NCBI GenBank assembly: GCA_023251755.1
Contig: JAHEYF010000008.1
Location: 1 to 64,000, forward strand
DNA: 64,000 nt
Origin: Bacteroidota bacterium
GTDB taxonomy: Bacteria > Bacteroidota > Bacteroidia > B-17B0 > Aurantibacillaceae
Reading direction: 5' to 3'
Each line of letters starts with the position of its first letter. Within the stretch, counting starts at the first letter, position 1. The notes below the pieces were generated by a model. That model saw only the letters and a list, made by a program, of their open reading frames with translations. It had not been told where the DNA came from and made no database searches. The translations under genes and the position numbers were made by a program. This document shows, piece after piece, positions 1 through 64,000 of the stretch.

Positions 1-83
1 CTTACCCAGGCCGATTTTACAGCCATCACAATTAATCCTAAAATACCTAATACGGGTACTAAATAAATTACTTTTTCGTTCAT
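1..83 (-). CDS. hppA: Membrane-bound pyrophosphatase (HppA-like), N-terminal fragment
   Basis: Only the first 27 codons lie in the window and the gene runs off the left edge. The visible peptide starts MNEKVIYLVPVLGILGLIVM and continues with AVKSAWV, one hydrophobic membrane helix followed by the SAWV element that I associate with the start of membrane-bound proton- or sodium-pumping pyrophosphatases of Bacteroidota. The family hydrolyses PPi and pumps H+ or Na+ across the inner membrane. The start is ATG at 83 and a well-formed promoter lies about 70 bp upstream. The assignment depends on the N-terminus alone; another polytopic membrane protein with a similar start is possible. Confidence 0.55.
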   Translation of the reverse strand, partial: MNEKVIYLVPVLGILGLIVMAVKSAWV

Positions 84-149
84 AGTATATATTTTGATTA
101 CATATTAAAAAACAAACAGTTACAAGCTAACTATTCGAATTTAGGGGTG

Positions 150-180
150 CAAACATAGCTATTTAATGTTAATTTTCAAA
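150..180 (-). promoter_or_regulatory. Promoter of the pyrophosphatase gene
   Basis: On the minus strand TTTG (complement of 177-180) is followed after exactly 19 bases by TATGTTTG (complement of 150-157). This fits the Bacteroidota vegetative promoter pattern TTTG-N19-TAnnTTTG. Transcription would begin near 143, giving a leader of about 60 nt before the ATG at 83. Confidence 0.65.
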
Positions 181-193
181 ATGCGGGATTTAG

Positions 194-300
194 TTGAAAT
201 TTAGAAAGTTGGAATTTAGAAAGTTCAATGGTTTGAAAGTTTTGGGTGGGGTATACCAACGAATAAACGAGTGAACAATTGAACGTATAAACTATATAAT
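194..300. repeat. Composite intergenic word repeat (AGAAAGTT and GAACGAATAAAC words)
   Basis: AATTTAGAAAGTT occurs twice (198-210 and 213-225), followed by GTTTGAAAGTT and then by AACGAATAAACGAGTGAAC and ATTGAACGTATAAAC. The same two word families reappear together, inverted, at 24389-24455, and the second family again at 48.9, 51.8 and 55.0 kb. The block sits in the divergent space between the pyrophosphatase gene and gldA and runs into the gldA promoter. Confidence 0.6.
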
Positions 301-312
301 TGTGTATTTTTG
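279..312 (+). promoter_or_regulatory. Probable gldA promoter
   Basis: TATTTTTG at 305-312 matches the -7 consensus TAnnTTTG. A TTG lies at 279-281, 23 bases upstream, slightly longer than the usual 19-21. The -7 box covers the TTG at 310 that would start the longest reading frame, so that TTG is unlikely to be translated and the GTG at 331 becomes the better start. Confidence 0.45.
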
Positions 313-330
313 CCGGAAACAGAATACAAA

Positions 331-1239
331 GTGTCGATAATAGTACAAAACATAAGTAAGTTATACGGAAGCCAGAAAGCCCTGAACGATGTTTCGTTTG
401 AGGTGAAACCGGCTGAGATTGTCGGTTTTTTAGGCCCAAACGGCGCAGGTAAATCAACCATGATGAAGATTATTACCTGTTTTTTACCTCAAACCTCCGG
501 GAAAGTAAGTGTATGTGGTTTTGACGTGGAGGAACAATCGCTGGAGGTGCGGCAACAGGTGGGTTATTTACCCGAACACAACCCTTTGTACTTAGAAATG
601 TATGTAAAAGAATACCTGGAGTTTATAGGCGGTTTGCATAAGATTAAAAATACTAAATCCAGGGTAAAGGAAATGATTGAAGCCACGGGGCTGCAGGTGG
701 AGCAAAATAAAAAAATAGGGGCCTTAAGTAAAGGGTACCGGCAACGGGTGGGTATAGCCCAGGCGCTTATTCACAACCCCAAAGTATTGATACTGGATGA
801 GCCGACAACGGGACTTGATCCCAACCAATTAGAAGAAATACGCAGCCTGATAAAAAATGTGGGGAAAGAAAAAACAGTGATGCTGAGTACGCATATTATG
901 CAGGAAGTGGAAGCCGTGTGCGACCGGGTAATTATTGTTAACAATGGCGAAATTGTAGCCAACGACGACACCCACAACCTGCAAAAAGCACGCAGGGAAC
1001 AACAATTGGTGCTGGTGGAGTTTGACAGGGAAGTGAGCCGCACAGCCCTAAAAAATATTCCGGGTGTAATTGATGCTAAAAATATTGAAGCGAACAAATG
1101 GCACATTATTGCCCATGATGATAAAGATATTCGCAAGGATATTTTTGATTTTGCGGTAAAAAACGGCGTAAGTGTACTGGCCCTTCAAAAGCAGGAACAA
1201 AAATTAGAAGATGTGTTTAAACAGTTAACGAAGAAATAA
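331..1239 (+). CDS. gldA: Gliding motility-associated ABC transporter ATP-binding subunit GldA
   Basis: 302-residue ABC ATPase. Walker A GPNGAGKS is at residues 35-42, the ABC signature region LSKGYRQRVGIAQAL is near residue 130, and Walker B LILDEPTTGLDP follows, with the switch His in MLSTHIMQEVEA. In gliding Bacteroidota GldA works with the membrane subunits GldF and GldG, which are not in this window; in other species gldA is likewise encoded apart from gldFG. The C-terminal ~80 residues are the extension typical of this group. I chose GTG at 331 (MSIIVQNISKLYG, the canonical N-terminus) over TTG at 310, because the latter lies inside the -7 box. A general ABC-2 type exporter ATPase is the alternative; the overall match to GldA is good. 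Confidence 0.85.
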   Translation: MSIIVQNISKLYGSQKALNDVSFEVKPAEIVGFLGPNGAGKSTMMKIITCFLPQTSGKVSVCGFDVEEQSLEVRQQVGYLPEHNPLYLEMYVKEYLEFIGGLHKIKNTKSRVKEMIEATGLQVEQNKKIGALSKGYRQRVGIAQALIHNPKVLILDEPTTGLDPNQLEEIRSLIKNVGKEKTVMLSTHIMQEVEAVCDRVIIVNNGEIVANDDTHNLQKARREQQLVLVEFDREVSRTALKNIPGVIDAKNIEANKWHIIAHDDKDIRKDIFDFAVKNGVSVLALQKQEQKLEDVFKQLTKK

Positions 1240-1271
1240 AAATTCAACTAAAGGTACGTCTCGTTCGGTTA

Positions 1272-1351
1272 CCTTATGTGATCTTATATGCCTTATATGG
1301 TTTAAAGCAGGGATTTTCATAACCACATAAGGCATATAAGGGCATGTAAGG
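1272..1351. terminator. Inverted repeat between convergent genes (CTTATATG family), likely bidirectional terminator
   Basis: Arms at 1272-1302 and 1321-1351 are imperfect complements of 31 nt around an 18-nt loop. They lie between the stop of gldA and the stop of the next gene on the minus strand. The 20-mer CTTATATGCCTTATGTGGTT on the minus strand of 1321-1340 occurs again exactly at 55739-55758 and 55830-55849, so this is a dispersed repeat, not a one-off terminator. Confidence 0.6.
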
Positions 1352-1365
1352 CTCTTTCTATACTA

Positions 1366-2232
1366 TTAGTTTTCTTTGCTTTGTTGTTCTTTTTCCTTTT
1401 TCTTTTCTTCTTCAATTTCCTTCTTCCGTTTTTCCTTTTCTTCGGCTTCTTTTTTATCTTTTTCGAGCTGAGCCAGTCTATTGTTTATTTCATTTTGCCG
1501 TATCCTTTTTTCGGCCAGGCCGGTAAAATAATCCTTGCCGGTAACAATAATAGCCCCGCCGGTTAAATCGCCGTACTGTGCCGGAATGCCACCGGTTACA
1601 ATGGAAATATTCTGAATACCCAATGCTGCAAAATTTGCGTTGTCGCCTACTCTTTCCCCGTCAATAAAATACTGGCAGGTACCTGCCCTTGCTCCGCGCG
1701 AATGGATTTGATTGGTGTTCTCATCCACCTGAACATCTGATGATATATTGGCAATTATTCCTACTATATCACCTTTACCAACGGCCATCTGGTTGATTTC
1801 GGTGGCGTTGATTTTATGCATGGTGTACACCGACATATCCAATTTAGGTTTTTTCCAATCGGCTTCAGCTGTAATTGTAGCTCCTTCCAGCTCATTGGGT
1901 TTTATATCCACATCCACATAACTCGGGTCTTCGGCTTCTACCAATACTTTTTTTACGGTAAAAGTACTGTAGCCTGTTTGTTGCACCAATACATCGTAAT
2001 AGCCGGGGTTCAGTGGTTTTACCACATATTTACCGTCCATATCCGTTACTGCTTTTCCTGCAACAGCCCCACCGGTCGTTACTGTAACGACAGCCCCAAT
2101 GGCCGGATCGTGGTTTTCATCTTTTACAAGACCCCTTATTTCGCCCATTCCGGGGACATTGCGTGTAAAGGCCGGGCTTTGAACTGCAACAAGTGTTGTT
2201 AGCAGTAACAGTAGTTGTTTGATTTTTTTCAT
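1366..2232 (-). CDS. Secreted carboxypeptidase-regulatory-like protein with TonB plug domain but no barrel
   Basis: 288 residues. A signal peptide (1-22) is followed by a carboxypeptidase-regulatory-like beta-sandwich (about 31-110; GEIRGLVKDENHDPAIGAVV, then TDMDGKYVVKPLNPGYYDV) of the kind found at the N-terminus of SusC/TonB receptors. Residues about 140-235 resemble a TonB-receptor plug (INATEINQM, IHSRGARAGTCQYFIDGERV, GGIPAQYGDLTGGAIIVTGK). Where a receptor would start its beta-barrel, this protein instead has a ~50-residue highly charged Lys/Glu coiled coil and stops. No downstream frame restores a barrel and the space after it is only 126 bp, so it is not an obvious frameshift. Function unknown: it could be a decayed receptor or a periplasmic or surface adaptor. 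Confidence 0.7.
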   Translation of the reverse strand: MKKIKQLLLLLTTLVAVQSPAFTRNVPGMGEIRGLVKDENHDPAIGAVVTVTTGGAVAGKAVTDMDGKYVVKPLNPGYYDVLVQQTGYSTFTVKKVLVEAEDPSYVDVDIKPNELEGATITAEADWKKPKLDMSVYTMHKINATEINQMAVGKGDIVGIIANISSDVQVDENTNQIHSRGARAGTCQYFIDGERVGDNANFAALGIQNISIVTGGIPAQYGDLTGGAIIVTGKDYFTGLAEKRIRQNEINNRLAQLEKDKKEAEEKEKRKKEIEEEKKKEKEQQSKEN

Positions 2233-2264
2233 CTTATCTTTTTTAATTTATTGAATATTGTTTC

Positions 2265-2274
2265 GAACCGGTTC
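2265..2274. promoter_or_regulatory. Perfect palindrome GAACCGGTTC in divergent promoter region
   Basis: A 10-bp perfect palindrome lies 33 bp upstream of the plug-protein start, in the 206-bp space between two divergent genes. It could be an operator, but it is short and occurs once, so this is a weak suggestion. Confidence 0.2.
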
Positions 2275-2363
2275 CTGGTAAAAGGACGCAAGGGCTTTTG
2301 CTTTCCATAAAAAGTTTTAACCTTAAGCATTTTTGTGCTTTTTTCCCAACAATGGTTTTTTTG

Positions 2364-2371
2364 TATATTTG
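2364..2371 (+). promoter_or_regulatory. -7 promoter element of the lipoprotein gene
   Basis: TATATTTG fits TAnnTTTG and lies 67 bp upstream of the ATG at 2439. No TTTG lies at the correct distance upstream (the nearest, at 2332-2335, is 28 bp away), so only the -7 box is claimed. Confidence 0.35.
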
Positions 2372-2438
2372 TTACTTAAGCATCAATCCCTCATAAATTA
2401 TTAATGCAGGTAATTTATGATGACCAATAAAAAGATAA

Positions 2439-3296
2439 ATGGAACTAATAAAAAAATTCTTTCTTAATGTATGTTGTATAGCTCTGTTGTTTTCCTGTAG
2501 CGATAATAAACAAGCCCCTGCTGAAGATGAAATAGGAGAGGATTCCCTTACCACAGTCAGCGAATCACAAAAAATAAGCGCCCAGAATATTTTTAATTCC
2601 ATCCCTTCGCCCCAGGAGTTTACAGAAATTGTATACAAAACCGGGCTTGAATACGACGGGCTTATTTTGAACAATCCCGATAATTATAAAAAATATTCTT
2701 CGGACGATACCAAAGCATTAAGCTTAGGGGTGTACGGCACCGATTTAAGTTACACCAGTGTGTTTGAACAAACGCAGGAAAGTATGTTGTTTTTAAAGTG
2801 TGTGAACCAGGCCTGTAAAAGCCTTGGTATTAGCGGGGTGTTTGACGAGCGCACCTTCGACCGCATTGAAGCCAATAAACAAAACAAAGATTCCCTCTTG
2901 CTGATTATTTCAAAATCGTTTTGGAATGCAGATAAATTTTTAAGGGAAAATCAGCGTTCAAGTACGTCTTCCTTAATGCTTACAGGTGGATGGATAGAAG
3001 GTTTGTACCTTGCTATGAATGCCGCTAAAACTACAAAAGACAAAAAAATTGCCCATAAAATTGCCGATCAGAAACATTCGTTGAAGGACATAATTAATTT
3101 ATTGGAAGGCACAAAAATGCACACTGAATTGTCTTATTTATTAGACGATTTAAAAGGCCTTAAGGCTGTTTTTGAAAGCGCCCCGGAATTCAACAATCCA
3201 AAAAAAGAAGGTTTAGACAAGGAGGTTGAAACTTTTATCCAGGCCCTGGATGGAAAAATTACTTCGCTGAGAAATAAAATTACCCAAAACGCATAG
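2439..3296 (+). CDS. Hypothetical lipoprotein
   Basis: 285 residues. The N-terminus has a lipoprotein signal peptide with lipobox LLFSC (Cys20), so the mature protein is probably anchored to a membrane facing the periplasm. The rest is mostly helical and rich in Lys, Asp and Ser (for example GLEYDGLILNNPDNYKKYSS, then LGVYGTDLSYTSVFEQTQE), with no catalytic motif that I recognise. Similar-looking lipoproteins are common in Bacteroidota and uncharacterised. It stands alone, with its own -7 element upstream and a long gene-free stretch downstream. Confidence 0.75.
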   Translation: MELIKKFFLNVCCIALLFSCSDNKQAPAEDEIGEDSLTTVSESQKISAQNIFNSIPSPQEFTEIVYKTGLEYDGLILNNPDNYKKYSSDDTKALSLGVYGTDLSYTSVFEQTQESMLFLKCVNQACKSLGISGVFDERTFDRIEANKQNKDSLLLIISKSFWNADKFLRENQRSSTSSLMLTGGWIEGLYLAMNAAKTTKDKKIAHKIADQKHSLKDIINLLEGTKMHTELSYLLDDLKGLKAVFESAPEFNNPKKEGLDKEVETFIQALDGKITSLRNKITQNA

Positions 3297-3864
3297 CCTT
3301 CCACATTTTAACTTCCTGCTTTGTCTGTTTAAACTATTCCTAAACAACTAATGTGGTTTATGGATTGTTTTATTTTTCACCAAAAGAAATAAAAAATCAT
3401 CACTGCCACATTAAAGCATTTTGTTAAAACAACAGTTGCGAAAATTGATGCGTACCTTTTCTGACAAGCATTCCAGCATTTATTAAACCAAGCCCTAAAT
3501 TAGTCTACTGAAAAAATCTGAGGCCTGAAATAGAATCAGATGCTATTTATTTTATGGTAATTAATAAAATAAATTGTACCGGATTACCTGCGATTAAAAA
3601 CTGAATATTAGTTAGTTATGCATTGGCATGAATCAAATTACCCTGTAATGAGCGAAGTAATTATATTGATTTTTTCATTTCACACCTTACGCTCTTAAAA
3701 AGTATGTTTACATCCGCTTTTAAAAATTACAAACTGTAAACAGGTAATCCCATCTCTTCGTTGGTTCGGAGTCATGCTTTATCGATGGTTTCTGAATGTA
3801 TAGGCCTATTTCAATATTTTCTTAATTAATGAACCCTTCTATCAATCACTTAAATCAAATCTCT
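3297..3864. other. Long gene-free leader upstream of susC, with AT-rich hairpin
   Basis: About 570 bp with no convincing gene on either strand. The clearest structure is a perfect 11-bp inverted repeat, ATTTATTTTAT at 3545-3555 and ATAAAATAAAT at 3564-3574, with an 8-nt loop. Its AT-only arms are too weak for a classic terminator. The region presumably holds the susCD promoter, but I find no clean TTTG/TAnnTTTG pair. Confidence 0.35.
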
Positions 3865-6800
3865 ATGAAAGTAAAAAAGTTGTATTTATTATTTCTGATT
3901 TTTTGCTCCATGCACTGGAGCGTTTCGGGGCAGACACGGGAAATTAGCGGACAGGTAAGTTCTACCGAAGATGGAAGCTCACTTCCCGGTGTATCGGTTT
4001 ATACCAAAAGCGGTAAAGCAGCAACAGTAACCGATGTGGACGGGCGTTATAAAATAAGCCTGGCCGATAGCGTAAAGAGCCTTGTTTTTGCATTGGTTGG
4101 AATGGAAACGAAAGAAATAACAATCGGTGCATCTTTGGTAATTGATGTTAAACTATCGCCCGTTGCAAACAACTTAAACGAAGTCGTTGTAGGGGCATTG
4201 GGCGTTGAGAAAAAGGCCAGGGGCCTTACCTACGCCACACAGGAAATTTCGGGCAAAGAAATTTCTGAAGTGAAGGAAGTCAACATGATCAATTCCCTTG
4301 CAGGAAAGTCTGCCGGTGTGTTGGTAACCAGGGGCGCAGGCGGTGTTGGTAGTTCTTCAAAAGTAGTGTTAAGGGGAAATAAATCCATACAGGGAAACAA
4401 CCAGGTGTTGTATGTAATTGATGGTATACCCATGAACAACGCTGTAGGCAGCCAGCCTGCAACCTTGTACGATGCGTACGACGGAGGAGATGCGATTTCC
4501 AATTTGAACCCCGATGATATTGAAACCATCAATGTTTTAAAAGGTGCTTCTGCTGCGGCTTTATATGGTAGTCAGGCTGCGAACGGGGTGATTGTGATCA
4601 CCACTAAAAAAGGAAAAGACGGCAAAGCAAAAATTAAATATTCAAACAATACAAGTTTTGAGCAGGCCATGCTGGTACCTGAAATTCAAAACAAGTATGG
4701 TTTAACTACACCGGGCCAGGCCTACAGCGAAAGCTGGGGCGCCGCAAGTTCAAGTGCCAGCAATGCACATGTAAAAGATTTTTTTAAAACAGGTGTCAAC
4801 AACATCAACAGTATTTCGATCAGCAATGGAAACGATAAAAGCTCTTTTTTCCTTTCTTATGCCAATACAAAAGCAAGTGGCATTGTACCTGAAAATAAAT
4901 TAGACAAGCACAATGTAAATTTCCGCGGAACAACTTCTTTGTTGAACGATAAACTACAATTGGATGCTTCCATCAAATACATCAATCAAAACATTGCCAA
5001 CAGGCCCACAGGTGGTTATTACCTGAATCCCTTGGTTGGTTTGTATCTTTTTCCGGTTGGCATGGACTTTTCCAAATACGGAAAAAATAATTTTGAAACC
5101 TTTGATGCAAGTGGTTACCCGGTGCAAAACTGGCTTGAATTTCCGAACGAAGGCTATTCTGCACAAAACCCGTATTGGATTGTGAACCGCAATCCAAACA
5201 GCTTAAACCGCAACCGTACCATCTCTGCTTTCTCGGCTCAGTACAATGTGTTAAGCTGGTTAAAAGTACAGGCCCGTTTAAACCTCGACCGTACTTCTGA
5301 TCATTCGGAACAAAAACTATATGCTTCAACAGATAAAATTCTTGCTTCTAAAAACGGAGAATACACCTCGCAACGTTCTAATTCAAATCAGGTGTATTCG
5401 GATTTTATTGTCAACATGAATAAACAATTGAATGAAGACATTAGTGTGCTGGCTGCAATTGGTACCAGTATAATGCAAACAAACAACGAAGGGACCAGAA
5501 TGAGTTCTTACAATGCTTTGGGCAACAATATTGCCAGTGGATTATTCTACCAGAACAACTTCTCTGCACAAAACTTTAAACCAGGCTTTGACCACCGGGA
5601 ATTTCTGACCACACAATTTACACAGGCGGTGTTTGCTACGGCACAACTTGGTTACAAAAACACCGTGTTTTTGGATGTAACAGCGCGCAACGAATGGGCT
5701 TCCACTATTCCGGATGCAAGAAAAAATCCTTTCTTCTATCCCTCAGTAGGTCTTTCGTATGTGTTAACCGAAAACATTCAGACTAACTCCGTTTTGTCTT
5801 TTGCTAAATTGCGCACTACTTATGCCGCGGTGGGTAATGCACTTCCTTTCGGTTCATCCAATGCCAACCCTCCTTACCAGATTAAACCGGACGGGACTAT
5901 ACTTCCTGTGAATGCCTTGCCACTTGGTAATTTAGTGCCTGAACAAACAAAATCTATTGAAGCCGGTTTTGATGCACGTTTCTTTAAAGACCATGTAAGT
6001 GTAAACTTTACCTATTACAATCTTTTATCCAGCAACCAGTTGTTTACAATTATTGCTCCTCCGGGCTCAGGAGCTCAGTTTTATTATATCAACGGAGGTG
6101 ATATCCGCAACAAAGGTTTTGAATTGGTGGCCGGGTACAAAACAGGCGACATGAACGGCTTCAGCTGGGAAACAAACATCAACACTTCCAGAAACACCAA
6201 CCAGGTTATTAAGTTAAGCGATCAGTTAGAAACCGATCAGGTTGTAGTTACAGACTATACACAGACTAAAATTTACCAGTTGGTTGTTAAAGAAGGTGGC
6301 TCTTACGGCGATATGTATGGCTCTGCTTTCGAAAGAGACGGATCGGGGAATATTGTAAAAGGGGCCAATGGCAAGCCGGTTGTTGCGCAGGGACAAGATC
6401 ATTTTCTGGGCAATCCAAACCCAAAATTATTAATGGGTTGGGGCAACACGTTAAATTACAAAGGCCTTGCATTCAAATTCCTGATCGATTGCAGGTTTGG
6501 TGGTAAAGTTATTTCAATGACCGATGCAGTACTCGATCAGAAAGGATTGTCGCAACGAACAGCCGATGCAAGAGATGCCGGAAGCATTACTGTTGGAGGG
6601 ACTTCTTTTGATCCAAAGACTTTTTACACCTCCGTTGGTGGCGTAAGTCCGGTAAGTGAGCAGTATGTGTACGATGCTACAAACATTCGTATGCGTGAAA
6701 TGTCTTTGGGCTATACGATCTCAACCATCAAAGGTCTGGGCGATGTAACGTTGTCCTTTGTCGGAAGAAACCTTTTCTTCTTTGTAAACAAAGCCCCCTT

Positions 6801-6906
6801 TGACCCGGATGCTTCTCTTTCGGCAGGTAATGGCTTACAAGGGTTGCATGCATTTACCATGCCCACCACCCGCTCTTATGGTTTCCATTTAAGTTTATCT
6901 TTTTAA
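3865..6906 (+). CDS. SusC/RagA-family TonB-linked outer membrane receptor
   Basis: 1013 residues from the ATG at 3865, which begins the signal peptide MKVKKLYLLFLIFC ending before SGQ; an upstream in-frame ATG at 3829 would only add 12 polar residues. Then come a carboxypeptidase-regulatory-like domain (REISGQVSSTEDGSSLPGVS), the NEVVVGALG segment that leads into the plug, a plug domain with GKSAGVLVTRGAGGVGSSSK and VIDGIPMNN, and a 22-strand-type barrel ending in LSLSF with terminal Phe. SusC proteins import oligomers through the outer membrane using TonB energy, with a SusD partner as lid. The partner gene follows 27 bp downstream. No glycoside hydrolase lies beside the pair, so the substrate cannot be read from context; peptides or amino sugars are possible. 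Confidence 0.92.
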   Translation: MKVKKLYLLFLIFCSMHWSVSGQTREISGQVSSTEDGSSLPGVSVYTKSGKAATVTDVDGRYKISLADSVKSLVFALVGMETKEITIGASLVIDVKLSPVANNLNEVVVGALGVEKKARGLTYATQEISGKEISEVKEVNMINSLAGKSAGVLVTRGAGGVGSSSKVVLRGNKSIQGNNQVLYVIDGIPMNNAVGSQPATLYDAYDGGDAISNLNPDDIETINVLKGASAAALYGSQAANGVIVITTKKGKDGKAKIKYSNNTSFEQAMLVPEIQNKYGLTTPGQAYSESWGAASSSASNAHVKDFFKTGVNNINSISISNGNDKSSFFLSYANTKASGIVPENKLDKHNVNFRGTTSLLNDKLQLDASIKYINQNIANRPTGGYYLNPLVGLYLFPVGMDFSKYGKNNFETFDASGYPVQNWLEFPNEGYSAQNPYWIVNRNPNSLNRNRTISAFSAQYNVLSWLKVQARLNLDRTSDHSEQKLYASTDKILASKNGEYTSQRSNSNQVYSDFIVNMNKQLNEDISVLAAIGTSIMQTNNEGTRMSSYNALGNNIASGLFYQNNFSAQNFKPGFDHREFLTTQFTQAVFATAQLGYKNTVFLDVTARNEWASTIPDARKNPFFYPSVGLSYVLTENIQTNSVLSFAKLRTTYAAVGNALPFGSSNANPPYQIKPDGTILPVNALPLGNLVPEQTKSIEAGFDARFFKDHVSVNFTYYNLLSSNQLFTIIAPPGSGAQFYYINGGDIRNKGFELVAGYKTGDMNGFSWETNINTSRNTNQVIKLSDQLETDQVVVTDYTQTKIYQLVVKEGGSYGDMYGSAFERDGSGNIVKGANGKPVVAQGQDHFLGNPNPKLLMGWGNTLNYKGLAFKFLIDCRFGGKVISMTDAVLDQKGLSQRTADARDAGSITVGGTSFDPKTFYTSVGGVSPVSEQYVYDATNIRMREMSLGYTISTIKGLGDVTLSFVGRNLFFFVNKAPFDPDASLSAGNGLQGLHAFTMPTTRSYGFHLSLSF

Positions 6907-6933
6907 TAGTATTTAAAAATAAAATTACAACAC

Positions 6934-8535
6934 ATGAAGGTTTTTAAAATAACACTAAAATTATTGGTAGCAGGTGCGCTTTCTATTGCCCTGCTGCTTT
7001 CTGTAAGCTCCTGTAAAAAACTGGAAGAAAAATCGATCAACGAAGACCAAAAAGCGCTTCCTTACGGGCCTTATGTTCCGGGAGGTTATCTTACTTCTAT
7101 GATGCAAAGTATAGTTAAAGGTTGTCCCGTTTGGTGGCAACAGGTGCAACAAAACCTGAACGCCGATATATATTCCGGGTACATGATGAGTAAAACTCCG
7201 TTCAACAGCGGGCAAAACAACACCAACTATTATGTGATGGACGGATGGAATGGTTTCGCGTGGAATACACCTGTGAACTCGGTATTGAACCCCTGGCTGG
7301 AAGTAAAAAAAATTACGGAGAACACAGAGAAAGATTTATATGGCATTTCACTTATTTTAAAAGTAATGGGGGCGCACCGTCAAACCGATATTTTTGGCCC
7401 TATTGTTTACACCCCCTATGGCGAAGGTACCAATGCAAGTGTTGATTGCCAGGACGTATTGTACGATGCCTTTTTTACTGATCTTAAAAAAGCGGTTGAT
7501 CTTTTAACCACAGCCGAAAATGCTGATCCGGCTGCCGACCAGGCCCGTTTCGCTGCTTATGATGTTAGCAGCCTGAAAGGCGATTATAAAAAATGGGTGC
7601 AATTGGCCAATACTTTACGCCTGCGTTTAGCCATCAGGATTTCGGTTGTTAGTCCGGCCAAAGCTAAAACAGAAGCCGAAGCAGCAGTGGCCCATCCCTT
7701 TGGTTTGCTGGAAACTGATGCTTTTACAGTGAGTCCCGGAGATTGCGGCGCCCATTACTTAGCCACCATCAGCAATGGCTGGGGCGATATTTCCCTGGGC
7801 GCACCAATGGAGTCTTTCCTGAATGGTTATAGTGACCCGCGGGGGATTAAATATGCTTTAATGGCTACTGATAATACTCCTGGTATTAAAGGAACAATAA
7901 AAGGTATACGCAATGGAGCAGACACCAAAAGTGTTGATTATTCTGGGTATTCCCGTCTTAACTTCGCTACAAGTGATCCTATTTTATTAATGAGTGCCGC
8001 CGAAAGTTTTTTCCTGCGTGCCGAAGGTGTTATCCGCACCTGGAACATGGGGGCCGGTACTGCACAGCAGTTTTATGAAGACGGTGTTAGCAAATCTTTC
8101 AGCGAACATGGCATCAGCAGTGTTACAGCTTATCTCAGTGATGCAACATCAAAACCGGCTCCATACATGGACCCTTTAAACCCGGCGAACAACGTTCCAA
8201 CCGGAGATCCCAACTTAAGCACCATTACTGTAAAATGGAATAGCGGTGCAGGTTTTAATGAAATGTTAGAACGTATTATCACTCAAAAATGGCTGGCCGG
8301 TTACCCTGAAGGGCAGGAAGCCTGGTCGGAATTCAGACGCACCAAATACCCTAAACTATTTCCGGTGGTCAACAACAACAGTGGTTTGCCACTTCCATCA
8401 GCCTTTCCGTTCATACGCAGGTTGCCTTATACTTCAACGTTTAAATCCAGCAGCCCCGCTGCTTATCAGGCGGCCCTGAATTGCCTCGGTGGCGCCGATA
8501 ATTTATTTACACCTTTGTGGTGGGATAAAAATTAA
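6934..8535 (+). CDS. SusD/RagB-family nutrient-binding outer membrane lipoprotein
   Basis: 533 residues. Lipoprotein signal ending LLLSVSSC (Cys27), then the SusD-like fold: EEKSINEDQKALPYGPYVPGG near the N-terminus, a TPR-like helical region (AVDLLTTAENADPAADQARF, KWVQLANTLRLRLAIRIS), and the C-terminal ITQKWLAGYPEGQEAWSEFR segment typical of the SusD-like_2 group. It would form the substrate-binding lid of the SusC channel encoded immediately upstream. The two genes form an operon closed by a strong terminator at 8593-8632. Confidence 0.9.
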   Translation: MKVFKITLKLLVAGALSIALLLSVSSCKKLEEKSINEDQKALPYGPYVPGGYLTSMMQSIVKGCPVWWQQVQQNLNADIYSGYMMSKTPFNSGQNNTNYYVMDGWNGFAWNTPVNSVLNPWLEVKKITENTEKDLYGISLILKVMGAHRQTDIFGPIVYTPYGEGTNASVDCQDVLYDAFFTDLKKAVDLLTTAENADPAADQARFAAYDVSSLKGDYKKWVQLANTLRLRLAIRISVVSPAKAKTEAEAAVAHPFGLLETDAFTVSPGDCGAHYLATISNGWGDISLGAPMESFLNGYSDPRGIKYALMATDNTPGIKGTIKGIRNGADTKSVDYSGYSRLNFATSDPILLMSAAESFFLRAEGVIRTWNMGAGTAQQFYEDGVSKSFSEHGISSVTAYLSDATSKPAPYMDPLNPANNVPTGDPNLSTITVKWNSGAGFNEMLERIITQKWLAGYPEGQEAWSEFRRTKYPKLFPVVNNNSGLPLPSAFPFIRRLPYTSTFKSSSPAAYQAALNCLGGADNLFTPLWWDKN

Positions 8536-8592
8536 CAAGAAATGATAAGAAAGTATATGCTAAAAAAACATAAAAGAAAATAAAACACAAGG

Positions 8593-8632
8593 AATAAGCA
8601 ATTGAAAAAATCAATTGCTTATTTTTATTTTA
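8593..8632 (+). terminator. Rho-independent terminator of the susCD operon
   Basis: Perfect 13-bp stem (AATAAGCAATTGA at 8593-8605, TCAATTGCTTATT at 8611-8623) with a 5-A loop, followed by TTTATTTT. It lies 58 bp after the SusD stop. The TTG at 8615 that opens the longest frame of the next gene lies inside this stem. Confidence 0.85.
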
Positions 8633-8689
8633 AACAGACTAATTACATTTTTAAATTTTGTAGATTGCATGCATAATAGTGTTGAAACA

Positions 8690-11032
8690 ATGACAGAGAA
8701 AAAAGTGGCCGGCTTCAATTTATCACGGGTTGAAAAAGCCTTTCAGGAAATATCGGGCGCAAAAAAAATGAGCACCCAAATCCCCTATATTTTAGTTGAC
8801 AATTTCCCCAAGCTGGGTTTGTATGCCGCCCTTCGTTTTTTGGAGTGGGTGAGCGAAAACCCCGAAGGGGTCGTGAGTCTTCCAACAGGTAAAACACCTG
8901 AATTTTTTATTAAATGGACGCAGTATTTATTGGAAAACTGGGACAATAAAAAAGGAGAAGAGATCTTAACTACGTATGGCCTGACAGGGGTAAAAAAACC
9001 ACAATTAAACAAGCTGCATTTTGTTCAGCTGGACGAGTTTTATCCAATCAGTTCAAGTCAGCACAACAGTTTTTACAATTACGTACAGAACTTCTACATC
9101 AAAGGTTTTGGTCTTGATGCCAGCAAAGCCCTGCTGATCAACTCAGATGAAATTCCTTTACCGTGCAATAAACATTTTAACGAAGTGTTTCCAGACTCCA
9201 AAGTAGACTTGTCCCTTCGTTACCGCGAATGCCGGACTCCGCTGGAACAACTGCAACAGCAGGCCATATTCGGGATTGACAACTGGTGCAGTAATTTTGA
9301 AGAACAAATAAGAGCAAAAGGAGGTATTGGTTTCTTTCTGGGTGGTATTGGCCCCGACGGGCATATTGCGTTTAACACAAGGGGTGCTGATTTTCATTCC
9401 ACCACCCGCCTTACAACTACCAATTTCGAAACACAGGCTGTTGCCGCAGGTGATTTAGGCGGCATCGAAATTTCTTCCAACCGGCTGGTGATTACAATAG
9501 GCCTCGCAACCATTGCACACAACCCAAATGTAACGGCTATTATTATTGCCGCAGGAGAAGCCAAAGCAGGCATCCTTCAACAAACCCTGGAAAGCCCGGC
9601 TTCTAACATCTACCCGGCTTCTGTATTGGCGAAACTTCCGAATGCAAGGTTTTACCTTACCGAAGGTGCAGCCATCAGGCTCAGCGACCGTATAGACGCC
9701 TGGTATGAAAACAACGAATGGACACATGAAAAAACAGAAAAATCAATCATTGAGCTTTGTAAAAAACTTAATAAATATGGTCATCGCCTGAGCCTTGACG
9801 ACCTGAACAAAGACCGTTACGCAAGATTGATCCCTGCTAAAACAGAAGACACCGTTCCTTCTGTGGTGCGAAGTATAACTGAAAAAATAAGCAAAGGGAT
9901 GGAACCCGAAAAGGGACAGGTGTTTTTACACACCGGCCCCCACCACGATGATATTATGCTGGGGATACTTCCACATATAGCCAATCATTTTCATGAACCT
10001 GGCAATGAGTTTCATTTTGCAGTCTTAACATCCGGTTTTACAGCTGTAACAAACAGCTTTGTTATAAAGGTGCTGGATGAAACAAAACAATTGCTGGAGC
10101 AGGGCAAAATACAAATGGTATTGTACCCCGATTTTTTTGAATCAGGTTATAAATACAAGTGGGACAAAGATGTCTACCATTTCCTTACACAGGTTGCGGG
10201 GGGCTATGAAGAAGAAAAAAGAAGGGGGCTTTGCCACCGCATAGTAAGGGCTATTACGGATATTTACAAAGTAAAAAGCCGCGATCAGCTCAACAATGTA
10301 ATGAACGAAATACTTACCATACTCCGCTACAGTTATGATGGAGAAAAGAACCCACCCAATATACAGCAACTTAAAGGAATGATCAGGGAGTTTGAAGAAG
10401 AGCTGGTGTGGGCGCATTACGGTGTGCAGGTAAAAAATGTAATTCACAACCGGCTTGGTTTTTACAAGGGTGATATTTTTACCGAGCAACCTGATAAAAC
10501 AAGAGATGTTGTACCCGTATTGGAAATGATGAGACGGGTAAATCCAACTGTACTCAGCCTTACCTTTGACCCGGAAGGCAGCGGGCCAGACACCCATTAC
10601 AAAGTATTGCAAACCACAGCCGATGCCCTCCGTGAATGGAAAAAAGAAAAAGACCTTTCCCAGCTTCGTATATGGGGCTACCGCAATGTGTGGTACAAAT
10701 TCACCCCTTCTGATGCCAATGTTATTGTCCCTGTTTCGCTCAACGCAATGGCTGCAATGGATGAACTGTTTACCAATTGTTACCTGAGCCAGGTAGAAGC
10801 TTCATTCCCCAGCTATGAATTAAATGGGAAATTCAGCAAGGTGGCTCAAAAAATATGGGTCGATCAGTTAAAAGACATCCAGTTTTTATTGGGCAAAGAT
10901 TATTTTTACCAGAACCCCGATCCGCGCATCCGTGCCAGCCACGGACTTATTTTTTACAAAGAAATGAGTGTGGACGAATTTTTAGGCCATGCACGGGAAT
11001 TGCGAAAATCAATGGAAGGAATGGCCGGTTAA
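8690..11032 (+). CDS. Glucosamine-6-phosphate deaminase-like / PIG-L deacetylase-like fusion
   Basis: 780 residues. The N-terminal half is NagB-like: TGKTPEFFIKW, LDEFYPI (Asp of the sugar site), GGIGPDGHIAFN (the DGH catalytic triplet) and STTRL. The C-terminal half resembles the zinc-dependent PIG-L/LmbE deacetylases: HTGPHHDDIMLG replaces the usual HPDDExLG, with a later DPEGSGPDTHYK His. NagB converts glucosamine-6-P to fructose-6-P and ammonia; PIG-L enzymes remove acetyl groups from GlcNAc-type substrates, so the fusion could act in sequence on amino sugars. In classical NagB the residue after DGHIAFN is Glu; here it is Thr, so true deaminase activity is uncertain. Start taken at ATG 8690 (8669 also possible); TTG 8615 is rejected because it lies in the susCD terminator. 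Confidence 0.8.
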   Translation: MTEKKVAGFNLSRVEKAFQEISGAKKMSTQIPYILVDNFPKLGLYAALRFLEWVSENPEGVVSLPTGKTPEFFIKWTQYLLENWDNKKGEEILTTYGLTGVKKPQLNKLHFVQLDEFYPISSSQHNSFYNYVQNFYIKGFGLDASKALLINSDEIPLPCNKHFNEVFPDSKVDLSLRYRECRTPLEQLQQQAIFGIDNWCSNFEEQIRAKGGIGFFLGGIGPDGHIAFNTRGADFHSTTRLTTTNFETQAVAAGDLGGIEISSNRLVITIGLATIAHNPNVTAIIIAAGEAKAGILQQTLESPASNIYPASVLAKLPNARFYLTEGAAIRLSDRIDAWYENNEWTHEKTEKSIIELCKKLNKYGHRLSLDDLNKDRYARLIPAKTEDTVPSVVRSITEKISKGMEPEKGQVFLHTGPHHDDIMLGILPHIANHFHEPGNEFHFAVLTSGFTAVTNSFVIKVLDETKQLLEQGKIQMVLYPDFFESGYKYKWDKDVYHFLTQVAGGYEEEKRRGLCHRIVRAITDIYKVKSRDQLNNVMNEILTILRYSYDGEKNPPNIQQLKGMIREFEEELVWAHYGVQVKNVIHNRLGFYKGDIFTEQPDKTRDVVPVLEMMRRVNPTVLSLTFDPEGSGPDTHYKVLQTTADALREWKKEKDLSQLRIWGYRNVWYKFTPSDANVIVPVSLNAMAAMDELFTNCYLSQVEASFPSYELNGKFSKVAQKIWVDQLKDIQFLLGKDYFYQNPDPRIRASHGLIFYKEMSVDEFLGHARELRKSMEGMAG

Positions 11033-11209
11033 ATAATACCGGGGGAGTACATTTGGTGTTTATTACTGCTAATTAAATTATTGGTATAGGATTTTACAGG
11101 GTCATCTACTTATTGAGCTGGTCGGAAGAAGCCCGGCATCAAAGAGTTCCCGGACTTCGAAACGGCTGCTGATAAATTTAACACAACAATCTTAAGGCCT
11201 GTATAAAGT
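11033..11209. other. Gene-free spacer between convergent genes
   Basis: 177 bp between the fusion gene and the response regulator. I see no clear hairpin, repeat or reading frame. Confidence 0.5.
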
Positions 11210-11911
11210 TTATTTTTCAGGAACATTAAAAATAAAGCCCACTCCAAAAATATTTTCAATACTTAAATCCGGGTCTTCCTTCAGGTATTTACGGATTTTA
11301 GTGATAAACACATCGAGGCTTCTGCCCAAAAAATAATCGTTCTCCCCCCACAGGTTTTTCAACAGGTCTTCCCTTTTTATTATATGATTCCGGTGCCTGG
11401 ATAAATAGTTTAGAATATCACATTCCCTTTCTGTAATTCGTTTTGTTTTACCACCTATGGTTAAGGATTGATTTGTGAAATTGAATGTATAGCTCCCGAT
11501 AGAATGAATTTCAGTCTTCCCTTCATTTTTATGCGCAGGTATTCTCCGTATAACCGCTTTGATTTTCCAAAGCAATTCCTCTTCATCAAATGGTTTTGTG
11601 ATGTAATCATCTGCTCCCAAACCATAGCCTTTCAATTTATCTTCTTTCAAAGACCGCGCTGTGATAAAAATGACCGGTATTTTTTTATCCTTTAACCTGA
11701 TCTCTTTTGCGAGGGTGAAGCCATCCATTTTCGGCATCATTACATCCAATAAACAAAGGTCAAACTGATTGCCCAGAAAGGCTTTCAGGGCCAGTTCACC
11801 GTCTTTGCAAAGTTTTACCTCAAAACCTTCCGTCTCTAAGTAATCCACCAACAGGACCCCTAAATTAAGATCGTCCTCCGCCAATAATATTTTGATGCTT
11901 TCTTTAAACAT
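11210..11911 (-). CDS. OmpR/PhoB-family response regulator
   Basis: 233 residues from ATG 11911 (MFKESIKILLAEDD). Receiver domain with acidic pair D13-D14, phospho-acceptor D56 in LLDVMMPKMDG, and the Lys of YITKPFDEEEL. It is followed by a winged-helix DNA-binding domain (ITERECDILNYL, SLDVFITKIRKYLKEDP, then IENIFGVGFIFNVPEK). It is the partner of the histidine kinase whose 3' end it overlaps by 8 bp. A 14-residue longer form from 11953 would run into the kinase gene and is less likely. Its probable DNA site is the direct repeat at 13232-13251. Confidence 0.9.
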   Translation of the reverse strand: MFKESIKILLAEDDLNLGVLLVDYLETEGFEVKLCKDGELALKAFLGNQFDLCLLDVMMPKMDGFTLAKEIRLKDKKIPVIFITARSLKEDKLKGYGLGADDYITKPFDEEELLWKIKAVIRRIPAHKNEGKTEIHSIGSYTFNFTNQSLTIGGKTKRITERECDILNYLSRHRNHIIKREDLLKNLWGENDYFLGRSLDVFITKIRKYLKEDPDLSIENIFGVGFIFNVPEK

Positions 11912-13187
11912 AGGCCAATGTAATGGTAAATGTTGTTCCCTTTCCTTTTTCACTCTTCAGTTCAATTGTTCCATTGTGCAATTCAACAATTTTTTTGATA
12001 TAGGCTAGACCCAGGCCAAAGCCTTTCACATCATGCACATCCCCGGTAGGTACCCTGAAAAATTTATCAAACACTTTCCGCTGGTATTCCTCTTCTATAC
12101 CGATACCCTTATCAGCAATTACAAGCACTAAATTTTGACCGCTATTGTAGGTTTGAACAGACAACTCAGGTTTGTCCTTCGCATATTTAATAGCATTGTC
12201 TATCAGGTTGCACAAGGCGTTTGTAAGATGTGTTTTGCCGCCCATTATTACAAACCGCTCTGCCTGCAGGTTCAGTTTCAAATACCCCTGTTTGTTCTCG
12301 ATTTGTATGCTGATGCTTTTTAAGGCACTATTCATCAGCTGGTGAAAGTCCAGTTCCGTTTTTTGAATTGGAATTTCGCCTCTCTCAAGCGCGGTCATAC
12401 TCAACACCTGCTCCACCTGTAGCCTTAATTTCTCATTTTCTTCAAGTATTATTCCGGTATAATGTTTTATTTTATCTTCCTGCTTAAGTATTGAATCTTT
12501 TACAATCATCCTGCCTGCTAAAGCAATGTTGGTTAAAGGTGTTTTAAATTCATGAGTCATATTGTTTAAAAAGTCTGTTGTATGTTCCGATATTTTTTTT
12601 TCTTTTACGAGTGCTGAAATCGTTCGCCAGAACATAACAAGCACAACAAGTATAAGAATAACAGACGTAATAAAAAGCATTCCCATCTCCTGCCTGATAA
12701 ATTCCTCTTTCTTAGGGAAGACAAGTTTTAGCTGGAATCCGTTTTTAATAGCCACCTCATCGAAGCTTTTTTTATAGCAGCCGGCCTGGTCCGGATAATC
12801 GTTCTTTGTAAAACCAGTCTGGCTCTTCCCCTTGGTTATCGGTAAGCTATCAGAGCTACTACGCAGCTTTTCGCCGGCGAATGGAATTGGTCTAATGACC
12901 TCAAAGGAATAATCGATATGAAAATTATAAAAGTTCATATAGCGCTTAAACAATGAATCAATTTTATGGATCTCATTTTTCCCCACGCAAACTTCCATAT
13001 CCCTGCAGGTCTGTTTATCAGCAGCAAGGGCTTCCGTTGTTCTTGCAAGAATTATATTTGCCTTTTCATTAAACAATTCTTCTTTTATTTTTGCTGTTTG
13101 CAAAATCCAGTTCACCTGGATAATAAGCACCATTACCAATGCTGCCGAAGAAATGGCAATAAACAGATAGCTGCGGTTTAGTTTCAT
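11904..13187 (-). CDS. Sensor histidine kinase
   Basis: 427 residues. TM helix 1 at 7-27, a periplasmic sensor of ~140 residues, TM helix 2 at about 171-188, then HisKA with H212 in NNMTHEFKTPLTN and a HATPase domain (N box CNLIDNAIKYAKD, G boxes IADKGIGIEEE and GFGLGLAYI). The sensor contains three cysteines (C61, C67, C137), unusual for a periplasmic loop and compatible with disulfide or metal sensing. It is the first gene of a two-gene operon with the response regulator, transcribed away from the lipoprotein/cytochrome/TonB-like genes. Confidence 0.92.
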   Translation of the reverse strand: MKLNRSYLFIAISSAALVMVLIIQVNWILQTAKIKEELFNEKANIILARTTEALAADKQTCRDMEVCVGKNEIHKIDSLFKRYMNFYNFHIDYSFEVIRPIPFAGEKLRSSSDSLPITKGKSQTGFTKNDYPDQAGCYKKSFDEVAIKNGFQLKLVFPKKEEFIRQEMGMLFITSVILILVVLVMFWRTISALVKEKKISEHTTDFLNNMTHEFKTPLTNIALAGRMIVKDSILKQEDKIKHYTGIILEENEKLRLQVEQVLSMTALERGEIPIQKTELDFHQLMNSALKSISIQIENKQGYLKLNLQAERFVIMGGKTHLTNALCNLIDNAIKYAKDKPELSVQTYNSGQNLVLVIADKGIGIEEEYQRKVFDKFFRVPTGDVHDVKGFGLGLAYIKKIVELHNGTIELKSEKGKGTTFTITLAYV

Positions 13188-13231
13188 TTGAATACCCCAA
13201 AAATAGCCATTTTATATGGTAGATAAGCCCT

Positions 13232-13251
13232 GTTAACAAGTCGTTAACAAG
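13232..13251. promoter_or_regulatory. Tandem direct repeat, probable response-regulator operator
   Basis: GTTAACAAG occurs at 13232-13240 and again at 13243-13251, an 11-bp period of one helical turn. Written as GTTAAC-N5-GTTAAC it has the same design as sites of OmpR-family dimers such as the CpxR box. It sits in the divergent space between the kinase gene and the gene at 13327, about 40 bp upstream of the latter's -7 box. GGTAACAAT at 13265-13273 may be a third half-site. Confidence 0.55.
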
Positions 13252-13292
13252 CCAATAACTACCCGGTAACAATATTCTGTTTAAATCAGCGC

Positions 13293-13300
13293 TACCTTTG
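13293..13300 (+). promoter_or_regulatory. -7 promoter element of the 13327 operon
   Basis: TACCTTTG fits TAnnTTTG and lies 27 bp upstream of the ATG at 13327. There is no good TTTG at the -33 distance, which is what one expects of an activator-dependent promoter with the operator at 13232-13251 upstream. Confidence 0.5.
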
Positions 13301-13326
13301 TCCTGTAAATAAAAAATTCAATACCA

Positions 13327-13908
13327 ATGAAGGCATCTAAACTATTCTCATTTCTGATTGTTGTTTTGTGTTTTACTCAGGCTTGTATTGACAAACAGGC
13401 AGTGGAAACGGGAGAACCGGTTGCCGTTATAAACTCCGGTAAAACTACAAAGCCTCTTGACTATAATAACACAAAGGGCTACTGGGAAAACGGTGAAATT
13501 ATAACCGAATTCAATTGCCCCGACAGCAGGTTTTTTCCCCCAATCGATATAAAATTATGGGACCAAACACATGCGGTGAATGGCCGGCTTCCAACATACG
13601 AGGAAACAAAAAACGGGGTGGCCATTTGCCATTATGGCGAAAAGGACAACCCCAACGTAAAACCTTATAACATGATTTTACCAAAATTAGCTTTGCACCA
13701 CAGCCCTTTTACGGGGAAAGATCAGCTGGTGGTTGTTATTCAAATTGTACAGACTGCAAAAGATACAATAGTTGGGTACCGGTATTTAACAGGGGGTTGT
13801 GGAGGTTCTTTGTTTCGTGATTTTTATTTCTTAAGTGCCGGAGAATTTAAAAAAGCAACCGAATGGTGGGCTTTACACGGTAGCTTAGTTTATAAAGATC
13901 CTTGTTGA
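13327..13908 (+). CDS. Hypothetical lipoprotein, first gene of a TCS-adjacent operon
   Basis: 193 residues with lipoprotein signal peptide CFTQAC (Cys20). The mature part contains EFNCPDSRFFPP, AICHYGEKDNPN, ALHHSPFTGKDQLVVVIQIV and GGCGGSLFRDFYF, with four further Cys and several His, but I recognise no family. It begins an apparent operon with the c-type cytochrome and TonB-like genes (gaps 43 and 60 bp) and faces the histidine-kinase operon across a shared regulatory region, so it is a likely target of that system. Confidence 0.75.
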   Translation: MKASKLFSFLIVVLCFTQACIDKQAVETGEPVAVINSGKTTKPLDYNNTKGYWENGEIITEFNCPDSRFFPPIDIKLWDQTHAVNGRLPTYEETKNGVAICHYGEKDNPNVKPYNMILPKLALHHSPFTGKDQLVVVIQIVQTAKDTIVGYRYLTGGCGGSLFRDFYFLSAGEFKKATEWWALHGSLVYKDPC

Positions 13909-13951
13909 TCAGCAGGGAAGGAAATCACAAATTTAATTTTAACAGGTACTT

Positions 13952-14377
13952 ATGAAAAAACTGAAATTAACTATAACAGCCATCAGCACTATATTTATTG
14001 CTGCATGCAGTTCTACCAGAAAAAGTTCGGCTACAAGCACTTCTTCTGCTCCGCATACAATCACTACACCTGCATCAGCAAGTCCTCTAATACTTGCAAG
14101 GCCTGCTGACGGGCTTCAGGCTCCCGGAAACGAAGAACTAAGTGCTATTCAGGTACAATACAAAGATGTTACATTGGACAAGTTAAATGAAGGTCACCTG
14201 ATTTATACGCAGGGCGCCTGTGTAAAGTGCCATGGTGCTGAAAACATTTACAAATACGGGGAAGTACGGTGGAAAGAAATTATTGAGGACATGGCTCAGA
14301 AAGCTATGCTGTCGGATGCGGAAAAAGATGCCGTTTATAAATATGTTCTGGCCATAAAAGCTACACAAGCAAAATAA
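13952..14377 (+). CDS. c-type cytochrome lipoprotein
   Basis: 141 residues. Lipobox IAAC (Cys19), then a Ser/Thr/Ala/Pro-rich linker to about residue 60 and a small cytochrome c domain with one haem motif C90-V-K-C-H94 in the context YTQGACVKCHGAENIY. Met residues in the DMAQKAMLSDAEKDAV segment are candidates for the distal haem ligand. It probably carries electrons in the periplasm while tethered to a membrane. The neighbouring unknown lipoprotein and TonB-C protein do not reveal its partner. Confidence 0.85.
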   Translation: MKKLKLTITAISTIFIAACSSTRKSSATSTSSAPHTITTPASASPLILARPADGLQAPGNEELSAIQVQYKDVTLDKLNEGHLIYTQGACVKCHGAENIYKYGEVRWKEIIEDMAQKAMLSDAEKDAVYKYVLAIKATQAK

Positions 14378-14437
14378 ATAATTACATCTCAAAAACACCC
14401 GCCTTTGTTAAACTACGGCGGAATAACATAAAACAAA

Positions 14438-15271
14438 ATGAAACACAGCCTGATTACCCTGCTATTATTCCAACTGTTGAGTACTGGTTTTTCTCAAAAT
14501 TCCGGGCATGAATACACCGGAAGGTCCACTCCCGCAGTTAAAAAGGAAAAACTAAAGGAAGTTAACTTCCTTGGTGATATTACACCTGAAGTCTGGCGCA
14601 ACCTTGCATTGCCCGACAAAGAACGTATTGAGCTGGATTTGCGGAGAGGAACAAATTACCCGCAAAATTATATTTACCCGCAGGAAAATTACAATTACAT
14701 CATTGATTACCTTGCTGTAGAAATTTCAGCTGCCGCCAGAGGCAAAGTCCAGACAGCTCAAAGCACAAGTGATAAACTGAGCACAGAACAAAAAAACATT
14801 TTAACCAGCGCTGACCTGGGTACTGATATCAGTATAAAAATTAAGTTCAGGTACAAAAAGCAGGCCTGCGATAAGTCAGGTAGTGAGAACAAAATTGTAG
14901 AAGGTAAATTAACAGTTACGGTGGTTCCTGCGTCTGAAGCTGAATACCCGGGCGGATTTAAACAGTTAACAGCTTATTTAACAGAAAACATTATAAACAA
15001 GGTTTCTAAAACACGTTCGCTAACAATGGGACTTAAGGAAAAAGTCCGGCTTTCGGAAAAAATTCAACTGGCAATTGTAAAATTTACGGTAAATGAAGAG
15101 GGGCAAGTAATTGATGCTAAAATAGCCAGGACAACGACTGATTCAAAACTGGATCAATTTGTACTTGAGGCAATTAATAAAATGCCCAAATGGAAGCCGG
15201 CGGAAAATCCGAAGGGTATAAAAGTTAAACAGGAATTCAGTATTCCGCTTGGTGGTGGTGGAGGTTGTTAA
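14438..15271 (+). CDS. Secreted protein with TonB C-terminal-like domain
   Basis: 277 residues. Signal peptide 1-19 (cleaved after FS), a middle region with LPDKERIELDLRRGTNYPQN, and from about residue 190 a TonB-C-like fold (QLAIVKFTVNEEGQVIDAKI, QFVLEAINKMPKWKPAENP, then IKVKQEFSIPL). Unlike a true TonB it has no uncleaved membrane anchor or Pro-rich spanner, so energy transduction is doubtful; the domain is often reused in Bacteroidota periplasmic proteins. It ends in five Gly and a Cys (GGGGGC), an unusual tail. Confidence 0.75.
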   Translation: MKHSLITLLLFQLLSTGFSQNSGHEYTGRSTPAVKKEKLKEVNFLGDITPEVWRNLALPDKERIELDLRRGTNYPQNYIYPQENYNYIIDYLAVEISAAARGKVQTAQSTSDKLSTEQKNILTSADLGTDISIKIKFRYKKQACDKSGSENKIVEGKLTVTVVPASEAEYPGGFKQLTAYLTENIINKVSKTRSLTMGLKEKVRLSEKIQLAIVKFTVNEEGQVIDAKIARTTTDSKLDQFVLEAINKMPKWKPAENPKGIKVKQEFSIPLGGGGGC

Positions 15272-15318
15272 ACTGTAAAGGTCATCCATTTTCAGACCCG
15301 CATTAGTATAAGCCAGGG

Positions 15319-15366
15319 TATTTCATTTTGGCTATAAGTTACCTTTTTTACCCACTTATAGCCAAA
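15319..15366. repeat. Left flank of ATPase cassette: 21-bp direct repeat with palindrome
   Basis: 15319-15339 repeats 16801-16821 exactly (21 bp, beginning TATTTCATTTTGGC). Its last 13 bases, TTTGGCTATAAGT (15327-15339), pair with ACTTATAGCCAAA at 15354-15366 across a 14-nt loop. The block lies just beyond the 3' end of the ATPase gene and 47 bp after the stop of the TonB-like gene. Confidence 0.8.
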
Positions 15367-15379
15367 CAAAGCTTTCTAC

Positions 15380-16798
15380 CTATTCAGACTCAAACAGCAC
15401 ATCCATTTTTAAATCATTGAGAATATTTCCTGAATAAAGAGTTTCTTTCAAACCAAAAGTAGTAATCATCGTAAGAAACAATGCTTTTTTTGTCCTGGTT
15501 TCCCTTCTAAAGGCTTCGGTTTTATTTCGTAATTCGGCATCGTATTTCTTGTCAATAGTAAAAGGGTTAACCGAAAATTTCATTTCGCATAAGTTAATAA
15601 CACCGTCCCTGCGATCAATAACCAAATCAATTTGCGCTCCGTTTGTTGACACAGTGCTTTTCCAGGAAGACGTCTCTATTCCTATGCCGCTTATCCCCAG
15701 TGCTTTTGTTATCTGGGGAGTATGAGCAAGACACACCTGCTCAAAGGCATATCCACTCCACGATCTGTGTGTTGGATTGTCAATCATCTTCAGCCAATAA
15801 TTTTTACCAAAGTTTTTTTGACTTCTCATGAACTTTAGGTGAAATAAAGAAAAGAAGTCTGACAACTGGTATAGGCTGTTTCTAAACTGCTTGCCAAAAG
15901 GTGTGTAGCGTCTTATAAATCCACTTTCCTCCAGCTCGTCTAATAGGCGGGTAAGGCCTCCTCCATTTGATATTTTACTTTCCCTGCTTATTTCTTCACG
16001 GGTAAGCCCCTTGCTCTTTTTGGCCAAAGCAGTTACTATGGCCTCATGACGTTCAGCTTTAGCAAAAAGTGATTTAAATAAATTATTGAACTCCTGTGAA
16101 AGTAAACCATTGGGTTCAAAACAAAGTTTGTTAATGTTTTGCAGCGCACTAAGACCTTTTTTCACCGCTTCCCAATAAAAAGGGATGCCTCCTAAAACCA
16201 TATAAAGTTGTGTAAGCTGGTAATGATCCAATATAATTTTCTTATGTCTTAGCAGGTCTTCACACTCTTTCAGGGTGAAAGGTTCTATTTTTATTTTTTG
16301 AGTTACACGATTATGCAAACCACCTCTATTGTTGATGAGTGTATTGATCATCCATGAGGCTGCTGAACCGCACACCACTAATAAAACATCTTTCCTGGCA
16401 GAAGCCCGGCTGTTCCAAAAGTGTTCAAGAGCAGTGACAAATCCGGAGTGGACTGTGTCAAACCAGGGAAGCTCATCAATAAAAATGACTTTCTTCTTTT
16501 GTTTTGATTTTTCTATGATCTTTGCGATTTGCTGAAAAGCTTCCATCCAGTTGGTCGCGCTCTTAAATCTGCCCTTTGGGTATTGTTCATGTAAAGCCAC
16601 ATTAAAATTAATCAACTGCTCCGCTAAAGAGGCTTGTGATAAGCCAGTAAGCCGGAAGGTGAACTTGCCATCAAAAACATTTCTTATCAGATAGGTTTTA
16701 CCGACTCTACGTCTTCCATAGAGTGCCACAAACTCGGATTGACTGGAAGCCAGTTTTTCACTGAGGATGGTTGTTTCATTTTCCCTGCCTATTACCAT
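15380..16798 (-). CDS. AAA/STAND-type ATPase with winged helix and PD-(D/E)XK-like C-terminus (DUF234-like)
   Basis: 472 residues of the archaeal-ATPase/DUF234 type. Walker A is GRRRVGKT (28-35), Walker B is VIFIDELPWFDT (about 104), and the sensor-like segment LLVVCGSAASWM follows. A winged-helix region covers about 255-310 (GLTREEISRESKISNGGGLT, LLDELEESGFIRRY). The C-terminal part has FEQVC, then D391 in QIDLVIDRRDG and E405-x-K407 in CEMKFS, a spacing typical of PD-(D/E)XK nucleases. No substrate is known for such proteins; they are scattered among archaea and Bacteroidota and are suspected mobile or selfish genes. The gene is bracketed by an exact 21-bp direct repeat and two related palindromes, one ending 8 bp before the start codon. 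Confidence 0.85.
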   Translation of the reverse strand: MVIGRENETTILSEKLASSQSEFVALYGRRRVGKTYLIRNVFDGKFTFRLTGLSQASLAEQLINFNVALHEQYPKGRFKSATNWMEAFQQIAKIIEKSKQKKKVIFIDELPWFDTVHSGFVTALEHFWNSRASARKDVLLVVCGSAASWMINTLINNRGGLHNRVTQKIKIEPFTLKECEDLLRHKKIILDHYQLTQLYMVLGGIPFYWEAVKKGLSALQNINKLCFEPNGLLSQEFNNLFKSLFAKAERHEAIVTALAKKSKGLTREEISRESKISNGGGLTRLLDELEESGFIRRYTPFGKQFRNSLYQLSDFFSLFHLKFMRSQKNFGKNYWLKMIDNPTHRSWSGYAFEQVCLAHTPQITKALGISGIGIETSSWKSTVSTNGAQIDLVIDRRDGVINLCEMKFSVNPFTIDKKYDAELRNKTEAFRRETRTKKALFLTMITTFGLKETLYSGNILNDLKMDVLFESE

Positions 16799-16800
16799 GA

Positions 16801-16851
16801 TATTTCATTTTGGCTATAAGTATACTAAAAAATATACTTATAGCCAAAATG
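16801..16851. repeat. Right flank of ATPase cassette: direct repeat plus 19-bp perfect palindrome
   Basis: CATTTTGGCTATAAGTATA (16806-16824) and its exact complement at 16833-16851 form a 19-bp stem with an 8-nt loop, immediately upstream of the ATPase start (16798). The first 21 bases (16801-16821) equal 15319-15339. It could be the gene's own operator, bound by its winged-helix domain, or the end of a mobile unit. Confidence 0.85.
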
Positions 16852-16950
16852 AGTTGCGAGGCTTTGTGAAATTAAATACGATCGAAAGTCAGGGGCTTTG
16901 TTAAAGATCGGGTTAAACTAACTATTTTTTGTTTTGCAAATCTTTATAGA

Positions 16951-16995
16951 ACCAAAACCCCCTGATAAATACCGCTTTATCAGGGGGTTTTTGGT
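16951..16995 (-). terminator. Strong terminator downstream of tRNA-Leu
   Basis: ACCAAAACCCCCTGATAAA (16951-16969) pairs with TTTATCAGGGGGTTTTTGGT (16976-16995) around a 6-nt loop; one extra T lies in the second arm. The G/C core and flanking T/A runs make it effective on either strand. It begins 4 bp beyond the 3' end of the tRNA gene, which is read on the minus strand. Confidence 0.8.
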
Positions 16996-16999
16996 TAAG

Positions 17000-17079
17000 T
17001 ACCCAGTGCCGGACTCGAACCGGCACGATTTCTCACTGGTGTTTGAGACCAGCGCGTCTACCGATTCCGCCAACTGGGC
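17000..17079 (-). tRNA. tRNA-Leu (anticodon CAA)
   Basis: On the minus strand the acceptor stem GCCCAGT pairs with ACTGGGT (G-U at the first pair). The anticodon stem CTGGT/ACCAG encloses loop CTCAAAC, giving anticodon CAA. The T arm GCCGG-TTCGAGT-CCGGC is perfect, and an 11-nt variable region marks a type II tRNA. CCA is not encoded. About 80 nt; a promoter with perfect spacing lies upstream and a terminator follows. Confidence 0.93.
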
Positions 17080-17115
17080 ATACTGAAATTAGATCTTTGG
17101 GCTTAATTCGGGCAG

Positions 17116-17146
17116 CAAAAATACTGCTTTGTTTCATATATGCAAA
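17116..17146 (-). promoter_or_regulatory. tRNA-Leu promoter
   Basis: On the minus strand TTTG (complement of 17143-17146), 19 bases, then TATTTTTG (complement of 17116-17123). This is a full match to TTTG-N19-TAnnTTTG, placing initiation about 30 bp upstream of the mature tRNA 5' end. Confidence 0.7.
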
Positions 17147-17162
17147 ATTCATTTGAAAAATA

Positions 17163-17192
17163 TTGCCCGATAACTTAATTTCATTACCTTTG
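17163..17192 (+). promoter_or_regulatory. prs promoter
   Basis: TTG at 17163-17165, 19 bases, then TACCTTTG at 17185-17192, 26 bp before the ATG at 17219. It is divergent from, and only 16 bp away from, the tRNA-Leu promoter. Confidence 0.7.
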
Positions 17193-17218
17193 CAACCCTT
17201 TTAAATCAATCCATTTTT

Positions 17219-18151
17219 ATGGAATCGCAGGTAAGAATATTTTCAGGAAATGCGACCAGGTACCTGGCCGAAAAAATCGCCACAGCTTATGGCACCAGCC
17301 TGGGCAATGTGAATGTGATCCGCTTTAGTGACGGTGAAATTCAGGTTTCTTTTGAAGAAAGTGTGCGTGGGCAAAGTGTTTTCCTTATTCAAAGTACTTT
17401 TCCGCCTGCCGAAAATTTAATGGAACTGCTGCTGATGATTGATGCAGCCAAAAGGGCTTCTGCAAAAGAAATTATAGCTGTTATCCCGTATTTTGGTTAT
17501 GCCCGCCAGGACCGGAAAGACCAGCCCCGTGTAGCCATAGGGGCCAAATTGGTAGCCGATATGCTGGCTGTTGCAGGTGCTACAAGGGTTATGACCATGG
17601 ATTTGCACGCCGATCAGATTCAGGGATTTTTTAACGTCCCGGTTGATCACCTCTATGGTTCAAGCATTTTTATGCCTTATATTCAAAGCCTGCATTTGCC
17701 TAATCTAACAATGGCTGCCCCCGATATGGGCGGTAGTAAAAGGGCCAACTCGTATGCTAAATACCTGAAATGCGAAATCGTAATTTGTTACAAACAACGG
17801 ACCAAAGCCAATATTGTTGATCATATTACTGCTATTGGCGAAATTGAAGGGCGTGACATTATGCTGGTGGATGATTTGGTGGATACAGGTGGTACTTTGT
17901 GCAAAGCAGCCGATATGATGATGGAAAGAGGGGCCAGCAGTGTAAGGGCTATTTGTACCCATCCCTTGTTATCGGGCAAAGCTTACGAAAATATTGAAAA
18001 ATCAAAAATGACAGAATTAATTGTTACTGATACCATTCCCCTGAAACCCGAAAGCTCTAAAATAAGGGCCGTATCGGTGGCCGATTTATTTGCCAAGGTC
18101 ATCAGGAGTGTGCACAGTTACGAATCCATCAGTTCTAATTTTATAGTATAA
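17219..18151 (+). CDS. prs: Ribose-phosphate pyrophosphokinase
   Basis: 310 residues, the normal length for the family. It makes PRPP from ribose-5-phosphate and ATP for nucleotide, His and Trp synthesis. Visible motifs are the ATP-binding flexible loop YFGYARQDRKDQPR, the metal-binding MDLHADQIQGFF, and the PRPP-binding loop MLVDDLVDTGGTL. The terminal SSNFIV is typical. It has its own promoter and is followed 82 bp later by the L25 gene, an order common in Bacteroidota, so co-transcription is likely. Confidence 0.96.
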   Translation: MESQVRIFSGNATRYLAEKIATAYGTSLGNVNVIRFSDGEIQVSFEESVRGQSVFLIQSTFPPAENLMELLLMIDAAKRASAKEIIAVIPYFGYARQDRKDQPRVAIGAKLVADMLAVAGATRVMTMDLHADQIQGFFNVPVDHLYGSSIFMPYIQSLHLPNLTMAAPDMGGSKRANSYAKYLKCEIVICYKQRTKANIVDHITAIGEIEGRDIMLVDDLVDTGGTLCKAADMMMERGASSVRAICTHPLLSGKAYENIEKSKMTELIVTDTIPLKPESSKIRAVSVADLFAKVIRSVHSYESISSNFIV

Positions 18152-18233
18152 TTTTTTCCGCCATAAATAATTAAAAAACAAGGTGAATGAAGGAACTGGC
18201 GGAATCCTGAAGCACCATAAACTAAATAAAAAA

Positions 18234-18878
18234 ATGAAAACAGTATCATTGAGCGGTTCGTTACGCGCGAACGTAGGGAGTAAAGATGCGGCCGAATTAA
18301 GGGCTAAAGGAATGGTTCCTTGTGTGCTTTACGGCGGTGCAGAACAAGTACACTTTTTTTCTGACCTGAGAAATTTTAAAAACATCGTTTACACTCCTGA
18401 TGTATCATTGGTTGAGTTGGACTTAAACGGTAAAAAATACACTTCCATCTTACAGGAAGCGCAATTCCATAAAATTAACGACAGGCTTGTACACGTTGAT
18501 TTTTTAGAAGTAAAAGATGATAAATTGGTTATTATGGAAATCCCTGTGAAAACAGAAGGAGCCTCTGAAGGTGTGAAAGCCGGTGGTAAATTAACCATTA
18601 AATTACGTAAACTGCGTGCAAGGGCTTTGGCCAAAAACCTTCCTGATGCAATTATAGTGAACGTTGAAAAATTGGAAATCGGGAAATCGATTGCTGTAGG
18701 TGATATTCAATTAGAAGGCGTAGAATTATTGAACGCGAAAAACGTAACCGTAGTTTCTGTAAATACCACCCGCGCTGCTGCCCAGGCTGAACAAGCTGCT
18801 GCAAAAGACGATAAAAAAGCTGCTCCTGCTAAAGCCGCACCTGCCAAAGCTGCCGCTGCAGCACCTGCTAAAAAATAA
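18234..18878 (+). CDS. rplY: 50S ribosomal protein L25/general stress protein Ctc
   Basis: 214 residues from ATG 18234 (MKTVSLSGSLRANVGSKDAA). It contains the L25 5S-rRNA-binding domain (LRAKGMVPCVLYGG, FHKINDRLVHVDFLEV) and the CTC-type C-terminal beta domain (VKAGGKLTIKLRKLRARALA), then a low-complexity tail of Ala, Lys and Pro (AAAKDDKKAAPAKAAPAKA). The 17-residue longer frame from 18183 has no matching sequence in the family. A clear terminator follows. Confidence 0.93.
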   Translation: MKTVSLSGSLRANVGSKDAAELRAKGMVPCVLYGGAEQVHFFSDLRNFKNIVYTPDVSLVELDLNGKKYTSILQEAQFHKINDRLVHVDFLEVKDDKLVIMEIPVKTEGASEGVKAGGKLTIKLRKLRARALAKNLPDAIIVNVEKLEIGKSIAVGDIQLEGVELLNAKNVTVVSVNTTRAAAQAEQAAAKDDKKAAPAKAAPAKAAAAAPAKK

Positions 18879-18902
18879 ATGTAGTTTACCCTATAATTTA
18901 AG

Positions 18903-18934
18903 ACCCTCCCCAACAAGGAGGGTTTTTTATTTTT
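18903..18934 (+). terminator. Rho-independent terminator of prs-rplY
   Basis: ACCCTCC (18903-18909) pairs with GGAGGGT (18917-18923) around a 7-nt loop, followed by TTTTTATTTTT. It lies 25 bp after the rplY stop. Confidence 0.88.
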
Positions 18935-18986
18935 GGCCTGCTTGTTTCCCGCAGAGCGCAGAGGATTTACCCGTAACCAATCTCTT

Positions 18987-19039
18987 CTTTCTTACTTTCT
19001 TACCCTCACGCATTCTCACTTTCTTACTTTCTCACCCTC
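18987..19039. repeat. CTTTCTTAC word repeat
   Basis: A 21-bp unit beginning CTTTCTTACTTTCT and ending CACCCTC or TACCCTC occurs at 18987-19007 and 19019-19039 (one mismatch, period 32), with a partial CCCTCTTAC after it. It is a pyrimidine-only strand in the space between rplY and panD. There is no inverted partner, unlike the other word families here. Confidence 0.6.
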
Positions 19040-19104
19040 TTACTTAACTAATTATTCGTAATTTTACGGGGTCAAAAATTTTCCACCAATTTAATTTTAG
19101 CAGA

Positions 19105-19458
19105 GTGACTATAGAAGTAATGAAATCGAAGCTGCACAGGGTGCGGGTAACAGAGGCAAATATTGATTACATCGGAAGTGTAACAATAGATGAAAATTTA
19201 ATGGAGGCCGCCAACCTGATTGAAAACGAAAAGGTGGACATTTACAATTACCGCAACGGAGAGCGTTTTAACACGTATGTGATAAAGGGAGAACGCGGAT
19301 CAGGGGTTATCTGCCTGAACGGTCCTGCTGCTTTAAAGGTAAGGCTGAACGACGAGGTAATTATTGTTTCGTATGCGGCGATGGATTTTGAAGAAGCAAA
19401 AAAATTTAAACCCTGGGTCGTTTTTCCGGATAGCGTTACAAATGAATTAAAAAAATAA
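19105..19458 (+). CDS. panD: Aspartate 1-decarboxylase
   Basis: 117 residues. It makes beta-alanine for pantothenate. The proenzyme self-cleaves between Gly and Ser in [18 protein letters not shown] to create the pyruvoyl group; the Tyr and Gly-Ser are present. Other conserved parts are [12 protein letters not shown] at the N-terminus and [24 protein letters not shown] start at 19105 gives [13 protein letters not shown], the expected N-terminus; the ATG at 19120 is a shorter alternative. The next gene starts 4 bp after its stop. Confidence 0.93.
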
Positions 19459-19462
19459 GCCT

Positions 19463-20473
19463 TTGACCAAGCGCACAAAATCAGTTTTGCAATTTGTTCT
19501 TTTTCTTTCATTGGGAATACTTTTATTGTGGCTGGCTTTAAGGGGCGTTGTGAACGAGAAAGAGAAAATCATCCAATCATTTAAAGACGCAAACTATTTT
19601 TGGGTATTCATTTCCCTTGTTGCAGCTTTTTTTGGTTTATTCCTCCGGGCTTACCGCTGGAAATATTTATTGCAACCACTCGGGTTAAACTTAAGTTTAA
19701 AGAATTCTTTTGCGGCAGTATCAACCGGTTATTTAGCCAATTATGGCCTGCCCCGTATGGGCGAAATTTCAAGGTGTACCATTATCAGTAAATATGAAAA
19801 AATCCCTTTTCAAACAGCATTAGGCACTGTAATTACCGAAAGAATTGTCGACTTTTTTTTATTAATAATTATTTTTTTGCTCACCCTGCTGTTCCAGTTT
19901 TCTGAATTGATAGGGCTTACACAACAGTATATCCTCAACCCCCTTTCATTAAAACTTAAGCCTTTAAGTCAAAACCCTGTATTTATAACAATTGTGGCAA
20001 CATTGCTCGTACTTGTCGTACTTGCTTTCTTGCTGTTGCGGAAAAAAATAAAAAACAGTTTGAGCGGGAAATTTGGAGGCATCCTCAAAGGGTTTGCCGA
20101 AGGCATAAGTTCTATTCGTAAGATGGATAAGCCCATTCCTTTTATAATACTGAGCGTCTTAATCTGGCTCATGTATTTTCTGGGAATTTATTTCTGTTTT
20201 TTTACTTTCGGTGAAACCAGTGATCTTGGGCTTAAACAATGCCTGACCATATTGTTATTTGGTACATTCGGGGTAATATTTACTCCCGGAGGTATTGGGG
20301 CCTATCATATTATTGTTCAGCAAATACTGATGTTTTACAGCATTTCTTCCACCACCTCCTTTGCTTTTCCATGGATTATATGGGGTTCACAATTTATTTT
20401 GATTTTAATTGCAGGTTTAGCCAGCATTATTGCATTACCACTCATGAACAAACAAAATCATGCCGCAGCTTGA
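19463..20473 (+). CDS. Polytopic membrane protein, lysylphosphatidylglycerol synthase TM-like (UPF0104)
   Basis: 336 residues with about eight hydrophobic helices. Family landmarks are FFGLFLRAYRWKYLLQPLG, STGYLANYGLPRMGEISRC (the conserved RxGE/R segment) and FTPGGIGAYHIIVQQIL. The family includes the flippase half of MprF, but this protein lacks the synthase domain, so its substrate is unknown; a lipid or glycan carrier is plausible. The start is TTG at 19463, 4 bp after panD; no ATG or GTG lies before the first helix. It overlaps the next gene by 14 bp. Confidence 0.85.
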   Translation: MTKRTKSVLQFVLFLSLGILLLWLALRGVVNEKEKIIQSFKDANYFWVFISLVAAFFGLFLRAYRWKYLLQPLGLNLSLKNSFAAVSTGYLANYGLPRMGEISRCTIISKYEKIPFQTALGTVITERIVDFFLLIIIFLLTLLFQFSELIGLTQQYILNPLSLKLKPLSQNPVFITIVATLLVLVVLAFLLLRKKIKNSLSGKFGGILKGFAEGISSIRKMDKPIPFIILSVLIWLMYFLGIYFCFFTFGETSDLGLKQCLTILLFGTFGVIFTPGGIGAYHIIVQQILMFYSISSTTSFAFPWIIWGSQFILILIAGLASIIALPLMNKQNHAAA

Positions 20474-20954
20474 ACTCATAACATCCAAAATTTTATCACC
20501 TGCACAATTGCAAAAAGCATTAAACCTTTGGCAATTTCAAAGTAAGAAGGTTGTATTCACCAACGGCTGTTTCGACTTACTGCACCCTGGCCATATCGAT
20601 TACTTAAGCAAAGCCCGCGATCTGGGAGATATACTGGTGATTGGACTTAACACTGATAACTCAGTAAAACGCCTGGGGAAATCCGGCAACAGGCCCGTTA
20701 ACAATGAACAGGCCCGCGCTATGCTCTTGGCCTCCCTACGCTTTACCGATGCCATTGTATTGTTTGATGAAGACACACCTTACGAATTAATCAAAAAGAT
20801 ACAACCCGATGTGCTGGTAAAAGGCAATGATTACAAGGCGGAAGACATTGTTGGTTACGATATTGTATCTGCAAAAGGCGGGGAAGTAGCTACCATTCCT
20901 TTGGTAGAAGGCTATTCCACCAGTAGCATTATTCACAGAATCCAGACAGGATAA
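20460..20954 (+). CDS. rfaE2: D-glycero-beta-D-manno-heptose 1-phosphate adenylyltransferase
   Basis: 164 residues of the cytidylyltransferase-like fold. FTNGCFDLLHPGHIDYLSKA holds the HxGH-type nucleotide site, GLNTDNSVKRLGKSGNRPVN follows, and KGNDYKAEDIVGYD with GYSTSSIIHRI close the fold. It activates heptose-1-phosphate with ATP to give ADP-heptose for LPS inner core; in many bacteria this is the C-terminal half of HldE, here a separate protein. Overlap with the upstream membrane-protein gene indicates one operon (panD to here), and a polysaccharide flippase gene follows. Confidence 0.9.
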   Translation: MPQLELITSKILSPAQLQKALNLWQFQSKKVVFTNGCFDLLHPGHIDYLSKARDLGDILVIGLNTDNSVKRLGKSGNRPVNNEQARAMLLASLRFTDAIVLFDEDTPYELIKKIQPDVLVKGNDYKAEDIVGYDIVSAKGGEVATIPLVEGYSTSSIIHRIQTG

Positions 20955-20957
20955 TAT

Positions 20958-21012
20958 AGTAGCAGGTATAAGGTAGCAAGTACCTGCTACTTATGACTTA
21001 CGACCTGCTACC
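20958..21012. repeat. AGTAGCAGGTA word hairpin
   Basis: AGTAGCAGGTA (20958-20968) and TACCTGCTACT (20981-20991) form a perfect 11-bp hairpin whose 12-nt loop contains a further GGTAGCAAG. A third copy of the word, GACCTGCTACC, is at 21002-21012. It lies 4 bp after the adenylyltransferase stop and may end its transcript. Confidence 0.65.
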
Positions 21013-21103
21013 AGAATCCCGGCGTTAATATCTCGTAACAAAATATGTGCTACATCCCATACATTTCAAGTAAATTCAGGTCTTAAAAATTCAGAAGCAA
21101 AGC

Positions 21104-22585
21104 GTGAATCCTTTAAAGAAACTTGCCGGACAAACAGCTATCTATGGTTTAAGTACCATTTTGCCCCGCTTCCTGAATTACCTGCTTGTCCCTTTATTCA
21201 CCTATAAATTTACAGAAACAAGTCAGTTCGGGATCAACACCGAGATTTACGCATACATCTCGTTCCTCAATATCATTCTGACTTATGGTATGGAAACCGC
21301 TTTCTTTAATTTTGTGAATAAGACTGAGAATAAATCCCTGGTATACAGCACCACACTTATTTCCCTATTAATTTCGAGTGGAAGTTTTATTGTAGTGGGT
21401 TTGATTTTTTCAATACCGCTTGCCAACCTCATCAACTTCCCCGATCATGTCAATTTTATTGTATGGATGATCCTGATTATAGCAAGTGATGCGATCATGG
21501 CTGTTCCTTTTGCCCGTTTGCGTGCAGAAAACAGATCAATAAAATTCGCCTTTGTTAAAATCATTAACATCAGCGTAAATATATTTTTAACTGTTTTCTT
21601 TATTCATTTCTGCAAAAATGCACATGAAGAGGATGTCCTAAACAACACCATTTCTTTCTTAGGGAGTTTGTATAAACCTGAAATTGGTATAGGTTACGCC
21701 TTTCTCGCTAACCTGATTGCAAATTTTATTTCCATGTTTTTTTTATACAAAGAGTTTATCGGTTTCAGGTACCAGTTCGATAAAGGTCTTTGGAAGCAAA
21801 TGATGATATATGCGCTGCCTTTGTTAATTGTAGGATTGGCCGGAATGGTCAATGAAACATTTGACCGGATTATACTAAAACAATTATTACCAAAAGATAT
21901 AGGGCAATCGGAGCTTGGTGTATATGGTGCCTGTTATAAAATATCAATACTCATGACGATGTTTATCCAGTCGTTTAAATTTGCAGCAGAACCTTTTTTC
22001 TTTAGCAATATTAAAAACGAGGATTCTAAACGAATGAATGCCTTAGTAATGAAATATTTTGTAATCGGTTGCTCCTTTTTGTTTTTGGTTACCATGATGA
22101 ACCTGAACTGGATTCAGTATTTTATTAGCGAACCTTACCGTAAAGGTTTGAATGTTGTGCCGATACTTTTATTGGCCAATCTCTTTTTAGGTATTTATTA
22201 CAACTTATCTATTTGGTATAAATTAACAGCGCAAACAAAATTTGGAGCTTACATTACTATCATTGGCGCTGTGATTACACTGGTTATTAATTTTGCATTT
22301 GTTCCCAACTACAGTTACACCGCATCGGCCTGGGCTACATTTTTTTCTTATGGAATCATGATGGTCTTATCTTACTTTATCGGTAAAAAATATTACCCTG
22401 TAAAATACAACCTGCGCAATTTTGTTTTTTTCTTTGGAATTGCCCTGCTGTTTTATTTTGTAACATTAAGCTATAAAGGTCGTTTCAGTAAAACACTTGA
22501 AACCACTCTCAACAATATTTTTGTACTTGTCTATTGCTGGCTATTTTACAAATTTGAATTTCCTAACCTAAAAAAAGCAAATTAA
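21104..22585 (+). CDS. Polysaccharide/O-antigen flippase-like membrane protein (MOP superfamily)
   Basis: 493 residues with 12-14 hydrophobic segments. The N-terminus NPLKKLAGQTAIYGLSTILP and the following RFLNYLLVPLFTYKF are typical of Wzx/MATE-type flippases, which move lipid-linked sugar units across the inner membrane. IYALPLLIVGLAGMVNETFD and the C-terminal YSYTASAWATFFSYGIMMVL agree. The start is GTG at 21104. Its stop abuts the ATG of dut with no gap. No glycosyltransferase cluster is adjacent, so the glycan is unknown. Confidence 0.88.
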   Translation: MNPLKKLAGQTAIYGLSTILPRFLNYLLVPLFTYKFTETSQFGINTEIYAYISFLNIILTYGMETAFFNFVNKTENKSLVYSTTLISLLISSGSFIVVGLIFSIPLANLINFPDHVNFIVWMILIIASDAIMAVPFARLRAENRSIKFAFVKIINISVNIFLTVFFIHFCKNAHEEDVLNNTISFLGSLYKPEIGIGYAFLANLIANFISMFFLYKEFIGFRYQFDKGLWKQMMIYALPLLIVGLAGMVNETFDRIILKQLLPKDIGQSELGVYGACYKISILMTMFIQSFKFAAEPFFFSNIKNEDSKRMNALVMKYFVIGCSFLFLVTMMNLNWIQYFISEPYRKGLNVVPILLLANLFLGIYYNLSIWYKLTAQTKFGAYITIIGAVITLVINFAFVPNYSYTASAWATFFSYGIMMVLSYFIGKKYYPVKYNLRNFVFFFGIALLFYFVTLSYKGRFSKTLETTLNNIFVLVYCWLFYKFEFPNLKKAN

Positions 22586-23020
22586 ATGAAGGTGAAAATT
22601 GTGAACCAGGGCAAACACGCCTTACCGGAATACGCCACCAACCAGGCTGCGGGTATGGATTTACGTGCAAACATTGATGCACCCATGACCTTGCAGGCAC
22701 TTGAACGTACATTGGTACCTACCGGATTATTTATTGAATTACCAAAAGGCTACGAGGCACAAATTCGTCCACGAAGCGGCCTGGCCTTTAAAAATGGGGT
22801 AACGGTTTTAAACGCTCCGGGGACGATTGACGCCGATTACCGGGGTGAAATAAAAGTGTTATTGGTTAATTTATCAAACACCACTTTTATTATTAACGAT
22901 GGCGAACGTGTTGCACAAATGGTAATTGCCCGGCACGAAAGTATTAGCTGGGAGCTTACCGATTCACTGGAAGAGAGCACGAGAGGTGTTGGTGGGTTTG
23001 GGCATACGGGAACTAAATGA
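22586..23020 (+). CDS. dut: dUTP diphosphatase
   Basis: 144 residues, the usual length of trimeric dUTPase. All five motifs are visible: [43 protein letters not shown] and [10 protein letters not shown]. It hydrolyses dUTP to dUMP and PPi, keeping uracil out of DNA. The ATG follows the flippase stop directly, so translation is probably coupled. Confidence 0.96.
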
Positions 23021-23104
23021 TTAACTGATTGATTTGAGGATGGAAAGATAGGAATTGATACAACTTTGAATATTGAATTTTAAATTTTGAATCTAAAATA
23101 ATAA

Positions 23105-24298
23105 ATGAAAACGATAGACAATTTTAATTTTTCTGGCAAAAGAGCAGTGATCCGGGTTGATTTTAATGTGCCTTTGGATGAACAATTTAATGTTACGGAC
23201 AAGACCCGCATTCATGCGGCTTTGGCAACAATCAAAAAAATACTGAACGAAGGTGGAAGTGTGGTGTTGATGTCGCATTTGGGAAGACCAAAAGACGGCC
23301 CGACAGATAAATATTCTTTAAAACATATTGTAAAAACAGTTTCGGATGAATTGGGAGTGCCTGTTAAGTTTGCTGCGGATTGTATTGCGGAAGAAGCTTA
23401 TCAGCTTTCAGCAGGATTAAAAGCAGGCGAGGTATTGTTGTTAGAAAACCTACGCTTTTACAAAGAGGAAGAAAAAGGAGATGAAGCCTTCGCTGAAAAA
23501 TTAAGCAAACATGGGAATTTTTACGTGAACGATGCCTTTGGTACCGCTCACCGTGCCCACGCTTCAACCACCATTATAGCAAAGTATTTTGACGGAGATC
23601 ATAAATGTTTAGGCTATGTAATGGCCGGTGAAGTGGCCAGCATCAACAAGGTAATGAACAATTCAGAAAAACCTTTTACTGCTATTATTGGAGGGGCAAA
23701 GGTATCGGACAAAATTTTAATTATTGAACAACTAATGAGCAAAGCCGATAACATTATTATCGGAGGAGGCATGGCCTTTACTTTTGTGAAAGCAATGGGA
23801 GGTCATATTGGAAAATCGTTGTGTGAAGAAGACCGTGTAGAAATAGCCAAAGAATTGTTGCAGAAAGCAAAAACAAAAGGGGTTAATTTATACATCCCCA
23901 CGGATGCTGTTATTGCGGACAATTTTGCGAATGAGGCCAATAAAAAAACAATCGGTATTATGAACATTCCTGATGGATGGATGGGATTGGACATTGGACC
24001 GGAAACAATAAAAAAATACGACGAGGTGATTCGTTCTTCAAAAACAATTTTATGGAACGGCCCTATGGGTGTGTTTGAAATGAGTAGTTTTGAGCAGGGC
24101 ACCAAAGCGGCTGCACACAGTATAGCCGAAGCCACCAAAACGGGTGCTTACAGTTTAATTGGTGGTGGCGATAGTGTAGCTGCTGTAAATAAATACAACA
24201 TGGCTTCGCAGGTAAGTTATGTGAGTACAGGTGGCGGGGCATTGCTGGAGTATATTGAAAACGGGAGTTTGCCGGGAGTGAAAGCGGTTACAGATTAG
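23105..24298 (+). CDS. pgk: Phosphoglycerate kinase
   Basis: 397 residues, full length. Substrate-site motifs [21 protein letters not shown] and [15 protein letters not shown], hinge and nucleotide motifs GGAKVSDKI and NGPMGVFEM, and the C-terminal [14 protein letters not shown] and [14 protein letters not shown] are all present. It performs the ATP-forming glycolytic step between 1,3-bisphosphoglycerate and 3-phosphoglycerate. The short AT-rich leader contains AACTTTG and AAATTTTG words but no clean promoter pair. Confidence 0.97.
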
Positions 24299-24312
24299 CT
24301 AATTAGCCAATG

Positions 24313-24455
24313 TGATGATTAGCTGATGGGGGAAACAGGTAAATGCAAAGCTGATTGGTATTGATGATTAGCAGATGGGAAACAGGTAATTGAACGAATA
24401 AACTTATAAACTATAGAACTTTCAAACTTTACAACTTTCTAACTTTCTAAACTAA
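24313..24455. repeat. Composite word repeats: GATTAGCTGATGG tandem, then GAACGAATAAAC and ACTTTCTAA words
   Basis: TGATGATTAGCTGATGGG...AAACAGGTAA occurs twice (24313-24342, 24362-24389; two-base gap and one mismatch), period about 49 bp. It is followed by ATTGAACGAATAAAC, then by the words ACTTTCAAACTTT, ACAACTTTCT and AACTTTCTAAACT. The reverse complement of the latter part lines up with 190-240 in the same word order. It fills the 164 bp between pgk and the next gene. Confidence 0.65.
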
Positions 24456-24462
24456 ATCATCT

Positions 24463-25863
24463 ATGTTTAAAAAATTGCTTTATTTATTCGGTGCCCTTCC
24501 CTGCGCTCTTTATTCGCAGATTGATTTGGGTACACCCATTGCTACCGGTAAAGGTGGCGCAGCAACCGCCATTACCCACGACTGGCAATGCATAGGAATT
24601 AATCCGGCCAACTTAGGTTACAGCGACAATTATAAATTCTCGCTTGGTTTGTTAAATGTTGGTTTTAGTGCTCAATCCAAAGCACTCGACATGACTACGA
24701 TTTACAATGCCGCATTGCACCCTACCAATAGTTTTACTTCGGCCGATAAACAAAAATTAGCCGAACAACTTTCTACAGCCGATGGTTTAAATATTTATGG
24801 AAATGTGAACTGGATCGCTGCATCGTTGTATGTACCTAAACTTGGAGGTTTTGCCTTTAACGTTCGCGACCGGGTAAACGGGCACGCCACCTTGTCGAAA
24901 AACACAGCAGACATTATTTTTAACGGGGCTAATTCCATTCCCTATCAGGATACAAGTATTTACCATCAGCCAGTGGGTTATGTATTAAACGGAACGCACG
25001 CAAGTTATTACCATTACCGGGAGATGAACATTTCTTATGGCCGGAAAATTATCGGAAGCGAAGAAAGTATTCAGCTATTCGGTGGTATAGGTTTTAAATA
25101 TTTATGGGGAATAGCCGACATGGATTTTAAAGCGGATGGAAATAAAATAGATGGGCATGCCTCGTTCAGCAGCAATTATGGTTTTAATCCTACCTATATT
25201 AAAAACTATACAGCTCAAACCACCGACAATATTTTTAACACTGTTGGTAAAGGTTATGCCTTTGATATTGGTACGGGACTTAAAATAAAAAACAACCTCA
25301 CCTTTGCGGCATCCATTACAGATATGGGTGCTATTAACTGGAACAAAAACAATGTAATTGCAATGGACACCACCATGCCTAAATTAGATACTTCCCAAAC
25401 AGGTATTTCACATTGGGATGCAAATTCATTGCCCGGGTTTTTATACAACAGTGTTACAAACGCTGTTAGCTTAAAAGGTGGCTCTCCGTACAAAACCCAA
25501 TTACCAACCCGTTTACGCCTGGGGATAGGGCTTAAGATAGGAAAGAAAATTCTGATCGGGGCTGATGCTGTAATGCCTATGAACAACGCCAATGGAAACC
25601 TGGAGAGTACATTTTTTGCTTTAGGCGGTGAAATTAATTTGTTTGGAACTGCTAAACTAAGTACCGGTGTTTCAGGAAATAAAAATTATGGTTTTTCTAT
25701 TCCCATGGGCTTTACATTAGGCACATTGGGGATAACCGAAGTTTATATCGCCACCAATGATGTACTTTCTTACTTAGGCCTTTCCAATCACCCTCAATTG
25801 TCTTTTGCAATGGCTGTTCTTCGCATTAATCTGAAGAACCCTTTAGTAAACGAAGCGAAGTAA
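24463..25863 (+). CDS. DUF5723-type outer-membrane-associated protein
   Basis: 466 residues. A signal peptide (MFKKLLYLFGALPCALYSQ) is followed by GKGGAATAITHDWQCIGINP and ANLGYSDNYKFSLGLLNV, the pattern with which DUF5723 proteins begin, then repeated amphipathic strands of the form expected of an outer-membrane beta-barrel (for example LFGGIGFKYLWG, RLRLGIGLKIGKKILIGADA). It ends in alternating strands (LSFAMAVLRINLKNPL). Function unknown. A second, OmpA-fused DUF5723 protein is at 46.5-48.9 kb. The next gene begins immediately after its stop. Confidence 0.75.
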   Translation: MFKKLLYLFGALPCALYSQIDLGTPIATGKGGAATAITHDWQCIGINPANLGYSDNYKFSLGLLNVGFSAQSKALDMTTIYNAALHPTNSFTSADKQKLAEQLSTADGLNIYGNVNWIAASLYVPKLGGFAFNVRDRVNGHATLSKNTADIIFNGANSIPYQDTSIYHQPVGYVLNGTHASYYHYREMNISYGRKIIGSEESIQLFGGIGFKYLWGIADMDFKADGNKIDGHASFSSNYGFNPTYIKNYTAQTTDNIFNTVGKGYAFDIGTGLKIKNNLTFAASITDMGAINWNKNNVIAMDTTMPKLDTSQTGISHWDANSLPGFLYNSVTNAVSLKGGSPYKTQLPTRLRLGIGLKIGKKILIGADAVMPMNNANGNLESTFFALGGEINLFGTAKLSTGVSGNKNYGFSIPMGFTLGTLGITEVYIATNDVLSYLGLSNHPQLSFAMAVLRINLKNPLVNEAK

Positions 25864-26664
25864 ATGCAACAAGGCTTTAAAAATAAAGTTGTTTGGATCA
25901 CCGGCGCTTCATCTGGAATAGGTGAAGGGTTGGTAAATGCATTTGCACAACAAGGCGCGAAAATAATTTTATCGGCCAGGCGTGAAAGTGAATTGAAGCG
26001 TGTTGCTCAGCAAACCAATTTGAAAGAAGAAAATTATTTGATCCTTCCTTTTGACCTGGCAGATACATCCAAGGCGTATGTTTATGTTGAGCAAATACTC
26101 CGCCAATTCGGGCGTATTGATATATTGGTGAACAATGGCGGTTATAGTCAAAGGGCTGAAGCAAAAGACACTCCCTTAGACATAGACCGACAACTGATGG
26201 AGGTGAATTATTTTTCGGCAATAGCTTTAACCAAAAGTGTATTGCCTGTAATGATTAAACAACAAGGCGGACAATTGGTAGTAATTAGCAGCGTGTCGGG
26301 GAAATTTGGTTTTTACCTGCGCAGCTCTTACTCCGCAGCCAAACATGCCTTGCATGGTTTTTTTGAGACATTGCGCCTCGAAACAGAAAAACAAGGAATA
26401 AAAACACTCCTTGTTTGCCCGGGGAAAATAAAAACAAATATTTCCTTTGCTGCTGTTACAGCCGATGGCAAACAACACAACCGTATGGACGAGAGCCATA
26501 AACATGCAATGAGCTCAGCGGAATGTGCCGGCATTATTTTAAACGCCATACAAAAAGGTGAAGAAGAAATATTAGTTGGTGGAAAAGAATTAAAAGCTGT
26601 CTGGCTTAAACGTTTTTTCCCGAAAGTATTTGGGAAAATAATCAGGAAGCAAAGCCCTTATTAA
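25864..26664 (+). CDS. Short-chain dehydrogenase/reductase
   Basis: 266 residues of the classical SDR family. The NAD(P)-binding motif TGASSGIG is near residue 14, NNGG of the central strand is present, and the catalytic Ser is in VVISSVSG with Tyr and Lys in YSAAKHALHG. Similar proteins are annotated as DltE-like or short-chain oxidoreductases; the substrate cannot be read from sequence. ATG abuts the stop of the DUF5723 gene, so the two are co-translated. Confidence 0.92.
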   Translation: MQQGFKNKVVWITGASSGIGEGLVNAFAQQGAKIILSARRESELKRVAQQTNLKEENYLILPFDLADTSKAYVYVEQILRQFGRIDILVNNGGYSQRAEAKDTPLDIDRQLMEVNYFSAIALTKSVLPVMIKQQGGQLVVISSVSGKFGFYLRSSYSAAKHALHGFFETLRLETEKQGIKTLLVCPGKIKTNISFAAVTADGKQHNRMDESHKHAMSSAECAGIILNAIQKGEEEILVGGKELKAVWLKRFFPKVFGKIIRKQSPY

Positions 26665-26700
26665 ATTTATTAGTGCATTTGAAAATACTACCCTTATTCC

Positions 26701-26727
26701 AAATCAAAAACCCGCAATAATCGGGAA
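26701..26727 (-). promoter_or_regulatory. Shared upstream motif, copy in reverse orientation
   Basis: AAATCAAAAA-CCCG-CAATAATCGG is the same 24-bp block (4-base spacer) as at 31637-31660 and 38839-38862. It faces away from the T9SS thioredoxin-like gene and is an inverted partner of the copy at 26861-26886. No -7 box follows it on its own strand, so it may be an auxiliary activator site. Confidence 0.5.
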
Positions 26728-26860
26728 GACAAAAGTCTTTTTTTAAGATACATCCAGATTCCATCAAGGGCTATTCGCACAAACCAATTGACTTCATTTA
26801 TTCATTCATTATTCAGGGCTGGTATCCGAAAGAAAAGGCAATTGTACAGGTGTTTGCTCT

Positions 26861-26914
26861 CCCGATAATTGAACAATTTTGATTTGAAGTAAAAGCTTAT
26901 TTCAACTACGTTTA
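26861..26914 (+). promoter_or_regulatory. Shared T9SS-cargo promoter (motif, -33 and -7)
   Basis: CCGATAATTG-AACA-ATTTTGATTTG at 26862-26886 matches the block CCGATTATTG-N4-TTTTTGATTTG found upstream of neighbouring secreted-protein genes. Its final TTTG serves as -33; 20 bases later TACGTTTA (26907-26914) is one base off the -7 consensus. The ATG follows at 26939. Confidence 0.55.
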
Positions 26915-26938
26915 GGAGCAACTATAAAATCAAATAGT

Positions 26939-28657
26939 ATGAAAAGTATTTTCACCTTGACAAGATTGTTTCTTGCATTTGTTTTATTACCGGGTCAAAG
27001 CAAAGCCCAATTACCTGACGGGAGTATAGCTCCGGATTTTACCTTTGCAGATATAAACGGAACAAGCTGGAATTTATATTCGCTGCTTGCCCAGGGCAAA
27101 ACTGTTTTTATTGACGTTTCAGCAACCTGGTGTAGTCCCTGCTGGGGGTTTCACGAGAGCCATACCCTGCGTAATTTATATAACAACTATGGACCAGGCT
27201 CAACCAATGAGCTGATGGTGTTGTTCATTGAACCCGATCCGGCTACCGGCTTAGCCGACCTGCAAGGACAGACTTCCTCCTCTATGGGGAACTGGTTGCA
27301 GGGTACTCCTTATCCGGTCATTAATCTGAATGCAACAGAGGCCCCGGTTTTTGAAAACAATTATCAGATTACAGGGTACCCGACGCTATACATGGTATGC
27401 CCTGATAAGTTAATCCGGTCCTGGTATGCAGAAGATTACTCCTGGGCGTATAATGAGTTTATGAAAAAAAAATGTTTTGCTAAAATAAGCGGCCCTGATG
27501 CCAGTTTGCACAACAGCGACCCTCAGAAATTTGTAAGCTGCGATAGTGTGAACCCAGTCATTAAATTATTTAATTACAGTATTGCTGCATTAAGCTCTGC
27601 AAAAATTACTTACAACATGGATGGGCTTGTTCAAAAAGTTTACAATTGGACCGGCAATTTACCTACCTATGGATCGGCAACAATCACCGGCGTTAAACTT
27701 CAATCTTCCCTGGCCGGAAATCATAAAATTACGATCACCGTATCCAATCCAAACTCGGGTACTGATGCCAACCACATCAACGATACGGCATTCATCATTC
27801 CATACGTCCGCTTTTCTTCAACCGGTGGAATACCTGTGGCAGAGAGCTTTTCAGGAACAACATTTCCCCCTATGGGCTGGGGCTTTCAGCAGGGAACTAT
27901 TTTTGATAAAATTAATTGGGCGGCAACTTCCTATGGAAACCCTTCGCAGGGCGCTTACTTTAAAATGTTGTTTAATTATATGAATGATCCACAATTTTCT
28001 CCTACCGCAGGCAATAGTTTTTTCCTCGCTACACAAAATCTTTCATCAATGACCAATCCCAAAATGACTTTTGATCTGGCAAAAGCAAGGTTAAATGAAT
28101 ATTATTTTGATAACCTGAAGGTAAAGGTATCTGTTAATTGCGGCTCAACCTGGACAACCGTTTACAATAAAACCGATAACTCCACCAGTAATACCCTTGA
28201 AACAGTTCCTTACTCCACCTATCCGAATGAATACTTCCCCGCTTCAAACGAATGGAGAAATGAAACAGTTAACTTAAGTGCATTTGCAAACAATGCTGCT
28301 GTACTTATAAAATTCGAAGTAGCGGGTTCCGGCAATAATCTTTACCTCGACAACATCAATGTTTCTCAAAACAACAGCATTGAAAAGTACAACCCTATCA
28401 CTTATTTTGATATTTATCCCAACCCTGCCTCAAGCGAAATTACACTTAATTTAAGCCTTACTAAGTCTGAAGACATAACAGCAAGTATTTATAATAATAT
28501 AGGGCAATTGGTGCAAAGCGAACAATTGAATGGGCTACAGATTGGTGATAGCTCAATTAAAATGCCTGTCGAAAAATTGCCAGCCGGAATCTATACGATG
28601 ATTGTTTCCTCAAAAGATGGATTGCAATCAAAAAAATTTATTATCTCAAAAAATTAG
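26939..28657 (+). CDS. T9SS-secreted protein with thioredoxin-like and choice-of-anchor-J-like domains
   Basis: 572 residues. Signal peptide 1-23, then a TlpA-like thioredoxin fold with C65-S-P-C68 in DVSATWCSPCWGF and cis-Pro in ITGYPTLYMV. A middle beta region follows, then a choice-of-anchor-J-like jelly roll (about 295-465; GIPVAESFSGTTFPPMGW, LDNINVSQN). The C-terminus is a T9SS type A sorting signal (FDIYPNPASSEITLNLS, LPAGIYTMIVSSKDG, KKFIISKN). It should be exported to the periplasm, moved across the outer membrane by the type IX system, and kept at the surface or released. A surface thiol-disulfide enzyme is an inference. It is followed by a strong terminator. Confidence 0.88.
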   Translation: MKSIFTLTRLFLAFVLLPGQSKAQLPDGSIAPDFTFADINGTSWNLYSLLAQGKTVFIDVSATWCSPCWGFHESHTLRNLYNNYGPGSTNELMVLFIEPDPATGLADLQGQTSSSMGNWLQGTPYPVINLNATEAPVFENNYQITGYPTLYMVCPDKLIRSWYAEDYSWAYNEFMKKKCFAKISGPDASLHNSDPQKFVSCDSVNPVIKLFNYSIAALSSAKITYNMDGLVQKVYNWTGNLPTYGSATITGVKLQSSLAGNHKITITVSNPNSGTDANHINDTAFIIPYVRFSSTGGIPVAESFSGTTFPPMGWGFQQGTIFDKINWAATSYGNPSQGAYFKMLFNYMNDPQFSPTAGNSFFLATQNLSSMTNPKMTFDLAKARLNEYYFDNLKVKVSVNCGSTWTTVYNKTDNSTSNTLETVPYSTYPNEYFPASNEWRNETVNLSAFANNAAVLIKFEVAGSGNNLYLDNINVSQNNSIEKYNPITYFDIYPNPASSEITLNLSLTKSEDITASIYNNIGQLVQSEQLNGLQIGDSSIKMPVEKLPAGIYTMIVSSKDGLQSKKFIISKN

Positions 28658-28665
28658 CCTCTACT

Positions 28666-28700
28666 TTACTTTTCCAAAGTTCTAAACTTTGGAAAAGTAA
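28666..28700. terminator. 16-bp perfect hairpin between convergent genes
   Basis: TTACTTTTCCAAAGTT (28666-28681) and its exact complement (28685-28700) enclose a 3-nt loop. It lies between the stops of two convergent genes, 9 and 18 bp from them. It has no T-tail of its own beyond AT-rich flanks, but likely terminates both transcripts. Confidence 0.75.
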
Positions 28701-28718
28701 TAGTTTGATAATCACCAC

Positions 28719-31589
28719 TTACTTTAATAACGAAACAGTACCTGTCATCCTGTAATATTTTCCCAACACATCCCTTGCATTTACTTTCCAGATAAATACA
28801 TCAATCAAAGCCACCTCTTTTCCGTTGCCTATTGTTCCATCCCAGCCTTTATGAAGGTCATCGGTTTTAAAAATCATGTTTCCCCAGCGGTCAAAAATCA
28901 TTAATTCGTAACCGGTGTTGCTGATGCCTGTTCCTTCAGGTTTAAAAATATCATTCTGTCCATCGTGATTCGGAGTAAAACTATTGGGTACATAAATAGC
29001 TGTTTCGGGTAATATACACACCTGTTGAGTGTTTGTATCTTTGCACCCATCTGAACTAAGTGCGATCAGTTGCACGGTATAACAATCCTCGCCCGAAAAA
29101 GAAAATGATGGATTACTTGCCGTGGAGGTGGAATTATTTTCATCTCCAAAATTCCAGTAATAAGAAACAGCATTGCCTGAATAATTTAAAAATTGAACAT
29201 AGGGGTCAATAGTTGTAGGCTTCACCGGGTCTGATTGAAAATTTGCTACAGGTGGGGCAAATACATGAATATACGCAGGCATACTTACTTTTGCAGCGCA
29301 ACCGTTTGAAGAAAGCACCGACAAAGAAACGGATTTATCGCCTGGCAAGGTATAACAATGTGAGGTGTTCCCGTTTGATGCAACAACAGTACCATCACCA
29401 AAATCCCATATCCATGAGTTAATTACATCAGGGACAACAACAGTTGATTTATCAGTAAAGGTTACACACAATGGAGCGCAACCAGAAGTGCTGCTGGCCT
29501 CAAGAGCCGCAACGGGTGCAGGCTTAACAGCAACACTTACCGAAACATTCGTAGTACAGGCTTTAGCATCGCTTACGGTTACCGAATAAACAATTGTTGT
29601 AAACGGACTTACCTGCACTGCATTCCCGGTTAAATTACCGGGATTCCACAAAAAGGAATAAGCAGGCGTACCTCCATTTACTGTGCAATTTAATTGAACA
29701 GGTTTCCCTGCACATGCCGGACCACCACTCACACTTGCAACAGCACTTAAAACAGGAGGTTCACTTATGTTTAACGTTTTTAGCTGAACACATCCTGAAG
29801 CATCTGTAACTGTAACTGAATAATTTCCTGCCGGTAATCCTGTTGCTGTTGAAGCAGTTCCGCCTGCAGGGCTCCATAAATAGGTATAAGGCGGATTTCC
29901 ACCATTCGCAGCAATGCTTGCCGAACCATCGGTACCTCCTTTGCACAAAACGTTTGTTTGCGACAATACATTCACTGTTGGTGAGCCCGGGCTTGAAACT
30001 GTTGCTGTAACATTTACCGAACATCCATTCGCGTCGCTCACAGTAACTGTGTAAACCCCGACAGCTAAATTTGTAATGTTTGTTGTCGTTTGATTGCCGG
30101 GTAACCACAAACAGGTATAATTGCCTGCGCCACCGGTAACTGCAACTGTTGCTGATCCTGTATTGCCGTTACACGCTGTTGAAGTAACCGTTGTACTGGC
30201 ATTAATTGCAGCAGGCTGACCAATAGAAACTGTTTGACTGCTTAAACAACCCAAAGCATCATTTACGTTTACTGTATAGTTGCCTGCTATGAGGTTAGTT
30301 GCACTTGCGCCATTGCCTCCGGAAGGTAACCAGGTGTATGTATACGGACTTATTCCACCCGTAACGCTTGCCATAGCAGTACCATCGCTTAAGCCGTTAC
30401 AACTTGCATTACCTGAGGTAATACTCACAATGGGGCCGCCGCTGTTAGTAACAACAACCGTATCACTTTGTTTACATCCATGTGCATCGGTAACCTCCAC
30501 CCAATATGTGCCGGCACTTAAGCCATTAATACCTGAACCGGATCCTCCAACCGGTGACCAGTAATACGTATAAGTGCCGGTGCCTCCACTTGCTGTAACC
30601 GTTGCCGATCCATTACTTGCTCCACAACTGGCGGGGCTTGAAACAATAGTTAATGAAGGGGGCTGATTTACAGTTACCGTAACAGTTGCAGTTGCGGTGT
30701 GGTTTGCCGCATCAGTAACCGCAACTGTATAGTTGGTTGTTGCGTTTGGAAACACAGCTATCGATTGTGTTGTTGCTCCACCCGGGCTCCACAAATAAGT
30801 ATAAGGCCCTGTACCACCGGTAGTGCTTGCTGTAACAACCGCACAGTCCCCCGCACAAACAGTTACCGGAATTATAGCAACTGAGGGGGTTGCGCAGGGT
30901 TGTAATATTTGTAAATTATCAATCATATTGTACGCTGCCCCAAAACCCCCTCCGGTAGCGCTTGACCCTCCTAATAGACTAATGTATGTCCAGGGAGAAG
31001 TGACCGTAAATGTTCCCGTATAATTTTGCCAGGCTGTAACAGAAGTGGGAATGGCTTGCTGAAAAAGTAATTGGGTTTGCGCACAGGAAGCACTGCCCCC
31101 ATATATTGAAACCAACCCCGGATTGGTATAATTTTGATTGTTGTTCCCCATTACCAAATCAATGCTCACCGTATAAGTAACTCCTGTTTGAAGAGGTGCA
31201 CACAGCTGCTGGCTGATACTCTCTCCGAAACCACTTGAGTATTGTGTTGCAGGACTTCCGGCAAGGCCCATAAAATAAGAACCATTGGAAGCTGTGATGT
31301 TATTTGGTCCGGATGGGGATGAATTTTGACAAGGCTGCGAATCACCTGTGGTATTGCCGCATTGCGTCCAGGGCGGACAATTAATTGTATTGGGGCCCAA
31401 ACAGGCTGTGCCTTCAAATGAAGGATTGGTCATACAAATCGGGCAAGACTGCTGCTGCGCATTCAACACCGGACAAAACACCAAATAAAAAGCAAGTAAA
31501 AAAACAACCAGCATACGGGCCCGAAAAAAGGTTTTTGGCTCCTGCTTTCTATGGTCGATAGGTTTAATAAAAATTTTGTCGATATACAT
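28719..31589 (-). CDS. Giant secreted adhesin-like protein: SprB repeats, PKD, gliding-motility C-terminal domain
   Basis: 956 residues from ATG 31589. The signal segment is RMLVVFLLAFYLVFCPVLNA, with ATG 31514 as a shorter alternative; the frame is open further upstream to 31667 but would cross the promoter. Domains: a Cys-rich N-terminal lectin-like region, about six SprB-type modules with the pattern GG-Y-Y-W-P and TVTVSDANGC, a PKD domain (WIWDFGDGTVV), a second PKD-like module (YYWNFGDENNSTS), and CHU_C at the end (PNSFTPNHDGQNDIFKPEG, MIFDRWGNMIF, DVFIWKV, TGTVSLLK). It is predicted to be exported by T9SS and displayed on the surface, like SprB-class gliding adhesins. Confidence 0.9.
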   Translation of the reverse strand: MYIDKIFIKPIDHRKQEPKTFFRARMLVVFLLAFYLVFCPVLNAQQQSCPICMTNPSFEGTACLGPNTINCPPWTQCGNTTGDSQPCQNSSPSGPNNITASNGSYFMGLAGSPATQYSSGFGESISQQLCAPLQTGVTYTVSIDLVMGNNNQNYTNPGLVSIYGGSASCAQTQLLFQQAIPTSVTAWQNYTGTFTVTSPWTYISLLGGSSATGGGFGAAYNMIDNLQILQPCATPSVAIIPVTVCAGDCAVVTASTTGGTGPYTYLWSPGGATTQSIAVFPNATTNYTVAVTDAANHTATATVTVTVNQPPSLTIVSSPASCGASNGSATVTASGGTGTYTYYWSPVGGSGSGINGLSAGTYWVEVTDAHGCKQSDTVVVTNSGGPIVSITSGNASCNGLSDGTAMASVTGGISPYTYTWLPSGGNGASATNLIAGNYTVNVNDALGCLSSQTVSIGQPAAINASTTVTSTACNGNTGSATVAVTGGAGNYTCLWLPGNQTTTNITNLAVGVYTVTVSDANGCSVNVTATVSSPGSPTVNVLSQTNVLCKGGTDGSASIAANGGNPPYTYLWSPAGGTASTATGLPAGNYSVTVTDASGCVQLKTLNISEPPVLSAVASVSGGPACAGKPVQLNCTVNGGTPAYSFLWNPGNLTGNAVQVSPFTTIVYSVTVSDAKACTTNVSVSVAVKPAPVAALEASSTSGCAPLCVTFTDKSTVVVPDVINSWIWDFGDGTVVASNGNTSHCYTLPGDKSVSLSVLSSNGCAAKVSMPAYIHVFAPPVANFQSDPVKPTTIDPYVQFLNYSGNAVSYYWNFGDENNSTSTASNPSFSFSGEDCYTVQLIALSSDGCKDTNTQQVCILPETAIYVPNSFTPNHDGQNDIFKPEGTGISNTGYELMIFDRWGNMIFKTDDLHKGWDGTIGNGKEVALIDVFIWKVNARDVLGKYYRMTGTVSLLK

Positions 31590-31608
31590 CTTTCTAAAAT
31601 TATTCACC

Positions 31609-31663
31609 CAAATTCGAACTATAGCCCAAAACACACAAATCAAAAAAAGGCAATAATCGGAAA
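31609..31663 (-). promoter_or_regulatory. Shared T9SS-cargo promoter of the 28719-31589 gene
   Basis: On the minus strand CCGATTATTG-CCTT-TTTTTGATTTG (complement of 31636-31660) is followed after 19 bases by CGAATTTG (complement of 31609-31616), a weak -7 box with two mismatches. Initiation would lie about a dozen bases before ATG 31589, which supports that start. Confidence 0.5.
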
Positions 31664-31848
31664 ACAAAACCGGGGAAATATAATCTGAAGGTTATAGTCT
31701 ATAATTTAAAATCAGTAACAACAACAAAAAATTCCTCCAGTTTTAGTAATTAATCCCATAAACTGACATTCTCTTATAGCTATTGATTTTACTACTATGC
31801 AGAAGCATCGCACCTCTATTTTTAAAAAAAAATACGACATTCTCTGCG

Positions 31849-31901
31849 TAATTATTAGCAAAATTTTGTATTGGCCTCAAAGCTCACTAAAGTTAATTTC
31901 G
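31849..31901 (+). promoter_or_regulatory. Shared T9SS-cargo promoter (degenerate) of the 31939 gene
   Basis: ATTATT (31851-31856), then AATTTTG and TATTG, resembles the block CCGATTATTG-N4-TTTTTGATTTG with the spacer one base longer. TTG at 31871-31873 plus 20 bases leads to TAATTTCG (31894-31901), one base from the -7 consensus. This is the weakest of the four in-orientation copies. Confidence 0.35.
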
Positions 31902-31938
31902 TTTTGCTTATCCTCCCTGTACATTTCATACTTTAAAA

Positions 31939-34900
31939 ATGAAAAAAAATTATCTCCTCCCTGATTTACAAGTACGGTGCCCTACGTGTTTTATAAAAGC
32001 TGCGAAGAAAACAATTCTGCTACTTTTTTTTGCATTGATTGCAGAGGGTATTTCTGCTCAATCCTGTACTGTTACCGCAACGAATCCCTGGGAATGGCCT
32101 TCGCATTCCAATTGGTTTATCGGCAATGGACTAAAAGGAAATTTTTCGGGTGGGGCCCTTGTGGTGTCTCCTCAGCCCAACCTTACTTCGTATGAAGGGA
32201 CAACAGGCGCAAGTGATGACAAAGGCCATCTTTTGTTTCTTTCGAACGGACGTTTGTTATGGAATGCAAATGGTGCCCTCACCTACTCCGGTCTATTAGA
32301 AGGCAATGAAGGCTTCATGACCAATGGAAGCGCCTCACAGGGGGTCGTCACTGTTCGTCATCCCTTAGATACTTCGAGCTATTATATTTTCACTGTTGAT
32401 GATGCACAGCTTCCGGTTGCCAATGGCTTAAACTATTTTGTTTTCGACAGAAACGGAAACCTGCTCTCAGGCCCGGTTAGTCTGGGAGGATACCGAACCG
32501 CAGAAGGGATTGCAGCTACCAAACATTTTAACGGGGTAGACATCTGGATAAGCGTTTATGCATCGGGCACCAATAAATTTTACACGTACCTGCTTACCTG
32601 TAACGGCGTCATCAGCCCTCCTGTAATTTCGCCTGTAGCACCTGTATTTTCAGGGCAAAAAGAGCGGGGAGGACTGGCTTTTTCCTGGGATGGAAAATAC
32701 TTTGCCCAGGGCCACCCCGATTATTTTCCGGATAGCGATAAAGAAGTGTCTGTATATAAGTTCGATAATTATACCGGTGTTATCAGTGACCCTCACCACA
32801 TATCAAGTGCAGCAAGTGTTGAGGGGCCTTATGATCTTTTATTCTCACCCGATAACTCAAAACTATACCTCTCTTCATCCACAGGTACACTGAGCTATTA
32901 CGACATCACTTCCTGGAACACGTCTACCATGGCGGCTTCCAACACATACATCACAGGTGTTTCAACCGGGTCACATGCTGCTATAGAAATTGGAGGCGAT
33001 GGGAATTTATATATGTCTACCTTAGGAACGGGACTCGGGAAACTAAGCGGGAGTATGAATTCCGGTAACCTGGCTTATTCAAACATGGCCGGGGCCATTA
33101 CCAACCGGGGTTTACCCACCATGTACATCCCCCCTGCAGAAGAACCAGACATACTTGAAGTGGGGCCTTTTTGTGATACCGATCCGCCTGTTAACCTCTC
33201 CACTTTCTGGTTGTGCAACGGGCTAAATGCTGAAGACTCCCTTGCTAACCTGAGTGTATATACCGGAACCGGCATCACGAATACTATTATTGGAATCTTT
33301 GACCCCGCAGTTGCAGGAGCAGGTACCCACATGATTATTTTCAGGCGCTGCAATTCCGACGATACAACCTACATTGTCGTTGACCCCTGTGCTTGTCCTG
33401 ATACGACCTTAAGCCCTATACCTCCGCTTTGTGCAGATGGAACTATCAATCTCAACAATTATAAAATAACCACCGAGCCCGGTACCTGGTCCATCAGCAG
33501 TTCCCCTGTGGGTTCCACTGCTACACTGACCGGAAGTACCTTTCATGCCAACAACACCGTTCCGGGAGTTTATGTGGTCCGTTTTACACTCAGCTCACCA
33601 ATACCTGGCTGTCCTGATTATTCGGAGCGCACAATTATTATAAACCCATTGCCAACTGTTACAATAAGCGTGGGTACCATAGCCTGTAACGGACAAGCGG
33701 CTACACTCACGGCCAGTGGTGCAAACACCTATACCTGGTGTACCGGTGTACAGGGAAACAGCATAATTGTAAGCCCGACACAATCAGGTTACTATTCAGT
33801 TACCGGTTTTAATACAAACGCTTGCAGTGATAAAGACAGTGTTTTACTAACTGTTCCGGCACCAATAGTGCTCACAACCAATTCAACCAATCCTGGTTGT
33901 GGTACACTGGGATCGGTAACAGCAACAGCAACAGGAGGAACAGGTACACTTTTTTATTTATGGAACGACAGCCTCCACCAGACTTCATCAACCATAAGCG
34001 GACTTCATGCAGGCGCTTATGTTGTGCTGGTTACCGATTCAAACGGATGTACTCAAACAGCCTCTGTAGACTTAAGCAACCCGGTATTGCCAATAGCCGG
34101 TTTTAATGTTGTGTCGGCCTGTGTTGGAATACCGGTACAGTTCATAAACAGTTCCATACCCGGCGCCGGAAATTCGCTTACAGGGTTCAGCTGGAATCTC
34201 GGCGATCCGGGCAGTGGCGCTGCCAATACCCCGGCTACTTCTGCCCCGCCACCTCACTTATACACCAGCACAGGTATAGATAGCTTTTATGTAAGTCTGC
34301 TGATTATTGCTAACAATGGTTGTAAGGACAGCATAAATAAATGGGTGCACTTATCGCCGGTACCGGTAGTTCATTTTGGTCGGCCCGAAAGCGGATGTGC
34401 GCCGGTGTGCGATCATTTTACCAATTCAACAACAATAAGCGGGGTTGATACCAACTTAACATGGAGCTGGAATTTTGGAGATCCCTCCTCAGGAGCAACC
34501 AATCTCTCTGCATTGCAAGCTCCGGCGCATTGTTATACACAGGCCGGCAGTTATAATGTAAGCCTAACAGCAGTGTCGGGCAAGGGTTGTGCAAACAGTT
34601 TAACGATAAACAACCTGGTGAATGTATATCCTGTTCCCCAAGCCGCCTTCACAGCCAGTCCTGAGGCAACACAGATATTTGATCCCGAAATAAGTTTGTT
34701 TGACCAGTCCACAGGAACACCGGTATACTGGCATTGGGACTTTGGTGTTCCGGATACCAACAAGGACACTTCACTATTTCAAAATCCTGTATGGGCCTAT
34801 ACCGACACAGGCACCTACACCATTTGTCTGCATATTGAAAACGCTTATGGATGCACAGACAGCACCTGCTCACCTGTACTCATTACCGATTATTACACCT

Positions 34901-35187
34901 TTTATATACCCAATTCTTTTAGTCCCAACGGAGACGGTGCGAACGATTTTTTCAACGGAAAAGGTTACAACATCATTGATTATCAATTATGGATTTTCGA
35001 CCGGTGGGGAGATATGATATATACCACAGGAGCTGCCCGTAGTCCTGAATCATCAGTTCCATGGAATGGCAAAGCGAACAACAGCAAAGAAGTGGCCCAG
35101 GAGGATGTTTACATTTGGAAAGTAAACCTGGTTGATTTATTCAGTAAAACACATACTTATACCGGAAGGGTAACGCTGATAAAATAA
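31939..35187 (+). CDS. Giant secreted protein: beta-propeller-like N-terminus, PKD domains, gliding-motility C-terminal domain
   Basis: 1082 residues. The N-terminal extension of ~30 residues contains a signal helix (TILLLFFALIAEGISAQ). Residues about 45-400 look like a repeated beta-propeller (DDKGHLLFLSNGRLLWNANG, VEGPYDLLFSPDNSKLYLSS, GTLSYYDITSW). The middle has Ig/SprB-like modules and PKD domains (FSWNLGDPGSG, WSWNFGDPSSGA, WHWDFGVPDTN). It ends in CHU_C (IPNSFSPNGDGANDFFNGKG, WIFDRWGDMIY, DVYIWKVNLVD, TGRVTLIK). It is a T9SS cargo protein likely exposed at the cell surface. Its stop is 15 bp from that of the convergent neighbour. Confidence 0.9.
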   Translation: MKKNYLLPDLQVRCPTCFIKAAKKTILLLFFALIAEGISAQSCTVTATNPWEWPSHSNWFIGNGLKGNFSGGALVVSPQPNLTSYEGTTGASDDKGHLLFLSNGRLLWNANGALTYSGLLEGNEGFMTNGSASQGVVTVRHPLDTSSYYIFTVDDAQLPVANGLNYFVFDRNGNLLSGPVSLGGYRTAEGIAATKHFNGVDIWISVYASGTNKFYTYLLTCNGVISPPVISPVAPVFSGQKERGGLAFSWDGKYFAQGHPDYFPDSDKEVSVYKFDNYTGVISDPHHISSAASVEGPYDLLFSPDNSKLYLSSSTGTLSYYDITSWNTSTMAASNTYITGVSTGSHAAIEIGGDGNLYMSTLGTGLGKLSGSMNSGNLAYSNMAGAITNRGLPTMYIPPAEEPDILEVGPFCDTDPPVNLSTFWLCNGLNAEDSLANLSVYTGTGITNTIIGIFDPAVAGAGTHMIIFRRCNSDDTTYIVVDPCACPDTTLSPIPPLCADGTINLNNYKITTEPGTWSISSSPVGSTATLTGSTFHANNTVPGVYVVRFTLSSPIPGCPDYSERTIIINPLPTVTISVGTIACNGQAATLTASGANTYTWCTGVQGNSIIVSPTQSGYYSVTGFNTNACSDKDSVLLTVPAPIVLTTNSTNPGCGTLGSVTATATGGTGTLFYLWNDSLHQTSSTISGLHAGAYVVLVTDSNGCTQTASVDLSNPVLPIAGFNVVSACVGIPVQFINSSIPGAGNSLTGFSWNLGDPGSGAANTPATSAPPPHLYTSTGIDSFYVSLLIIANNGCKDSINKWVHLSPVPVVHFGRPESGCAPVCDHFTNSTTISGVDTNLTWSWNFGDPSSGATNLSALQAPAHCYTQAGSYNVSLTAVSGKGCANSLTINNLVNVYPVPQAAFTASPEATQIFDPEISLFDQSTGTPVYWHWDFGVPDTNKDTSLFQNPVWAYTDTGTYTICLHIENAYGCTDSTCSPVLITDYYTFYIPNSFSPNGDGANDFFNGKGYNIIDYQLWIFDRWGDMIYTTGAARSPESSVPWNGKANNSKEVAQEDVYIWKVNLVDLFSKTHTYTGRVTLIK

Positions 35188-35202
35188 GCAGGGTAAACGG
35201 TT

Positions 35203-36699
35203 TCAATATTTTTCAATGTATTCAAAGCCCTCTTTATTTAATTTACACATCACCCATCCGTAAAAATTGAAGAGTTTAAAAACATTTTCTTCATACTCCG
35301 TCTTTTTCAATTCGAGCAAGGCCTCAGCCAAACTCAGGAATGCAGCCCGCTCCTCGGCTGTGTTACCTGCTGCAATTAATTTTTTAAGCCCTGAGATCAG
35401 TACTTTTTCAAACTTAAAATACAATGAATTTGTAATCAGGTACCGGAATAAATTACTGATAGCATACTCCAGGTAATCCAATTGTTTTAATTCATAATAC
35501 AACACTAAGCGGTAAAGTTTAATTACATTGGTCATGTTTTTTAATGTATGATTGCTGGTTGATTCATCCATCTTGTTGATCCATTCCAATGCTTTTTTAA
35601 AATCATCCAGCATAAAATAATTAACCGAAATATTAGTAATGATGTGCAGCTTAAAGTCTGGTTTTAACACCTCCTGTGTAGCGCAAAACAGGGCACGGTT
35701 CTTCTTTAAACCTTCCGCTCTGTTTGTTGCATTTGTATGCCGGAGCCAATATGATTCATACATCAGACAAGCTTCCGTTTTACTGATCTCATTGCTCTTA
35801 AATTTCAGTTCCCTGCTCATCAGGGTGCTCAGTAGCTCAGGCAGCCTATCAGGCCGGCCACTGTATGCGTAAAAATACATGAGGTGAATCAGCGAAGAGA
35901 CAGAGGTTTGTTCCAGTTCCTGGTTATTCGTTGCTAAATTTGCAAGCAGCGACACATTCTGTTTGAAATAATATTCTGCCTGCTGATTTTTTTTAATCGC
36001 TAAAAAGTAAGTCCCTGCACCAACGCCATACTTCCACTTCGACATCAGGGACAATGGATAAGTTTCTCCTTTTTGCAAAACCGGCAATACAATCTGTTCA
36101 AGCTCTTTCAAATCGCTTTCATCTCGGATCATTATATTTTGTTTAAGTTTAAATGCCCTCAGCCGGTCCATAAGAATATTAAACTCAATATCTCTTTCTA
36201 TTTTTTCAAGCAAGTCGCCCAGCTCTTCTTCAAAGCAATCAATCGCATGGTTTTTAGGATGATTCAGTTTAACATTAACAGTAGAAGTAAATTCGGTAAG
36301 TATCAACCCGAAGTTATACAACTCATGTTTATCCGCTACTGCTTTGGCCTTCTTTAAGATATCCAGGCACTGTTCATACAACATTCGTTTATGAAGGGTC
36401 TCTGCGGTCGAGAGCATCCTGCACAGCTGAGTAACAGGAAGTCCGTTATCCAATTCGGAAATAAAATCGAGCAAACGGCTTTGCAAATAGTTTTTTATAC
36501 GTGAATAGTTTTTGAAATTATATTCATGTATTATTTTCTGTTCATTGTGTTCGGTCTGCCGTTCATACATTTCAAACACTGTTAAATATCCTTTTTGTTC
36601 AACAATGTTAACGGAAAGACAACGCTTCTTAAAAAGTCTACGCTCCTTTTCTGTCATAATGTGTATCAAGCCATGGAGACTATTTGAGAATGTCCGCAT
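35203..36699 (-). CDS. Uncharacterised ~500-residue helical protein, copy 1 (paralogue of 62318-63817)
   Basis: 498 residues, almost all helix, no signal peptide or membrane segment, so cytoplasmic. It starts MRTFSNSLHGLIHIMTEKER and contains GYLTVFEMYERQ, NYSRIKNYLQSRLLDFISEL, ISVNYFMLDDFKKALEWINK and LFNFYGWVMCKLNKEGFEYI. All these segments have close counterparts in the protein at 62318-63817, which I judge to be about 45% identical. The pattern of repeated helix pairs suggests a TPR-like scaffold. No function is known to me. It lies between a CHU_C protein gene (convergent) and an S8 protease gene (same strand). Confidence 0.8.
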   Translation of the reverse strand: MRTFSNSLHGLIHIMTEKERRLFKKRCLSVNIVEQKGYLTVFEMYERQTEHNEQKIIHEYNFKNYSRIKNYLQSRLLDFISELDNGLPVTQLCRMLSTAETLHKRMLYEQCLDILKKAKAVADKHELYNFGLILTEFTSTVNVKLNHPKNHAIDCFEEELGDLLEKIERDIEFNILMDRLRAFKLKQNIMIRDESDLKELEQIVLPVLQKGETYPLSLMSKWKYGVGAGTYFLAIKKNQQAEYYFKQNVSLLANLATNNQELEQTSVSSLIHLMYFYAYSGRPDRLPELLSTLMSRELKFKSNEISKTEACLMYESYWLRHTNATNRAEGLKKNRALFCATQEVLKPDFKLHIITNISVNYFMLDDFKKALEWINKMDESTSNHTLKNMTNVIKLYRLVLYYELKQLDYLEYAISNLFRYLITNSLYFKFEKVLISGLKKLIAAGNTAEERAAFLSLAEALLELKKTEYEENVFKLFNFYGWVMCKLNKEGFEYIEKY

Positions 36700-36853
36700 A
36701 TAAGTATGTTTTGATGTTAAACGCTACAGCTCTATTATTTCCGATTTGCACATGCGTAACACCCTACAACCCGGTTAATCACCCGGTCATTTAAATTAGA
36801 AGTCCACGCAATAGCTTTCCCTGTTCTTATAGTGAAAATGATCCCCCTGCGGG

Positions 36854-38566
36854 TTACCTTTGTCCGACAATTAATTTTCCGTTCTGTACCTGGCCATTTT
36901 CCGAAATGATGGTGTATAAGTAAATACCCTCTTCCATGCCTTCCCTCCCAACTTCGATGCGATTTTTCCTTTCGCTAATCTGTTTCACCATTTTTCCCAT
37001 CACGTCATATATTACAATACTGTGCATGGTGTTTGCAGAAGCATCATCAAATAAAAAATACACCCGCTCATTAAATGGATTTGGGTACAGTTGCAGACGA
37101 GCAGAGTAATCCGTTTTATTTTTAACACCAATTGTTGTTTGTGCAGTTAACAATGCCTGGTAAGCGTCTATTCTTCCCCAGCCCATATACTTGTCCCATC
37201 CTGCAATATCTTCAACTGGGATACCCACCTGGTCCTTAGCGGTAGTTTCGATAATGTTTTTAACCTGAGCCGGTGTTAAATTCGGATTTACTACGTAGAT
37301 CAATGAAGCGAGCCCTGTAACATGAGGAGCAGCCTGCGAAGTTCCGTTATAAGAATTGCCGATCGAATAATTATCCGTTCCGGAAGCCACACAACCCACT
37401 ATCCAATTTCCGGGAGCAACAACTGAAATATAATTTCCAAAATTACTTCCCTGTGAGCCGGCCCCTCCGGAACCAAACGGAACACAACGTGAATCATCTA
37501 CATTGGTTGCTCCAACAGCCATTACATGATTTAAGCAGGCCGGTGTCTGAGCGCTCCCACTATTGTTGTTGCCCATGGTGGTAACCAGCAACACATTTTT
37601 TCCATAAGCATAATCAATGGCACTTTGCATGGCTGCATCGGTAGTAACTCCTGTAAAGCCCAAAGACATGTTGATTACTTTGGCCCCGTTATCGGCAGCG
37701 TACTTAATTGCATTACAAATTACCGTTGAACTGAAACCGCTTGAGGAAGAAGAGTAATTAGAGACGATCATCAGCTTACATTTCCAGTTTATGCCTGCCC
37801 ACCCTGTTGAATTATTTCCGGTTGCCCCAATGATGCTGGCTACATTTGTTCCATGTCCGCCCGCATCAGCAACATTGTTGTTGTTCATGTTAAAGTTCCA
37901 GCCGTTTACATCATCCTTAAAACCATTTCCATCATCGTCCAAATTGTTCCCGGCTACTTCAGCAGTATTTGTCCAGATCCTTCCGCTAAACTCCGAATGG
38001 TTTAAATTTATTCCCCCATCAATGATTGCAACTATTGTATTTACATCGCCTGTTGTAATGTCCCATCCCGGTTTTATATTGATATCGGCTCCTGCCTTTG
38101 GGGTTTTTCCGTTAGCATAAGTAAAGCTACCATCATTGTATAAGCCCCATTGCAATTTAAATTTTGCAGCGGGTTCATTGGGTGTGAGACAGGTTTCTTG
38201 TTCTCCGTCTCTGTGGCCGATGTAGTTTGCCTGTGCATATTCAAACAAGCCTGTGGCTGAATATTCTTCGGCGAGAGCGGACACATTCTCCTCATTTTCA
38301 AACGTGAGAATAAAAGAGTTTTGCAAAGCAGCTGATGGAGGACCCTGAAAAAGGCCGGCAACACTTTTACAGTGATGAAACGCATTTAATTCATCCAAAG
38401 CAGGGATGCCACAATACACGATGCTTTTGTTCGTTTCAAATTCTACAGGCGCTGTTTGTTTAAATTTAACGATCAACTGCCTTTTCTCATATTCGGCAGG
38501 TACCTGGCTCCATGCTACTGATATTGGTATGAGCAAAACCATTACTGTACTTAGTTTATTTTTCAT
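36854..38566 (-). CDS. Secreted S8 (subtilisin-like) serine protease with T9SS sorting domain
   Basis: 570 residues from ATG 38566 (signal MKNKLSTVMVLLIPISVAWS); 27 extra upstream residues to 38647 are not signal-like. It has a short propeptide-like region, then the catalytic triad: Asp in VAIIDGGINLNHSEF, His in GGHGTNVASIIG, Ser in GTSQAAPHVTGLASL, with the oxyanion Asn in VTTMGNNNSG. The C-terminus is a type A sorting signal (LYPNPFNERVYFLF, EGIYLYTIISENG, GKLIV). It is predicted to be exported through T9SS and act outside the cell on proteins; maturation of neighbouring surface proteins is possible but unsupported. Confidence 0.92.
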   Translation of the reverse strand: MKNKLSTVMVLLIPISVAWSQVPAEYEKRQLIVKFKQTAPVEFETNKSIVYCGIPALDELNAFHHCKSVAGLFQGPPSAALQNSFILTFENEENVSALAEEYSATGLFEYAQANYIGHRDGEQETCLTPNEPAAKFKLQWGLYNDGSFTYANGKTPKAGADINIKPGWDITTGDVNTIVAIIDGGINLNHSEFSGRIWTNTAEVAGNNLDDDGNGFKDDVNGWNFNMNNNNVADAGGHGTNVASIIGATGNNSTGWAGINWKCKLMIVSNYSSSSSGFSSTVICNAIKYAADNGAKVINMSLGFTGVTTDAAMQSAIDYAYGKNVLLVTTMGNNNSGSAQTPACLNHVMAVGATNVDDSRCVPFGSGGAGSQGSNFGNYISVVAPGNWIVGCVASGTDNYSIGNSYNGTSQAAPHVTGLASLIYVVNPNLTPAQVKNIIETTAKDQVGIPVEDIAGWDKYMGWGRIDAYQALLTAQTTIGVKNKTDYSARLQLYPNPFNERVYFLFDDASANTMHSIVIYDVMGKMVKQISERKNRIEVGREGMEEGIYLYTIISENGQVQNGKLIVGQR

Positions 38567-38999
38567 GCTGGTGTTATTATATGAATAAAGATTTGATTGA
38601 AGTCTGGAAGTATCTATTTTATTAGTGTAACAAAGCCGGTAAGTCAATTTTTCTCATTGTTGAAAGCTAAATAAATGGACAACCGCTCTATGCATTCAAT
38701 AAATTATTCTTGTTGTGCTGAAGGCATTTTTATAAGCCCGCTGATGGTCCTCCAGGCTACAGTGAATATGATTGTTAGTTGTTGAAACATGATGAAGAGT
38801 TTATGGCATCAAAAATCTGTCATTTGAAATGCATTTGAAAATCAAAAATTGTCAATAATCGGGAAATCAGAAGGTTTATCTGAATTGATTTCAGGCATAA
38901 ACTGATCGCTGCGGAAGGAGTTGATGAACAGGAAATTCACTTGTAAAAGCCTACTACGAGGGGAATACGAATTAAATAACAATCGGAAAAGCAGGTGCT
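38567..38999. other. Gene-free region upstream of the S8 protease
   Basis: 433 bp with no convincing gene. It holds one full copy of the shared T9SS-cargo promoter block (38810-38866). A related word, TTTTCCGATTGTTA on the minus strand, lies at 38967-38980, close to the 3' end of the next gene. The distance from the promoter block to ATG 38566 would give a leader of about 230 nt. Confidence 0.4.
38810..38866 (-). promoter_or_regulatory. Shared T9SS-cargo promoter upstream of the S8 protease
   Basis: On the minus strand CCCGATTATTG-ACAA-TTTTTGATTTT (complement of 38838-38863) is followed 20 bases later by GATTTTTG (complement of 38810-38817), one base off the -7 consensus. The 24-bp core is identical to the 26701 and 31637 copies apart from the 4-base spacer. 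Confidence 0.5.
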
Positions 39000-40508
39000 T
39001 TATTTAATATTGGATTTGGTATCAATCTGGTTATCGACCCATGCTAAATAATCAAAATATTTTTTTGTGATCTGCTCGTTGTGCGGATCGGTAAACAGGG
39101 AACTCAGTGTGCTTTTCAACTGCAATAATACTTCCCGGCGTTCGGCAGGAACGTAAAACCTATCCGTCTGTTTCGAAAAAAACACAAGCAATGCAGTATA
39201 AACAGGGTTGGGCTCACCATATTTTACAATAAACCGTTTTGCTTTAATTACCATAGATGGAAGCTGATCGTAATTTGCAAGGCAAAAATGAACCAGCAAT
39301 GAATAGATGTGTGCTAAACAAAATAAATCGACCCGTAAATTCTTATACCCCTCATTCAAAATATTGTTAATATAAATAAGTGCTTTTTTTACGTTGTTCA
39401 CCTGTATATAGGCTTCCGATAAATTTAACCACAAGGCAAGCCTATTGTTGAGCTTAAACCGCTCATACTCTTCCTGCAAAATAGGAGTCGATAAATAATA
39501 ACTGATCCCTTCATCATACCTGCCCTGAATATTAAACCACTTTAACTTCGCCACATAAAAATTGCTCACCATTTCAACAATTTCCGATTCGTGCATAGTG
39601 CCAATAAGCTTGTGAACATTGTCAATTGCATTGTTAAATTCCTGAAGCGATATAATTTCGAGGTTTGAATACAACCAGTTGAAAAGGTTTAAAAGGTAAT
39701 CGCGGTAATACACTGTTTTAAGCAAAGGCTCTTTTTCGAAAAGTTTATTTGCACTGATCACAAACGAGGTTTCTTCCTTGTCCATTAAAAAACAATGAAA
39801 AATATGGCGCTGCCGCAATAAAACTATTTGTGCTACCTGAGAGGAGGCCGCTTTATTGTTGTTTAGCCATTCAAATTGTTTTACATGTTGTCTGATCGTT
39901 GGTTCATCCACGCCTGAAAGGGCCCCTCCGGTTTTCATTCCCAAAAGATACATCTCCACATGCAAATGTTTTATATCATAATACTCCTGTAATTGACCAA
40001 TGTTGTGCTGTATTTTATTAAAGATGTCGGAATACACCAGGTTCATTTCATCTTCCTGTTTAGGATCCCAGAAAGTAAAAAGGTAAAGCTCCCTTGCTTC
40101 AATCAGGCAATTTAAAAGGGAGGCCTGTTCAGCCAGACTTATTGCTTTGAATGCTTTCTTTCTGGCCTGGTTCATCAGGGTTTTTTTGATCAGTATCCTG
40201 CATTGATCAAGCAACGAATTTACTTCCGACCGGACTGTTTTATTGTTGTAGAACATTTCCAATGAAAACATTATACGCTTGTGTAAATAATTTTTAAGGT
40301 CGGGGAAATGAGCAGGCGAAATTTTAAGACGATGCATGATCTTTTTTTCATCGTACTCTTTACTGGCTGCTATGGCATCAAACAACCTGAGGTAGTGCTC
40401 GTTTTGACTGCTCCGGTAAGTACTGGCCACTAATTTAAAATTGGCCTTTTCAGTTTTGCTTAAGGTTTTAATTAATTCAAATAATTCTTTAGATGAAGTT
40501 TTTGCCAT
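39000..40508 (-). CDS. Uncharacterised ~500-residue helical protein, divergent family member (copy 2)
   Basis: 502 residues, predominantly helical, no signal or membrane segment. The N-terminus SSKELFELIKTLSKTEKANFKL and the following YLRLFDAIAASKEYDEKKIM, DLKNYLHKRIMFSLEMFYNN follow the same plan as copies 1 and 3 (short LIxxLxKxEKxxFK start, a YLxxF-D/E block, then RIKNYLxxR). Overall similarity is low, so it is a distant paralogue. I recall many similar unannotated proteins in Bacteroidota genomes. Function unknown; the middle and C-terminal helices could form a TPR-like superhelix. Confidence 0.75.
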   Translation of the reverse strand: MAKTSSKELFELIKTLSKTEKANFKLVASTYRSSQNEHYLRLFDAIAASKEYDEKKIMHRLKISPAHFPDLKNYLHKRIMFSLEMFYNNKTVRSEVNSLLDQCRILIKKTLMNQARKKAFKAISLAEQASLLNCLIEARELYLFTFWDPKQEDEMNLVYSDIFNKIQHNIGQLQEYYDIKHLHVEMYLLGMKTGGALSGVDEPTIRQHVKQFEWLNNNKAASSQVAQIVLLRQRHIFHCFLMDKEETSFVISANKLFEKEPLLKTVYYRDYLLNLFNWLYSNLEIISLQEFNNAIDNVHKLIGTMHESEIVEMVSNFYVAKLKWFNIQGRYDEGISYYLSTPILQEEYERFKLNNRLALWLNLSEAYIQVNNVKKALIYINNILNEGYKNLRVDLFCLAHIYSLLVHFCLANYDQLPSMVIKAKRFIVKYGEPNPVYTALLVFFSKQTDRFYVPAERREVLLQLKSTLSSLFTDPHNEQITKKYFDYLAWVDNQIDTKSNIK

Positions 40509-40928
40509 AAATTTTCTTTAGCTGTTAACATATAACGCAAATCGTTCCGGAAGTCGTCTCAAAATCAATTTGCAATTTATCATTCAAACAGGCTCCATTT
40601 TGCCCCTTTCACTTAAGATTGCCCGTGTTTTTGGCTGCAATTTTTTAATAAAATAACTCGACTTTTTTAGGATTAAATTTTTTTCTCCCCTTTTAATGTC
40701 TTTGTTCTGAATAAAATACAGCGACTTCATGTTATCATTACTTACCAAAAAAGTGATGCCGCCTGCTATCTCAATTACCTCTTTTAATTTGTCTTTCAGT
40801 TTTAATAGTTCTAAAATTGCTTTTATTCCACTTAAGATCAGCAATTCACTTATTAAGGTATGAATTTAATTCTTCTTCACTATAAGATTGAATAAAATTA
40901 ATTGAACCTAAAAAACACTAAGGCCACA
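40509..40928. other. Gene-free region upstream of the 1488-residue secreted protein
   Basis: 420 bp between divergent genes. An 86-codon frame on the minus strand (40584-40844) exists, but I see nothing that supports translation. I find neither the shared T9SS-cargo block nor a clean vegetative promoter. Confidence 0.4.
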
Positions 40929-43900
40929 ATGAACAGGAGCAGGTATTTTCAGTTTCAAAAAACCGTTTTAGCAAAAATTCTTTTTGTTATTATTTTTCCA
41001 TTCAGTGTTCAGTCCGCTGATATTGTTTTAAATTTTTGCCCCATAACAAAAATCCAAGCCTCTCATGAATGGAGCGCCGGTATTCAAATTCAAAACAACA
41101 GCGGTGTTGTGCTTGACCTGCTCAACAACAATTTTATTTTAAACTGGCCCGGCCTGGTTTCCCTGCAATATCCATTTTCCAATGTTACCCATACCGGAAC
41201 AAACTGGAGTTTTACCATCAATTTGAATTGGCCCGGTACCATGTCTGTTGGTGCAACTGCCAACCTCTCTGTTTCTGGAAATAATTTTTCTGGTGCATTA
41301 CAATTTCCAACAAGTGGCACGTATACACAGAATGGAACAACTTATTCGGTTGAAGTAAAAAACTGCAACCAAACTCAGAATTATGAATTGTATAATTCCA
41401 CTTATGAGTTTAACCGCGATTGTTTTTTATATTCACCTGCTAAGTTCTGCCTGGGGCAGGGGGCAACCGAAATATGGTATGGCGAAGGAGTTTTTGATGC
41501 GATGATCCCCACCAATCGTCCAAGCTGGGCAATTGGTGTAATGGTAGCGCACCGGCTTTTTACAAATTTAGTTGGAGAGGATATTTTATCGCCTAATTTC
41601 TGGATGGCAACAGCCATGAATGAATCCCGGATGACCTGCGACCCAACTATTGCACCCAATCTTAGCGGCGGGCATTTTCCAATTAACGGAAATGCAAACA
41701 CAGGAACAGGTGTGTACAATCCAACCAACAATTGTTTTCAGGTGTTAAGTATCGGTTATGCCCAGATTGCCAACAACCAACCCGATTTATTTGCCCAGAC
41801 CAATGCCTATGGAACTGCCCAATACGCGAATGTAGTGGACAACGGAAATTGGGAAACAGGCGCATTGGCCCTTGCTTATTACCATTACCAGGATATGCGC
41901 TACTGGGATCAGATTTATTGTTTTAATGTAATGAAGACCTGGAAAGATGCGGCAGACCCATATACAGTTGAAAAAATTTTTTACCACGCTTATCACGATG
42001 GCCCTAATGCAGGAATTGCTCTTTTAAACGACATTAAAGCCAACTACACCGCAGCTACCGCGGCAACAAACATGAACACCGTTGTTACAACAGGAGGCAC
42101 CTGGAGCCAGGTCAATGCCGGTGGCAGCTCACAAAAGGTGGGCAATTTTACGTATTTGCTCGATGGAAACAATGGCACAATTTACCCTTGTTCAAAAGCA
42201 GATTATACCACAAACTATTTGGGTTGTTATAATGATCCGATCAAATGGACTGATGTTGTTTATTACCTGGACAGAATTAAAATACTATATCCTGCATTAC
42301 AACAAGGCCCTGTACAAGCTGCTATTCAGGCTGTTTTCAACAGCATCAACGGTGGGGCCACTATCAACTTCGAAGACCTCGGAAAAGTAATTGATGAAAT
42401 TGTCATACAGATGGGGGGTCATGACCCATCCAAATACATTGCTACACAATTTGCCGCTTCAAAAACCTGTACGGATAATGCAATGGGGGTTTCTTTGCAA
42501 ACCAACGATACCATTTGCCCCGGAACAGCTGGTGAATTACAGGTTTGGTTATCGGGCAACAAGAATTTTAAGTTCACTTTGTTATATCCCAACGGATCAA
42601 CACAAACATTTTCCAATGTCGACCATTCCCCTTTTATTGTTCCAATCAACCAACCCGGGCCTTATGAAATTATTTATTTTGAAGACAGCAGCAGGGTTGG
42701 AGACCTGAATTGTTTATTTAGTAAACTTACCGTGCAAAGTAAAAACGGGAACATTGTTCAATGGGACAAGAGTACTTTAACCGGGAACCCGCCTTGCACC
42801 TATGGTCCGCTTGTAATAAAAAACACCGGACCCGATCAGGTAAGTGTTACCTATACATATAATGGTGGCTTTCCGCAAACAGTCAACATTCCAGCAGGTA
42901 CAAGCTTATATACTGTTTCCACAAACCCTGCTCCCGGGCAATACATCATCACTACCATGACCCCTAATAAATGCGGTACTCCCGTTAACGATACCATTCG
43001 CATCTGCTCAGATTGTACAAAGCCCCGTGCTGTAATTTCAGGAGGTGCTTCTATATGTGCGGGCGATAGTGTACAACTGACTGTAACTGTTTCAGGCGGT
43101 ATTGGCCCTTATAACATAAAACTTAGCGACGGCACAAACAACTGGAACGTTTTTAATATAAACGGGCCGGTCTATACCTTTTATGTTGCCCAGACCGGCA
43201 CCTATATGGTTGATTCGGTTTGGAATTCAAATTGTGATACCCTGGGATCGGGGTTGGCTGTGGTAAACATACAGGCATTGCCCACCCTCACTGTTTCGGG
43301 CGATACAACAATTTGTGCCGGGGACACCGCATTGCTTCACCTTGCTTTAACAGGCCATCCTCCTTTTGCACTTGTTATTTCGAATGGAAGTCTATCTGTT
43401 CCGCTTACTACCGGATCAACAACTTATTCGGTTGCTTTAACAACGCCGGGAACTTATACGCTCAGTCTTACAGATTCAACTGCCTGTGTTGTTACTAAAA
43501 ATGTGACGGTACTTGTTGCACCTGATCCAACGGTGGATTTAGGCGCAGACATTTTTTTATGTTATGGCGAAAGTGTTGCGCTTGACGCGGGAAGTGGCTT
43601 TGCTGTTTATGCATGGTCGGGCACAGGCACAGGATCAGCTCAAACCAGTATAGCCGACACCAGTGGAACCTATTTTGTGCAGGTAACCAATGCAGCCGGT
43701 TGTAGTGCAGGTGATAGTGTACAGGTAGACATCAATCCTAAAATCAACGCGACATTTGCAAGTGATTCAATCAGTATTTGTCCGGGCGACAGCATACAAC
43801 TTTCTGTTACGCCTACCGGCGGAGCCCCTGCCTATACCTATACCTGGGGCGGCCTGGCCAGTGGAACAGCAACAAGCTTTACTGCGGGAGCAAACGGTTG

Positions 43901-45395
43901 GTACACTGTAACCGTGAGCGATGCGAAAGTCTGTTTTTCGACAGACAGCATTTATGTAAAAACAAGCAGTACCCTAAGCATAAACCTTGCTGATAAAACA
44001 ATATGTGAAAACGATAGTGCCCTGTTGGATTGTGGCTACAATCCGGGCAATTATACCATAGCGTGGTCGGGAGGACAAACCACACAGGCTATTTATATAA
44101 ACACCGCAGGCACCTATAGCGTATCAGTTACCAACAATGGCGCCTGCAGTGGTGCCGACAGCATGCTCTTAACTGTTCACCCGCTTCCTGACTTAACAGG
44201 AATAGCCGACACAACTGCCGTATGCAGCGGAACTGCGGCAATCATCAACAGCAATTTAGGAATTGGGTATAGCTGTAATTGGAACCCCGGCAATGTAACA
44301 ACACCTAACTTAACTACAAGCAACGCCGGCACTTATACGCTTACGGTTACCAATACAAATACAACCTGTGTTAACCATACCCAGGTCAATGTAGGGCTGT
44401 ATCCTTTGCCACCGCTTAGTTTACACCAGGACCTCGATACCTGCACGGGCATCACCCTGACCCTGCAGAATTATACCAATACATCGCCGGGCTTAATTTA
44501 CAACTGGACCAAATCAAGTACCGGTACTACAAGTATTGGTACCTCGCCTACCCTGCAAATTACAACAGCCGATATGTATCAATTAGAAATCAGTGATGCG
44601 CATGGATGCAAAAATTCAGATACTGTACAGGTAAATTTCCGCCTCCAGCCATTTATTGATTTATCGGGAGGGGCGGATACACTTGCGATCTGCAAAGGAA
44701 AAACACTGGCACTCAATGCCGGAAACCCCGGCATGACTTACGCCTGGTCTCCGGGAGGACAAAGCACCCAAAGCATTGTCGTTTCAATGAATGGACTATT
44801 CAGCGTTGTGGTGAGCAATGGCAATTGCAAAGATACCGATGCTGTGTATATTCAAACAATAGTACTCCCACACAATGTGCTGCATGATACGTTGAAAGCC
44901 ATCAGGCCTTTTTATTGTTTTGATGAGCTTGGTTCAGGGGTAGTGTTATCAGCCCTTGCCCAGGATAATACAATGTATAATTATTTGTGGGCACCGGGTG
45001 GCGAAACAACACAGGCTATTGTAATTACTACCGCTGGAACCTACCAGCTAACATTAAGTATTGATGGCTGTACAGAGGAAGAAGAAATAACAATTATTGA
45101 TTATTGTGAACCGGCGATATATGTACCCAATGCATTTACACCCAACAATGATAACAGCAACGACACCTTCGGACCCAAAGGAATATATGTGAACGATTAT
45201 CATTTTATGATTTTTGACCGCTGGGGAGAACTTGTATTTGAAACAAGTGATTTAACAAAAGGATGGAATGGTTCTTATAAGGGCAACGAAGTCCAGGAAG
45301 CTGTGTTTGTATGGAAGCTGGATTACAGCGAAAACCTAAGCAATGGCAAATCACGCAATCAACAAAAATTTGGAACCGTAACCTTGCTTCGATAA
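40929..45395 (+). CDS. Giant secreted protein: CBM-like and lysozyme-like N-terminal part, Ig-like repeats, gliding-motility C-terminal domain
   Basis: 1488 residues from ATG 40929 (signal VLAKILFVIIFPFSVQSA); TTG 40902 would add nine residues. Residues about 30-140 form a beta-domain rich in Asn and Trp (FILNWPGLVSLQYPF, FTINLNWPGTM) reminiscent of a cellulose-binding module. Residues about 160-400 include SPNFWMATAMNESRMTCD followed by VLSIGYAQIANNQPDLF, which recalls the catalytic Glu and the G-x-x-Q helix of lysozyme-like transglycosylases. Then come eight or so Ig/PKD-like modules with CxGDS motifs (ICAGDSVQLTV, ICPGDSIQLSV) and CHU_C (PNAFTPNNDNSNDTFGPKG, MIFDRWGELVF, AVFVWKLDY, FGTVTLLR). 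It is a T9SS cargo; cell-wall or glycan degradation is an inference. Confidence 0.88.
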   Translation: MNRSRYFQFQKTVLAKILFVIIFPFSVQSADIVLNFCPITKIQASHEWSAGIQIQNNSGVVLDLLNNNFILNWPGLVSLQYPFSNVTHTGTNWSFTINLNWPGTMSVGATANLSVSGNNFSGALQFPTSGTYTQNGTTYSVEVKNCNQTQNYELYNSTYEFNRDCFLYSPAKFCLGQGATEIWYGEGVFDAMIPTNRPSWAIGVMVAHRLFTNLVGEDILSPNFWMATAMNESRMTCDPTIAPNLSGGHFPINGNANTGTGVYNPTNNCFQVLSIGYAQIANNQPDLFAQTNAYGTAQYANVVDNGNWETGALALAYYHYQDMRYWDQIYCFNVMKTWKDAADPYTVEKIFYHAYHDGPNAGIALLNDIKANYTAATAATNMNTVVTTGGTWSQVNAGGSSQKVGNFTYLLDGNNGTIYPCSKADYTTNYLGCYNDPIKWTDVVYYLDRIKILYPALQQGPVQAAIQAVFNSINGGATINFEDLGKVIDEIVIQMGGHDPSKYIATQFAASKTCTDNAMGVSLQTNDTICPGTAGELQVWLSGNKNFKFTLLYPNGSTQTFSNVDHSPFIVPINQPGPYEIIYFEDSSRVGDLNCLFSKLTVQSKNGNIVQWDKSTLTGNPPCTYGPLVIKNTGPDQVSVTYTYNGGFPQTVNIPAGTSLYTVSTNPAPGQYIITTMTPNKCGTPVNDTIRICSDCTKPRAVISGGASICAGDSVQLTVTVSGGIGPYNIKLSDGTNNWNVFNINGPVYTFYVAQTGTYMVDSVWNSNCDTLGSGLAVVNIQALPTLTVSGDTTICAGDTALLHLALTGHPPFALVISNGSLSVPLTTGSTTYSVALTTPGTYTLSLTDSTACVVTKNVTVLVAPDPTVDLGADIFLCYGESVALDAGSGFAVYAWSGTGTGSAQTSIADTSGTYFVQVTNAAGCSAGDSVQVDINPKINATFASDSISICPGDSIQLSVTPTGGAPAYTYTWGGLASGTATSFTAGANGWYTVTVSDAKVCFSTDSIYVKTSSTLSINLADKTICENDSALLDCGYNPGNYTIAWSGGQTTQAIYINTAGTYSVSVTNNGACSGADSMLLTVHPLPDLTGIADTTAVCSGTAAIINSNLGIGYSCNWNPGNVTTPNLTTSNAGTYTLTVTNTNTTCVNHTQVNVGLYPLPPLSLHQDLDTCTGITLTLQNYTNTSPGLIYNWTKSSTGTTSIGTSPTLQITTADMYQLEISDAHGCKNSDTVQVNFRLQPFIDLSGGADTLAICKGKTLALNAGNPGMTYAWSPGGQSTQSIVVSMNGLFSVVVSNGNCKDTDAVYIQTIVLPHNVLHDTLKAIRPFYCFDELGSGVVLSALAQDNTMYNYLWAPGGETTQAIVITTAGTYQLTLSIDGCTEEEEITIIDYCEPAIYVPNAFTPNNDNSNDTFGPKGIYVNDYHFMIFDRWGELVFETSDLTKGWNGSYKGNEVQEAVFVWKLDYSENLSNGKSRNQQKFGTVTLLR

Positions 45396-45409
45396 CTAAA
45401 AAACCAATT

Positions 45410-46426
45410 CTAAAATTCTTTTACCTGCTGTACAGGATTTAAGTTTAAGCTTCCTTCTTTTACCTGCATTCCTTTAAAGGGGTCGTTTGAAATTAAATAA
45501 GGCCCGTCGAGATCAACCCAATCAACAAGTGGGGCAAGGTGTGCGGCAGCCGTACAACCTACCGATGATTCACTCATGCAACCAATCAGTGTTTTTAATC
45601 CACACTCACGCGCTTTTAAAATGATTTGATAAGCTTCAGTAATTCCACCGCACTTCATGAGTTTGATATTGACTCCATCAAAGCCGTCTTTTATTTTTTC
45701 CAGGTCGTTTAAACCCTGGCAACTTTCATCGGCGTATAGCAAAGAAGGAAACTGAGCCTTTAGTGTTTTCATTTCATTGAGCATACTTTTATTCATTGGT
45801 TGCTCAATAATTTTACATTTTTTTGTATGCAGGTATTCAATAAAAATTGCCGCATCGCCTGCATTGGTATATCCGCTGTTCATGTCTACTGCAAAATCAT
45901 CATCGGGACGAAGGGATATAAAATTCTCAATTACTTTAGAATCACTTTCTGCACCACTTAATTTTAACTTGAATAATTTAAAGCCGTTTTGTAAACCGTC
46001 TTCAATTTTAATCTTCATTTCTTCGGCTGTCCCAAGTCCAATGGTATAAAAACAATTGGGTTTATCCGGCGCACTGTTTTCTATCCCCAGCAATTGACGG
46101 ATGGTGGTGTTTTGCCTACTTGCTTTCAATTGCCACAGGGCCATATCCAAGGCTGCTTTGGCGGCCATGTTATGCCTTTCACCTTTTAATTTATCAAACC
46201 AATCTTCAACAGAGTTGAATGAAAATGATTGCTGAAAATTATTCAAAAATTCAATTACCGATCGCTGTGTTTCGGGAAGGTAAGGTGGAAGGGCTGCTTC
46301 GCCCCAGGCCACGTGTCCTTCATGTTCAAGTTTTACATACACAATATCAGTATGGGTACGCATCCCGTGTGCAATACGAAAAGGGAATTTATATTGAAGC
46401 TGAAAGGGATAAAGGCTTAGTTGCAT
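45410..46426 (-). CDS. Dipeptide epimerase (enolase superfamily, L-Ala-D/L-Glu epimerase type)
   Basis: 338 residues. Enolase-superfamily catalytic pieces are visible: FKLFKLKLSGAESDSK with the KxK lysine, metal ligands in FAVDMNSGY, KIIEQPM and LYADESC, and the second lysine in GVNIKLMKCGGITEA. The DxD near the C-terminus (VDWVDLDGPYLI) is typical of dipeptide epimerases, which interconvert L-Ala-D-Glu and L-Ala-L-Glu released from murein peptides. It is convergent with the giant secreted protein gene and downstream of the OmpA gene on the same strand, with a hairpin between. Confidence 0.88.
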   Translation of the reverse strand: MQLSLYPFQLQYKFPFRIAHGMRTHTDIVYVKLEHEGHVAWGEAALPPYLPETQRSVIEFLNNFQQSFSFNSVEDWFDKLKGERHNMAAKAALDMALWQLKASRQNTTIRQLLGIENSAPDKPNCFYTIGLGTAEEMKIKIEDGLQNGFKLFKLKLSGAESDSKVIENFISLRPDDDFAVDMNSGYTNAGDAAIFIEYLHTKKCKIIEQPMNKSMLNEMKTLKAQFPSLLYADESCQGLNDLEKIKDGFDGVNIKLMKCGGITEAYQIILKARECGLKTLIGCMSESSVGCTAAAHLAPLVDWVDLDGPYLISNDPFKGMQVKEGSLNLNPVQQVKEF

Positions 46427-46469
46427 ATTTGATAAAGCTAAGCAAAGTTAAGATGAATTGCCCTAAACT

Positions 46470-46501
46470 ATAATGCCAATACTAAAAAGCATTGGCATTA
46501 T
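46470..46501. terminator. 11-bp hairpin between the OmpA and epimerase genes
   Basis: ATAATGCCAAT (46470-46480) and ATTGGCATTAT (46491-46501) pair perfectly around a 10-nt loop, 19 bp beyond the OmpA stop. There is no U-run on the minus strand, so it could be a terminator or an mRNA-processing/stability hairpin upstream of the epimerase. Confidence 0.55.
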
Positions 46502-46520
46502 AAATATTTTCTATTGTATT

Positions 46521-48896
46521 CTATTTGAACAACACCTTCATCTCCACACGCCTGTTTTTCTGACGGCCTGCTTCTGTGTCGTTCGAATCTATCGGTCTCG
46601 ACTGTCCAAACCATTCTGCAATTATTCTATCCGCTTTGGCGCCTTTGGCCGTTAAATATTTTTTTACAGCCAGCACACGCTTTTCAGATAACTTCATATT
46701 CGACTGTGGTGTTCCCTGGTTATCGGTGTGGCCCGACAGTTTTAAGGTCCAGTCGGTACTGTGTTCTTTCATCAGTTTGGCCAATGCATCTAAGGAAGGA
46801 TAGGATGTTTTTTTAATAATATCTTTTCCCGAAGCAAATTCAAGACTGGAGAAAGCCTGTTCCAGGATTTTCTGTTCTTCCTGTTTTATCACCGGACAAC
46901 CTTTGTTTTCGGGTGGACCAGGAGTGTTCACACACTCATCGTCTTTATCGTATACACCGTCTTTATCGGTATCAGGGTACGGACAGCCTTTGTTGTCAAC
47001 CGCTCCGGGTACATCCGGGCAATCGTCATTTTTATCCAGCACTTTATCCCCGTCCCTGTCCGGGCAACCTTTGTATTCTGCTGGGCCTGGAAGATCGGGA
47101 CAGGCATCAAACCTGTCGGGTACTTTATCCCCGTCCCTGTCGGGGCAGCCCATAAATTCCACTAAGCCTGAATCTGTAGGGCATTCATCATCGTGGTCAA
47201 TAATTTTATCCCCGTCTCTATCGGGGCAACCTTTGAATTCCACCAAGCCTGAATCATCCGGACAGGCATCTTCTGCATCGGTAATTTTATCCCCGTCTTT
47301 ATCCGGGCAACCGTTCAATTCTTTTAAGCCTGGTATATCCGGGCATTTGTCTTCGTGGTCCTGAACGTGATCGCCGTCTTTATCCGCACAACCCATAAAC
47401 TCCCATGTACCCGGAACATCGGGGCATTTATCCTTTTTATTAGACACACCGTCCTTGTCTTTATCATGTGGATGAGGTATTTCAATAGGTATTTTTATTA
47501 AAAAGTGAAAGTCTGTACCAAAGAAATCTTGTTTGCTCACCAATGGACCAAGGTTGCTGGTTCCAAACACAATAGGCCCCAGGCGCAATGTGAGTCCACA
47601 CCTGAAATGGTCGAAGGTGTTGTAACGCACCGGAATAAAAACACCAAACCAGCGGTGGTCCCAACGTGGGCTGATACTCAAAGTCGTGTAGTCGTGAATT
47701 TTAGAATCCCTGTTGGCAAATTGAAAATGGTTAAACTGAAAAGCATAATAAGGAGTGGCATTGATGTAAAAATCTTTCCATATATGATAATCTATTTGTA
47801 AACTCAGGGCGGTAGGAAGGCTCATTTTGTAGGTTGAACTATTATCCTGGGGAGGAAAAGTTTTACGAAGACTGTCGTCAAACTCTTTCATCGAACCTAC
47901 CGCAAATTTATTCAGGTTCAATAAATTAATATTCGCTACAAAGTCATTGCTACCTTCATTTTTCTTAAATTTTATTCCACCAAGGTCTAACACAGAAAAA
48001 CCTATCCTTAATTTGTATTTGTCTTTATCCCTGCGCCATAAGCCCTTTTCCCCGTCCATATCGTATTTGAATTTTTGATAATCCGGACGGTATTCATATA
48101 CAATTCCTAAATCGGCGCCAATTCCTGGATAGGAGCCGTAAATATCTAAGTTGGGTTTACCGTCTTTAATTTCAACGTTATCAGAGTGGCCGTATCCAAT
48201 ATGAGATTGTACAATACTTATAGTGTCGTCGGTAGTGAATTGAAATTTAAAATCTTTGGCAAACATATAGGCCGAAAAAATACCCTGCAATAATTTTAAA
48301 CGCCCTGCTGCCTTAAAATAATGCTCATTGTCTTCTTTTAAAACGTGTCCGAAGGTAAAACCATACTCAGACCACATCATGGTAGATAAACTCAGGTTTT
48401 TATTTGTAAAGTCACTAAGGAAATAACTGGGGTAATCAACCGTTTTTAATATCAGTTTTGCAAGCTGCGGGGAAACACCATCAATATTGGTAAAAGAGCG
48501 CACATCCCAGGTAAAGGCAAAGGCTGTTTTGTGATTGGCGTACACCATAAACGAAGGCATGTTAACCCTTGCCGAAGTAAATATGGCTTTGTCCTTGTTG
48601 TCTTCACGGATGTTCAGGTAATTGTCCATAAACTTATCGTCGCTGAAAGCCGGGTATTCGCCATTTACCTTTTTAAAAGCGCTGCGTTTAATGCCAATGT
48701 AATTGTTGTACAAAGACATATTGCCGCCAATAATAGTCATATCGAACTCTAAGCGGTCGTCCACAATACAGGCGGGTTGAAGCGAGATACCCGTAACCCC
48801 GACGTTGTTACTGTTGCTGTAGCCCAGAAAGTCCTGGGCAATAGCCGTGTTCATTAAAGCGAGAGCGGATAAAATGAGTAAACGGATTTTAAGCAT
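46521..48896 (-). CDS. OmpA-family outer membrane protein with DUF5723-like barrel and thrombospondin type 3 repeats
   Basis: 791 residues. Signal peptide 1-20. Residues about 25-475 form a DUF5723-like barrel (GVTGISLQPACIVDDRLEFD, LYNNYIGIKR). They are followed by seven calcium-binding thrombospondin-3 repeats (units DxDGDxxxDxxDxCPDxPG...GCP), then an OmpA C-terminal peptidoglycan-binding domain (SGHTDNQGTPQSNMKLSEKR, then RQKNRRVEMKVLF). It should anchor the outer membrane to peptidoglycan, with the repeats as a rigid Ca2+-loaded stalk. The upstream space carries a dispersed word repeat. Confidence 0.92.
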   Translation of the reverse strand: MLKIRLLILSALALMNTAIAQDFLGYSNSNNVGVTGISLQPACIVDDRLEFDMTIIGGNMSLYNNYIGIKRSAFKKVNGEYPAFSDDKFMDNYLNIREDNKDKAIFTSARVNMPSFMVYANHKTAFAFTWDVRSFTNIDGVSPQLAKLILKTVDYPSYFLSDFTNKNLSLSTMMWSEYGFTFGHVLKEDNEHYFKAAGRLKLLQGIFSAYMFAKDFKFQFTTDDTISIVQSHIGYGHSDNVEIKDGKPNLDIYGSYPGIGADLGIVYEYRPDYQKFKYDMDGEKGLWRRDKDKYKLRIGFSVLDLGGIKFKKNEGSNDFVANINLLNLNKFAVGSMKEFDDSLRKTFPPQDNSSTYKMSLPTALSLQIDYHIWKDFYINATPYYAFQFNHFQFANRDSKIHDYTTLSISPRWDHRWFGVFIPVRYNTFDHFRCGLTLRLGPIVFGTSNLGPLVSKQDFFGTDFHFLIKIPIEIPHPHDKDKDGVSNKKDKCPDVPGTWEFMGCADKDGDHVQDHEDKCPDIPGLKELNGCPDKDGDKITDAEDACPDDSGLVEFKGCPDRDGDKIIDHDDECPTDSGLVEFMGCPDRDGDKVPDRFDACPDLPGPAEYKGCPDRDGDKVLDKNDDCPDVPGAVDNKGCPYPDTDKDGVYDKDDECVNTPGPPENKGCPVIKQEEQKILEQAFSSLEFASGKDIIKKTSYPSLDALAKLMKEHSTDWTLKLSGHTDNQGTPQSNMKLSEKRVLAVKKYLTAKGAKADRIIAEWFGQSRPIDSNDTEAGRQKNRRVEMKVLFK
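46903..47464 (-). repeat. Tandem repeat encoding thrombospondin type 3 units
   Basis: Seven in-frame units of about 78 bp inside the OmpA gene. The middle units share near-identical DNA around CCCCGTCCCTGTC and CCGGGCAACC. Such arrays can expand or contract by recombination without frameshift. Confidence 0.8.
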
Positions 48897-48912
48897 AGTT
48901 TATTTTTTTTAA

Positions 48913-49009
48913 GTTCTTTCGTTCAAAAGCTCTTTCGTTTAATCGTTTTACGTGAAGATGATCCCGAACGAATAAACGAAAGAACAAGTAAACTAATAAA
49001 CGGGTAAAC
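48913..49009. repeat. GAACGAATAAAC-family hairpin repeat, copy at 48.9 kb
   Basis: Left words GTTCTTTCGTTCAAAAGC and TCTTTCGTTTAATCGTTTT, centre ACGTGAAGATGATCCC, right words GAACGAATAAACGAAAGAAC and AAGTAAACTAATAAACGGG. The 20-mer at 48959-48978 (TGATCCCGAACGAATAAACG) is identical to 51881-51900. It lies between two minus-strand genes (893-residue protein and OmpA). Confidence 0.75.
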
Positions 49010-49052
49010 AAATGTATGACAAAATATTAAAGTTCAAAAGCGCTGGTTTTTG

Positions 49053-51734
49053 TTAATTCATCAACTGAAAAGTATAACAAATAACCTTGTTCCCCGAAAC
49101 AGAAAGCAAATAACTTTGTGCGTCGTTGTTGATGTTTGATAAAACCGGCTCACAGGTAGCGTTATAGGAAGCCGTTTCAATCTCTTTCCCATCTGTCCCG
49201 ATTATTTTGCACAAGCCGTTTTCTTTTAGCACCACCATAAAATAAGCCTGTTTATCGAAGTTCATAACTTTTAATAAAGGCATTAGTTCCTGTTTGCTGT
49301 TGTACGACAATAAAATTTTCCCGGCATCGTCGTGTATTTCAAATCCGTTTTCATCCAGCAATACATAGTCGTTCAACTGGTCGTCGTTGACGAGGGCAAT
49401 TTTTACCTGTTTTGTTTTCAGCTCGCTTTCAAAAGAGATGTTTTGCAGTTCATCGCTTAAGGAAAGTTTGACCATGTTTTTATTCCCCGCATCAATACAA
49501 TGAATATAACTTTTACCAATGTCTTTTCCCGGATCGGGGTACCAGGCATTGATACCGGCCGGTAGCCTGTGTTTAAAACTTAAGCGGGCTTCTCCCCTTC
49601 TGCCTGTTCCATATACGTTTCCGGCTGAATCGGCCACCAGGAGGTAATCTTTTTGATTGATCCTCAGCCATTCAACCGGTAAGCTTACCTTGGCCTGCGT
49701 AGGCGGGAAAACAAAACCCTCCACTTCTTTTCCGAAAATATTATAATCGTAAATCTTTTTATCCTCGCAGGCCAAGAGGATGCGGTAGTCTTTGTTCAAC
49801 TCATAATCGAAAACTGAAATTCCGTTGGTAGCCCTTGATTTTAGTCCAACAGGATAACCCTGCACATAGTTTCCATTCCGGTCAATTAAGTGTATGGCTG
49901 TTTCTGTATTGAACAACAGCTGTAATTTTTCGTTTTTAAAATAATCCACCTGCACCACTTTGCCCATAATTGAGCCTTCAATTTTTTTGCTCCAAATTAT
50001 TTTTCCGGTATTGCTGATGAGGTAAATTTTACCCGCAGCATCCTGTATAAAAACTTCTTTCCCGCCTGTTTTGTGGTTCGTTACCACCTGCGGCTGCATC
50101 ACTGTTAAAGTATCCAATTGGGTTTCCCAAACGCTGTTGTTTTGTTTGTTTTCGGCGGGGCTATACAATACATAAGCCTGATCTAATAATTTACCTTTAT
50201 AAGAAGTGATTTGATAAGCGAGGGCATTAAATTTTTCGAACAACTGATTGTAGCGGTTAAACAAGTCTTTGATGTCCTGATTAAAAAAAGAGCTCAGGAA
50301 GTTTTGGGAACCTGAAAACGAAGTATAGAGGTAAAAATTTGTTTCATTGCCCAAATGATTGTCTGCAAAATGAACAAACTGTTCGTTGCGGGCCAGGGTT
50401 TGGTTTTGACTGAGGCAGGCCTTGTAGCGCTGAAGTTTGCTACAACTTTCGGCAAATAAAATATAATCGTTGATTACAGTACAATACCTGGGCTGAAAAG
50501 AGTACAAATGAAAGGAGAACACATTGAATACAGCAGCATCATTAAATACACAAACAGAGTCGCCGGGCAAAAGCCCGATGATACTATCGGCTACCTGGTG
50601 CAAAAAATTAAGCGCTTTATCCCTGTCGTTTATTTTTGCGAGTGCGTAATCAGCTGTTGTATCGTGGTCGTTGGTGTGCAGTAAAATAATTTCTTCGCCG
50701 GCTATTTGCTGTATACTGTTTATTAAATCAATGTCTAATTTTTTATCGTATTTGTTTTTTTCTTCAGCTGTTTCTGTAGTAAAGAAAATATCCCCTGCAA
50801 ATTTTTCCCTGTCGCTTATTCCCAGAAAAACAAATGAAGACGTTGTGGCCGGTGCGATGCTTGTGAATTCTATTTCGCAGGGCTCCTGTTTGCCCAATGC
50901 CTTCAATAATACCGACGAATCACAAAGGGTATAACCGTTCATCATCAGTTCATTCGGTGTAAAATCAACATCTAATTCCGTCCAGCCTTTTGCATTGCGG
51001 ATACTCATGATCCCCTCCTGAGGAATAGCCTTGTCAAAATATTCTGCGTGTTGTTGGTTGAACTGGTGATTGACAAAAAACCTGAAATCGGCATCCGTTC
51101 CCGCACTTTCTTCCAGCTTTGAAAAATAAGCGTCGTTGGCCAGTACATTTTTATTTTTCTGTTCAACAGTGTTTTTCAATAGCTCCTGGTTCGCTGAAAT
51201 GGCAAGCATGCCGGAATTACTATAAAAATATACCGGTTGTAATGACTGCTTAAAATAAACGGTGGTGATTTTTTCTCCTTCGGCCGCATCGCTTGTTTCG
51301 TATTTCTGTGCATTTGATTTCAGGTAATTGTTTACTTCTTCGGTGTAATTAATATCGGGCAGGTTTAAAACAAAAAGAAAATCAGTGTGTGTGTCTTTAC
51401 CGGGATAGGCAGCAATGTAAACTTTGTTGTTGTCAAAAATTGCTTTTATCCGTTCGTTGCTATTGATAATGGAATCAACAAGTCCATAGTGCTGGTTCAG
51501 TTCTTTAACCCCGGTAATTTGCTGCAGTTCTTCCCAGATCAAATTGGTTTCATTCAGTTTTTTAAAGAGTTTCAAAAAATCATCCGACTCGATAACAAAG
51601 CTGCATCCCTGGGGGATGGCCTGAGTAGCGAGTATTTTCGGTTTTTTAAGATTTTTTATATAGAGATAGCCATAGGTTCCGGCTACAAGTGTCGAAACAA
51701 TCAGCAACACAAATAAAATCTTTTTTAGCATCAT
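49053..51734 (-). CDS. Large membrane-anchored periplasmic protein of unknown function
   Basis: 893 residues. A single N-terminal hydrophobic helix (ILFVLLIVSTLVAGTYGYLYI) without a clear cleavage site anchors it, with the bulk in the periplasm. The first ~450 residues (QAIPQGCSFVIESDDFLKLF, VYIAAYPGKDTHTDFLFVLN, GMLAISANQELLKNTVEQ) resemble DUF3352-type proteins, with low confidence. The C-terminal ~350 residues contain repeated blade-like strands (IYLISNTGKIIWSKKIEGS, TAIHLIDRNGNYVQGYPVGL, KKIYDYNIFGKEVEGFVFP) that suggest a beta-propeller of the PQQ/WD type. No enzyme motif is seen. Its partner genes (OmpA downstream, rnhB upstream) give no clear clue. Confidence 0.75.
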   Translation of the reverse strand: MMLKKILFVLLIVSTLVAGTYGYLYIKNLKKPKILATQAIPQGCSFVIESDDFLKLFKKLNETNLIWEELQQITGVKELNQHYGLVDSIINSNERIKAIFDNNKVYIAAYPGKDTHTDFLFVLNLPDINYTEEVNNYLKSNAQKYETSDAAEGEKITTVYFKQSLQPVYFYSNSGMLAISANQELLKNTVEQKNKNVLANDAYFSKLEESAGTDADFRFFVNHQFNQQHAEYFDKAIPQEGIMSIRNAKGWTELDVDFTPNELMMNGYTLCDSSVLLKALGKQEPCEIEFTSIAPATTSSFVFLGISDREKFAGDIFFTTETAEEKNKYDKKLDIDLINSIQQIAGEEIILLHTNDHDTTADYALAKINDRDKALNFLHQVADSIIGLLPGDSVCVFNDAAVFNVFSFHLYSFQPRYCTVINDYILFAESCSKLQRYKACLSQNQTLARNEQFVHFADNHLGNETNFYLYTSFSGSQNFLSSFFNQDIKDLFNRYNQLFEKFNALAYQITSYKGKLLDQAYVLYSPAENKQNNSVWETQLDTLTVMQPQVVTNHKTGGKEVFIQDAAGKIYLISNTGKIIWSKKIEGSIMGKVVQVDYFKNEKLQLLFNTETAIHLIDRNGNYVQGYPVGLKSRATNGISVFDYELNKDYRILLACEDKKIYDYNIFGKEVEGFVFPPTQAKVSLPVEWLRINQKDYLLVADSAGNVYGTGRRGEARLSFKHRLPAGINAWYPDPGKDIGKSYIHCIDAGNKNMVKLSLSDELQNISFESELKTKQVKIALVNDDQLNDYVLLDENGFEIHDDAGKILLSYNSKQELMPLLKVMNFDKQAYFMVVLKENGLCKIIGTDGKEIETASYNATCEPVLSNINNDAQSYLLSVSGNKVICYTFQLMN

Positions 51735-51818
51735 ACAGGCTTATGCTAAATTAAGGTATGTGAAGACCCGGAATGTTAATGCAGAGGATAGTATTAAACA
51801 CTTGTATGTGGATAAGTA

Positions 51819-51924
51819 GTTCTTTCGTTTACAAGTTTATTCGTTCAAAAGTTCTTTCGTTTAATAGTTTTACGTGAAGGTGATCCCGAACGAATAAACG
51901 AGTGAACGAATAAACTATTAAACG
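51819..51924. repeat. GAACGAATAAAC-family hairpin repeat, copy at 51.8 kb
   Basis: It contains CGTTTAATAGTTT (51858-51870) and its exact complement AAACTATTAAACG (51912-51924), with the nested pair GTTTATTCGTTC and GAACGAATAAAC. The centre ACGTGAAGGTGATCCC is shared with the 48.9-kb copy. It fills the space between the rnhB stop and the start of the 893-residue protein. Confidence 0.78.
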
Positions 51925-51927
51925 CTG

Positions 51928-52533
51928 TTACTCTCCGAAATTGAGTTGAAGCTGGGAAGGCAACAAGGTGAAGGTCATGCGGTGGTATTTGCAGGGGCCG
52001 TGGGTTGTAATCCCTTTCCGGTGTTCAAGGGTGGGATAGCCTTTGTTTTTATTCCAGGCATAATGAGGGAGCTCGGTATGTAATTTCTCCATGATATCGT
52101 CCCGGTATGTTTTGGCCAATACCGAAGCTGCGGCAATGTTTAAAAAACGGGCATCCCCTTTTACCATACACTGGTGTTGAATTCCTTTGTAGGGATTAAA
52201 GCGGTTGCCGTCAATTAATAAAAATTCCGGTTTTAGCTGCAAGCCGTCAACAGCTCTGTGCATAGCCAAAAATGAGGCGTTCAGGATATTTATTTCATCT
52301 ATCTCGGTGTGACTTACCTCTGCCCAGGCCCAGGCTAAGGCTTCCTGCTGAATTTGTTCCCTTAAACGATACCGCTGCTTTTCACTTAATTTTTTTGAAT
52401 CGTTGAGCTCATTGTTTTTATAATCAGGGGGCAATATCACCGCAGCTGCTACCACCGGGCCGGCTAAGCAACCTCTACCGGCTTCGTCGCAACCGGCTTC
52501 GGTTAAGTGTTTATTAAAACAGGTTTTTAACAT
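51928..52533 (-). CDS. rnhB: Ribonuclease HII
   Basis: 201 residues from ATG 52533 (MLKTCFNKHLTEAGCDEAGR). The active-site Asp-Glu is in CDEAGRGCLAGPVVAAAV, a further Asp in FLLIDGNRF, and a later catalytic segment in KGDARFLNIAAASVLAKTYRD. It cleaves RNA in RNA-DNA hybrids and single ribonucleotides in DNA. The frame extends 30 residues further upstream (to 52623), but that part would be encoded by the structured inverted-repeat element and does not look like RNase HII, so it is excluded. Confidence 0.94.
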   Translation of the reverse strand: MLKTCFNKHLTEAGCDEAGRGCLAGPVVAAAVILPPDYKNNELNDSKKLSEKQRYRLREQIQQEALAWAWAEVSHTEIDEINILNASFLAMHRAVDGLQLKPEFLLIDGNRFNPYKGIQHQCMVKGDARFLNIAAASVLAKTYRDDIMEKLHTELPHYAWNKNKGYPTLEHRKGITTHGPCKYHRMTFTLLPSQLQLNFGE

Positions 52534-52541
52534 TATGAAAT

Positions 52542-52659
52542 AAGTAAAAAGCCAAAAGGGTGATCTCGTTTCTGATACAATCTTCTGCTTAGTATAAGCA
52601 TCTGAGGCGGAAGATTTAGTCATAACCGGAATCGTTTTTTGGCTTTTGGCTTTTTACTT
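52542..52659. repeat. Nested inverted-repeat element upstream of rnhB
   Basis: Outer perfect stem of 17 bp: AAGTAAAAAGCCAAAAG (52542-52558) with its complement at 52643-52659. Inside, AATCTTC (52579-52585) pairs with GAAGATT (52610-52616) and contains a TGCTT-AGTAT-AAGCA hairpin (52586-52600). The right side repeats the word TTTTGGCTTTT. It ends 8 bp before the rnhB ATG and could form its leader structure. Confidence 0.7.
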
Positions 52660-52781
52660 TTGGCTTAATTGACTTTCATCGTTTTTTTAATCGTTCTCAA
52701 AGATATTTATTTCCAGGCAATTGTATAATCAAATAGTTTCAGCTAATTTTAAACTTTTACCACATTTTCCCCAATTTCCTT

Positions 52782-55001
52782 ATGCATAGCATGAACGCCA
52801 TAGACCTTGAAGCTGAAAAAAAAGAAATACTTAACCGTTATAAAACCTTACTAAGAGCCTGTAAGCGCACCCTCGAAAAAGGTGACAAGGAGTTGATAAG
52901 AAAGGCTTTTGAGGTTGCAGTAGATGCTCACAGGGAGATGCGCCGTAAATCGGGCGAACCGTACATATACCACCCCATTGCTGTTGCACAAATTTGCGCC
53001 GAAGAAATCGGACTGGGAACAACTTCGATTGTTTGCGCTTTATTGCACGATACCGTAGAAGATACAGACCTTACCCTTGACGATATCAAGGGGATGTTTG
53101 GAGAAAAAGTAACCCAGATTATTGACGGACTTACCAAAATTTCGGGCGTATTTGACAACACCTCTTCCCTACAGGCCGAGAACTTCCGGAAGATGATGCT
53201 CACCCTTTCGGATGATGTACGCGTTATTTTAATCAAGCTGGCCGACAGGTTGCACAATATGCGTACGCTCGACAGTATGAAGCGCGACAAGCAACTGAAA
53301 ATTGCATCTGAAACCTTGTACTTATACGCGCCACTGGCACACCGGCTTGGGCTGAACAGCATTAAATCGGAGCTGGAAGATTTGGGTTTAAAGTATACCG
53401 ATACCGAATCGTACGACGAAATAATACTGCGCTTAAAAGAAACCGAGCCCGACCGGAAAAAATTCATTCAGAAATTTATTGAACCAATCAAGGAAATATT
53501 AGGAGAACAAGGTTTCAAATTCAAAATTTTCGGCCGGCCCAAGTCTATTCATTCCATTTACAATAAAATAAAATTTAAGGCCGTTACGTTTGAGGAAATT
53601 TATGACCTGTTTGCTATCCGTATTGTGATTGATACACCCTACGAACAGGAAAAATCGGATTGCTGGCGCATCTATTCTATTATCACGGACTTCTATCATC
53701 CAAGCCCCGAACGCCTGCGCGACTGGATCTCCACACCCAAAGCCAATGGTTACGAATCACTGCATACTACTGTAATGGGCCCTGAAGGAAAGTGGGTGGA
53801 AGTGCAGATACGTACAGTAAGAATGGATGACCTGGCGGAGAAGGGCTATGCCGCCCACTGGAAATACAAAGACGCTGCGGCGGAACGGGAGAGTCAATTG
53901 GAAGATTGGATCGGTAGAATCCGTGAAATGCTGGAAAGCCCTGAAGAAAATGCACTCGACTTTATTGATGATTTTAAACTGAACCTGTTTGCAGAAGAAA
54001 TTTTTGCGTTTACTCCAACCGGGGAAATGAAAACTCTTCCGATAGGTGCAACCGCATTAGACTTTGCTTTTGAAATACACAGCAAGGTTGGCGAACAATG
54101 TATAGGTGCTAAAGTAAATCACAAATTGGTTGCATTAAGTTATGAATTAAAAAGTGGTGACCAGATCGAAATCCTGACTTCTTCCAAACAAATGCCGAAG
54201 GAAGACTGGATTAATTTTGTAATTACCGCAAAAGCAAAAAGCAAAATTAAACATGCCCTGAAAGAACAACGCCGCAAGGTTGCTGAAGATGGCCGCGAAA
54301 TCTTAGAGCGGAAATTTTACAAAGCCAAACTTGATTTCACAGTTCAAAATATTCAGGAATTTACGAGCTTCCTTAAATTGCCCAATTCGCAGGAGTTGTT
54401 TTACCGGGTAGCGAAGGATGTTGTAGAAGTAAAACAAATTAAAGAGTTTGCAAAATTCAAAGCACATCCGGAAAAATTTGCAGCTAAAAAACAGGAGCAA
54501 CACGTAAGTCTTGAACAACTTGTGGCCGGAGCCAGAGGGAAAACAGACATGCTGGTGATTGGGGATGATATGCAAAAGCTGGACTACAAACTTTCGCCCT
54601 GCTGCAACCCGATACCCGGAGACGATGTGTTTGGATTTATTACTATTAATGAAGGAATAAAAATACACCGCATCAATTGCCCGAATGCTATACAACTCTT
54701 GTCAAACTATGCTTACAGGGTTGTTAAAGCCAAGTGGAACAGCCAGCAACTCATTTCGTTTCTGGCCGGAATTAAAGTGGTGGGAACCGACGAACTGGGT
54801 ATTGTAAATAACATTACAAAAATTATCTCTACACAATACAACGTAAACATGCGTTCCATTAGTTTTGATACCGAGGGGGGCGTTTTTGAAGGAACAATCA
54901 TGATTTTTGTACACAGCACCGACCACCTGACTCAACTCATCAATAAACTTAAAAAAGTTAACGGGGTACAGAATGTAACGAGGGTGGATGGGGAACAGTA
55001 A
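52782..55001 (+). CDS. RelA/SpoT-family bifunctional (p)ppGpp synthetase/hydrolase
   Basis: 739 residues, full length. The N-terminal HD hydrolase domain has YIYHPIAVAQI and CALLHDTVEDT, so the His-Asp metal site is intact. The synthetase domain has FGRPKSIHSIYNK and DLFAIRIV, then the TGS domain (FAFTPTGEMKTLPIGATALD) and the C-terminal zinc-finger/ACT region (YKLSPCCNPIPGDDVFGFI, IHRINCPNA, then VVGTDELGIVNNITKII). It controls the stringent response by making and degrading (p)ppGpp. ATG 52782 or 52791 are both possible starts. Confidence 0.95.
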   Translation: MHSMNAIDLEAEKKEILNRYKTLLRACKRTLEKGDKELIRKAFEVAVDAHREMRRKSGEPYIYHPIAVAQICAEEIGLGTTSIVCALLHDTVEDTDLTLDDIKGMFGEKVTQIIDGLTKISGVFDNTSSLQAENFRKMMLTLSDDVRVILIKLADRLHNMRTLDSMKRDKQLKIASETLYLYAPLAHRLGLNSIKSELEDLGLKYTDTESYDEIILRLKETEPDRKKFIQKFIEPIKEILGEQGFKFKIFGRPKSIHSIYNKIKFKAVTFEEIYDLFAIRIVIDTPYEQEKSDCWRIYSIITDFYHPSPERLRDWISTPKANGYESLHTTVMGPEGKWVEVQIRTVRMDDLAEKGYAAHWKYKDAAAERESQLEDWIGRIREMLESPEENALDFIDDFKLNLFAEEIFAFTPTGEMKTLPIGATALDFAFEIHSKVGEQCIGAKVNHKLVALSYELKSGDQIEILTSSKQMPKEDWINFVITAKAKSKIKHALKEQRRKVAEDGREILERKFYKAKLDFTVQNIQEFTSFLKLPNSQELFYRVAKDVVEVKQIKEFAKFKAHPEKFAAKKQEQHVSLEQLVAGARGKTDMLVIGDDMQKLDYKLSPCCNPIPGDDVFGFITINEGIKIHRINCPNAIQLLSNYAYRVVKAKWNSQQLISFLAGIKVVGTDELGIVNNITKIISTQYNVNMRSISFDTEGGVFEGTIMIFVHSTDHLTQLINKLKKVNGVQNVTRVDGEQ

Positions 55002-55008
55002 ATATTTA

Positions 55009-55097
55009 GTTTATTTGTTCACTTGTTCTTTAGTTCATTCGTTCGGAATCACCTTAGTCTGTAACTATTAAACGTTTGAACGATTAAACAATTGAAC
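55009..55097. repeat. GAACGAATAAAC-family repeat, inverted copy at 55.0 kb
   Basis: GTTTATTTGTTCACTTGTTC, then TCATTCGTTCGGAATCACC and AACTATTAAACG, then GAACGATTAAACAATTGAAC. It is the reverse complement arrangement of the 51.8-kb element, whose complement reads TCGTTCGGGATCACC then AACTATTAAACG, with substitutions in the centre. It lies between the convergent RelA/SpoT and paaD genes and touches both stops. Confidence 0.7.
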
Positions 55098-55592
55098 TTA
55101 AATGCATTTAAAATAATCGAAAGGCTCAAGGCAATCTTTACATTGATACAAAGCCTTACAGGCGGTGCTTCCAAACTGGCTGACGAGTTGTGTATGAATG
55201 GAACCGCAACGGGGACAAGTCACTTTTTTTTCTTTTCCCAGCAATATGCTTTTATCTGAAGTACTGTGTTCGGGCGGGGCAATGCCGTATTGTTTTAATC
55301 TTTCTTTTGCTTCGTTGTTGAGCCAGTCAGTTGTCCAGGCCGGCGTATAAGTTGTAATGACCTCAACACTTTCAAAGCCCTTTTGTTTCAACAGCTTTAC
55401 AATATCATCCTCCATTTGTTTCATAGCCGGGCAGCCACTGTAGGTTGGGGTAATGGTAACAATGGCATTGGTTCCATTTAGTTCTACGTTCCGCACCACA
55501 CCTAAATCAATAATGCTAATCACAGGGATTTCCGGGTCGGGAATTTCTTTTAAAATATCCCACACCTCTTTAGTGTCAAGTGTTTTACTCAT
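55098..55592 (-). CDS. paaD: 1,2-phenylacetyl-CoA epoxidase subunit PaaD
   Basis: 164 residues. The MIP18/DUF59-type domain (LKEIPDPEIPVISIIDLGVV, PTYSGCPAMKQMEDDI) is followed by a C-terminal zinc-ribbon (CPRCGSIHT, ALYQCKDCLEPFDYF). PaaD is thought to help metal-centre assembly of the PaaABC(E) epoxidase that converts phenylacetyl-CoA to its ring epoxide under aerobic conditions. It is the last gene of the cluster here, separated from paaC by a repeat array and a small ORF. Confidence 0.92.
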   Translation of the reverse strand: MSKTLDTKEVWDILKEIPDPEIPVISIIDLGVVRNVELNGTNAIVTITPTYSGCPAMKQMEDDIVKLLKQKGFESVEVITTYTPAWTTDWLNNEAKERLKQYGIAPPEHSTSDKSILLGKEKKVTCPRCGSIHTQLVSQFGSTACKALYQCKDCLEPFDYFKCI

Positions 55593-55622
55593 TTGTAGAG
55601 GGTTGTTTTTTTAAGAGAATAA

Positions 55623-55868
55623 TTAACTTATATGATCTTATGTGCCTTATATGATTCAAAAACCTCTTTAAACCATATAAGGCACATAAGGCATATAAGA
55701 TTTTACTTTCGCTTTATTCAACATTTAACTTATGTGAACTTATATGCCTTATGTGGTTCAAAAAAAATTAAACTCTATAAGGCACAAAAGATTTTACTTT
55801 AGCTTTATTCGACATTTAACTTATGTGAACTTATATGCCTTATGTGGTTCAAAAACACCTTACCGACA
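55623..55868. repeat. Tandem array of CTTATATG-family hairpin repeats
   Basis: Units start with TTAACTTAT at 55623, 55725 and 55816 (periods 102 and 91 bp; the last unit is partial). Each full unit carries a left arm like ACTTATGTGAACTTATATG...GGTT, a right arm like AACCATATAAGGCACATAAG, and a tail GATTTTACTTTAGCTTTATTCGACAT. The same hairpin word occurs once at 1272-1351. It lies within the paa cluster, just after the small ORF. Confidence 0.85.
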
Positions 55869-55869
55869 T

Positions 55870-55977
55870 TTATAAAATAAAAATAGCAGCAATGATCATA
55901 ATGACAATGATAACGATGTATTGCCAGACATCAACAAAATAAGGAGAGTATTTTTTCCAGGATTCTTTAAGTCCCAT
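55870..55977 (-). CDS. Small membrane protein (35 residues) between paaC and paaD
   Basis: ATG at 55977 and TAA at 55870 give MGLKESWKKYSPYFVDVWQY followed by IVIIVIMIIAAIFIL: a basic amphipathic start, an aromatic interface segment and one strongly hydrophobic helix running to the C-terminus. The frame starts 18 bp after the paaC stop on the same strand, as expected for a co-transcribed gene, and ends exactly at the boundary of the repeat array. The ordered layout (charged head, Trp/Tyr belt, Ile-rich helix) argues against chance. No family recognised; it could be a small membrane-tethering or regulatory peptide. Confidence 0.55.
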   Translation of the reverse strand: MGLKESWKKYSPYFVDVWQYIVIIVIMIIAAIFIL

Positions 55978-55995
55978 AAAAAGTATGTTTAAATT

Positions 55996-56754
55996 CTACC
56001 ATTTCGCGTTCGGGTGCATACGTGCCAGGTGCTGCATTTCGGCCAATATAAATCCTAAATGCTCAGTATGCACTGCTTTACGGCTGCCCGATTGCATAAA
56101 ACTTTGTTCGGGCAATTTTAATGTGGAACGTGCAATCACTTCACGCACTGTCTTTTCCCACTTCGGTTGAATGGTAGTCAGGTCAACAGCAATGCCTTCT
56201 TTAATTAACAGCGCATCCACTTCATTCATCTCAAACAACTCTCCGGTATAGCGCCAGAGTTCATTCAATCCGTTTTGTACCCGCTCATGGCTTTCTTCGG
56301 TACCATCCCCAAAACGCTCCACCCAGCTCGAAGAATGCCGAAGGTGATAAGTGATTTCTTTTACCGATTTCGCAGCAATAGCAGCCAGTGTGGCATCTTT
56401 GCTTTTGGTAAGTTCCTGGTAAAAATAAAGATCAAAAGCATCCATTAAAAACTGGCGGACAATTGTTTTGGCATAATCGCCATTGGGTTGCTCAACCAAC
56501 AAGGTGTTGTAAAATTCGCGTTCTGTTCTGAAATAAGCCAGGTCATCTTCCATGCGTCCTGCCCCTTCAACTTTTCCTGCGTAATCGAGCAATGATTTTG
56601 ACTGACCCAGCATATCCAGGGCTATATTGGTTAAAGCCAAATCTTCTTCCAGAAAAGGCCCGTGACTGGTCCATTCCGAAAGGCGTTGAGACAATATTAA
56701 ACTGTTATCGCCAAGGCGTAAACAATAATTAAAAAGCGCTTCCTGTATTGTCAT
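55996..56754 (-). CDS. paaC: 1,2-phenylacetyl-CoA epoxidase subunit PaaC
   Basis: 252 residues of the ferritin-like PaaC fold (LRLGDNSLILSQRLSEWTSH, LALTNIALDMLGQSKSLLDY, EDDLAYFRTEREFYNTLLVE, EITYHLRHSSSWVERFGDGT). PaaC is the structural partner of PaaA in the epoxidase and does not itself hold the active di-iron site. It follows paaA and paaB on the same strand, with a long word-repeat hairpin (56761-56901) between paaB and paaC. Confidence 0.93.
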   Translation of the reverse strand: MTIQEALFNYCLRLGDNSLILSQRLSEWTSHGPFLEEDLALTNIALDMLGQSKSLLDYAGKVEGAGRMEDDLAYFRTEREFYNTLLVEQPNGDYAKTIVRQFLMDAFDLYFYQELTKSKDATLAAIAAKSVKEITYHLRHSSSWVERFGDGTEESHERVQNGLNELWRYTGELFEMNEVDALLIKEGIAVDLTTIQPKWEKTVREVIARSTLKLPEQSFMQSGSRKAVHTEHLGFILAEMQHLARMHPNAKW

Positions 56755-56760
56755 GTTTAA

Positions 56761-56901
56761 AGTTTAGAGTCTATAGTTGAGAGTCCAGAGTTTGTAGTTG
56801 ACTGTTTAGAGTTTAGAGTCTATAGTTGAGTGTTTGTCGTGTAGAGTGTAAAGAGTCAACATTAGGTCTGTCTCTCTCAACTCTAAACTATAGACTCTCA
56901 A
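56761..56901. repeat. AGAGTCTATAGTTGAG-family repeat inside the paa operon
   Basis: GTTTAGAGTCTATAGTTGAG occurs at 56762-56781 and again at 56811-56830. The complementary string CTCTAAACTATAGACTCTCA follows at 56881-56900, so the right end can pair with either left copy. It fills the space between the paaB stop (56902) and the paaC start (56754) almost exactly. Confidence 0.75.
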
Positions 56902-57198
56902 CTAAATATGTTTAACCCCCTCCGGTATCTGGTAAAAAGTTGGATGTCTGTATACCTTATCATTGGCCGGTTCAAAAAACGGCCCTATGTCTTCAGGTGA
57001 ACTCGACACGATGGCCGATGAAAGAACGACCCATATTGCGGTTCCTTCGCCACGGCGGGTGTATAAATCGCGGGCATTTTGCAAAGCCATTTCTTTGTCA
57101 AAAGCATGCAGACTTCCGCAATGTACAAATGGCTGACCTGATTTTCTCTGTAAAAAAACTTCCCAAATGGGCCCTTGTGTATCTTTAGTATTGCTCAT
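56902..57198 (-). CDS. paaB: 1,2-phenylacetyl-CoA epoxidase subunit PaaB
   Basis: 98 residues from ATG 57198 (MSNTKDTQGPIWEVFLQRKS). Recognisable segments are PFVHCGSLHAFDKEMALQNA, RDLYTRRGEGTAIWVVLSSA and KVYRHPTFYQIPEGVKHI, the small subunit pattern. PaaB bridges PaaA-PaaC heterodimers into the larger complex. The start lies 25 bp after the paaA stop; a longer frame to 57291 would overlap paaA and is rejected. Confidence 0.93.
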   Translation of the reverse strand: MSNTKDTQGPIWEVFLQRKSGQPFVHCGSLHAFDKEMALQNARDLYTRRGEGTAIWVVLSSAIVSSSPEDIGPFFEPANDKVYRHPTFYQIPEGVKHI

Positions 57199-57223
57199 AT
57201 TCAAATTATTCGAAAATTTATTT

Positions 57224-58165
57224 TTAAGCGGCCACTGCGCTTTCTTTTCTTTTGTCGGCAAAAGCCTGTGCGGCTTCCCGCACCCAGGCACCTTCGGTGT
57301 GAGCTTTGACCCTTGCTGTAATCCGTTCTTTGTTGCAAGGCCCGTTGCCTTTAATTACGTTTTCAAACTCTGTCCAGTCGGGTGTGCCAAAATCGTAAGC
57401 CTGTCTTTCTTCGTTCCATTTCAAATCCTTATCCGGAATGGTGAGTCCCAGGTATTCAGTTTGCGAAATGGTTTGGTTCACAAAACGCTGGCGCAGCTGA
57501 TCGTTGCTTTCGCGTTTTATTTTCCATTTAACCGCATTGGCACTGTTGGGCGATTTATCATCGGTAGGGCCAAACATCATTAAAGTAGGCCACCACCAAC
57601 GGTTCAACGCATCCTGCGCCATTTGTTTCTGCGCAGGAGTTCCAAAAGCAAGGTGGCACATAATCTCATAGCCCTGGCGTTGGTGAAAACTTTCTTCTTT
57701 ACAAATTCTAATCATAGCGCGGCTGTATGGCCCATAAGAAGTGCGCTGCAACATCACCTGGTTCATAATGGCTGCACCGTCCACCAACCAGCCCACTGCG
57801 CCGATATCGGCCCAGGTCAGGGTAGGGTAATTAAATATGGAAGAGTATTTGGCTTTTCCGGTGTGAAGGGCATCCAGCAATTCATCACGACTGATACCAA
57901 GTGTTTCGGCTGCAGTGTATAAATATAAACCGTGACCGCCTTCATCCTGAACCTTTGCCAGCAACACCATTTTAGCCCTCAGGCTGGGTGCGCGGCTAAT
58001 CCAGTTGCCTTCGGGCAGCATACCTATTATTTCGGAATGGGCATGCTGGGATATCTGGCGAATCAGGTGCTTGCGGTAATTGTCAGGCATCCAGTCCTTG
58101 GGTTCAATCATTTCGTTGCGCTGAAGCTTGTCTTCAAAAACAACCTCAAAGTTTGTATTTTCCAT
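57224..58165 (-). CDS. paaA: 1,2-phenylacetyl-CoA epoxidase catalytic subunit PaaA
   Basis: 313 residues. Di-iron ligand segments [19 protein letters not shown] and [16 protein letters not shown] (E-x-x-H twice) are intact, as is [20 protein letters not shown]. It catalyses O2-dependent epoxidation of the aromatic ring of phenylacetyl-CoA, the committed step of aerobic phenylacetate breakdown. It is the first gene of the paaABC-ORF-paaD cluster with its own promoter at 58192-58223. The reductase paaE and the downstream paaFGHJZK genes are not in the window. Confidence 0.95.
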
Positions 58166-58191
58166 TTTTCAAAGGGGTTGGGTGAACATTA

Positions 58192-58223
58192 CAAATATAC
58201 TTTCTTAGCCGTATATATTCAAA
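58192..58223 (-). promoter_or_regulatory. paa operon promoter
   Basis: On the minus strand TTTG (complement of 58220-58223), 20 bases, then TATATTTG (complement of 58192-58199), a complete match to the Bacteroidota promoter pattern. The start codon at 58165 is 27 bp further. I see no obvious operator palindrome for a PaaX-like repressor. Confidence 0.75.
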
Positions 58224-58243
58224 TTCTATCTGAATGAGATTTA

Positions 58244-59020
58244 TCAGCTCCTGCCGAGTTTTTTGGCCTCGTTCCAGAATACATCCATTTCGGCCAGGGT
58301 ACAATCGCTCAGTTGTTTGCCTTGTTCCCCGATTTTTTGTTCGATGTACTGAAAACGCTGAATAAATTTTTTATTGGTGCGTTCAAGGGCATCTTCGGGG
58401 TTGATGTTGTTAAAACGGGCATAATTGATCAAAGCAAACAATATATCCCCGAATTCATCCTCTAACTTTTCAGCCGCTGAGTTGTTTTCTACTTCCTGTT
58501 TAAACTCCTGCAACTCTTCCAGCACCTTTTCCCACACCTGCTCCTTGTGTTCCCAGTCAAAGCCTGCCCCGCGTGCCTTTTCCTGTATACGCATGGCTTT
58601 TACCAGGGCAGGCAAACTTTTCGGAACGCCACCCAGCACCGATTTATTCCCTTCTTTGAGTTTTAACTTCTCCCAGTTTTGTTTTACTTCCTCTTCGTTG
58701 TTTACTTTTACATCTCCGTATATATGCGGATGCCGTGCAATTAATTTTTCACACAAAGTGTTGAGTACATCGGCTATATCAAAATCCCCTGTTTCGCTGG
58801 CTATGCGGGCATAAAATACAATGTGCAGCAACACATCGCCCAGCTCTTTTTTAATATTGGGCATATCTTTTTCAAGCAGGGCATCGCTCAGTTCAAAGGT
58901 TTCTTCTAAGGTAAGGTAGCGCAGGCTGTCCATGGTTTGTTTCTTATCCCAGGGGCATTGTTCCCTTAATTCGTCCATTATTTTTAACAGGCGCGCAAAG
59001 GCTTCCGTTTTTTTCTGCAT
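58244..59020 (-). CDS. mazG: Nucleoside triphosphate pyrophosphohydrolase MazG
   Basis: 258 residues from ATG 59020 (MQKKTEAFARLLKIMDELRE). It has two tandem MazG domains: CPWDKKQTMDSLRYLTLEET, then ELGDVLLHIVFYARIA in the first, and EELQEFKQEVE with LEDEFGDILFALINYARF in the second, containing the metal-binding E-x-x-E/ExxD pattern. It hydrolyses NTPs/dNTPs to monophosphates and PPi as a housecleaning enzyme. The frame upstream of ATG 59020 runs through a word repeat and the next gene's promoter, so it is excluded. Confidence 0.93.
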   Translation of the reverse strand: MQKKTEAFARLLKIMDELREQCPWDKKQTMDSLRYLTLEETFELSDALLEKDMPNIKKELGDVLLHIVFYARIASETGDFDIADVLNTLCEKLIARHPHIYGDVKVNNEEEVKQNWEKLKLKEGNKSVLGGVPKSLPALVKAMRIQEKARGAGFDWEHKEQVWEKVLEELQEFKQEVENNSAAEKLEDEFGDILFALINYARFNNINPEDALERTNKKFIQRFQYIEQKIGEQGKQLSDCTLAEMDVFWNEAKKLGRS

Positions 59021-59030
59021 TCCGTTTTTT

Positions 59031-59100
59031 TTTACGAAGATACGAAGGATTGACGAGGTACGAATTCCGAAGTACGATTGACGAGGTACGAATCTACGAA
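59031..59100. repeat. GATTGACGAGGTACGAAT direct repeat
   Basis: The 18-mer GATTGACGAGGTACGAAT occurs exactly at 59048-59065 and 59076-59093 (period 28), within a run of TACGAAG/TACGAAT words. It lies in the 108-bp divergent space between mazG and the PagL-like gene, just upstream of the latter's -7 box. Confidence 0.75.
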
Positions 59101-59113
59101 TACTAAATTCTTT

Positions 59114-59121
59114 TATCTTTG
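59114..59121 (+). promoter_or_regulatory. -7 element of the PagL-like gene
   Basis: TATCTTTG fits TAnnTTTG and lies 7 bp before ATG 59129, so the transcript would be nearly leaderless at this start. No TTTG exists at -33. This supports a start at 59129 or later rather than 59078. Confidence 0.45.
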
Positions 59122-59128
59122 CCTCTTC

Positions 59129-60256
59129 ATGTTTGGTAGGGCATACATATTTATTTTCCTGATTGTTGAGCTGGCCGCTAAAGCCCAAACCGATAACCCC
59201 TATTCATATTATATCAGGGCAAGCGGGAATTTTGGTTTTATTATGCAGCACCGCAACAATATGGGGCATTTGGTAAAAGGCCACGTCTGGGGCGCAGAGC
59301 TGAATGTTATAAAACCCACCAAAGGAACAAAGCTGTGGCATTACGAAAATAATTTTCCGGAACGGGGACTTAATTTTTGTTATTATAATCTGGGCAACCC
59401 TCAGCAATTAGGGCAACTGTTTGCGATTGCCCCCTTTTACGATATTCCTTTAAAAGACCGGAACAGCCCTTTCAGGTTGTATATGCGGGTTTCTTCAGGG
59501 CTTGCATACGTTACAAAAGAATTCGACCCGATCAGCAATCATAAAAACAATGTGATCAGTGTTGGGTTCAACCCTTTTGTAAATTTTAAATGGTTTTATC
59601 ATTTTGATATTAGCCCCCGCTTGCGATGGGAAGCAGGCCTGAATTTTGCCCATGCGTCCAACGGGAAATTTAAAGCGCCAAACCTGGGTATAAATATTTT
59701 AACGTTTAACAGTGGTATTACCTGGAAATTTGGACAGGAAGTTCCTCAAACACCAGGCAGGCTACTTGTTGATTCTTCCTCAAAAGCCCCTTCACGGCAT
59801 GAACTGTATGTTATGGGCGCCATTGGCTTTAATGAAATTGAACCGCCCGGGGGGTCGAAGTACACAGCACAAACACATACCATTGGTTATTATTACAACA
59901 AGCGCAATACACACAAATTTGGTGGTGGTTTTGATTTTTATTACAGCACCGCCCTCATTGAACAAATATACCGTGATGATAGTGTAAAATACAGCAATAA
60001 ATTAAAGTATGTTCAATACGGCGTAAAGTTCAGCTATTGTTACAATGTTGGAAGAACCAGCTTTCCTGTTGAATTCGGGTATTACCTTCACACACCTTAC
60101 TTAGGCGATGGGCTGTTTTTCCACCGGATCGGGGTACGTTATTATTTACCACAAAATATTATTCTTAATTTTTCGTTAAAAACCCATTGGGCTGTAGCGA
60201 ATTATTTCGAATTTGGGGCTGGTTACCGTTTAGCTTTAAAAAATAAAAAACATTAA
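59129..60256 (+). CDS. PagL-like lipid A 3-O-deacylase / acyloxyacyl hydrolase family protein
   Basis: 375 residues from ATG 59129. Signal peptide MFGRAYIFIFLIVELAAKA, then an outer-membrane-barrel-like sequence (YIRASGNFGFIMQHRNNMGH, VSSGLAYVTKEFDP). The stretch LRWEAGLNFAHASNGKFKAP, then NLGINILTFNSGITW, contains the His-x-Ser-Asn signature of PagL enzymes, which remove the 3-O acyl chain of lipid A in the outer membrane. A second half of ~150 residues (RHELYVMGAIGFNEIEPPGG to the end) is also barrel-like, making the protein about twice the length of classical PagL. It precedes the DUF2807 gene by 5 bp. Confidence 0.72.
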   Translation: MFGRAYIFIFLIVELAAKAQTDNPYSYYIRASGNFGFIMQHRNNMGHLVKGHVWGAELNVIKPTKGTKLWHYENNFPERGLNFCYYNLGNPQQLGQLFAIAPFYDIPLKDRNSPFRLYMRVSSGLAYVTKEFDPISNHKNNVISVGFNPFVNFKWFYHFDISPRLRWEAGLNFAHASNGKFKAPNLGINILTFNSGITWKFGQEVPQTPGRLLVDSSSKAPSRHELYVMGAIGFNEIEPPGGSKYTAQTHTIGYYYNKRNTHKFGGGFDFYYSTALIEQIYRDDSVKYSNKLKYVQYGVKFSYCYNVGRTSFPVEFGYYLHTPYLGDGLFFHRIGVRYYLPQNIILNFSLKTHWAVANYFEFGAGYRLALKNKKH

Positions 60257-60261
60257 GACAA

Positions 60262-61008
60262 ATGAACAAACAGATTTTCACCTCTATTGTTCTGCTGCTT
60301 GCAATTGGTTTTATACTCAGTGGCTGCAAACGCGAGAATTTATGCGATTGTGTAAAAGGTACAGGAAAAAGAAAAACTGAAACCAGGGATGTTTCCGGTT
60401 TTACCAAAATATACATGGAAGATAAAATTGATGTGTATTTTACGCAATCTTTAGACTCATCCTTTGAAGTAATGGTTGAAGCCGGTAATCATTTGCTTAA
60501 CCTTATAAAAACAGAGGTGGTGGATGGAGAGCTTCGGATTAAAAACAACAACAAGTGCGGCTGGATGCGCAGTTATAAAAAGGATGAGATCAAAGTGTTT
60601 GTCAAAGCGCCTCATCTTTATTTTCTGAACAATAATTCTGTTGGAAATTTTTATTGTGAAAACACCCTCAATGAAAAGCTTATCGATTATTCTGTACGCA
60701 ACTCAGGAGATGTTTATTTGAATGTAATTTGCACACAAGCTGTGGGGCATCTGCACGGTGCCGGGGATATTTATATTTCGGGGGCTGCGGGTGAGCACGA
60801 TGTGCATTGTACCGGACAGGGTTTTGTGAATGCCGGTGAATTGACCACCAACTATACCTGGATTCATTATGATTCCAGCGGAAGGGCCCGTGTGAAAACT
60901 TCCGGCCTGCTTTATGTTATGTTATACGGTAGCGGAGATGTGTACTATACCGGGGCCAATACTATACACAGTGAAATTTATGGCAAAGGAAAACTGATTA
61001 GTTATTAA
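60262..61008 (+). CDS. Lipoprotein with head GIN (DUF2807) domain
   Basis: 248 residues. Lipoprotein signal ending FILSGC, then the DUF2807 beta-solenoid: GTGKRKTETRDVSGFTKIYM, IDVYFTQSLDSSFEVMVEAG, then rows of short strands with NSGDVYLNV, GAGDIYISG and GSGDVYYTG, each a rung of the helix. DUF2807 proteins are common periplasmic or surface proteins of Bacteroidota with no assigned activity. It starts 5 bp after the PagL-like stop and overlaps the next start codon in TAATG, so the three genes form one operon. Confidence 0.85.
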   Translation: MNKQIFTSIVLLLAIGFILSGCKRENLCDCVKGTGKRKTETRDVSGFTKIYMEDKIDVYFTQSLDSSFEVMVEAGNHLLNLIKTEVVDGELRIKNNNKCGWMRSYKKDEIKVFVKAPHLYFLNNNSVGNFYCENTLNEKLIDYSVRNSGDVYLNVICTQAVGHLHGAGDIYISGAAGEHDVHCTGQGFVNAGELTTNYTWIHYDSSGRARVKTSGLLYVMLYGSGDVYYTGANTIHSEIYGKGKLISY

Positions 61009-62315
61009 TGAAATTAAAACCTTTAATATTTATAACACTGAGCATCCTTGCTCAAATTACCCTGCATGGGCAAAGCGGCAAAGACGATTATGTGAACGAT
61101 AATTACATCCGTTACCAGGACTGGGTTTACAAACGCAACATCAAAACCGTTCAACTGCATGAAATATCCTGGGAACTATCAGCGCCCTTGCTTGAATGGG
61201 GAACGGAACAGCAATTGGAATTAAGTTTTGATGATTTGGATGCGGGGTCTAAACAATATACCTATACGCTGGTTCACTGTGATGCCGCCTGGAACCCAAC
61301 CGATTTAATGCAGGCCGAATACCTTGGCGGGTATTTTGAAGACAATATTTCGAATTATAATTATTCATTTAACACTCTTCAAAAATACACGCATTACAAG
61401 GTTGTTTTTCCAAACAACTCAATGAAAATTACCAAGAAGGGAAATTATATTGTAAAAGTTTACCAGGACAGCGATAAAGAAAACCTTGTACTCACCAAAC
61501 GTTTTATGGTGTTTCAGAATTTAATTACCATTGTTGGCAATGTACACCAGGGCGCGGCAGCCGATGATTATTTTAATAAACAGGAAGTTGATTTCAGTAT
61601 TTTATTCGGAGGCTACAACCTTACGAATCCCTTTGCCGATTTAAAAGTGGTCATTGCCCAAAACAACCGATGGGACAATGCCTTGTATGGACTAAAACCC
61701 ATGTTTGTAAAAGACAAAGAGCTTACTTACGATTACGACGACAACAGCAACACCTTTGAAGGCGGCAATGAATTCAGGAACTTTGACATGAAAAGCATCC
61801 GTTTTCTGAGCCAGTTTTTAAAAGCTGCGTACAAAGATTCCAACAATGTAAACCACGTTGATTTACTGACCGATGAATTAAAAACCTATAAGCGTTATAC
61901 GCAGGTGCAGGATATTAACGGCGGCTACCTAGTTAAAATTCAGGAGCGCGACAACAGCGAAATAGAAGCCGATTATTGTATGGTTAATTTTTTCTTCCCT
62001 TATGATAACCCTATGCACAATGGTAATTTTTATGTGATGGGTAAATTAAGCGACTGGAGAATGAACAAAGAAAACCGTATGATTTACAATTACAAACGTA
62101 TGGGGTATGAATGCAATATATATTTAAAGCAGGGTTATTACAATTATGAATATGTTTTTTTAGAAGATGGTAAAACAGCGGCTGATGAAACACTGATTGA
62201 GGGCAAGCACTGGGAAACGGAAAACGAATACACTATATATGTATACCACCGTGCCCAGGGAACCTACTACGACCAGTTGATTGGATTGAAACGCATGAAT
62301 TCGATGCGGAAATAG
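61008..62315 (+). CDS. Type IX secretion system plug-type protein (DUF5103)
   Basis: 435 residues. Signal peptide to about residue 21 (ITLSILAQITLHGQ), then the DUF5103 sequence: DWVYKRNIKTVQLHEISWEL, LELSFDDLDAGSKQYTYTLV, HCDAAWNPTDLMQAEYLGGY, KGNYIVKVYQDSDKENLVLT. The C-terminal half has NFYVMGKLSDWRMNKENRM, an early-set/CBM48-like module. In structural work on T9SS a protein of this type blocks the SprA translocon pore from the periplasmic side; assignment to that role is by family resemblance. Last gene of the PagL-DUF2807-DUF5103 operon. Confidence 0.8.
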   Translation: MKLKPLIFITLSILAQITLHGQSGKDDYVNDNYIRYQDWVYKRNIKTVQLHEISWELSAPLLEWGTEQQLELSFDDLDAGSKQYTYTLVHCDAAWNPTDLMQAEYLGGYFEDNISNYNYSFNTLQKYTHYKVVFPNNSMKITKKGNYIVKVYQDSDKENLVLTKRFMVFQNLITIVGNVHQGAAADDYFNKQEVDFSILFGGYNLTNPFADLKVVIAQNNRWDNALYGLKPMFVKDKELTYDYDDNSNTFEGGNEFRNFDMKSIRFLSQFLKAAYKDSNNVNHVDLLTDELKTYKRYTQVQDINGGYLVKIQERDNSEIEADYCMVNFFFPYDNPMHNGNFYVMGKLSDWRMNKENRMIYNYKRMGYECNIYLKQGYYNYEYVFLEDGKTAADETLIEGKHWETENEYTIYVYHRAQGTYYDQLIGLKRMNSMRK

Positions 62316-62317
62316 AA

Positions 62318-63817
62318 TTAAAACGTTTCTATTTTATCAAAGCCTTCGTTGTTGAATTTACACCTGGCCCAGCCATAAAAATTGAAGACCCAAAACACAT
62401 TGTTTTCATAAAAATCATTTTTCAGTTTCGATAATTTATCACTTAATATTTCGAATATTTCTTTTTGTTTAACGGGTGTGTTGGCAACAATTAATTTTTT
62501 AAGTGAGGAAATAATTATTTTTTCAAACTGGTAATAGGCTGTATTTACTAATAAATTACGGTAGGTGTTGTTTATCGCGTATTCTAAATAATCAAACTGT
62601 CCCATCTCATAAAATAAAATAAGCCTGTATATTTTCAACAGGTTGGTCACGCTTTTCATGACTGCCGGGTTTTCTAAATTATCCATTTTATTTACCCAGT
62701 AAAGCGCCTTTTTAAAATCGCTTTGCATAAAATAATTCACCGATAAATTATTAATGGTGTGAATCCTGAAATCTATCCGTATTTCTTCCTGTTTCAACTC
62801 AAATTCCTTATCAAGTTTTTTCAGCAGGTTTGTTTTATTGGCAGGAGCCCCGTGCCGCAACCAATACACCTCATACAGAAAGCAGGTGTCTGTTTTGTAA
62901 TGTTCATTGCTTTTGAATTTAACCTGAATATTTTTTAATTCATCCAGGGTTTGTTTCATCATCTTGTAATTTCTGATACTGGAATAAGAATACATTAAAT
63001 TGGTTAAGGAATAAATAGAGGTTTGCTCCTGTTCCCGGTTTTTATTTTTTATTTTTTCAAACAGCACTACGCATTGTTTAAAATGATAGCTGGCCGATTC
63101 GTAATTTTTTATGGTCACATAATACAAGCCAAGCCCCATGTAATACTTCCATTTTGAGGCCAGCGACAAGGGGTAATTCTCCCCTTTTTTAAGTATGGGT
63201 GCAATAATTTCTGTGAGCTCCTTCAGGTCCACCTCGTTTCTAATCACTATATTTTTCTTCAGTTTAAATGCACGCACCCTGCCCATAAAATTATTGAATT
63301 CAATTTCCCTTTTTATTTTTTCAAGCAACTCATCCAGTTCACGTTCACTGTCGTTGGCTTTTGCATAGTTCCCCGATAAATTGAGTTCAAGGTTTATTTT
63401 AGAAACAAATTCCGTAATTATTAAACTGTAAGAATACAGCTCATTCTTTTGAGCCAGTTTAAGGGCCTTGGTTAATATATCAAGGCTTTGCTTGTACAGC
63501 GAACGTTTATACATTGTTTCGGCTGCCGATAACATTTTACCCAGGTGACTGATGGGTGAACCGGTATTGAACTCCGAAATAAAATCCTCCACCTGCACCT
63601 GCAGGTAATTTTTTATCCGGGAGAAATTTTTTAGTTTGCACTGGTCTTTTATTTCCTGTTCGTTTGCTTTTGCCTGTTTCTCATACATTTCAAACACGGT
63701 TAAATACCCGCTGTTGTCATGTACAGAGTGGGACAAACATTGTTGTTTAAAAAGCAGACGTTCTTTTTTTGTCAAGGAATGGATCAGTTCATGCAGTTTA
63801 TTGGAAAAGGTTTTCAT
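62318..63817 (-). CDS. Uncharacterised ~500-residue helical protein, copy 3 (paralogue of 35203-36699)
   Basis: 499 residues, all-helical, cytoplasmic by sequence. It begins MKTFSNKLHELIHSLTKKER and shares with copy 1 the blocks GYLTVFEMYEKQ, NFSRIKNYLQVQVEDFISEF, LSVNYFMQSDFKKALYWVNK and VFNFYGWARCKFNNEGFDKI, at matching positions and with equal total length. The many Leu/Tyr heptads and YKQSLDILTKALKLAQKN suggest TPR-like helix pairs. Its 3' end is 2 bp from the convergent DUF5103 gene. No function known. Confidence 0.8.
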   Translation of the reverse strand: MKTFSNKLHELIHSLTKKERLLFKQQCLSHSVHDNSGYLTVFEMYEKQAKANEQEIKDQCKLKNFSRIKNYLQVQVEDFISEFNTGSPISHLGKMLSAAETMYKRSLYKQSLDILTKALKLAQKNELYSYSLIITEFVSKINLELNLSGNYAKANDSERELDELLEKIKREIEFNNFMGRVRAFKLKKNIVIRNEVDLKELTEIIAPILKKGENYPLSLASKWKYYMGLGLYYVTIKNYESASYHFKQCVVLFEKIKNKNREQEQTSIYSLTNLMYSYSSIRNYKMMKQTLDELKNIQVKFKSNEHYKTDTCFLYEVYWLRHGAPANKTNLLKKLDKEFELKQEEIRIDFRIHTINNLSVNYFMQSDFKKALYWVNKMDNLENPAVMKSVTNLLKIYRLILFYEMGQFDYLEYAINNTYRNLLVNTAYYQFEKIIISSLKKLIVANTPVKQKEIFEILSDKLSKLKNDFYENNVFWVFNFYGWARCKFNNEGFDKIETF

Positions 63818-63853
63818 AGGGGGAATTAAGTTAAAGAATTAAAGTTTAAAATT

Positions 63854-63873
63854 CAAAGGATAATATTCCTTTG
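63854..63873. promoter_or_regulatory. Short inverted repeat in divergent promoter region
   Basis: CAAAGGA (63854-63860) and TCCTTTG (63867-63873) form a 7-bp inverted repeat with TAATAT between, in the 104-bp space between the divergent genes at 63817 and 63922. TATCTTTA at 63882-63889 is one base off a -7 box for the right-hand gene. A possible operator; weak evidence. Confidence 0.3.
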
Positions 63874-63921
63874 GCATCACTTATCTTTACACCTTTTTAA
63901 ACATAAGCAAAAGTACTGATT

Positions 63922-64000
63922 ATGCAGGTGAAATTTATTCTTTTTATATGTATACTCATCGGCCTTGCCGGCTGTAGTGATAATGATAGTATAGGGAACA
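63922..64000 (+). CDS. Lipoprotein, N-terminal fragment
   Basis: The gene runs off the right edge. The 26 visible codons start MQVKFILFICILIGLAGC, a lipoprotein signal peptide with lipobox LAGC, then SDNDSIGN. Family cannot be judged from the fragment. Confidence 0.65.
   Translation, partial: MQVKFILFICILIGLAGCSDNDSIGN

Follow-up and report, generated by a model that had tools for sequence, protein, structure and literature searches.

A two-part block of 24 bases, CCGATWATTG-N4-WTTTTGATTT, occurs four times within one 12-kb island of T9SS cargo genes in a Bacteroidota bacterium of the Aurantibacillaceae (assembly GCA_023251755.1), and this motif is real, private to its locus and probably regulatory for the small cargo island. 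More specifically, it seems rather likely that the block is the DNA-binding site of a putative regulator dedicated to this one group of genes. The window, by which we mean the whole stretch of 64,000 nt that was analysed (contig JAHEYF010000008.1, positions 1-64,000), holds four copies of the consensus against 0.06 expected from dinucleotide-preserving shuffles, and 0 of 100 shuffles of the window gave four copies. Three copies match all 20 fixed bases and the remaining one matches 18 of 20, with four bases between the two 10-mers in every case. This bears out the initial annotation, which had reported a block with a constant four-base spacer at four sites (the coordinates agree within a few bases) and near-identity of three copies over the 20 fixed bases. 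The fifth, degenerate copy that it had placed at 31849 had to be abandoned: this site scores -2.5 bits with the matrix built from the four copies, and since 757 positions in the window score equally well or better, we regard it as noise.

The copies are distributed over three upstream regions, and with the signal-peptide starts as reference each of the four is found ahead of the start codon of a T9SS cargo gene. Two of them precede the gene for a secreted thioredoxin-like (Trx-like) protein with a type A T9SS sorting domain (26939..28657, plus strand). Copy 2 (26862..26885, plus strand; CCGATAATTG-AACA-ATTTTGATTT) is 53 nt upstream of the ATG at 26939, and copy 1 (26701..26724, minus strand; CCGATTATTG-CGGG-TTTTTGATTT), about 214 nt upstream of the same ATG, is oriented away from the gene, so that the two form an inverted pair 161 bp apart from centre to centre. 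Copy 3 (31637..31660, minus strand; CCGATTATTG-CCTT-TTTTTGATTT) lies 47 nt upstream of the likely ATG at 31589 of the gene for a SprB-repeat/PKD protein with a CHU_C type B T9SS sorting domain (28719..31667, minus strand) and is divergent to the gene for a PKD protein that likewise carries a CHU_C type B T9SS sorting domain (31939..35187, plus strand). Copy 4 (38839..38862, minus strand; CCGATTATTG-ACAA-TTTTTGATTT) is found about 272 nt upstream of the likely ATG at 38566 of a subtilase gene (Peptidase_S8, type A T9SS sorting domain; 36854..38647, minus strand). The proposal that four copies are aimed at a cargo gene thus holds for three, those at 26862, 31637 and 38839; the fourth had been the noise site at 31849, and the copy at 26701 points away.

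The ends of the cluster show no sharp base-composition boundary, and none of the island genes was seen to encode a classical transcription factor. No RNA family matched the motif region. A terminator at copy 1 (CCCG-loop-CGGG-TTTTT) was considered and rejected, since it is limited to that copy and the terminator scan did not call it. The Trx-like protein at 26939-28657 belongs to a T9SS cargo family of at least seven proteins, the others being encoded on contigs C97, C133, C200, C207, C190 and C162 of the same genome; these paralogues are 36-39% identical to the window protein, and four members of the family are in loci with BT_2802-like genes. The motif is absent upstream of the paralogous Trx-like cargo genes.

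Comparison of the four copies shows that 18 of the 20 positions of the two 10-mers are invariant, that the spacers have a pairwise identity of 17%, and that the downstream and distal upstream flanks are similar only at the level of shuffled sequence; the 10 bases directly upstream of the block are slightly alike (P = 0.02). Conservation of the 10-mers next to a random spacer and random distal flanks argues against a simple recent duplication and is as expected for a protein-binding site under selection. The same comparison bears on the notion that a small repeat or mobile element (a MITE, a REP or a recombination site) left the copies behind, with the inverted pair at 26701 and 26862 as its ends. 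Copies 1 and 2 do form imperfect 40-nt inverted arms, and the genome has many other intergenic repeats, but the 199-bp inverted pair lacks the full copy elsewhere in the genome that would mark a MITE and, beyond short chance-level matches, partially matches only the two other motif copies. Furthermore, identical blocks with differing spacers and distal flanks are unlike element copies or att sites, no matching target-site duplication is visible, and the half-sites are not inverted repeats. We consider an origin from such an element unlikely.

The position of the block with respect to putative promoters is consistent with a regulator site. The -7 box known from Bacteroidota is TAnnTTTG (PMC7366714; PMC9723704), and -7-like boxes follow three of the copies: TACGTTTA after copy 2 (26907..26914, plus strand; 5/6 of TAnnTTTG, 22 nt downstream), CGAATTTG after copy 3 (31609..31616, minus strand; 4/6, 21 nt) and GATTTTTG after copy 4 (38810..38817, minus strand; 5/6, 22 nt). 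The boxes described in the initial annotation are accordingly present 21-22 nt after the block at three copies, if weak in sequence, and there is none after copy 1 at 26701. The chance of obtaining the observed set of boxes is about 0.003-0.009, a figure calculated after the fact, and these position statistics are weak because there are only four sites. In this genome TAnnTTTG occurs 43 times at 21-40 nt upstream of an ATG, compared with 8 times for a scrambled box, and this enrichment suggests that the sequence probably functions as a -7 box in this organism. The enriched 21-40 nt zone includes the boxes of copies 2 and 3; that of copy 4 is about 240 nt from its ATG.

With the -7 box placed at -12 to -5 (PMC9723704), the distance of 21-22 nt would put the block at about -57 to -34 relative to a putative transcription start, either overlapping the -33 region or directly adjoining it on the upstream side. 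The conserved blocks, the free spacer and flanks, and a distance to the -7-like box that is constant in three of the four copies together have the anatomy of a promoter-proximal site, and with start codons 47 and 53 nt away at copies 3 and 2 they agree with the earlier suggestion of a regulator site abutting the -33 region. The reading of that site as one for an activator has to be relaxed, as the direction of the effect was an assumption and a repressor would fit equally well. Two observations speak against a promoter-proximal site: copy 1 is not directed towards any gene and lacks a -7 box, and for copy 4 the transcript would have to begin with a leader of about 240 nt.

A conserved block near a promoter might instead be the recognition sequence of an alternative (ECF-type) sigma factor with private promoters in the island, and in Flavobacterium ECF-type and SM5/sigma54 motifs control T9SS machinery and sprB genes (PMC9723704). 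In every copy just 4 bp separate the two halves of the block, which is too little for -35 and -10 elements with their spacing of about 16 bp; in addition, the ECF motif published in connection with the T9SS carries a CGT box rather than this block (PMC9723704), and the genes checked around the island included no sigma factor gene. We judge such sigma-factor promoters to be distinctly unlikely, and retain the block as a probable site for a dedicated regulator.

Confinement to the island was examined in the 4.64-Mb genome (217 contigs, 93% complete), pattern searches covering the whole genome and matrix scans a 712-kb sample. The whole-genome pattern search found no further copy with up to two mismatches outside the island, and at three mismatches there were two more matches compared with four for a reversed control pattern. 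In the 712-kb sample, the weakest of the four copies scores 29.7 bits with the matrix and the next site 19.8. Among 150 relatives just two single matches with one mismatch were obtained, and 84,980 species gave 16 scattered single matches, most of which fall within open frames and belong to unrelated phyla; both results are at chance level. No viral contig matched the motif. The thought that AT-rich upstream sequence produced a functionless coincidence can point to TTTTTGATTT, which by itself is simple sequence, but three matches to all 20 fixed bases and one to 18 are far from the expectation given above and the rest of the genome has no match of such quality, making coincidence very unlikely. 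Hardly credible, finally, is a genome-wide regulator with these four copies among its sites, the regulon of T9SS cargo genes put forward in the initial annotation together with the genome-wide scan that we ran: although 4/4 copies lie upstream of cargo genes, the genome encodes at least 218 T9SS C-terminal sorting domains with no other copy at up to two mismatches, the next genome matches are at control level and the cargo gene that follows (40902-45395) is without a copy, so that the claim is refuted at the tested stringency and only a highly degenerate site family could save it.

Given a motif private to the island, two genes of the island encode proteins that we single out as candidate local regulators, both BT_2802-like with a TPR fold. 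The first, P0001 (35203..36699, minus strand), lies on the same strand as the subtilase gene and 154 bp behind it, with no terminator-like site called between the two; the stop codon of the second, P0002 (39000..40508, minus strand), precedes motif copy 4 by about 137 bp. A third BT_2802-like protein is encoded on the contig at 62318-63817. The island proteins are about 500 residues long and score 93.7 and 72 bits against NF058569, the BT_2802 family (E 1e-26 and 5e-20), as full-length homologues that stay below the curated cut-off of 550 bits and hence are not members at the curated level. The predicted structure of P0001 is a low-confidence TPR-like helical fold (pLDDT 61) whose best matches are TPR proteins, with no match to the PDB at E <= 0.001; on the basis of this low-confidence model, no domain for DNA binding could be recognised in the BT_2802-like proteins. 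That one of the two island proteins binds the motif is a guess, which we offer as a lead.

The genome carries about 32 BT_2802-like genes, and 14 of these directly adjoin a T9SS cargo gene compared with about 3.5 expected (nominal P 2e-6), an expectation that presumes about 3,900 genes and ignores the clustering of cargo genes. Two relatives hold 82 family matches (G091, about 70 genes) and 27 family matches (G104); among the matches listed, no excess of BT_2802-like genes near type A domains was seen in G091, and the weak excess in G104 is not significant. One might extrapolate that the roughly 32 BT_2802-like TPR-fold proteins are expanded locus-specific regulators, each with a private DNA site, of which CCGATTATTG-N4-TTTTTGATTT would be the first seen. 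We regard this as a long shot: 27 further stretches at other BT_2802-like loci, set against about 40 control stretches, showed no visible excess of private motifs, and no comparable motif was found at loci that include three with paralogous Trx-like cargo genes.

Most of what the scanned stretches yielded was tandem words, duplicated segments or REP-like repeats. Intergenic tandem arrays of words of about 7 bases (AAAAGCCAAGAGCC, GAACGAATAAACGA, TTACGAAGTACGATTGACGA and others) occur in the window at 48944, 51866 and 55020 and in stretches L111, L112, L115, L119, L120 and L128, and arrays of this kind are also common to distant intergenic regions. A dispersed palindromic element of REP-like appearance, approximately ATTAGTATATTCGTACAAATTCGTAATTAGT, lies upstream of several genes on two contigs (L128 3415-6460, L171 8144-10670), and a REP-like palindrome, CGACCCCGAAGGGGTCG, has several intergenic copies in L147 (5037-8290). 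In L115 (12820-12985 and 15661-15830), the blocks AGTCAATTGAAAAT-N-TAATCTAACAATTGAGAATT and TTTTAAAATAACTTTTCTGATTAAAAAAA recur, spaced almost equally, in front of two T9SS cargo genes that are neighbours and adjoin BT_2802-like genes; this two-block pair is possibly a duplicated upstream region.

On the molecular level, the dedicated regulator that we propose would contact the conserved 10-mers, which lie on successive helical turns, leaving the 4-base spacer free, and would occupy the -33 region or the DNA immediately upstream of it. Binding there could switch the Trx-like, SprB-repeat and subtilase genes together, possibly along with the divergent PKD gene, and the inverted pair at the Trx-like gene may act cooperatively. 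One BT_2802-like gene could be co-transcribed with the subtilase gene. To our knowledge, it is poorly understood how Bacteroidota select which of hundreds of T9SS cargo proteins to display. A private site common to four unrelated cargo genes would be a concrete example of control exerted island by island, and it speaks against one switch for all cargo. Should the adjacent TPR-fold proteins indeed bind the motif, an expanded and little-studied family would gain a function.

Compared with the sigma-A promoter of Bacteroidota (-33 TTTG, -7 TAnnTTTG), the block resembles it in ending with (A)TTTG or ATTTT at the presumed -33 position, in the weak -7-like boxes 21-22 nt further on and in the genomic enrichment of TAnnTTTG at the expected distance. 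It differs in that the sigma-A promoter is without the CCGATWATTG part and its fixed spacing, and the boxes here match only 4-5 of 6 positions. Transcriptional control connected with the T9SS is also exerted by PorX/PorY-SigP (ECF) in Porphyromonas gingivalis and through the SM6 motif of Flavobacterium psychrophilum; these act on the secretion machinery, and the Flavobacterium motif has a CGT box (PMC9723704). Here, unlike in those systems, the shared element is an unrelated block of 24 bp at four cargo genes of a single locus. Locus-specific regulators of Bacteroidota, for example those of polysaccharide utilisation loci, are encoded within their own cluster and have a site found only there. 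The island departs from this arrangement in that no SusR, HTCS or AraC-type gene was seen in it, the candidate being a BT_2802-like TPR-fold protein without an identified DNA-binding domain; it follows the arrangement in having a candidate regulator gene inside the cluster and a site that is exclusive to that cluster.
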